A stretch of 28,048 nt of DNA from a virus, in the IMG/VR virus record IMGVR_UViG_3300037493_005126, positions 1-28,048 of that record; one strand, given 5' to 3'. Positions within the stretch are counted from its first letter, which is position 1. Each line of letters begins with the position of its first letter. Both the position numbers and the translations under genes were made by a program. Below the pieces are notes generated by a model. The model did no database searches. It was not told the DNA's origin and saw only the letters and a program-made list of their open reading frames with translations. Positions 1-28,048 of the stretch are shown piece after piece.

Positions 1-1986
1 TCTTGATATCTTATAATTATTAGTTATAAAATTTTGAAGTACTACTTCATCAACTGTTGTTCTATCAATCAATGAATCAAATCTTGTATTTACTAATGCT
101 TGTGACCTTGAATATTCTTTAGTTAAATCATCAGTAAAGTCTACCCAATCCCAACCACCTAATGAATTTAAAAAGACAAAAGTTTTTAATGTTTCATATT
201 CACATAATTCAACTAAATTAAAATCAAATGTTTCTGAATATGGTAATGCATAATCTTGTTGAGTCTCATCATCAGGACCATTTATAATATATGTATCAAT
301 ATTTAAACTATATCTATTAATTGTTGATGATGTTATTGCACCTAATAGTGCTGTTGGATTAATATTAATATGATATAAACCATTATTGCGAACTGTATTA
401 CCTGAAGTAAAACCTGTTAAATTATTATAATCATTTGCATTTCTTGGAAACAAACCAACAGGTCTAACTCCATTTAACATTACATCATTATTACTATATA
501 CCTTTGAATTAGTTCTAAAATAATATTCTGTTACACCTGTTACCATTGTTGATGGAAGTAATTGTGCAGTTAAAAATATTGATAATGTTATAGGTCTTGC
601 TTGATAATAAATAGATGAAGAATTTGGAAAATAAATTGTAGTTCCTTCTCTTGGTCTATCAGTTAAAAATTCAATTAAATTTCTTGTTCCTGTTGTATTT
701 AAACTATATACTATTCCTTTTGTTTGAAGAGTATTTATTTCAATGTTATTTGAAACAGCACTTAATATACTTACAGTAAATGAAAGTGAATCAGATGTTT
801 TACCTGACATATTAATAATGCTTCTTGAAAATCCTAAATTAGTTTGAGTTAATTTATAACAGTCAGAACATATATCAAAATCAGCATCAACCATATCCTT
901 AAAGTTCTTTACTGTTCCACTTAACTGTGTTTCTAATTGAAAATATCTTATACTTCCACCTGAATTATCAGTTGTTGATGAACATATATAATCAAATGTT
1001 CCCAAATCAGCTTCAGTAATTCTAACTGTATCACCCAATGATATGTTATAATCAAAAATAATATTAGTTGATTGATTTGTAAAAGCAGTTGCATAACCTG
1101 TAATTTTATAATCTAAATCATAATATGGTGTTGTATCAAACTCAACAGGTTTAGATGCATCCCATATCCATTTATCATATGAATCACCTTGCAATGTTCT
1201 TCTATTACCAAAAATATTATCATATGATTGAAAAAATAAAGAACTAAAGTTATGTAATGAATTTAAATCTCTTTGAAATATATTATTAACTGATGTTGAT
1301 GTAAAATTTGGTAATGTATATAAGTCAGTTGAAGAAACTGATTGTAATGCATCTGAATAATTAAACCAATGAAAGTTTGTTGGTTGAAATATTTTATAAT
1401 AACTTGCAATAAAATTAGTTGTAAATGAACTTGTTAATGCTGTAACATTAAAATTATATTGTGTATTGTCATAATATAACTTTGTTTCAATTGCATAGTT
1501 TGGATATAATTGACCAAGAAAATTAAATTCAGGTAATGTCTCTGTAAATGTAATTGATGATGCAGCTATAGTTGTTGAACTATAAACAATGACATCTTGT
1601 GGATAATCTTCAACTGATGTTAATATTAAATCAGCATTATAATTTGAATTATTAACATATAATTTATCATATGCATCAAATAAAATATTGTTATCTAATA
1701 TCTGTTCAATAAATTGTACCTTCTCAAATAGAGTTGCTTCAATTGGAATATCATTGTTTGAAAATGTTGAACTTGTGTATGATTTAAAATTAATAATAAA
1801 TCCATTCAAATTTAAAAAGTCACCTTCAATAAATCCACCATTAAGTGTTGCTGATGTGAAATTTATATTTAAAATATATTTATTTAAATCAGGGTTTGCA
1901 CCTTGTAATGGTGTATAGATATTATACTGTATTGGATTATAAACAGGTGTTAAATAACTTGGTGTTGTTTGTGTAAATAATGCCAT
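1..1986 (-). CDS. Large tail structural protein, truncated by the left window edge
   Basis: An uninterrupted minus-strand frame starts with ATG at 1986-1984 and is still open at base 1 (662 codons, no stop). The protein is rich in Ser, Thr, Asn and aromatic residues with alternating beta-like patterns and no membrane segment, as in virion proteins. Near its end it carries a GGWDWVDF stretch followed by charged residues, which resembles the conserved core of a tail protein common in Bacteroidota phages (recalled, not searched). It follows two tail-completion-type genes with a 1-nt gap. The C-terminal 37 codons are probably those at the right edge (27935-28048), because joining base 1 to base 28048 continues the frame to a stop, giving 699 residues. 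Whether it is a baseplate hub, distal tail or adhesion component cannot be told. Confidence 0.75.
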   Translation of the reverse strand, partial: MALFTQTTPSYLTPVYNPIQYNIYTPLQGANPDLNKYILNINFTSATLNGGFIEGDFLNLNGFIINFKSYTSSTFSNNDIPIEATLFEKVQFIEQILDNNILFDAYDKLYVNNSNYNADLILTSVEDYPQDVIVYSSTTIAASSITFTETLPEFNFLGQLYPNYAIETKLYYDNTQYNFNVTALTSSFTTNFIASYYKIFQPTNFHWFNYSDALQSVSSTDLYTLPNFTSTSVNNIFQRDLNSLHNFSSLFFQSYDNIFGNRRTLQGDSYDKWIWDASKPVEFDTTPYYDLDYKITGYATAFTNQSTNIIFDYNISLGDTVRITEADLGTFDYICSSTTDNSGGSIRYFQLETQLSGTVKNFKDMVDADFDICSDCYKLTQTNLGFSRSIINMSGKTSDSLSFTVSILSAVSNNIEINTLQTKGIVYSLNTTGTRNLIEFLTDRPREGTTIYFPNSSSIYYQARPITLSIFLTAQLLPSTMVTGVTEYYFRTNSKVYSNNDVMLNGVRPVGLFPRNANDYNNLTGFTSGNTVRNNGLYHININPTALLGAITSSTINRYSLNIDTYIINGPDDETQQDYALPYSETFDFNLVELCEYETLKTFVFLNSLGGWDWVDFTDDLTKEYSRSQALVNTRFDSLIDRTTVDEVVLQNFITNNYKISR

Positions 1987-1987
1987 A

Positions 1988-2536
1988 TTATTTTGCTTTA
2001 ATTTTATTTGGTTTTACTTTAAATATTGCTGCTGATGTTTTTCCAACTTCATCATTAATGTTAATAAACAAACTATCAATGATTTCTTGAATTCCACTTT
2101 CTACATTATTCTTATAAAGTTCATCAATTTGTTGAAAACTCTTTTTTAATATATTTCTTGGTCTAATGCCAATTCTAAAAATACTTCTTTGAATAACATG
2201 TGCAAGTTGATTTAATGTCATTGATTTAAATTGACCTTTTGCATTTCTTGGTCTAATCTTTTTTCTTTTAATCCATTTCAAAATAATCTGAACAGGTATC
2301 TTTCTTGAACCTGCTCTTCTACCACCATCTAAATATTTTAAATAATCTAATGACTCAATTTTTATTGTTGGTGTTGAATCATAAACAACCATAACTGAAT
2401 TATATAATGTTGATGTTTTATCTAATCCTTTAAATCTTTTTCCTGATGCTGAAATATATGGTTGTTCTAATTGAAATAAAATAACATTCAATAAGTCAGT
2501 TGCAAAGTCTTTAACAATTTCATCAAGATTAACCAT
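1988..2536 (-). CDS. Tail-completion / HK97 gp10-like protein
   Basis: This 182-residue basic protein sits between terminase and large tail genes. Its middle has a YLDGGRRAG stretch, then PVQIILKWIKRKKI and a basic NAKGQFKS segment, then a QRSIFRIGIRPRN motif. That series (aromatic-LDGGRR, ILKWI, QRSI-GI-PRNF) is characteristic of gp10-like minor virion or tail-completion proteins of Bacteroidota phages, which act at the head-tail junction or the tail terminus. The start codon overlaps the end of the preceding gene by 8 nt, so the two are probably translationally coupled. The function is inferred from motif memory and position, not from a search. Confidence 0.7.
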   Translation of the reverse strand: MVNLDEIVKDFATDLLNVILFQLEQPYISASGKRFKGLDKTSTLYNSVMVVYDSTPTIKIESLDYLKYLDGGRRAGSRKIPVQIILKWIKRKKIRPRNAKGQFKSMTLNQLAHVIQRSIFRIGIRPRNILKKSFQQIDELYKNNVESGIQEIIDSLFININDEVGKTSAAIFKVKPNKIKAK

Positions 2537-2987
2537 ATACTAAACATCTATTTTCACCACTTGCAGTATTAACTGTTAATTCAACTCTCCAACCTTGTGA
2601 GTTATCTTGCTCATAATCTAACAATGATAAATAACTTACATCTGTAATGATACCTTGATATAATGTTAGTATCTGTTGTCTTAAATATTTTACAATGTTT
2701 CTAGCTTCAGCTAACATTGAATCTCTCAATGTGTCTTTTGCATCTTTAGTTGAATCCATATTGAGTTGGTCTAATACTAATATGGCAATATTCCAATTCT
2801 CTTGGTTTGGTTGATTGTTATTAACAATGACACTAATCAAATAATCTTCCTCTAAAAAAAGCAATGGATAAATCTCATCACCTTCATTTGGATATTCAAA
2901 TGATTTACCACTTTGAAATGTATTTATTGTAGATGCTGTGAATGTTGGTATATCATTCAATATATCTTTTAAGTTTTGAATTGTCAT
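2529..2987 (-). CDS. Putative tail terminator / head-tail joining protein
   Basis: The 152-residue acidic protein has no membrane segment. Its central part (ENWNIAILVLDQLNMDS, then a long helix) and its end (GWRVELTVNTASGENRC) match the general pattern of small neck or tail-terminator proteins that follow the gp10-like gene in many siphoviruses; here it precedes it. An ACTTTATA box lies 5 nt upstream of the ATG, inside the 4-nt gap and the stop codon of the chaperone-like gene. Its last 8 nt overlap the next gene. The assignment rests on position and size more than on sequence. Confidence 0.55.
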   Translation of the reverse strand: MTIQNLKDILNDIPTFTASTINTFQSGKSFEYPNEGDEIYPLLFLEEDYLISVIVNNNQPNQENWNIAILVLDQLNMDSTKDAKDTLRDSMLAEARNIVKYLRQQILTLYQGIITDVSYLSLLDYEQDNSQGWRVELTVNTASGENRCLVYG

Positions 2988-2991
2988 ATTA

Positions 2992-3771
2992 TTATAAAGT
3001 TTTATTTAGATTTGTATTTTGTTTCAATCGCAGTTTGGATTTTACTTTCAATGATACTTCTTTCATTTTTAATTGACATGGTAAATAAACATGTATATAA
3101 GTCCATCCTATTGACATCACTAATCCTAAGAACATCTCCATTAGCAAGGTCATATACCATGCTTGACCATCCCCATTTTTGATTGTGGGATTCCCAATAT
3201 CCTGACCATTCTGATTTTGGGAACTTAGGATTGAATACACTTGGGAAAGTTCTTTCAGTCTGTCCTTTTTTTTTAAAAAATATGATGTGTATCCAAACAC
3301 AATGTCAACAGTTAGATTCTCAATGATAGAAACTCTCTCAGACAGTTCAATTGATGTTGATGGGTATGAATGGTCAACTCCTTTAATTGAAGAGCATAGT
3401 GCCATTATATACTTGGTCATTGTCCAATGATTGTTTTGATTCTCTGTTATATAATAATCTAAATCTACCCATTGTCCAAATGTGAGTTCATTCATTTCTT
3501 TAATTAATTTATAATTAATATTATTGACATTGAATTCAAATACATCTTGTTCAATGTTCTGTGGACTTAATTCATAAAACCATTTTAATTCATCAATGAG
3601 TTTAGTAACAGTCTTAACATCTTTTGAATAATATAATTCATTGTAATCCATATTGCATAGAATAGCAATTTCTTTTAATCTTCTTTCTTGCAATGTTGCA
3701 TTCTCATCAATGTCTGAAATTAATTCTAATTGTTTTAAGTTAATCTCTTTTAATTCTTTTGGTACTTTCAT
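2992..3771 (-). CDS. Tail-assembly-chaperone-like protein, zero-frame product (259 aa)
   Basis: Residues 1-169 are acidic and mostly helical, with a FGQWVDLDYYI motif near 123-133 and a KYIMALCSS stretch; this resembles the N-terminal domain of Bacteroidota-phage tail assembly chaperones. At codons 167-169 the gene reads A AAA AAG, the most efficient bacterial -1 slippery heptamer. Without slippage, translation continues 90 codons to a stop at 2994-2992. That zero-frame tail has an unusual mixture of polar, hydrophobic and basic residues. The -1 frame gives the more family-like C-terminus (see the separate entry). The gene starts within an ATGA overlap with the GNAT gene and lies far upstream of the tape measure in transcription order, as tail chaperones do. 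A homopolymer sequencing error is an alternative to recoding. Confidence 0.65.
   Translation of the reverse strand: MKVPKELKEINLKQLELISDIDENATLQERRLKEIAILCNMDYNELYYSKDVKTVTKLIDELKWFYELSPQNIEQDVFEFNVNNINYKLIKEMNELTFGQWVDLDYYITENQNNHWTMTKYIMALCSSIKGVDHSYPSTSIELSERVSIIENLTVDIVFGYTSYFLKKKDRLKELSQVYSILSSQNQNGQDIGNPTIKNGDGQAWYMTLLMEMFLGLVMSIGWTYIHVYLPCQLKMKEVSLKVKSKLRLKQNTNLNKTL
2993..3000 (-). promoter_or_regulatory. ACTTTATA box, 5 nt before the ATG at 2987
   Basis: The context is ACTTTATAATAATATG. The box overlaps the stop codon of the chaperone-like gene's zero frame. Confidence 0.7.
3002..3771 (-). CDS. Tail-assembly-chaperone-like protein, predicted -1 frameshift product (256 aa)
   Basis: This is the product expected if ribosomes slip -1 on the heptamer at 3271-3265: 169 zero-frame residues, then 87 residues read in the -1 frame from the GGA codon at 3265 to a TAA at 3004-3002. 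The -1 extension contains QKWGWSSMVYDLANGDVLRI, followed by a hydrophobic and charged helix rich in Glu and Lys. This W-G-W, Y-D-L-A, G-D pattern is the C-terminal hallmark I know from Bacteroidota-phage tail proteins of this type, so I consider it the functional C-terminus. The -1 frame has a TGA about 33 nt upstream of the heptamer, so the switch must occur in a short window that contains the A9 run. Known tail chaperones (lambda G/GT) use the same mechanism. Confidence 0.6.
3265..3274 (-). promoter_or_regulatory. A AAA AAG slippery site for -1 frameshifting
   Basis: The minus strand reads T6-A9-GG here. In the zero frame the codons are TTA AAA AAA AAG GAC, so A AAA AAG is in the exact X XXY YYZ register. 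The adjacent downstream sequence has only a weak 4-bp hairpin (GAAA/TTTC). A 7-bp perfect stem (TTCCCAA/TTGGGAA, 3223-3217 with 3197-3191) lies about 40 nt further down, far for a classical stimulator. The long A run could also cause transcriptional slippage. Confidence 0.6.
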
Positions 3772-4109
3772 ATTTTATTTAATTTAAACCATTGGTAATT
3801 TATTTTATTAATTGTTTTTTTTGAATGATATTTGAAATTATATTTCTTATATGTTTCTTTTATAAAATTATCTTTTCTTACTAATAAGTATATATCTTTT
3901 TTTTCATCTTTTAAATTATCTAACATTGTTTCAAATAATAGTTTAAAATAATTTTGTCTTCTATATTCTTCATAAATATAAATACCTGAAATATTAATCC
4001 AACTATCATAATATTCTATTTTTCCTGAAGCTATTATATCTTTATCTATTAAATAATAACATAGACAATAATAATCATCCCATATTTGTTTTTTAATTAT
4101 TATATCCAT
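3768..4109 (-). CDS. GNAT-family N-acetyltransferase-like protein
   Basis: The 113-residue protein has the order of elements of a small GNAT enzyme: strands near 31-46, then IYEEYRRQNYFKLLFETML at about 45-63 (the R/Q-x-x-G/N-x acetyl-CoA loop followed by helix 3; here R50-R51-Q52-N53-Y54), then a strand and an ETYKKYNFKY segment typical of the motif-B end. It lacks the usual N-terminal strands in full, so it is a short version. It is inserted between TerL (1-nt gap) and the chaperone-like gene (ATGA overlap), within the morphogenesis operon. The substrate is unknown; it could modify a virion, host or defence protein. No membrane or secretion signal is seen. Confidence 0.65.
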   Translation of the reverse strand: MDIIIKKQIWDDYYCLCYYLIDKDIIASGKIEYYDSWINISGIYIYEEYRRQNYFKLLFETMLDNLKDEKKDIYLLVRKDNFIKETYKKYNFKYHSKKTINKINYQWFKLNKI

Positions 4110-4110
4110 T

Positions 4111-5265
4111 TTAGTATATTTTCATTTTTACAGGTGCATTCTTTTTAAATGAATGTAAGGCATATCGCATTGCATCCATACCATCATCATTTAATTTTAT
4201 TGGTTCATCACTTATCTCATTTTGTTTTTCTTTCCAAGAATATAATTTATATTCATTTAATAAATTTATTGAGGATGGTGTAATATATATCTTCTTTGAT
4301 TTAAGTGTGTTTATTCCATCACTAACATCTTTATTGGCTTTGTATGTTCGGTATTTCCATCTTGATAATTCTTGCATTATCTCAGGTCTTGCATAATCAC
4401 AATAAATTCTAACATCCTTTGCAACTTGTTTCTTTTCCATTAATTGAACTAAATCAGTTGAAGTTAAAAATGATTCATATATAATCTCATCAAAGTAATA
4501 TTCACCATCATATTCATACATTGCCACCAATGCTGTTGGGTGATTATATCCAAAGTCAATGCCATAACAAACTAAACTACCTTTAACATTACTTATTTGA
4601 AAATGTGTATAAACTCTTTTATGTGTTATTGGGAATTCACCAAGACAATATATTCTATAATAGTTATCATCAACATTAATCAATGCTTCAATTTCTTTTA
4701 TCTGTTCTCTATTTAAAAATGTATTATCCTTATATGTTGATTTTATTAATATTGTTTTTTCAGCTTCTCTAATCATTAAATCATTTATCCATGATTCTTC
4801 ACTTGGGTTAAAGTCAATGATAACTTTTTTCATTGTTCTTATGTTCAATTGAATGAATGCTTCAAATGGAATTTCATTGGCTTCATTGATAAATATTACA
4901 TCATGCTTTTTACCTCTTAGCTTTTGTGGTTCATCAGTTGAAATAAAACTTATTCTTGAACCTGTTGGGAATCTATAAACATTGTCAGTCTTATTGTGAT
5001 TGTTTTCATCATATAGTTTTAAATCATTCATTACTTCAATAAAGTCTTTTAAAACACTTCCTCTAATGGTTGGCAATGATTGTCTAATAACTGATACATT
5101 CTTATTGGTATTGGTTAAACAATAATAAATTAATAATTGAACAATGGAATATGTTTTACTTGACCTTGTGCCACCTTGATTAATAATAAAGCGAATATCA
5201 TTGTCATTGAAAGCATCAAGATTTTTTGTAAAAATATTTGTATGTCTAATTTCTAATTCTGTCAT
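4111..5265 (-). CDS. terL: Terminase large subunit
   Basis: This DNA-packaging motor (384 aa) has an ATPase and a nuclease domain. Walker A is GGTRSSKT at residues 31-38, the form used by PBSX-type (Terminase_3) large subunits. Walker B is VIFINE at 123-128, with E128 the catalytic carboxylate. The nuclease domain starts at YGIDFGYNHPTAL (first Asp), continues with IYCDYARPE (second Asp) and ends at DDGMDAMRYAL (third acidic cluster), as expected for an RNase H-like nuclease. The length is typical, slightly short. It follows TerS with a 6-nt gap. By packaging-family analogy the phage may use headful packaging and a circularly permuted genome, but that is inference. Confidence 0.95.
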   Translation of the reverse strand: MTELEIRHTNIFTKNLDAFNDNDIRFIINQGGTRSSKTYSIVQLLIYYCLTNTNKNVSVIRQSLPTIRGSVLKDFIEVMNDLKLYDENNHNKTDNVYRFPTGSRISFISTDEPQKLRGKKHDVIFINEANEIPFEAFIQLNIRTMKKVIIDFNPSEESWINDLMIREAEKTILIKSTYKDNTFLNREQIKEIEALINVDDNYYRIYCLGEFPITHKRVYTHFQISNVKGSLVCYGIDFGYNHPTALVAMYEYDGEYYFDEIIYESFLTSTDLVQLMEKKQVAKDVRIYCDYARPEIMQELSRWKYRTYKANKDVSDGINTLKSKKIYITPSSINLLNEYKLYSWKEKQNEISDEPIKLNDDGMDAMRYALHSFKKNAPVKMKIY

Positions 5266-5271
5266 TGTTTT

Positions 5272-5688
5272 TTAATCTAATAATAATTTCCTATCTGATG
5301 GTTGAACTTCAATTAACTTAACTGTTTTTAATTCCAATTGATGTGTTACTTGTTGTCTTTCTACATAATGACCTTTTAACTTACCAATGTCTCTTAATAT
5401 TTCTTTTGCTAAATTAGTATTGTTTTGTTCAATGGCATCCATATATAATTTTTCAAATCTTTCAATGTCAGTTTTTAAATCTTCTCCAAAATTAATAATA
5501 CTTCTTTCATCAATTTCTTTTCTTGAGTCTGCCATTAATTCATATGCATATGCTTTTGTATAATTTAATTCATCAACTATCCAATCCATTATCATTAAGT
5601 TTGTCCAACCATCATTGATTCTTTTTTTAATTATCTGATTGATAATATCTTCTCTTTTAAATGTATGTCTTTTACCTGTCTTTGTCAT
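5272..5688 (-). CDS. terS: Terminase small subunit
   Basis: The 138-residue protein lies immediately upstream of TerL. An N-terminal helix-turn-helix is visible at about residues 14-55 (IINQIIKKRINDG, TNLMIMDWIVDEL, YTKAYAYELMADSRKEI), which would bind the packaging site. A helical oligomerisation region follows (FEKLYMDAIEQNNTNLAKEILRDIGKLKG), and a C-terminal strand-like segment rich in Val/Leu probably contacts the large subunit. Size and architecture fit small terminases. The start at 5688 sits after a 40-nt gap without another candidate ATG. Confidence 0.85.
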   Translation of the reverse strand: MTKTGKRHTFKREDIINQIIKKRINDGWTNLMIMDWIVDELNYTKAYAYELMADSRKEIDERSIINFGEDLKTDIERFEKLYMDAIEQNNTNLAKEILRDIGKLKGHYVERQQVTHQLELKTVKLIEVQPSDRKLLLD

Positions 5689-5728
5689 AATTCGGTGGGT
5701 ATTAGGTTATTATAATAAAAAATATATG

Positions 5729-5911
5729 TTATTGGTTCTCAGCAAGATATGATTCAAAAGCTGCTTTAATTCTTAAAAGACAAGAACTACAATTAGATGG
5801 TTTCATCTTATGACCTGTTACTTGATTATATAAATCAAACAATGGTTGTTTTTGCATTGATTGTCTTTTGACAAAGAATCTATCATAGATTTCTTTAACT
5901 TGTTCTTTCAT
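5729..5911 (-). CDS. Small CxxC protein of unknown function
   Basis: This 60-residue protein has a helical N-terminus (EQVKEIYDRFF) and a KPSNCSSCLLRIK segment with one Cys-x-x-Cys pair (residues 41 and 44). Similar short proteins with a PxxCxxC motif occur near terminase in Bacteroidota phages, but I know of no assigned role. A single CxxC could form half of a zinc site in a dimer. The ATG has an ACTTTATA box at the canonical 5-nt distance, overlapping the stop codon of the sigma-like gene. Confidence 0.7.
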   Translation of the reverse strand: MKEQVKEIYDRFFVKRQSMQKQPLFDLYNQVTGHKMKPSNCSSCLLRIKAAFESYLAENQ

Positions 5912-5915
5912 ATTA

Positions 5916-6509
5916 TTATAAAGTGTTTTGTAAGTATAGGTTAAATAATTGTTTAATTTTCAAATCTTCTTTTAAAAGATTGGATATTTTATTGATTGAA
6001 TATTCAATTAAAGTTCTTCTCATAGAAGTTGCATTTGATATTTGAATAACTGTCATCTTATTATAAAGATAGAACTTAAATATTGCAACATGTATTTCTT
6101 TTATCTCATTGTTATTAATTTTCTCTTGAAGGTAAATAAAGACTTCATCAAAGAATAATGACTTGCCAATCTCTTCTAATTCATTTTTAGTTGAGTCATC
6201 TTCAAAATCAATATTTAATTCATCAATTGAAACTAATTGTACCTTGGCTTGTTTTTTATATTCTTGTTTAATGAATGATGAAAAAGAGAAATAAATATAA
6301 TTAAGCATTTTCTTTTCAGTATCTAAATCATATTGTTTTTCTTTATTATTTAAAAATGTATTTGATATTGATAGATATACTTGAGACATTATTTCTTCAG
6401 CTTGTTCTTCACTCAAGATATATTTAAATCTACCATGTGATTTGATTTTAGAATATTGTTTTTCATAAACTTCAATAAAGTATTCATATGTTGGTTTTTT
6501 CTTAGGCAT
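5916..6509 (-). CDS. Sigma-70/ECF-like RNA polymerase sigma factor
   Basis: The 197-residue protein has the two-part layout of a small sigma factor. An N-terminal helical part includes EEQAEEIMSQVYLSI, matching the region 2.1-2.2 pattern AEDLvQEvFlrl, and MLNYIYFSFSSFIKQEYKKQ, matching region 2.3-2.4. An acidic linker follows. The C-terminal part IFKFYLYNKMTVIQISNATSMRRTLIEYSINKISNLL matches a region 4 helix-turn-helix in pattern. It would redirect host polymerase to phage promoters. I chose the ATG at 6509 (MPKKK), which overlaps the upstream gene by 8 nt; an ATG at 6533 in frame would overlap by 32 nt. It is distant from host sigma factors, so a non-sigma HTH protein remains possible. Confidence 0.65.
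   Translation of the reverse strand: MPKKKPTYEYFIEVYEKQYSKIKSHGRFKYILSEEQAEEIMSQVYLSISNTFLNNKEKQYDLDTEKKMLNYIYFSFSSFIKQEYKKQAKVQLVSIDELNIDFEDDSTKNELEEIGKSLFFDEVFIYLQEKINNNEIKEIHVAIFKFYLYNKMTVIQISNATSMRRTLIEYSINKISNLLKEDLKIKQLFNLYLQNTL
5917..5924 (-). promoter_or_regulatory. ACTTTATA box, 5 nt before the ATG at 5911
   Basis: The context is ACTTTATAATAATATG, identical over 16 nt to the box at 2993. It overlaps the stop codon of the sigma-like gene. Confidence 0.7.
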
Positions 6510-6807
6510 GGTTTTCAATAATGTAATTTTCAATTGCTTCAGTAATGTACATACTGCTTATTGTTAAGATTACAATTGATATAATTGAATATCCTGCAAT
6601 GAATAATGTTATCCAAGTAAAATGTCCACTCAAGCAAAATGAGCAGTTTAAAACCTTTGATAAGAAGAATCTCAATATTGATACATCTTCAAAATATCTT
6701 GGATAATCAAGATTATTGTTTTTTTTCCACACTTGAATCTTAGTATTAAATAATGTGATACTAAGTGTGAAGAAAATTATTAGTGGTAATGTAATTATGT
6801 ATATCAT
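6502..6807 (-). CDS. Small two-pass membrane protein with CxxC
   Basis: The 101 residues contain a first membrane segment at about 2-19, a basic loop, a NCSFCLSGHFTW motif (CxxC with nearby His, about residues 53-65) and a second membrane segment at about 66-88. The motif before the second helix resembles the CPxCLxFW element of small phage membrane proteins of the DUF1360 type, whose function is not known. It overlaps the nuclease-like gene by 4 nt and the sigma-like gene by 8 nt, so the three are probably co-translated. It could be an inner-membrane effector such as a superinfection-exclusion protein; the sequence does not decide. Confidence 0.7.
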   Translation of the reverse strand: MIYIITLPLIIFFTLSITLFNTKIQVWKKNNNLDYPRYFEDVSILRFFLSKVLNCSFCLSGHFTWITLFIAGYSIISIVILTISSMYITEAIENYIIENHA

Positions 6808-7391
6808 AGTATGTTTAATAAGTTTTGCATTTCATAATTGTTATTTGCATAAACCAAGTATAATTGATTTAATAGGTCTTTATTATCTTCTATTAGTTTT
6901 TTATATTCAATATATATTTTTTCATATGGTGTTTTTTCAATATCAATGATATGTCTTTGTTGATGTGAACCTGTTCTTCCAATATATATTTCAATATTTT
7001 TCTTTTTAAATTCCATTTCCATTAGGTTCATTAAAACACAATATCCTTCTTCTTCATTGACAGGTATATAATTGATATAATATGGTATTGATTCCATTTT
7101 CTCACCTAATTTAATTAGATTATTATATTTTGATACTTCAATGAATAATCCATCATTTTTAATATATTGAAAAGTATATGGCATCTTTCTTATTTTAGCA
7201 TCTGCTACAATCTTAGTTGTTGCTGATGTGAAAGTACAATCATATCTTTCCATTGAATTTATTCTTGTTGTTTTTAAATTTAAAATATTTGCTTTATTAT
7301 TTAAAGCAGCATTTAAGATTAATCTTTCTTGTAGTTCCTCCACAATAATTGATTTTTGTTGTTTGGTTTTTTCTATTGTTCTCATAGTCAT
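6804..7391 (-). CDS. Conserved-type hypothetical protein, possible PD-(D/E)XK nuclease
   Basis: The 195 residues show a helix, then a YDCTFTS strand, a VADAKIRKM segment (D-A-K as a possible (D/E)xK), a strand and a EVSKYNNLIKL helix (E...K), then strands PYYINYIPV. This order (acidic residue, DxK, then E-x-x-K-x-x-x-L) resembles the core of PD-(D/E)XK nucleases of phages, but the match is by eye only. The C-terminal 60 residues are helical and charged. The gene begins after the terminator at 7427-7454, so it may start a new transcript; a second in-frame ATG at 7385 is also possible. It overlaps the membrane-protein gene by 4 nt. Confidence 0.55.
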   Translation of the reverse strand: MTMRTIEKTKQQKSIIVEELQERLILNAALNNKANILNLKTTRINSMERYDCTFTSATTKIVADAKIRKMPYTFQYIKNDGLFIEVSKYNNLIKLGEKMESIPYYINYIPVNEEEGYCVLMNLMEMEFKKKNIEIYIGRTGSHQQRHIIDIEKTPYEKIYIEYKKLIEDNKDLLNQLYLVYANNNYEMQNLLNIL

Positions 7392-7426
7392 TTTAATTTA
7401 TATAGTAAGAAAAAATTAAACTGCAT

Positions 7427-7454
7427 AAAAAAAGCACCATTTTCAGGTGCTTTT
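7427..7454 (-). terminator. Rho-independent terminator after the spanin-like genes
   Basis: A 9-bp stem (AAAAGCACC at 7430-7438 with GGTGCTTTT at 7446-7454) has a 7-nt loop. On the minus strand it is followed by eight T residues, and it lies in the gap between the gene ending at 7479 and the gene starting at 7391. On the plus strand four T residues follow, so it is weaker there. Confidence 0.85.
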
Positions 7455-7478
7455 AGTTAAAATAATTAAAATATTTAT

Positions 7479-7913
7479 TTATTTTATTATAAATAATGTA
7501 AATAATATTAATAAACCTATGTTTTTATATATTGAATACTTTTTAAATTGTTTTTTTTCTTCTTTATATTTTATTGTTTCTAATATGCAATTATTATATT
7601 TATATTCTAATGTATCAATGTAATTTGTTTTATCTAAAATTATTGAATCCTTTAAATCTAGATTTTCTTTTTGTTTTAAGATAACTGTATCTTGGTCTTT
7701 GATAATCTGTTTATATATTGGTATCTTTTTCAATTGCAATGAGGCCATCAGAGCCTGTCTCTTGTCAAGACATATCAATGTATCAGTTTTAAATTGAATG
7801 GCTCTTGGTGCGAATGTGATAGGTAGAATTGAATCCTTAGATAGGGATTGTCCTCCACAATTTAATGATAGAGTCAACACTAATATCGGTATTAATATTT
7901 TTAATATCTTCAT
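7479..7913 (-). CDS. Spanin-like protein: signal/lipobox-like N-terminus and C-terminal membrane segment
   Basis: The 144 residues have a hydrophobic signal (about 4-18) ending in SLNCGGQ, where Cys19 could be lipidated although Asn at -1 is not a canonical lipobox residue. A long charged coiled-coil-like middle follows (about 50-125), and a C-terminal hydrophobic segment (NIGLLILFTLFII, 131-143). An outer-membrane lipid anchor plus a C-terminal inner-membrane anchor is the topology of unimolecular spanins such as T1 gp11, which fuse the two membranes at lysis. The first 77 nt overlap the preceding gene in another frame, recalling Rz/Rz1 overlap. Holin and endolysin genes lie about 3 kb away. 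Membrane topology is clear; the spanin role is inference. Confidence 0.65.
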   Translation of the reverse strand: MKILKILIPILVLTLSLNCGGQSLSKDSILPITFAPRAIQFKTDTLICLDKRQALMASLQLKKIPIYKQIIKDQDTVILKQKENLDLKDSIILDKTNYIDTLEYKYNNCILETIKYKEEKKQFKKYSIYKNIGLLILFTLFIIK

Positions 7914-8145
7914 TTACTTTTTGTTTATTTTCTTTTATTCTTTCTTGGTATTTAATTATTGTGTTATTATTAACTTTAATTATTGAATCAAATTTATGTA
8001 TTCTTAATGTATCATATCTTGTAACTATAAATGCATTATTTTCAGGATGATTTATATCTTCAATGCTACATTTAATTAATATCAATGTGAATAATAAAAA
8101 TATCATTATCCAATTATTATTAAATTCAAAACCTTGATTATTCAT
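7837..8145 (-). CDS. Single-pass membrane protein with periplasmic coiled coil, possible i-spanin
   Basis: The 102 residues consist of a short polar N-terminus, one membrane segment at about 12-26 (WIMIFLLFTLILI), and a hydrophilic rest with a VTRYDTLRIHKFDS stretch and a coiled-coil-like region (about 60-85). This is the layout of Rz-type inner-membrane spanins. A Cys directly after the membrane segment is preceded by Lys, so it is not a good lipobox. The gene overlaps its upstream neighbour by 8 nt and its downstream neighbour by 77 nt in a different frame. The role is inferred from topology and overlap. Confidence 0.6.
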   Translation of the reverse strand: MNNQGFEFNNNWIMIFLLFTLILIKCSIEDINHPENNAFIVTRYDTLRIHKFDSIIKVNNNTIIKYQERIKENKQKVNEDIKNINTDISVDSIIKLWRTIPI

Positions 8146-8593
8146 AATTTAATTTACAATTTTTATACATATTAAAATTATCATCTTTTATGTGACCAAA
8201 TTCATTTAGGTCTTCTTTCCATATTATATTAACTACTAAAGAAAGGAACTCCAATTCATTTATAAAAAATGTATCATTAATTATCATTGAGATTTCATTC
8301 ATATTTTCTTTAGTCTTTCTCTTGAATTGTAATACATGATTATAATCTTTAGTTAATATAGTTGAAAGAAGCCAATTGATTATAAGTTCTAATGATAGGT
8401 CAATATTGATAACTCCAAAGACTTGAAGCATTATATCTGACAAGTCATATTCTTTTTTTAAAAATGAATAGTAATGCTCATCAGTAGATATTCCATAAGT
8501 GTTAAGCATTGATAATAACATGTCATAGACAATAGGGTAATCTGTTTTAAATACTTCATATGTAACATTGGGTTGCAAAAGTTCTAAGGTCAT
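8138..8593 (-). CDS. Hypothetical protein
   Basis: The 151-residue protein starts MTLELLQPN; I recognise no family. It is helical and acidic to neutral with hydrophobic helices (LSLELIINWLLSTIL) that look amphipathic rather than membrane-spanning. The frame extends upstream to an ATG at 8635, but that start would lie inside a terminator hairpin, while the ATG at 8593 has an ACTTTATA box at exactly 5 nt; I therefore take 8593. The gene follows the ncRNA/terminator at 8713-8607 and overlaps the i-spanin-like gene by 8 nt. A structural or assembly-linked role is possible but not shown. Confidence 0.7.
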   Translation of the reverse strand: MTLELLQPNVTYEVFKTDYPIVYDMLLSMLNTYGISTDEHYYSFLKKEYDLSDIMLQVFGVINIDLSLELIINWLLSTILTKDYNHVLQFKRKTKENMNEISMIINDTFFINELEFLSLVVNIIWKEDLNEFGHIKDDNFNMYKNCKLNYE

Positions 8594-8598
8594 ATGAT

Positions 8599-8606
8599 TA
8601 TAAAGT
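8599..8606 (-). promoter_or_regulatory. ACTTTATA box, 5 nt before the ATG at 8593
   Basis: The context is ACTTTATAATCATATG, starting only 4-5 nt after the T tract of the terminator at 8608-8642. Confidence 0.7.
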
Positions 8607-8713
8607 AATAAAAAAACCCTACAAGAAAATCTCATAGGGTTTCACAACAGAAATAATTTGGTTAGAAAATGACTAAATAAACTAACCTATGCCGAAGATT
8701 ACCGATTTCTTCT
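8607..8713 (-). ncRNA. Candidate structured small RNA or leader with three hairpins
   Basis: A 138-nt gap separates the 43-codon gene from the gene at 8593. Reading leftward it has a TATATTTG element (8725-8718), then hairpin 1 (GAAGA/TCTTC, 8712-8708 with 8698-8694), hairpin 2 (GGTTAG/CTAACC, 8687-8682 with 8665-8660) and a terminator hairpin (AAACCCTA/TAGGGTTT, 8642-8635 with 8621-8614) followed by T residues. The promoter-like element to terminator distance gives an RNA of about 105 nt. No tRNA fold or long ORF is present. It could equally be a leader with an attenuator for the next gene. Confidence 0.5.
8608..8642 (-). terminator. Rho-independent terminator or attenuator
   Basis: An 8-bp stem (8614-8621 with 8635-8642) has a 13-nt loop and is followed on the minus strand by seven T residues. 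It stands 14 nt before the ACTTTATA box centre of the gene at 8593, so that gene either needs read-through or initiates transcription directly behind the terminator. Confidence 0.8.
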
Positions 8714-8717
8714 ATTT

Positions 8718-8725
8718 CAAATATA
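8718..8725 (-). promoter_or_regulatory. TATATTTG promoter-like -7 element
   Basis: The element matches TAnnTTTG, the Bacteroidota -7 box, and also forms an ACTTTATA-TTTG composite with the phage box (8729-8722). No TTG at the usual upstream distance is seen, so the match is partial. It would start an RNA near 8711. Confidence 0.4.
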
Positions 8726-8731
8726 AAGTAT

Positions 8732-8863
8732 TTATTTTATATTGTTAATTTTATTATGTCTTTTTTTAAATTCTTCAAGTTGTTCTTTTGATAAAAAAGT
8801 TCTACCTGTTTTATTTAACTCTTCAAGTTGTTCTTTTTTTAAAAACATTTTTTCTTCTTTCAT
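8732..8863 (-). CDS. Small charged protein with an internal repeat (43 aa)
   Basis: This short ORF starts with ATG at 8863, 2 nt after the RepL-like stop codon, and ends with TAA at 8734-8732. It encodes a Lys/Glu-rich helical peptide with two copies of an FLxKEQLEE(L/F) unit offset by 16 residues. At the DNA level a 17-bp sequence is repeated exactly (8773-8789 and 8821-8837). Tight spacing after the upstream gene and the protein-level repeat argue for a real gene. I do not know its function; the helical repeat suggests protein or DNA binding, possibly with the RepL-like protein. Confidence 0.6.
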   Translation of the reverse strand: MKEEKMFLKKEQLEELNKTGRTFLSKEQLEEFKKRHNKINNIK

Positions 8864-8865
8864 AA

Positions 8866-9387
8866 TTACATTGCATTTAATTTTCTAATATATAATTCAA
8901 TTTGAGTATTTCTAAAGTTTAAATATATTGAATCTTCAATTAATTTACCTTGAAAACTTATATATGGGTTAAGAATCCAAAATTCTTTTCTATCAGTTGT
9001 GTGAACTTTAAATTGAGCATATACACCCATCTTATATAAGTGGTCAAAATACTTTTTAACTCTATTAATTGATACATCAAATATTTCTGATAATTTTCTC
9101 AATGATGTATCTTGATTTAAAGGTTCTAAAGAATTAGTATTGAATTCACTTAATTCAATCATTTTAAGTATAATTTTAATCTCAATAGGATTAAATACAT
9201 CTAATAGATAAGGTAAAATCTTTAGATTTAATTTAGTAAAATTATCAGGCATAAATGTTGATTTTCCTTCAGGTAATTTATTTTTTTTATGTATTATTGT
9301 TACATCTCCTGTTTCTTCATTTACTTTTGCAGGTGATTCATTGTGCTGTAATCCGAGCCTAACTTCATAATCATATTTCTTTGGCAT
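8866..9387 (-). CDS. RepL-like winged-helix replication initiator or regulator
   Basis: The 173 residues match the RepL plasmid-replication pattern that I know: an early ETGDVTII motif (compare ESGEVIEV), a helical central part, a winged helix-turn-helix at about 95-125 (SLRKLSEIFDVSINRVKKYF), a wing with charged residues (VHTTDRKEFWI), then LNPYISFQGK followed by a short I-YLNFRN tail (compare NPELLMRG...LLLEFGNF). RepL proteins start replication of small plasmids; phage versions are often near the origin. It is the first gene left of the 706-bp repeat-rich region, with a promoter-like pair at 9432-9465. A pure transcriptional regulator is the main alternative. Confidence 0.6.
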   Translation of the reverse strand: MPKKYDYEVRLGLQHNESPAKVNEETGDVTIIHKKNKLPEGKSTFMPDNFTKLNLKILPYLLDVFNPIEIKIILKMIELSEFNTNSLEPLNQDTSLRKLSEIFDVSINRVKKYFDHLYKMGVYAQFKVHTTDRKEFWILNPYISFQGKLIEDSIYLNFRNTQIELYIRKLNAM

Positions 9388-9431
9388 ACTATTGTTTTCA
9401 TATATATAGTAGTTTTATTGTTAATTTGAAT

Positions 9432-9465
9432 CAAATATACTAAAAAAAATAAAAATAAATTCAAA
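9432..9465 (-). promoter_or_regulatory. Promoter of the RepL-like gene
   Basis: On the minus strand a TTTG (9465-9462) lies 22 nt before TATATTTG (9439-9432), within the TTG-N17-23-TAnnTTTG arrangement of Flavobacteriia promoters. The start of transcription would fall near 9425, about 38 nt before the ATG. Confidence 0.6.
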
Positions 9466-9472
9466 AAATTAA

Positions 9473-9488
9473 GATTAAAATTTTAATC
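9473..9488. repeat. 16-bp perfect palindrome, possible operator
   Basis: GATTAAAATTTTAATC reads the same on both strands and lies just upstream of the -33 box of the leftward promoter. It is AT-only apart from its ends, so chance is possible, but its position suits an operator. Confidence 0.35.
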
Positions 9489-9600
9489 AAATACATAAGT
9501 AATTGTATACTAGAGTTTTAATCAATTAAATTAAATAAAAAAAAATTATAAAAAAATTAAAATATTTATTTATTTCAATACTTAGAGTTTAAATACTAAA

Positions 9601-9629
9601 TTGAAAGCCTTCCTAAAGAAGGTTTTCAA
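9601..9629. repeat. Long stable inverted repeat (12-bp stem, 5-nt loop)
   Basis: TTGAAAGCCTTC (9601-9612) pairs with GAAGGTTTTCAA (9618-9629) with one G-U pair. There is no T run on either side, so it is not a classical terminator; it could be an origin hairpin or a structure in a leader. Confidence 0.6.
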
Positions 9630-9713
9630 TCCTCATACAATGATTGAGTATAGTATGATAGAGTATTCTATGAATGATGTTTCTTTTTTTCTTTATTTTT
9701 GTTTTTGATTGAT

Positions 9714-9766
9714 AGTTCATTCAATAACCTTAAAAACTAAAATTAATGTATGAAAGTTCATTCAAT
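9714..9766. repeat. Direct repeat AGTTCATTCAAT, two copies 41 bp apart
   Basis: Exact 12-bp copies occur at 9714-9725 and 9755-9766. They are spaced at about four helical turns, compatible with iterons or operators. Confidence 0.45.
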
Positions 9767-9808
9767 CTAAAGTTCTTAATATTCAACTTTAATAGAATAC
9801 TAATAAAG

Positions 9809-9828
9809 GTTTTGATGCCAATCAAAAC
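9809..9828. repeat. Hairpin GTTTTGAT/ATCAAAAC
   Basis: A perfect 8-bp stem (9809-9816 with 9821-9828) has a GCCA loop. It lacks a T run in either direction. Confidence 0.45.
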
Positions 9829-9920
9829 ATAATAACCCTCAACTAACTAAAAATATACAGTAGATATAGAAGAGCGAAGTTGTAACTATTTGATTTACAA
9901 TTTATTACAAATGAAAAAAT

Positions 9921-9957
9921 CACACAGATGTGACATTTTTGTCACACACATGTGACA
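9921..9957. repeat. Tandem 15-bp repeats 22 bp apart, each containing TGTGACA
   Basis: Copies at 9921-9935 and 9943-9957 differ at one base. The same segment also forms the inverted pair TGTGAC (9929-9934) and GTCACA (9941-9946). The two-turn spacing fits cooperative binding by a dimeric protein; TGTGA/TCACA half-sites resemble CRP-type operators, which may be coincidence. Confidence 0.55.
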
Positions 9958-10007
9958 CTTTACCAATATTCCCGACAATAAAGTGTCGCAAATAATAATT
10001 CCCGACA
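9954..10007. repeat. ATTCCCGACA direct repeats and GACACTTTA/TAAAGTGTC inverted repeat
   Basis: ATTCCCGACA occurs at 9968-9977 and 9998-10007. GACACTTTA (9954-9962) is the reverse complement of TAAAGTGTC (9979-9987), and CGACA (9973-9977) pairs with TGTCG (9984-9988). These GC-containing words stand out in an AT-rich background, 30-130 bp upstream of the rightward gene pair. Confidence 0.55.
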
Positions 10008-10036
10008 TATATTTATGTAAAATATTTTAATTATTT

Positions 10037-10068
10037 TTTGTAAAATACCTGAAAATTAAAAACTTTTG
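10037..10068 (+). promoter_or_regulatory. Promoter of the rightward gene pair
   Basis: TTTG (10037-10040) is followed after 20 nt by AACTTTTG (10061-10068), one mismatch from TAnnTTTG. The spacing fits Bacteroidota promoters. Transcription would start near 10075, about 19 nt before the ATG at 10094. Confidence 0.55.
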
Positions 10069-10093
10069 ACTATATATTAATAAACAAACAGAT

Positions 10094-10294
10094 ATGAAAA
10101 AAATACAAAAAAATGGCTTAGCAACTTTTGCCTCTCTAATATTAGAAAAAGAAAAGTTAGTTGAAAAACTTAACAATAAACAAATTGAAATCTTAAAAAA
10201 GACTGAAAAGTCTAAAATTAAAACACCTCAAGAAAAAGCTATGTTAACAAGAACAATTAATAATGTACATAAGATAGCTAGTAAAGTTTATTAA
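10094..10294 (+). CDS. Small basic helical protein of unknown function
   Basis: The 66 residues are Lys-rich and predicted helical throughout (EKEKLVEKLNNKQIEILKKT, then a QEKAMLTRTINNVHKIAS helix), with no membrane segment and no known motif. It is the first gene of the only plus-strand transcript, behind a Bacteroidota-like promoter and next to the control region, so an early regulatory or host-takeover role is plausible. The next gene follows after 2 nt. Its size and composition would suit a small DNA- or RNA-binding protein, but that is not shown. Confidence 0.65.
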   Translation: MKKIQKNGLATFASLILEKEKLVEKLNNKQIEILKKTEKSKIKTPQEKAMLTRTINNVHKIASKVY

Positions 10295-10296
10295 CA

Positions 10297-10614
10297 ATGA
10301 ATAAATCATTTCACTTATTTAATGTACAAAAACAAATTGAAGATAATTTCAATTTATTAATGAAGTCAGGAAAGATGTCTTTAACTTTAACATTGGAAGA
10401 ATCAATTATCAGAAGAAATGTTCAAATTAATGATGAACATGATGAAGATATTCTTGAAATGAAGAGAGATGAATATTATAAGGATTATGTTTATAAATGT
10501 AGAAAATGTAAAAAAATTAAATCAAGAAAAGAATTTTTTCATACTCAAAAAAATACTTCAGGTATTGGTTCTACTTGTAAACAATGTTATAAGGATGAAA
10601 AAGAGAAAGGGTAG
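10297..10614 (+). CDS. Zinc-ribbon protein resembling the N-terminus of HNH endonucleases
   Basis: The 105 residues have a helical, acidic N-terminal two-thirds and a C-terminal four-cysteine module: CRKC, then KKIKSRKEFF, then GIGSTCKQC. This C-x2-C...F...G...C-x2-C pattern is the zinc-binding segment that often precedes an HNH nuclease domain in phage and host proteins. Here it ends directly after the second CxxC with no HNH motif, so it is either a stand-alone zinc finger or the remnant of a longer protein. Its stop codon lies inside the stem of the following terminator, so the gene and terminator are tightly fitted. Confidence 0.7.
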   Translation: MNKSFHLFNVQKQIEDNFNLLMKSGKMSLTLTLEESIIRRNVQINDEHDEDILEMKRDEYYKDYVYKCRKCKKIKSRKEFFHTQKNTSGIGSTCKQCYKDEKEKG

Positions 10615-10631
10615 TTCAGCTACCCTTTTTT
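10606..10631 (+). terminator. Rho-independent terminator of the plus-strand pair
   Basis: A 9-bp stem (AAAGGGTAG at 10606-10614 with CTACCCTTT at 10620-10628) has a 5-nt loop and runs into six T residues (10626-10631). On the minus strand it is followed by TTTCTCTTTTT, so it may also stop the endolysin transcript that arrives from the right. Confidence 0.85.
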
Positions 10632-10648
10632 ATTTTAAAGCGATTCTA

Positions 10649-10725
10649 GCATTGTTTATGCATTAAATACAATGCACAAAATAGGGAAGAACATAAATGT
10701 TTATGTAATTATTGTGCATTAAATA
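10649..10725. repeat. Small repeats between the converging transcripts
   Basis: TGCATTAAATA occurs at 10659-10669 and 10715-10725. GCATTGT (10649-10655) pairs with ACAATGC (10669-10675), and ACATAAA (10691-10697) pairs with TTTATGT (10700-10706). They fill the 104-bp gap between the plus-strand genes and the endolysin gene; they may be folding elements at the end of the late transcript. Confidence 0.35.
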
Positions 10726-11141
10726 GAAGCTAACTCAAAGTGCATCCCATCAACTCTTGAAGTCCAATGACCACCCCAATTAAAATTAGCATCAGTAAAA
10801 CATTTTACAAAACCTGCACTTAATTTAGGTTGTTTACCTAATCCATTTTCAAAAGCATTCACATCAATGGCAATTGCCCAACTATGCAAACTCATTGAAT
10901 TCAATCCTCTTTTTTTCCTTATATTGAAGCAACCATCATAAGTCTTCAACTCATTGACAAAGCCTCTCTCAATTAGATTTTTAAATGCATTTTTAAGAGG
11001 CAATACAAGGTCTTTATTGCAATATATTTTCTTAGGTATAATTCCTATCTCAAGTTCAGTTGGAACATCCCACAAGACCATACAAGGATTACTTGCTGAT
11101 GGTTCTCCATACTTCCTTAAACATTGATTTGATGTTACCAT
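10719..11141 (-). CDS. Endolysin, M15-family peptidase
   Basis: The 140-residue protein cuts the peptide part of peptidoglycan at lysis. The M15 (VanY/L-alanyl-D-glutamate peptidase-like) signature is visible: SMSLHSWAIAIDVN with zinc ligands His86 and Asp93, and FNWGGHW...DGMHFEL with His134 as the third ligand. The usual Gly of S-x-H-x2-G-x-A-x-D is Ala89, a conservative change. No signal peptide is present, so export depends on the holin. It is the last gene of the long late cluster, 46 nt after the holin gene. Confidence 0.9.
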   Translation of the reverse strand: MVTSNQCLRKYGEPSASNPCMVLWDVPTELEIGIIPKKIYCNKDLVLPLKNAFKNLIERGFVNELKTYDGCFNIRKKRGLNSMSLHSWAIAIDVNAFENGLGKQPKLSAGFVKCFTDANFNWGGHWTSRVDGMHFELASI

Positions 11142-11187
11142 TAGCTATCTTTTTTAATATAAGGTTTAAATCTTTTATTTTTAACTA

Positions 11188-11586
11188 CTATACTTTACTA
11201 CTATTTTTTCCTCTTGATAAAAAATCTGTTAATTGACTGAATAAACTAAAACCAAGAATAAGATTAATATTTTCATCAATTGATTTAAATTCAGTTAATA
11301 AAATAAAACCACCAACTATTTTATGTAAATCCATTGGTACTTCAAAAATATAAATATTTGAATAATAAACAATAAGTATAACTGATATATATATTAATAA
11401 CTTTGGTATTGTTTGATACATCTTTCTTGATGTAATTGGAATACCCTTTTTCAATGCATGATATATTGCTAAACCAAAGTCAATAAATACTGCTGCAACA
11501 ATAATAAGTACAATTGCTTTCAAAGGTGCAATAACACCTATAACACTTGCAACTATTGTATTAAGTAAACTAATAAATTTATTCAT
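11188..11586 (-). CDS. Holin (phage_holin_4-like)
   Basis: The 132 residues have hydrophobic segments at about 8-22, 24-42 and 64-84, and a further amphipathic segment near 90-118. A charged C-terminus (RGKNSSKV) follows. The FIDFGLAIYHALKKG turn and the FKSIDENINLILG helix are typical of the toxin-secretion/phage_holin_4 family found beside endolysins. It would form the membrane lesion that releases the endolysin. It starts 1 nt after the connector gene's stop codon, and directly precedes the endolysin. Confidence 0.8.
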   Translation of the reverse strand: MNKFISLLNTIVASVIGVIAPLKAIVLIIVAAVFIDFGLAIYHALKKGIPITSRKMYQTIPKLLIYISVILIVYYSNIYIFEVPMDLHKIVGGFILLTEFKSIDENINLILGFSLFSQLTDFLSRGKNSSKV

Positions 11587-11587
11587 T

Positions 11588-12109
11588 TTAAAAGTATATT
11601 CCTCCTAAATTCTTTCTATTGTTTGAATTACAAGTATCTTCTTGAATATCATTAACATAGTAAGTTGATTTATTATCAGTTAAGAATCCAATTAGTAAAG
11701 TTTTTACATTATTACCCTTACTATAGATATCATTTCTAAAGTATTGTAATTCATCCAATGTTATTGGCTCAAAGTCACCGCCTCCTGTTCTGCGAATTAA
11801 ACCTGCATTTGCTATTTTAATTGAAAAATATGGGAATGCTTCATAAATTGTTTGATAGGCCAAATAAGGCTTACAGTAAGACAATAATGTTGAATAGTTA
11901 TTACCTGTAAACCCTGAATCAGTATAGCCACTATTGGCATTAAAATCATTAATAAGACCATTATATAAATCAACACCTAATGTAGGTCTCAAATAGAAGT
12001 CTTGAGTCTGTAAAATAAATGCATCAAGATTAATATCAGCTACCAATTGTTGAACAACAGTAGTATCTTTAATATATTGCTGTGTAATTAATTTAGTTGA
12101 AATATTCAT
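11588..12109 (-). CDS. Head-tail connector / head completion protein (DUF6712-like)
   Basis: The 173-residue soluble protein follows the portal gene with a 1-nt gap. Its N-terminus (LITQQYIKDTTVVQQLVADINLDAFILQTQDFYLRPTLGVDLYNGL) has the helix plus F-L-R-P-x-L-G-x-D-L-Y pattern of the DUF6712 family, proteins that occur in Bacteroidota phages next to portals and capsids and are thought to be head-completion adaptors. The rest is helical with several aromatic residues. The family is recalled by eye. Confidence 0.7.
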   Translation of the reverse strand: MNISTKLITQQYIKDTTVVQQLVADINLDAFILQTQDFYLRPTLGVDLYNGLINDFNANSGYTDSGFTGNNYSTLLSYCKPYLAYQTIYEAFPYFSIKIANAGLIRRTGGGDFEPITLDELQYFRNDIYSKGNNVKTLLIGFLTDNKSTYYVNDIQEDTCNSNNRKNLGGIYF

Positions 12110-12110
12110 T

Positions 12111-13247
12111 TTATTGATTAACTATTGTTTGGTCTTGATTATTGGTGTTATTGATTTGATTTAAATCATAATTTGTTGGTACTAATTCAATATTACCAAT
12201 ATTCCAATCAGAATTATTAAAAATTGTATTTAATGCATTAACAACTGTGTTTCTTAATTGAGAAATAACTGTTCTATTAAATAAATCATAACTGATTCTA
12301 ATTTCTTCACCACTTGAAAATGCACCTTGTGATGGTAAACCACCAATTGATGGGTTTGTAACTTGATGAGCAGTTAAAATTGATTGTTTAATTTGTTCCA
12401 TTTGAGCAAGGTAAACATTATCTTGCATTACAGGTGTAACAAACTGTACATCAGGAGCAGTTTCGGGATTTTCGGCAGCCAAAAGTAAAACACCACCTGC
12501 ATTATCAGCAGATTTATACTTTGATTCAAGTTGTTGTTTAAATAATTTATAATCTTCATCAGGCATTTGTGCTTTTAATGTAATAATCATAGTTGGACTA
12601 TAATTATTTTGAAGATTTCTTAAATGAAATAGTTGTATTTCATGTTCAGATAAGATACTTTCCATTGCAGCAATATAAGATGGATTAGGATATCTATCAC
12701 CGCCTTTAAGTTCTTTCATATAAACAAATGCACTTACATCTTGAACTGCATTAATATCATATAAATCATAAACTCTTTTTCTATTTTCCTTTAATGCTGT
12801 ATTTTTCCAATCTCTTGAAAAGATAATTTCTTTTACATTACCATCATCATCAATATTACTTGAGAATCTAAGACCTGAATAATCTAAGTTATCAACATGA
12901 ACAAATCTTGTATCAAGACTTCTAACAACCTTCATTGAAAATCCACCAAATAAAACTAAATCAAATGCAATATTTTCAGCAATTGTATTTAAATCTTTAT
13001 TTCCAAATTTTAAATATTCTTTATAATTCTCTTCATTCTCAACTTTAATACCTTCACCCATAATACCATTAACTTTGGTTTTAACCAATGATTGATGAGT
13101 TGGTGAATTTAGATATGCTTCTAATAACTTATATGGATAGAAATTATCTGTACCCCAAAAATATATTCCATTATATTTTGGACTTACATTTCTTGGTATA
13201 ATTAATTCATTTGCTATTGAACTAAAAAATTCTTTATTTTTACTCAT
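12111..13247 (-). CDS. Portal protein
   Basis: The 378-residue protein forms the dodecameric DNA entry ring. It opens with a segment rich in Asn, Pro, Tyr (RNVSPKYNGIYFWGTDNFYPYKLLEAYLNSP), as in Bacteroidota-phage portals, then a long alpha/beta body, a DLVLFGGFSMKVVR stretch, HVDNLDYSGLRF, and a C-terminal helix region with a SQGAFSSGEEIRISYDLFNR motif comparable to the portal crown helices. It is shorter than many portals (about 400-500 aa). An ACTTTATA box is 5 nt upstream. It lies 8 kb away from terminase and downstream of the fibre genes, an unusual location. Confidence 0.8.
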   Translation of the reverse strand: MSKNKEFFSSIANELIIPRNVSPKYNGIYFWGTDNFYPYKLLEAYLNSPTHQSLVKTKVNGIMGEGIKVENEENYKEYLKFGNKDLNTIAENIAFDLVLFGGFSMKVVRSLDTRFVHVDNLDYSGLRFSSNIDDDGNVKEIIFSRDWKNTALKENRKRVYDLYDINAVQDVSAFVYMKELKGGDRYPNPSYIAAMESILSEHEIQLFHLRNLQNNYSPTMIITLKAQMPDEDYKLFKQQLESKYKSADNAGGVLLLAAENPETAPDVQFVTPVMQDNVYLAQMEQIKQSILTAHQVTNPSIGGLPSQGAFSSGEEIRISYDLFNRTVISQLRNTVVNALNTIFNNSDWNIGNIELVPTNYDLNQINNTNNQDQTIVNQ

Positions 13248-13252
13248 ACTTG

Positions 13253-13260
13253 TATAAAGT
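13253..13260 (-). promoter_or_regulatory. ACTTTATA box, 5 nt before the portal ATG
   Basis: The context is ACTTTATACAAGTATG; the spacer is different from the other copies, so the box itself, not the spacer, is conserved. Confidence 0.7.
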
Positions 13261-13275
13261 CTAATTTAAAATGAA

Positions 13276-13674
13276 TTACATCCAAGTTACAATTGATTGA
13301 CCAATATAATTATTAAACCTATTATAACTATCTGCTCTTTGAATTGATTGTTCTGACATTGAATCAATTGATATTTCATTATCAGCAATAACATCAATGA
13401 AGAAGTCTGCTTCGCCTATAGCACCTTGAAATGATGAATCAACATATTCACCTGTTGTAGGGTTAACTAATGTTTCATTGGTTGCTTTTAATGTAAAAAT
13501 ATAATCAGGAATTAAATGATATTCAATTCCATTTTTAAAATGTTTAATTAAAACATTTAAATTTACATATTTTTGGTCAGATGGTCTATGCTCATCAGTT
13601 TGGATTCCTGCTCTACCTGCTTTTCTTGTGATAGTTGAATCTAATGGGTGGTTTGATATGTTGTATAGTTTCAT
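13276..13674 (-). CDS. Conserved-type hypothetical virion-module protein
   Basis: The 132 residues start MKLYNISNHPLD and contain no membrane segment. The middle has ADFFIDVIADNEISID, and the C-terminus is polar (RFNNYIGQSIVTWM). I recognise no family. Its position between the lectin-like protein and the portal suggests a small virion or assembly protein. It starts 10 nt after the previous gene and is separated from the portal by 28 nt that contain an ACTTTATA box. Confidence 0.65.
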   Translation of the reverse strand: MKLYNISNHPLDSTITRKAGRAGIQTDEHRPSDQKYVNLNVLIKHFKNGIEYHLIPDYIFTLKATNETLVNPTTGEYVDSSFQGAIGEADFFIDVIADNEISIDSMSEQSIQRADSYNRFNNYIGQSIVTWM

Positions 13675-13684
13675 TGTATTTTAT

Positions 13685-14584
13685 TTATCTTAAATTATAT
13701 TTTATTCTATAATATTGGTGTAATCTATTAACTTCATCATCTGTTAATGTTGTATTTGTACTTATTACAATATCTAAATATTCAGTATTAACTGATGTTT
13801 TTACTGTTTGTGCTGATGCTGTAAGAAATCCTAAAAAAAATCTACCATTATTACCTGTAGTATTTGCAACAAGTGGAAATATATTAGTAATTAATGTACC
13901 TGTATATTTTAAATTATTAAATGTTAAAGTATAGGTATTATTTGAATTAATAACAAGTGTAAAATAATGATATCTTTGTCCTGAAATAATTGGTATTGCA
14001 ATACTAGTAACTTGAGCTGTACTTACTGAAATATTAAAAGTTAATAATATTGAACTAGTTTCTGCAATATAAATAACACATTTATTTGCAATAAATCCAC
14101 CAATAATTGTACTAAAACCACCACCACCACCATGTGTTCTGTAAGCTGAACTAACTGTAATTGCTGAAGTTGCACCTGTAGTTGTATTAGCACTAATACT
14201 GCCTAATGGACCTGTTCCTGAATTAAATAGACCACCTGTAAAACTAACAATATTTGAGTTTTTATTTGTATTTAAATTATTTGGTTTAAAAGCTAATACT
14301 TGGTCAGTTGATGTTAGACTTGTTTGTGATGGATATAGTGATGTTAAGTCATAATTTCTATTAGTACCTTTATTTCTAACATATCTAATTATATCATTTG
14401 TGGCTGAAACATTTGTAGTTGCTGCTGTATTTGTAAATAATACACTTGTATCATTAAAATCATACCATATTGTTAATCCTGTTCCAAGTATTTGTGATGG
14501 ATTTGAAATTAATGTTGGAGCAGATGCTGCACCACCACCACCTCCTAAACTTGATATAAGATTTCCTGCTATGTCTCTTAACAT
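13685..14584 (-). CDS. Lectin-like (concanavalin/LamG-type) putative receptor-binding protein
   Basis: The 299 residues have a Gly/Ala-rich start (LGGGGGAAS), then TLISNPSQILGTGLTIWYDFNDTSVLF, the W-Y-D-x-x-D-x-S motif that opens LamG/concanavalin-like lectin domains in phage and host proteins. The remaining beta-rich sequence is heavy in Thr, Ser and Asn, and ends LHQYYRIKYNL, where such domains usually close (helix-Y-L-x-x-K/R). It is likely a surface-binding protein. Its ATG overlaps the fibre gene's stop by 1 nt (TAATG), so the two are co-translated, as adhesin pairs often are. Confidence 0.65.
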   Translation of the reverse strand: MLRDIAGNLISSLGGGGGAASAPTLISNPSQILGTGLTIWYDFNDTSVLFTNTAATTNVSATNDIIRYVRNKGTNRNYDLTSLYPSQTSLTSTDQVLAFKPNNLNTNKNSNIVSFTGGLFNSGTGPLGSISANTTTGATSAITVSSAYRTHGGGGGFSTIIGGFIANKCVIYIAETSSILLTFNISVSTAQVTSIAIPIISGQRYHYFTLVINSNNTYTLTFNNLKYTGTLITNIFPLVANTTGNNGRFFLGFLTASAQTVKTSVNTEYLDIVISTNTTLTDDEVNRLHQYYRIKYNLR

Positions 14585-16911
14585 TAATTTAAATATTCTA
14601 GTGTTGCTTCATTTATTGTTATGATATTATTTGCACTTGCTGTTCCAAATTGAAATGTAAAATCAAATGCTTTATCAGTTGTTGTATCAATTGTTAATGA
14701 ACCTAAGTTATTTAAACCAACAATATTTTGTTGATTTGATAATAATGATGTATGGTCAGTTTGCATATATCCACCACCAATAACTGTTCCTGATGCACCT
14801 TGAGTTCTAATTGTAAATGAAGATTCAATATAAAAATTATTAGGTGCAGAAATACTATTATGTAAATTAAATCCTGATACTGATGCAACAACCAATGAAC
14901 CTAGTTTTAATCTTGCAGTTAAGACACCTGCACTTGAATCTGTAGCTATTGTTCCATTAGCAGTAAATCTAAACTTTTTACCTGCAACTAATTGTGGTGA
15001 AGTAGGATTAGAAGATGCATTCAATATATTACTACCTACTAATTGAGTTCCACCTGTTGGAATTATTGATGTTTCAGTTGTTGTATTAGTAATTGTTGTA
15101 GATGTAATTACATTAAATAAACCAAATGATACTATACTAGCTGATGCACTTATTGAACCACTTGAATCTGCTTGAACTACTCTATTATTTGATGTACCTG
15201 TTAAAGTAGTATTATTATCTTTAAAAATAAATTCAGTTGATATATTACTTTTATAAAATTTTAATGTATTACCTGATGTTAAATACCAAACTGAACCATC
15301 TATTGCACCTGTATAATCGGTTGCTGTTTTATTAAATCTTAAAGGTGCAATACTTGCTGATTGTGCTTGAATTTGTAATCTTGCAGTTGCTACACCACCT
15401 ACACCACCTATTCCAATACCTCCAATAGTTTGTTCTATTTGAATATTGGCATTAGTAGTCATATTACCTGAACCATCTGTCACCAACATCCTATTTGCTG
15501 TTCTAGCTGCTGCAACAGGTCTAACAATAGCTAAAGAACCTACACTAGTAGCTTCAAAACCATTTGAACCTGATATTGACCTAAATGTTAATGTATCTGT
15601 TGTTGCTGATTGATATATTGCAATACCACCACCTGCTGATGTTGCACCTGTAACTGTACCTGTTCCACCTGTTGAAGAAATTGTAATTGTACCATTTGAA
15701 TCAGTTATACTAACATTTGAACCTGCTAATAAACTTTTTTGAACAATATTATTATTTACTACTGTTCCCGATAAAAGTAATCTATTACCTGTACCTGCTG
15801 AAGTTACACCTGTTACACCACCACCTGATGTACCTGTTAATGTACCAAATTCAAAACCTGTTCCACTATTATTTACTTTAATAAATTCATTTGGTCTTGA
15901 TGTAATATCACCTACAGTTACAAAATAACCATCTGTACTACCTGTAGGTTTAATAATATCTAAAGTTGATGAACCTGTAGTAGCACCAAATAATAAAGGT
16001 CTAATTTGTAATGAAGTTAAGTTTAAATCATCAAATATTATTGATTCAGGAAATATAGTAGTTTTATTAAGTATATCAATACCTGATACTTTAACCATAG
16101 CACCATCACCTGACAAAGCAATAGTAGGTGCAGTACCAATAATATCAATTTTAGCTTCATTCTGAGCATTTTCATTGATTGTATATACACCTGTTATAGT
16201 ATCACCTGTATTTTTAACAAAATTACCTTCTAAATTAAAATATTCCCAACCATTAGCACTTGAATTTACTCTAACATAATTACCACCTTCACCATTAGGA
16301 TTTGGAGCAATAACCATATAACCATCAGGTAATGTATCAAATATATTTATTAGAGATTCTGCTTGAACTTGTGGTGAATATTGAAGTCTTGTTTTAACAG
16401 AATTATAATCATCCCTAAAATCAATACTATTTATAAAAAGTTCAAGTGAATTAGTATCAGTACCATCTTGAAGTCTTAAATTATTTGAATTAGTAATTAC
16501 TATATCACCTGTAATTGGTGAACCTGATGCTGTTCCTGATAATGGAACAAAATCACCTGATGTAAATCCTGTTAAATCAGATATAAGTGCTAGATTACCA
16601 TTTATTCTTGGAAGTATTACAGTATTACTTTGACCTGATACTTGATTAATTATTTTAGTACTTCCTTGTTCATCTTGATTATTAAAGGTTATACTGCCAC
16701 CTGATATTTGAACAAAATCATTATTTGGTGTTGCAAAATCAATAAAAGTTGTTGGACCTGTAACAGTACCACCACTTAAAGGTAAATAATCACCTGATAC
16801 AGTTCCACCTGTTGGAAAATTATCTTCAATTGCTTGTAAATTTTGATTTACTCTTGTAAATGCTTGACCAACATTTTGACCACCTGTTATTGCTGTAAAT
16901 ATATATGCCAT
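14584..16911 (-). CDS. Tail fibre protein
   Basis: The 775-residue protein begins AYIFTAITGGQNVGQAFTRVNQNLQAIEDNF, a common fibre start, and then has repeated units of the YLPLSGGTVTG type (about residues 41-51, 121-135 and 231-243), which form triple-helical shafts in tail fibres. A long middle region rich in Gly, Thr and Ser follows (GTSGGGVTGVTSAGTG and similar). The last 170 residues resemble a receptor-binding beta domain with KFRFTANGTIATDS, LTARLKLGSLVVASV, FTIRTQGASGTVIGGG and FQFGTASANN. An ACTTTATA box lies 8 nt before its ATG. Confidence 0.85.
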   Translation of the reverse strand: MAYIFTAITGGQNVGQAFTRVNQNLQAIEDNFPTGGTVSGDYLPLSGGTVTGPTTFIDFATPNNDFVQISGGSITFNNQDEQGSTKIINQVSGQSNTVILPRINGNLALISDLTGFTSGDFVPLSGTASGSPITGDIVITNSNNLRLQDGTDTNSLELFINSIDFRDDYNSVKTRLQYSPQVQAESLINIFDTLPDGYMVIAPNPNGEGGNYVRVNSSANGWEYFNLEGNFVKNTGDTITGVYTINENAQNEAKIDIIGTAPTIALSGDGAMVKVSGIDILNKTTIFPESIIFDDLNLTSLQIRPLLFGATTGSSTLDIIKPTGSTDGYFVTVGDITSRPNEFIKVNNSGTGFEFGTLTGTSGGGVTGVTSAGTGNRLLLSGTVVNNNIVQKSLLAGSNVSITDSNGTITISSTGGTGTVTGATSAGGGIAIYQSATTDTLTFRSISGSNGFEATSVGSLAIVRPVAAARTANRMLVTDGSGNMTTNANIQIEQTIGGIGIGGVGGVATARLQIQAQSASIAPLRFNKTATDYTGAIDGSVWYLTSGNTLKFYKSNISTEFIFKDNNTTLTGTSNNRVVQADSSGSISASASIVSFGLFNVITSTTITNTTTETSIIPTGGTQLVGSNILNASSNPTSPQLVAGKKFRFTANGTIATDSSAGVLTARLKLGSLVVASVSGFNLHNSISAPNNFYIESSFTIRTQGASGTVIGGGYMQTDHTSLLSNQQNIVGLNNLGSLTIDTTTDKAFDFTFQFGTASANNIITINEATLEYLN

Positions 16912-16919
16912 ATTATTTA

Positions 16920-16927
16920 TATAAAGT
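16920..16927 (-). promoter_or_regulatory. ACTTTATA box, 8 nt before the tail-fibre ATG
   Basis: The context is ACTTTATATAAATAATATG, with a longer spacer than most copies. Confidence 0.6.
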
Positions 16928-16932
16928 TATTT

Positions 16933-17520
16933 TTAAATCCATCCATCATAATCTTCAACAATACATGTAATTGTTAATGCATTTGCTTGAATTGAAGTTA
17001 ATGCTAAATCATCATAGTATTCTGCACATTCATTAATTGGTGGAAATATTGGAATTGGTAAATTATTTGTAATATATAAATAATAATTAAAATCAACTTG
17101 ATATATTGATTTATTCTTTGTTGATAATTGTTTTATTATAAATCCATTACCTGTATATTGTTCAATAAATTGAGTATTAGTTGATGAATCAAGAAAATAA
17201 ACTTCATTATTTTTAGTTACAATTAAAAAACTATATTCAGTATCCTTTAATTTAGATAATTCAATTTTATTCAAATAATCAATATATGGTACTTCAAAAT
17301 CTAAAACTGATTGTTCAATACTATTTGATAAATTTGAAGATATTTTAGCATTGGAAAACCTAATCTTATACCATGACATTGGATAAATATCAGTTATAAT
17401 ATTATTATTAATTATAATATCAGCATTTTTTGAATATCCAACATAAAGTTCTTTAATACCTGATAAATAAAATTTACATAATTGTACTAAATTAAGACCG
17501 CAAGTTTTTGTTATTAACAT
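16933..17520 (-). CDS. Tail-tube-like protein, third member of a tandem family
   Basis: The 195 residues are related to the two genes upstream in transcription: an N-terminal Cys, then LCKFYLSGIKELYVGYSKN, matching ECEYFLAGISKVYVANF in the first copy and NCIFILNEVSKFYIADY in the second. Later common features are a TDIYPMSW segment (compare VDIYTNLNW) and FLIVTKNNEVYFLD (compare FILFIDKNDNCWVD). It carries a Pro-rich insert (IPIFPPINE) and a C-terminal TITCIVEDYDGWI extension. It starts 1 nt after the second copy's stop. It is probably a tail tube, tail-tip or decoration variant. Confidence 0.65.
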   Translation of the reverse strand: MLITKTCGLNLVQLCKFYLSGIKELYVGYSKNADIIINNNIITDIYPMSWYKIRFSNAKISSNLSNSIEQSVLDFEVPYIDYLNKIELSKLKDTEYSFLIVTKNNEVYFLDSSTNTQFIEQYTGNGFIIKQLSTKNKSIYQVDFNYYLYITNNLPIPIFPPINECAEYYDDLALTSIQANALTITCIVEDYDGWI

Positions 17521-17521
17521 A

Positions 17522-18007
17522 TTAAAGATTATTGAATGTAAAATAATTATTATCTATTTGTTTAATATTATAAGGTGATGTTTTGATTAAATCAAATGAT
17601 AGATTATTGTTTTCATTTGATATCTCAAAATTTATATTTGCAAATCTATATTGATTATCATGTGGCATTACACCATCAACCCAACAATTATCATTTTTAT
17701 CAATAAAAAGAATAAAGAATTTTCTTCTCTCATTTAAATACAATGTTAATTCATTTGAAATTTCTGATATTGACAACTTAACTGCTGTTGAATATAGTTC
17801 ATCTACAATTGAATAATCTGTTTGAATAGTAATTGTATTAAAATTAATATCAATCCAATTTAAATTTGTATAAATATCAACTATTTTATCTGTTTCAATG
17901 TCATGATTAACTTCAATTGATGATGTATAATCAGCAATATAAAATTTACTTACTTCATTGAGAATAAAAATACAATTTTCAATATCTTGATTTATAAAGC
18001 AACTCAT
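17522..18007 (-). CDS. Tail-tube-like protein, second member of a tandem family
   Basis: The 161 residues share the family pattern of a Cys near the N-terminus followed by a CIFILNEVSKFYIADY segment. It is more AT-biased and has less Ala and Gly than the first copy, suggesting divergence or lower expression. Unlike the first copy it lies behind a terminator (18025-18056) and starts with an ACTTTATA box 5 nt upstream of its ATG. Function as a tail protein is inferred from its relatives and neighbours. Confidence 0.6.
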   Translation of the reverse strand: MSCFINQDIENCIFILNEVSKFYIADYTSSIEVNHDIETDKIVDIYTNLNWIDINFNTITIQTDYSIVDELYSTAVKLSISEISNELTLYLNERRKFFILFIDKNDNCWVDGVMPHDNQYRFANINFEISNENNNLSFDLIKTSPYNIKQIDNNYFTFNNL

Positions 18008-18012
18008 ATCAA

Positions 18013-18020
18013 TATAAAGT
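18013..18020 (-). promoter_or_regulatory. ACTTTATA box, 5 nt before the ATG at 18007
   Basis: The context is ACTTTATATTGATATG. It starts 4 nt after the T tract of the strong terminator at 18024-18056. Confidence 0.7.
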
Positions 18021-18023
18021 AAT

Positions 18024-18056
18024 TAAAAAAAAAGGGATGTACCATTGATACATCCC
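18024..18056 (-). terminator. Strong Rho-independent terminator after the tail-tube gene
   Basis: An 8-bp stem (GGGATGTA at 18034-18041 with TACATCCC at 18049-18056), 7-nt loop and nine T residues on the minus strand (18033-18025). It lies right after the gene ending at 18082 and only 5 nt before the ACTTTATA box of the next gene. Confidence 0.9.
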
Positions 18057-18081
18057 AATTTCATTAATAAGAATCCAATTT

Positions 18082-18585
18082 TTAAGGTGCTAAAGGTGGA
18101 GTAACTCCTGTTCCAAGAATCAATTCCAATTTCTTACCTACACCTGTCAATGTTACTGTGAATCCTGCAACATCACCTGCTGCTGCTCCTGTGTTGAAAC
18201 TCAATACAGTTGCTTCAAGACCACCATCAGAACCAAACACTACACTTGCACCACCTTTAGTCTCAACAATAACTGTAACTTTTGCCAATCCAAGATTTTC
18301 AAGAGTTTCAATAGCTGCTGCTGAAGTACTATCATTTGAGAAGTTTACAGTTTGAAGGAAATACCTTCTACCATTTGCAACCTGCATCTCTGAAGCTGCT
18401 GAAGCTGTTTCAGGGTTAGTATCAAATACATAGAATCCTGAAGCACCTGAAGTAATACCTGTTACAGTACTTCCACTATCAACACCATAAGTGATATCTG
18501 CAAAATTTGCAACATACACCTTGCTAATACCTGCTAAGAAGTATTCACATTCTCTAACTAAACCTGCATCAATTAAACATGCCAT
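18082..18585 (-). CDS. Putative major tail tube protein
   Basis: The 167-residue protein starts MACLIDAG at 18585; an upstream ATG at 18633 would add a lysine-rich stretch overlapping the hairpin after the capsid gene and is unlikely. The sequence begins with Cys and ECEYFLAGISKVYVANFADI, which I know from small structural proteins next to capsid genes in Bacteroidota phages, then Ala/Gly/Thr-rich beta-like sequence, fitting a tail tube protein (about 150-200 aa). Codon use is less AT-rich than in its two relatives. It is bracketed by a hairpin behind the capsid gene and a strong terminator after its own stop, so capsid and tube form a high-expression cassette. Confidence 0.65.
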   Translation of the reverse strand: MACLIDAGLVRECEYFLAGISKVYVANFADITYGVDSGSTVTGITSGASGFYVFDTNPETASAASEMQVANGRRYFLQTVNFSNDSTSAAAIETLENLGLAKVTVIVETKGGASVVFGSDGGLEATVLSFNTGAAAGDVAGFTVTLTGVGKKLELILGTGVTPPLAP

Positions 18586-18621
18586 AATTTTATATTTTTT
18601 TTTTAATTTTTTATTATTAAT

Positions 18622-18645
18622 GGGGAGAACCATTACATTCTCCCC
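18622..18645 (-). repeat. GC-rich hairpin after the capsid gene
   Basis: GGGGAGAA (18622-18629) pairs with TTCTCCCC (18638-18645) over 8 bp with an 8-nt loop. There is no proper T run on the minus strand (ATTAATAATAAAA follows), so it may be a leaky terminator or a 3' stabiliser between capsid and tube mRNAs. Confidence 0.65.
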
Positions 18646-18657
18646 AAATTTATTGTT

Positions 18658-19581
18658 TTAGTTAAGTACTACTACAGCAGCAGAGTCAGCATAATTCGCA
18701 TCAATGCGATAATCCATGCGAATGCGATACTTTCTATCAGCAGTTGTAGTTCTCATATCAATAACTGATACTGAGTTGCTATCTGATTCAAGGTCAGTTC
18801 CTAAGAACAAGTTAGAAGCAGCAGATGCAAAACCTTGATTTTGACCTAAACCAACTACAGGAACAACTTCTACTCTATCATCAAAATAAAGTTTAGTTCC
18901 GATTGATGCAGGGTCAGTACTTCTAAGACCTGAATAGATTCCTAAAGCACCTAATGCTTGAGAATAGAAACCATAAGCCTTATTTGAAATAAAGATTTTA
19001 ACATCATTGTTAGATTTAGCACCATCAGACAATGCATCATATACAGCAGTAATAGCTGAGATAACATTAGCAGCAGTAATTGTGCTTGAAGTTACTTTTG
19101 TAGTACCTGAATCAGCTTTTGCTCTTGTATAGAAACCATTTACTTGAGTTGTACCTGTTCCTACAAAGATTTGAGTATCAATCTGAGCAGAAGCCTTTTT
19201 TGCAACATGGTTTGCAATAAAATCAGCAAGAGTTGGAACAACTTCAGAGTTATTCATACCTGCTTGCATCAAAGATGCTTGCCACATTTGCTCTAAGCTA
19301 GAGATACATGCTTCTTCCATAACTGAGAAAGAAACAGGAGCAAGAACTCTATCAACAAAAGTGATAGAAGCACCATCAACAAAATCACAAGAAGCTGCTT
19401 GAATCAAACCTGAATCAGAAGACCCATAAGTGATATTCAAAGTCTCTTTAATACCTGTGAAAATATTACCAACATAATTACCTTGTAGCATTTTGCCACC
19501 CATAATCATTTCTGACAAAATGATTCCTGCTTCACCTTTTTTGTAGTCTACACCTGAGACATTAATATTAAATTTTTCCAT
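18658..19581 (-). CDS. Major capsid protein
   Basis: The 307-residue protein has the composition of HK97-fold capsids: a helical N-arm, GSSDSGLIQAASCDFVDGASITFVDRVLAPVSFSVMEEAC, a long helix region (EACISSLEQMWQASLMQAGMNN, then TLADFIANHVAKKASAQID, the spine-helix-like element), a central beta/loop part with TQIFVGTGTTQVNGFY, and a P-domain-like C-terminus (KYRIRMDYRIDANYADSAAVVVL). It follows the protease, HAD and scaffold genes in the usual order. A hairpin follows its stop codon and its codons are less AT-biased than the window average, both fitting high expression. No cleavage site is obvious by eye. Confidence 0.85.
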   Translation of the reverse strand: MEKFNINVSGVDYKKGEAGIILSEMIMGGKMLQGNYVGNIFTGIKETLNITYGSSDSGLIQAASCDFVDGASITFVDRVLAPVSFSVMEEACISSLEQMWQASLMQAGMNNSEVVPTLADFIANHVAKKASAQIDTQIFVGTGTTQVNGFYTRAKADSGTTKVTSSTITAANVISAITAVYDALSDGAKSNNDVKIFISNKAYGFYSQALGALGIYSGLRSTDPASIGTKLYFDDRVEVVPVVGLGQNQGFASAASNLFLGTDLESDSNSVSVIDMRTTTADRKYRIRMDYRIDANYADSAAVVVLN

Positions 19582-19590
19582 TTTTTTATT

Positions 19591-20082
19591 TTAATTTTTG
19601 TATTTTTCTTTTAATTGTTTTTGTACTGCTTGTAATTTAGTTAAAGGTTTATCAACTATAACTTTTTCAACAGATTTGAATTTTTCAACTGAAGTTTTTA
19701 AAAGGACTTCATACTTTGCATTTAACTCTTCAAATTTTGAAGTTAACTCAGTAACTTTTGATTCAAGAGCAATCTTTTGTTCCAATGAGAATTGTTCACT
19801 TGGTACTACTTCAGCAGCGATTTCTTCAGCAGGTGCTTCAGCAGGTGTTTCAACTTGTGGTTGAACAACACCTTCAGGGCCAACTACTAAATCAGAACCA
19901 TCCATCAACTTGTATGTACCTTCAGCTAACACTTCCATTGTACCATCTTCTAACATCTTTGATGCAACCATTGTTGTATCATCAATTTCCACCATTGTAC
20001 CATCCTCTAAAGTTAACTCAGATAAATAAGTTTTACTTTGGAAGACAAATTCAACTAGACTTTTAATAAAATTGTTTTTCAT
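19591..20082 (-). CDS. Putative capsid scaffold protein
   Basis: The 163-residue protein is directly upstream of the major capsid gene (9-nt gap). It begins with a beta-like segment with repeated EDGT motifs (LEDGTMVEIDD, LEDGTMEVLAEGTYKLMDGS), has a Pro/Ala/Glu linker (TPAEAPAEEIAAE), then a long coiled coil (LEQKIALESKVTELTSKFEELNAKYEVLLKTS) and a basic C-terminus (QAVQKQLKEKYKN). Coiled coil plus basic C-terminal tail is the hallmark of scaffolds, the basic end binding the capsid protein. The EDGT module is frequent in Bacteroidota phage genes of this position. Confidence 0.75.
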   Translation of the reverse strand: MKNNFIKSLVEFVFQSKTYLSELTLEDGTMVEIDDTTMVASKMLEDGTMEVLAEGTYKLMDGSDLVVGPEGVVQPQVETPAEAPAEEIAAEVVPSEQFSLEQKIALESKVTELTSKFEELNAKYEVLLKTSVEKFKSVEKVIVDKPLTKLQAVQKQLKEKYKN

Positions 20083-20134
20083 TTGTTTGTATATTATTAT
20101 AAATTATTATTGTTTGTTTTTTCTGCTTTTTTAT

Positions 20135-20761
20135 TTAAAGATTTATTCCTCTTATTGATAGATTTCTCAATTTATCAATAACTGCTTTATTATTATCATA
20201 GTGTGTATCTATATTTAGTGCAGCAATCTTATAAACTTTTCTATTATTTGAACCTGTTGCAAATACTCTATCACTTGGAATACCAAGTTTTTTTGCCAAT
20301 GGTAACATAGTTATTTTACTTTGTCTTGCTGATACAATATAAACATCATCACCTCTTGCAATTCTTTCTCTTGCAATCTGTTGAATTCTTGGATTTGTCA
20401 ATGTACCATCAAAATCAAAACTAATTTTTCTGAATTTCTCCATATCAAATAGATTTAATTCTTTTAATTTTGATTCTGCCCATCTTTTACCTGCTAAACC
20501 ACCCCATAATAAATAACTGATTGTACCACATGCTTCAGTATCATCAGGATTATAATAAACTTCTGCTCTTGATAGATAAGAATACATTCTTTTAATAGTT
20601 TGAACAGATATTTTTTCTTTATTAGCTAATTGTTGTCCTCTAACTTTACCAACTAAAGTAGCACAACCATTTCTTACTTTAGAATTAAGTTCAATACCTC
20701 TCTTAGCATTGTTACTTACTGCATCAGGATAATCATTATATGTTTCAAATTTATCTTTCAT
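20135..20761 (-). CDS. Capsid-module protein fused to a HAD-like domain
   Basis: Two parts are visible in 208 residues. Residues 1-103 form a helical module (FETYNDYPDAVSNNAKRGIEL, GCATLVGKVRGQQLANKEKIS, YLLWGGLAGKRWAESKL) that is common in Bacteroidota-phage capsid gene clusters next to the protease and is of unclear function. Residues 104-208 are HAD-superfamily-like: DFDGT at 116-120 with the two acidic residues of motif I, then VYIVSARQSK (motif II with Ser) and LGIPSDRVFATGSNNRKVYKI, THYDNN (acidic end). I chose the ATG at 20761 (11-nt overlap with the protease gene); an ATG at 20809 would overlap by 59 nt. The substrate of the HAD part is unknown. Confidence 0.75.
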   Translation of the reverse strand: MKDKFETYNDYPDAVSNNAKRGIELNSKVRNGCATLVGKVRGQQLANKEKISVQTIKRMYSYLSRAEVYYNPDDTEACGTISYLLWGGLAGKRWAESKLKELNLFDMEKFRKISFDFDGTLTNPRIQQIARERIARGDDVYIVSARQSKITMLPLAKKLGIPSDRVFATGSNNRKVYKIAALNIDTHYDNNKAVIDKLRNLSIRGINL

Positions 20762-22292
20762 CCCATTTTGTATGACAAATTGCACTTGATTGTTCAATAC
20801 TATATCCATTTTTAATTTCAGTTGCTATACATCTACCAATGAATTCACTATGAATTTCACCTTCTCTAGGTTCAACAACAAATTCTTCTTCTTGACCTAA
20901 ATAAGATTCAATAATTTGAATATGTCTATCAATAAATGATGAATCTAAAACAATATTTATACTTTGTGAAATTTGATTCATTAAATCTTTAAAATCATCA
21001 GCCAATATAATTGCTTCATTTAAACTATTCATTGATATTACTTTATTTTCTATTGCTTCATTTTCAATGGATAAAATTGCATCAAGTTGCAATGCTGCAC
21101 TTCTTATCATTCCTTTATCATCAACACTAATATCCATTGAATTAAATGAATTAAATACTTCTATTGCTTCAGGTGCTAATTCAAAATATTTACCTTCATA
21201 TCCAAAAATATTAATTCCATCCTCACTATAAGCTGATAAAATTAAAGGCTTTTTATCAAATATATCCAATAGTTGTGCTTTTAAAAAACCTCTATTTGGT
21301 TGGTCAAACATTGGAGTACCTGCTTTACCTATTGCAGGTCCTTTTGATTGTTGTTTATCAAAGGTTGCGAATATCTTTTGCCAATAATGTTTGCAATTTG
21401 GACCACCTTTATAAAACCATATGTCATAAGTAGAAGTGCCATTAGGACCAAAACCTTCATTGACCGCCAAATCATTTGCACCTTTAACTTCTTCATAAGT
21501 ATATAATCTTTTTAATCCTAACATTTGTTTACAAAAATCTCTTTCAGCACTAGGACCAACATACTTATAAAATGTTCTACCTTTTTTACCTTCTTTTGGT
21601 AAGATATCACCTTCAGCATATGGAATTAAACTTGCTTGTGCAAACTCTTCTTGAAATTGTTGTTCAGTTATTCCACAATTAGAAAAATAATCAATTAAAG
21701 TATTTTCATAATTCTTTTTCTTTTTTTTACTGAATATAGTTAATAATTTATTTGTGATTGTTACTTCTTGTTTTTCAAACTTTTCAGTATTATAAGAGAT
21801 ATAACCTTCAATTGATAAACCATTTATTTTTCCTTCTTTGATTTTTGACCAAACTTCTTTATTATCAACCTTATATTTTGCGAACCAAGTTCCAATAGGC
21901 AAATCATTAAAACCATAGTTATTAGACTTATCATCTTTTGATTCTTTAATCCAACTTTCAAGCATTATTATTCCATCAATACTATCTTTATGATTTAAAT
22001 TTGTTTTATTAAAGTTATTATCTTTAGCATATTGATATCTTATCTTTTCAATTGTATCTTTTGAAAACATTGTATAAAAGTTTCCAACTTTATCATTATA
22101 TCTAAGTATAAGTTTATCAGGTATCATAACAGGACTAACAATAATTTGTTGGTCTTCATTAAAATAATTAACTATTTTTTCTTCTTCAGAGAATGCAACA
22201 AACTCTCTTTCAATTGCAGGTCTATCAACTAATGATATTAATTGAATTTCATCACCTTCATTGAACAATGCTTCATAAATTGGTATATTCAT
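20751..22292 (-). CDS. XkdF-like capsid maturation protease fused to head-associated domains
   Basis: The 513 residues start at 22292 (MNIPIYEAL), because an ACTTTATA box is 5 nt upstream; an ATG at 22328 would lie within the tape-measure gene's end. Residues about 15-170 match the XkdF serine protease: ISLVDRPAIEREF, IIVSPVMIPDKLILR, TNLNH (His101), MLESWI, KSNNYGF, GTWFAKYKVDNKEVW, and LSIEG (Ser160, probable nucleophile). Residues about 230-340 carry a second module (SAERDFCKQMLGLKRLYTYEEV, STYDIWFYKGGPNCKHYW) with a head-morphogenesis type. The C-terminus ends EFIGRCIATEIKNGYSIEQSSAICHTKW, a phage helix-cysteine motif. It precedes scaffold and capsid genes. Confidence 0.8.
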   Translation of the reverse strand: MNIPIYEALFNEGDEIQLISLVDRPAIEREFVAFSEEEKIVNYFNEDQQIIVSPVMIPDKLILRYNDKVGNFYTMFSKDTIEKIRYQYAKDNNFNKTNLNHKDSIDGIIMLESWIKESKDDKSNNYGFNDLPIGTWFAKYKVDNKEVWSKIKEGKINGLSIEGYISYNTEKFEKQEVTITNKLLTIFSKKKKKNYENTLIDYFSNCGITEQQFQEEFAQASLIPYAEGDILPKEGKKGRTFYKYVGPSAERDFCKQMLGLKRLYTYEEVKGANDLAVNEGFGPNGTSTYDIWFYKGGPNCKHYWQKIFATFDKQQSKGPAIGKAGTPMFDQPNRGFLKAQLLDIFDKKPLILSAYSEDGINIFGYEGKYFELAPEAIEVFNSFNSMDISVDDKGMIRSAALQLDAILSIENEAIENKVISMNSLNEAIILADDFKDLMNQISQSINIVLDSSFIDRHIQIIESYLGQEEEFVVEPREGEIHSEFIGRCIATEIKNGYSIEQSSAICHTKWDER

Positions 22293-22297
22293 GTTTA

Positions 22298-22305
22298 TAT
22301 AAAGT
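22298..22305 (-). promoter_or_regulatory. ACTTTATA box, 5 nt before the protease ATG
   Basis: The context is ACTTTATATAAACATG. It supports the start at 22292 over the longer frame start at 22328. Confidence 0.7.
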
Positions 22306-25300
22306 TTAAAATCTTGCTCTATTTTCAATTACATTTACTCTTGACTGACCATCATTAATATCAGTTACTGCAACAAATACAGGTTTATTTAAATTTGCTC
22401 TTAAAAGTAAACTCATTTCTTGATTTGCATCAACATTTATTTGTCTTAATGGTACAGGTGAACCACCTTCAGCAAAACCTCTCTTTCTTGCAGCTTCCAT
22501 ATCATGAACCATTGAACCATATTTAGCTGATTCAACCATCCATCTTGGTACAACATATTCATTAGAATGTAACATATAAGTACCAACAGCATCTTCACCT
22601 GTTCTATCTCTACCTTTACCTTTCATTGGTGTATAACCACCTTTTGCCATTGGTTCATAATCACTTGCAAAACCACCTTCAGCAGGACCAAGTGCTGCTC
22701 TGTTAGCTTCAGCATCTTTTACATTTTTCAATGCACTAGCAATACCAATAATATTAGCAGTTAAGGCAGCAGTTACAGCAATGATTGCAGCAACAGTTGC
22801 GATACCAAATGTAAAGTCTTGTTTAGCTGCTGATGCAGCAATACTTGCGATTGCAACACCTGTTTGAGCAATTGCTAATACTTGAGCAGCAACAGCAGCT
22901 TTTTGTTGAATAACAATTGAATCTAATGCTAATTTTTGATTATCTTTTTCAAGTTTTTGTTGTGCTTTAGCTGCATTTTCTTCTTGTCTCTGTAATGCTT
23001 TTTTCTCTTTAACTAAATCCTTTGTTCTTTTAACTTCAGCATCAAGTTGTTTTAATATTTCTTCTCTTTGACCACCTGTTGCAGTTTCAGCAGCAGCTTG
23101 AAGTTCATCAATATTTTGTTTTCTTTGATTAATTATTTCATCAATAAAACCAATTTGTTCTTGAATGGCTGCAATTTGTTCAGTTAAATTATCAATTAAA
23201 ATTTGATTAGCTTGAATTTGACTATCAATAGCTTGTGTTTGTGCTTGAAATACAGCATTAAAAACTTGTAAACTAGAATCAGCAATACTTCCAAAAGATT
23301 GAGCAATTAAATTAATTCTTGCTTCTGTTAAATCATCTATTTGTTTTACTGTATTTTGATTAAGTTCTTCTTGTGATTTATTTCTATTAATAATTGCAAT
23401 TTGATATGCAGCATCAGTTTCTTTTAAACCTTTTGTTTCAGTTTTAAATTTATCTTCAATATTTTTTAATTCAAGTGCATTAATTTTATTTATTGCATCA
23501 ACTCTTGCACTAAATGGTGCTTTAGTATTAGCAGCAGTATTTTGTAAATTTCTAATTTCTTCAGCTTTAATTAATAATGCTAATTCAGCTTGTAAATTCT
23601 TTTTTGTTTCTTGTGATAATTGATTTCTTGTAGCAATACTTTGATTTATTTTATCTAATTCATCTTGTGTTGCTTTCAATAAATCATTTTCTTCCTTTGT
23701 TAAAGTAGTTGTTTTAGTTAATTGTTGTAATCTTTGTTCAATAACTACTTTTTGTTTATTTTCAATTTTATTTAATAAATCATTTTGAGCAGTTAATGTT
23801 AATTCACTAAATTTTTGAGCAGTATTTATTTCAGGAAAAATCTTTTTTAAATTATTTAATTCATCTTCTGTTAAAGCAACATTATCTTTGTATCTATTAA
23901 TTGATTCAATAGCTTTATCAAAATTCAATGTTCTTTGATAAATATCTGTTTGAGCATTTGTTTTAATTATTTCTCTTTGAGTACTTGTAATTTCAGCATT
24001 AATGCTTCTATATGTATCTCTAATTTTTAATAATTGCTCTGCCCTTTTTTCATTAAGAATTTTTTCTTGTTTAGCAGAATCTTCTAAAATTTTATCATTT
24101 TCAGATGGGTTTGCAAGCAATGCATTTTTTGTTCTTTCAAAAAGTAATGCCTTTTCAGCATTTATTCTTAATTCAACATCCTTTTGTTCTGCATCTCTTT
24201 GTTTAACTAATTCTTTTCTATATACTTCAAGAAGTTTTAAACCATCTTTGGTTTTATCAAATAAGTTTTGTCCTTGAGTTTTAATAATTTCATTTAAAAA
24301 TTTATCTGAAAAAAATTCTCTTAGTTTTGGGTCTTGAATATTATCTCTTAAATTTTTAATATCATCAACAAGAACTCTTATACCATTTGATTTAAATCTT
24401 TTTGGGTCAGTTAATTGAACTGTTGCATTTAATCTATCAACAAGTAATTTAAAATCTTGTAAATCTGCTCTTCTAAAATCTGCTCTTAATTTTGCTGCAT
24501 CTAAATCCCTTTGTTTAATTTCAAATTCTTTTTTAGCAATATCATCTAAAAGTTTAAATCTTTGATTTAATTGGTCATTTAAATCTCTTTGTAAAACAAT
24601 AATACCATCAATAATTTTTTTCTTATCTTCTTCAGAAAGATTTAATAATTGACTTGTTTTAAAACTTTTAACTAATTGGTCATTAACATTTTTATATAAT
24701 ACAATTTGTGTTTCAATTGCTGCATTTGAATTTTTAATGAAATCATTTATGTCAGCATAATTATCTTTAAATGCTTGTAAAAATGTTGTGTCAGTACCTG
24801 CTTGTTTTTGTTTTTTAATTATATCTTCAAATAAAAGAGTAATTGATTCACCTTCTAATTCAATTATATCAGCTATAGCCTGTGTTGATAATTCAGCTTG
24901 TTTTTCTAAATTACTTAAAGTTGATTCAAAACCTAATGTTGCTTGTTTTTGTAAGTCTTCAATTTTTTTATTTGAATCTTCTAAAATCTTTTTACTTTTA
25001 TTGGCAATCTCATCAAATGTATCTGTAATTCTTGCTGTTGTTGCATTATCAATTAAACCACCTGTTACAAATGATGCAAAATCTCTAACAGCATCAAAAA
25101 ATGGTTGCCATGCTTTAAATATTTCTGCACCTGCTGCTTTAATTTCATCAAAATTTGCAATCAATGTACTAACCGCAACAACTAATATACCAATACCTGT
25201 AGCTATTAATGCACCTCTAACAGCTAATCCTGCACCTTTAGCTGATATACCCATTGCATTAAAACCTTTTGATAATGTATTTAATGTTGCTGCAACAATT

Positions 25301-25749
25301 TTATTCTTTGAACCAAATGCTTCAATGATACCTGTCAATGCTTGTTGACCTTGAATGATAGCACTAATCTGTGTTTCAAGTTTTTGAAGTTCTTGAGCAG
25401 TTTTACTATTCTCATCACCAAATGCTTGAACAGATACTGAAGCAAATGCGAATGCACCACCTACTGCTCCTACAATTCTACCAACACCTTCAAATTTTTC
25501 ACCTATTGTAAGGTCAGAAACTGATTCATCAATGACTTTTAATTGAGTATTAACATCTCTTAATGATGATTGTAATTCATCAAATGCTTCACTACCATAA
25601 TCAGCTTGTTCAAATGCTTGTTCAAGCAAATTTTGTTGTTCTTTTAAATCACCAACTGACCTAACATTAGTTTGAAGTATATCATTTAATTCAACTAATT
25701 GATTAATTCCATTAATCTTAATATTAAACTGTGTTGTAGTATTTGCCAT
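22306..25749 (-). CDS. Tail tape measure protein
   Basis: The longest gene (1147 aa) encodes a mostly helical protein rich in Gln, Lys, Glu, Ala and Leu. It has long heptad-like coiled coils (about 240-930) and hydrophobic segments near 90-108, 175-200 and 945-1000 (for example GALIATGIGILVVAVSTLIANF and FGIATVAAIIAVTAALTANIIGIASAL), which is the pattern of tape measure proteins. A C-terminal segment has GGYTPMKGKGRDR, VGTYMLHSNEYVVP and a FAEGG motif, as seen at the end of phage tape measure proteins. A rough rule of 1.5 angstrom per residue suggests a tail of around 150-170 nm, so a siphovirus-like phage. An ACTTTATA box lies 8 nt upstream. Confidence 0.9.
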   Translation of the reverse strand: MANTTTQFNIKINGINQLVELNDILQTNVRSVGDLKEQQNLLEQAFEQADYGSEAFDELQSSLRDVNTQLKVIDESVSDLTIGEKFEGVGRIVGAVGGAFAFASVSVQAFGDENSKTAQELQKLETQISAIIQGQQALTGIIEAFGSKNKIVAATLNTLSKGFNAMGISAKGAGLAVRGALIATGIGILVVAVSTLIANFDEIKAAGAEIFKAWQPFFDAVRDFASFVTGGLIDNATTARITDTFDEIANKSKKILEDSNKKIEDLQKQATLGFESTLSNLEKQAELSTQAIADIIELEGESITLLFEDIIKKQKQAGTDTTFLQAFKDNYADINDFIKNSNAAIETQIVLYKNVNDQLVKSFKTSQLLNLSEEDKKKIIDGIIVLQRDLNDQLNQRFKLLDDIAKKEFEIKQRDLDAAKLRADFRRADLQDFKLLVDRLNATVQLTDPKRFKSNGIRVLVDDIKNLRDNIQDPKLREFFSDKFLNEIIKTQGQNLFDKTKDGLKLLEVYRKELVKQRDAEQKDVELRINAEKALLFERTKNALLANPSENDKILEDSAKQEKILNEKRAEQLLKIRDTYRSINAEITSTQREIIKTNAQTDIYQRTLNFDKAIESINRYKDNVALTEDELNNLKKIFPEINTAQKFSELTLTAQNDLLNKIENKQKVVIEQRLQQLTKTTTLTKEENDLLKATQDELDKINQSIATRNQLSQETKKNLQAELALLIKAEEIRNLQNTAANTKAPFSARVDAINKINALELKNIEDKFKTETKGLKETDAAYQIAIINRNKSQEELNQNTVKQIDDLTEARINLIAQSFGSIADSSLQVFNAVFQAQTQAIDSQIQANQILIDNLTEQIAAIQEQIGFIDEIINQRKQNIDELQAAAETATGGQREEILKQLDAEVKRTKDLVKEKKALQRQEENAAKAQQKLEKDNQKLALDSIVIQQKAAVAAQVLAIAQTGVAIASIAASAAKQDFTFGIATVAAIIAVTAALTANIIGIASALKNVKDAEANRAALGPAEGGFASDYEPMAKGGYTPMKGKGRDRTGEDAVGTYMLHSNEYVVPRWMVESAKYGSMVHDMEAARKRGFAEGGSPVPLRQINVDANQEMSLLLRANLNKPVFVAVTDINDGQSRVNVIENRARF

Positions 25750-25757
25750 AATATAAT

Positions 25758-25765
25758 TATAAAGT
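25758..25765 (-). promoter_or_regulatory. ACTTTATA box, 8 nt before the tape-measure ATG
   Basis: The context is ACTTTATAATTATATTATG; the box shares its first base with the stop codon of the preceding gene. Confidence 0.6.
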
Positions 25766-27933
25766 TATTGCCAATTACTCATAGTTATTTTTTTAATCAT
25801 TGATACATTTCCAATTTCTGTATTTGGATTATAATTTGAAATACCTAATAAAATATAAGTATCTGATAAATAAGTTATTTCATAAGGTATATTAAAATAT
25901 TGAATAAAATTTGGCAATGGTATATATGCTCTTCCTGATAATAATGAAGTTCTATTATTTACAAATCCTCTATATGCTGCATAATATTTATTGTAGATAT
26001 AATTCAAATCAAGGTCATCAGTAAATTCAGCAGTTTGAAATGCTAAATAAAAATAATCAGGTGGGTCTAACCATTTTGGAAACATTTGAATAAATGTTCC
26101 TCTATCTATCATTCCTGTATAACCGCTAATTTTATTTGTATCATAAATATATTCTAATAATCTTGGTGTATAATCAAAATCTCTATCGGTATTATATTGA
26201 CCAAGAAAGTCTTGAATCCACCATTGAAAACTTGTTAATGAAGGTGTGTTACCTGAATTGGTATCTTTAATTGATGTAAAAAATAAACCATTATATTCAG
26301 CCAAATCACCTTTAGCATATACTGTTACTGAATTCCAAGGTAAGTAATCAACTGTATCTGATAAATTTAATGATAATCTATCTAAATTGATTTGTTCTTG
26401 TGATGCTATTGATAATAAATCCCAAGGTCCATTGCCTGTATCATCACCAACTTCAGCATCTGATACAATAAATGTTCTTGTTTTAGTTGGTGAAAATATA
26501 AATTGAATTCTAACATCATTACCATCACCAAAATCAAATTCTTTATTAGTTAATAATGGGTCTTTTGGGTCATATGTATATGCAAGATTGATAGATGAAT
26601 TAACATACTTTGAATAATCAAAATCACTTACAGAATTAAGAATAAAATTTCTATCTGTTTGAACAAATTCATCCAATGTATATAAAAAAACAGTATTATT
26701 TCTTGGATTAAAATATGGATATAAGTTATATAAATTAATAAAATTCTTTAAATAATCTTTACATGAAACTTGAGGTAATGTTTTTTGATAATTTAAATCA
26801 ATGTCTTCATTTGGATAATAAATATTCATGTATGTTATATCATTGAAATCTTCAGTACCTACAAATATATAATCACCTGTTGTAACAGATATAGCCGAAA
26901 CAGTATAAGATGATACATTGTTATTTGATTTATGTATTAATGATAATGTGGTATAATCACTATCAGATTGACAAATAATAAATGTTGGATTTGATACATT
27001 TGTAACACCTGTCAATTCAATATTTAATTCACCTGAAAATCTAACCACATATCTATATCCATAATAAGTATGTGAACCTGATTCCAATGTTGGATTAAAA
27101 AAAGCATCAACAATAACATTGCTTTCATCTGAAGATTTAAAATAATCAATTTCAATTTCTGAATCTATAACTGTTGATGTTCCTAATGTACCCCAATTCC
27201 ATTTAAAATCTTTATTTGAACCTGCAATAATTTTATTCTTTATTTCATTATCAGTAAATAATGAACATTGAACATTATAACCCATATATGAAAATAAATT
27301 CCTAATTGAATTTGCATAAAAATTACATGGAAATAAATCATCTACTGTAAATATAGTACCTGCACTAAATGGTAAAAATGGTGAACCAATGTTTGCTTGA
27401 ATATTATTTCTTGCTTGACCATATTGAGCATAGTTATAATTACCATAAGTAATGAATGGTAAAACAAAATTAGAATTTACTGATGTTGCACTATTATTAT
27501 AATAAAGAATTGTCTCTTCAATTGAAGGTGTATTTACACTTACAACTTGTGGAAATGGAACTGTAAAGCCTGTTAAATCATTTATATTTCCACTAGGTAT
27601 ATCTTTGGTCCAATTCAATGTATCACTTACTATTTGGCCTCTAAAACCTGTTTGTGTAATTGAATCCAAATAAAATATACCTGATATTAAAGTTGATTGA
27701 TTAAAATCTAATACTGCATCAAATTCTTCAACCTTAAACTTATCAATAATAATATCATCATTAACAAAATTAAATATTTGATTATTATTTTTTGTGTATG
27801 GTATTGTTATAGTATATGTATAACCACCTGTTCTATCTAATGGATTTATAAAATCAATTGTTGAATATGATAATGTTGCATCAAAATTATCTTGTAAATC
27901 TACTACTTTATTATTTATTCTTAATGTATACAT
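25765..27933 (-). CDS. Large distal-tail/baseplate structural protein
   Basis: The 722-residue protein has an N-terminal segment YTLRINNKVVDLQDNFDATLSYSTIDFINPLDRTGGYTYTITIPYTKNN and then KVEEFDAVLDFNQSTLISGIFYLDSITQTGF. This beta-rich start, with PLxRxGxYxYTxxxPxT, is shared by large tail proteins of Bacteroidota phages and resembles distal tail proteins. The rest has many Tyr, Asn, Asp and Phe residues and several WW or aromatic clusters. It lies immediately downstream of the right-edge ORF (1-nt gap) and upstream of the tape measure. Adsorption or baseplate function is plausible; catalytic residues are not seen. It has no ACTTTATA box. Confidence 0.7.
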   Translation of the reverse strand: MYTLRINNKVVDLQDNFDATLSYSTIDFINPLDRTGGYTYTITIPYTKNNNQIFNFVNDDIIIDKFKVEEFDAVLDFNQSTLISGIFYLDSITQTGFRGQIVSDTLNWTKDIPSGNINDLTGFTVPFPQVVSVNTPSIEETILYYNNSATSVNSNFVLPFITYGNYNYAQYGQARNNIQANIGSPFLPFSAGTIFTVDDLFPCNFYANSIRNLFSYMGYNVQCSLFTDNEIKNKIIAGSNKDFKWNWGTLGTSTVIDSEIEIDYFKSSDESNVIVDAFFNPTLESGSHTYYGYRYVVRFSGELNIELTGVTNVSNPTFIICQSDSDYTTLSLIHKSNNNVSSYTVSAISVTTGDYIFVGTEDFNDITYMNIYYPNEDIDLNYQKTLPQVSCKDYLKNFINLYNLYPYFNPRNNTVFLYTLDEFVQTDRNFILNSVSDFDYSKYVNSSINLAYTYDPKDPLLTNKEFDFGDGNDVRIQFIFSPTKTRTFIVSDAEVGDDTGNGPWDLLSIASQEQINLDRLSLNLSDTVDYLPWNSVTVYAKGDLAEYNGLFFTSIKDTNSGNTPSLTSFQWWIQDFLGQYNTDRDFDYTPRLLEYIYDTNKISGYTGMIDRGTFIQMFPKWLDPPDYFYLAFQTAEFTDDLDLNYIYNKYYAAYRGFVNNRTSLLSGRAYIPLPNFIQYFNIPYEITYLSDTYILLGISNYNPNTEIGNVSMIKKITMSNWQ

Positions 27934-27934
27934 T

Positions 27935-28048
27935 TTAAACAGATTTTTGAGAGATGTCAGTTTGTGCTATCCTATATTCAATATTTAATTTATATTGATT
28001 TGTATTTTCAATTGAAATATAATCAATGCCTGTTATTATTACAGGTAT
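27935..28048 (-). CDS. C-terminal part of a tail protein, truncated by the right window edge
   Basis: An open minus-strand frame enters at base 28048 and ends with TAA at 27937-27935, giving 37 residues starting IPVIITGIDYISIENT and ending QTDISQKSV. It has no ATG of its own. The PVIIT...Y.LNIEY pattern is the usual C-terminal strand pair of the same tail protein family as the left-edge ORF, and the frame joins that ORF exactly if the ends are ligated. It would be the final 5% of a 699-residue protein. Confidence 0.75.
   Translation of the reverse strand: MPVIITGIDYISIENTNQYKLNIEYRIAQTDISQKSV

Follow-up and report, generated by a model that had tools for sequence, protein, structure and literature searches.

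A gene on the minus strand of a phage genome carries, behind a run of nine A residues, two long reading frames that are both conserved, and it is likely that a programmed −1 recoding event at this run yields a pair of proteins of the gpG/gpGT tail assembly chaperone type, with dual-coded C-termini, in tailed phages of Bacteroidota. The stretch analysed, here called the window, is the 28,048-nucleotide IMG/VR record IMGVR_UViG_3300037493_005126, whose source virus infects Bacteroidota bacteria. The slip site is conserved and, at the level of the family, both frames behind it are under selection. In the mechanism that we propose, standard decoding would produce 259 aa with an alternative tail at the C-terminus, while in a fraction of decoding events a net backward slip of one base on the A9 run would lead to a 256-aa protein that carries the conserved KWGW domain at its C-terminus, both C-termini being encoded by the same ~260 bases. 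By analogy with lambda gpG/gpGT, the frame-0 form would be the abundant product, coating the tape measure protein, while recruitment of the tail tube subunit would fall to the fused form, the minor product. The production of two proteins by one gene in this way is known in other phages; here, however, both endings are long, and at least 86 related virus contigs share the slip point.

The slip site and its two reading frames

The minus-strand letters from 3280 to 3265 read TTTTTTAAAAAAAAAG, that is, T6-A9-G (Table 1). Frame 0 crosses the site as TAT TTT TTA AAA AAA AAG GAC, which places A_AAA_AAG in the X_XXY_YYZ register of tandem slippage, and ends at the TAA at 2994-2992. The −1 frame has a stop about 33 nt upstream of the site and is then open to the TAA at 3004-3002; its C-part, joined to the shared N-part, forms the fused, 'gpGT-like' product of 256 aa. 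The run, the register, the coordinates, both product lengths and the closure of the −1 frame before the site had been described in an earlier note on this DNA, and re-reading of the minus strand confirmed all of them. C-terminal peptides are ELSQVYSILSSQNQNGQDIGNPTIK for frame 0 and TFPSVFNPK and WGWSSMVYDLANGDVLR for frame −1. From the slip site to the frame-0 stop there are ~270 nt in the window, so that the usual layout of chaperone genes, with the site near the stop, is absent; in the SEA-PHAGES training set this distance averages 26 nt (PMC10885494).

Table 1. Coordinates of the recoded gene, its slip site and neighbouring genes in the window
Feature	Position	Strand	Remarks
A9 homopolymer (slip site)	3266..3274	−	run lengths A9/A9/A9/A10 among clade members; in the wider family the homologous run is T9 or T7
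T6 run	3275-3280	−	directly 5′ of A9
G closing T6-A9-G	3265	−	
A_AAA_AAG heptamer	3265..3271	−	frame-0 register
Frame-0 ORF ('gpG-like')	2992..3771	−	259 aa; shared N-part plus 91-codon tail
Shared N-part	3269..3771	−	MKVPKELKEI ... TSYFLK; 78-83% identity in L001-L003
−1 C-part	3002..3271	−	89 aa, ...QKWGWSSMVYDLANGD...; 88-96% identity in L001-L003, 70% in L007
Dual-coded overlap	3005..3264	−	frames 0 and −1 both open; family-level selection on both frames
Terminase large subunit	4111..5265	−	upstream neighbour, synteny anchor; Pfam PF04466, PHROG 2
GNAT-like ORF	3768..4109	−	between terminase and recoded gene
152-aa gene	2529..2987	−	tail-completion-like position; starts 4 nt past the frame-0 stop
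182-aa gene	1988..2536	−	HK97 gp10-like by position and size only
1147-aa tape-measure-like protein	22306..25749	−	by length and coiled-coil look/composition only

Four further IMG/VR contigs span the site: L001 and L002, with an identical gene sequence, L003 and L007; a fifth close contig, L028, ends within the N-part. Relative to the window, the N-part is 83% identical in L001/L002 and 78% in L003, and the −1 C-part is 96% identical in L001/L002, 88% in L003 and 70% in L007. In these three distinct sequences the run is A9, A9 and A10, respectively, with the register unchanged; frame 0 is open to 259, 259 and 263 aa, and the conserved C-terminus requires the −1 frame in every case. The comparison of homologues that the earlier note had called for thus found the A run and the heptamer register kept and the conserved C-terminus in the −1 frame, and the recurrence of register, −1 C-terminus and open frame 0 in all close relatives strongly supports its frameshift reading. 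The T run, which offers T_TTT_TTA and T_TTA_AAA in register, was considered as the slip site of the window and rejected; since L007 has no T run but keeps A10, conservation lies in the A run. A scan of genome contigs with the window-clade alignment gave no match.

A conserved slip point in a wider family

Profile searches in Flavobacterium and wider Bacteroidota genomes found the N- and C-parts repeatedly in two frames, and both phages and prophages of Bacteroidota widely carry the split gene. The N-part of the window shares ~15-28% identity with the T9-family and single-frame relatives. At the homologous position a T9 run is present in L034, L042-L046, L070 and L078-L082 as well as in the isolated Nonlabens phages P12024S and P12024L, ~14 genome or isolate loci in all. 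The viral scan was carried out with the N-part alignment and with search patterns that did not include the slip site. It returned at least 544 relatives, of which the best 80 were kept, and in all 79 of these 80 contigs that reach the site there is a T9 run with TTT TTT in register and the C-part in −1. The Val codon preceding the site is GTT in 78 of 78, while GTT makes up only 48% of N-part Val codons. A sister group of seven loci (L083, L084, L170-L174) has a T7 run, with exactly CAT TTT TTT AC. The window clade has the A-run (A9) version of this conserved family site.

The frame-0 product measures 225-228 aa in most T9 contigs and 247 aa in five, its tail having 62 codons in most relatives, 84 in some and 91 in the window. 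The nearly equal length of the two products, pointed out earlier as unusual, is real in the window; rather than an oddity, it is the extreme of a family trait. In Nonlabens phage P12024S (L066 4001-4695) the two parts, gp38 and gp39, are annotated as separate hypothetical proteins without the T9 −1 frameshift that joins them; PHROG 32199 and PHROG 38404, to which they correspond, represent the two parts, N and C, of one split gene. We found no paper in the open-access literature that describes recoding in this split-gene family. Flavobacterium phage 6H (L089 10047-10927) also has a related gene split in two frames, with a stop between a T6 run and the C-part, and was left uncounted; a shift site and a sequence error are the alternatives there.

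More distant relatives encode the whole protein in one frame. L029 aligns with the fused product through the KWSW...GGD C-terminus (62 bits, E 1e-15), whereas its alignment with the frame-0 product stops at residue 169 (53 bits); the −1 C-part of the window is homologous to the C-terminus of L029. Other single-frame relatives are a ~245-aa group (L035, L048, L051 and phage Leef_1) and syntenic ~204-aa genes (L023, L024, L031, L047, L049, L050), the latter assigned by synteny and a similar ending, without significant alignment to the window protein. The fused (−1) protein is accordingly the complete, full-length ancestral form. Single-frame relatives had been named beforehand as evidence against recoding; they do exist (L029 and the L048 group), but what they show is the ancestry of the fused form.

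Ribosome or RNA polymerase

All branches have in common an X_XXY_YYZ-type heptamer within a single-base run. No stable 3′ stimulatory RNA structure was found (across 19 loci the fold z averages about −0.1), and inspection by eye of the upstream sequence revealed no purine-rich, Shine-Dalgarno-like 5′ element. We favour −1 slippage of the ribosome, with modest confidence. The strongest competitor, less probable, is slippage of the RNA polymerase, acting in place of the ribosome or contributing beside it, which would add a base to the 9-nt A/T run of the transcript, normal translation then giving the fused protein. Such runs are known to provoke efficient polymerase slippage in vivo (PMC5009743), the published thresholds being n > 7 for An and n > 8 for Tn (PMC3711429), and the A9/A10 and T9 runs reach the 8-9 nt that such slippage takes at a frame transition. 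The absence of RNA structure downstream of the site also fits the polymerase, as does the constancy of the run: it has 9 nt in nearly all branches although the flanking residues differ, so that [VL]FF[YWC] is written NTT TTT TTT T[AG]N (seven lineages) and [GDATY]FFL is written NNT TTT TTT TT[AG] (five lineages), with no run of 8 or 10, and the second Phe codon is never TTC in T9 loci. By a hand count, this either/or pattern has a chance of ~1/792 if the lineages are independent. The T7 sister group speaks for the ribosome, its seven loci being under the published threshold and having exactly the minimal ribosomal heptamer; moreover, the outer T's in the 79 close contigs are also dictated by Val/Ile and Tyr/Trp codons, and the literature describes the shift in known phage tail chaperones as ribosomal (PMC5009743). 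Thus, the T7 relatives favour the ribosome and the constant 9-nt runs favour the polymerase. A bolder and less probable reading would be a tail chaperone family of Bacteroidota viruses in which two functional, selected C-termini, written in overlapping frames, stand behind a fixed 9-nt homopolymer, the ratio of the two proteins being set by the polymerase instead of the ribosome, with the run changed from T9 to A9 in the window clade.

Gene neighbourhood and the proposed chaperone role

The window is a circularly permuted 28-kb genome, since the ORF that runs off base 1 (1-1986, minus) continues in frame from 28048 (27934-28048) and matches the end of an L002 ORF (7789-9957); it is probably complete. 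In this junction region the stop of the ORF falls just before the ORF starting at 27933. Following the circular map, the tape-measure-like gene is located downstream, four genes from the recoded gene. The order terminase - recoded gene - ~150-aa gene - ~180-aa gene is recurrent: the terminase gene order is shared with L023, L024, L031, L034 and P12024S, and a gene of similar size occupies the position of the 152-aa gene in L023, L034 and L042. In L001-L003 the GNAT-like ORF is missing and the terminase stop directly adjoins the start of the recoded gene; in L007 a sequence similar to this ORF is seen upstream of the recoded gene. Elsewhere in the genome, at 20135-22328, a head protease/portal-like fusion ORF overlaps an ORF in which the stretch KISFDFDGTLTNPRIQQIA recalls a HAD-like phosphatase, and an A10 run is located at 18595-18604 (minus) near the listed start of ORF 18082-18633, whose true start is probably the later MACLIDAG.

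The assignment as a chaperone comes from the architecture of the gene and its position. HMM searches, including Pfam and PHROG, gave no match to known chaperone families, and PDB and Foldseek-PDB searches retrieved no solved-structure or characterised relative. The frame-0 product and the single-frame L029 protein were folded (pLDDT about 60), and these low-confidence models match uncharacterised phage proteins and a P12024S protein; among the BFVD fold matches, one is annotated 'Tail assembly chaperone' (prob 0.97, E 0.037), a weak match from low-confidence models. Another early tail or connector protein, instead of a chaperone, is an unlikely identity for the recoded gene. Its lack of homology to described chaperones would agree with such a protein, and so would its location, beside terminase and, instead of adjoining the tape measure gene, four genes ahead of it. 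Against it stand the structural match, single and weak as it is, and the low-level −1 recoding that produces an unshifted/fused pair in a tail operon, which is the hallmark of gpG/gpGT chaperones (PMC5009743). Hence, the gene probably works like, and is, a tail assembly chaperone.

Selection on frame 0 past the site

Given the −1 protein and the codon usage of the phage, the chance that frame 0 stays open is P 0.001-0.005 for each of the four sequences of the clade; when the end of the tail is included, codon resampling gives P 0.0003-0.003 for the 91-codon opening in the window clade. The equivalent frame is open in none of 5,089 stretches of 89 codons from other window genes. The earlier remark that the zero frame stays open for an unexpected length is therefore supported (P about 0.003).

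Selection was analysed in 56 distinct T9-family overlaps with the 62-codon tail by counting substitution classes in disjoint pairs. For frame 0, changes altering both proteins were compared with those altering the −1 protein alone (NN/NS), and for frame −1 with those altering frame 0 alone (NN/SN). Omega was 0.39 for the frame-0 tail (bootstrap 0.28-0.54) and 0.31 for frame −1, while a fictitious frame in the single-coded N-part of the same contigs, used as control, gave 1.17 (0.92-1.48). At higher divergence the frame-0 contrast was smaller, 0.61 vs 0.80 for the control. The frame-0 tail of the T9 family is under purifying selection. Within the window clade the amino-acid test of frame 0 gave NN/NS 0.75-1.5, and codons whose amino acid is invariant are kept unchanged more frequently across the overlap than across the N-part (P 0.024). 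The claim that both frames are constrained accordingly stands at the family level, with a controlled selection test, and within the window clade only indirectly. That the frame-0 tail of the window contains a membrane helix under selection was considered and discarded; the hydrophobic stretch is already expected from the −1 coding.

It might be argued that the −1 shift is programmed but frame 0 is merely tolerated, as a by-product or for coupling to the translation of the next gene. The omega near 1 in the window clade agrees with this, as does the frame-0 stop just ahead (4 nt) of the start codon of the next gene, and codon choice alone yields a median tail of 40 codons. We regard it as improbable in view of the family-level purifying selection on frame-0 amino acids with a clean control, the constant product length (225-228 aa in most contigs) and the conserved tail start, FFYxLxNEL. 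That the true gene is a single continuous 256-aa frame broken by a homopolymer indel or a sequencing or assembly error is effectively ruled out: homopolymers are error-prone and distant relatives do have the protein in one frame, but the register is identical in contigs of several independent metagenomes, the split is found in a large family (79 + ~14 + 7 relatives, two of them isolated phages whose run consists of another base), and frame 0 is open past the site and selected there in the family.

Comparison with known systems and significance

With lambda gpG/gpGT, and its HK97 and SEA-PHAGES equivalents, the window gene shares the organization of a single gene in a tail operon whose −1 slippery site gives frame-0 and fused products, in lambda at a molar ratio of 30:1 (PMC5009743). 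It differs from these systems in having no detectable sequence homology with them, and in that both C-termini are long and dual-coded and the T9/A9 site is a pure 9-nt homopolymer. The A_AAA_AAG heptamer of the window clade is also that of Escherichia coli dnaX; here, no Shine-Dalgarno-like stimulator or 3′ stem-loop was found, and the shift would give an alternative C-terminal domain instead of early termination. In Thermus thermophilus dnaX and other cases of transcriptional slippage the 9-nt A/T homopolymer is, as here, the sole conserved cis element, whereas the T7 sister branch and the consistent −1 direction in the present family point to the ribosome.

PHROG 32199 and PHROG 38404, filed as two separate families without an assigned function and with the joining frameshift unannotated, are two orphan families explained as one recoded gene. 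A recoding site conserved in viruses of Bacteroidota by the hundreds is thereby added (the N-part relatives number at least 544, the site having been checked in the best 80), together with a clear case in which selection acts on both of the alternative C-termini that a chaperone-type gene encodes in shared DNA. Moreover, T7, T9, A9 and A10 at one homologous site constitute a natural series that bears on the choice between ribosome and polymerase.
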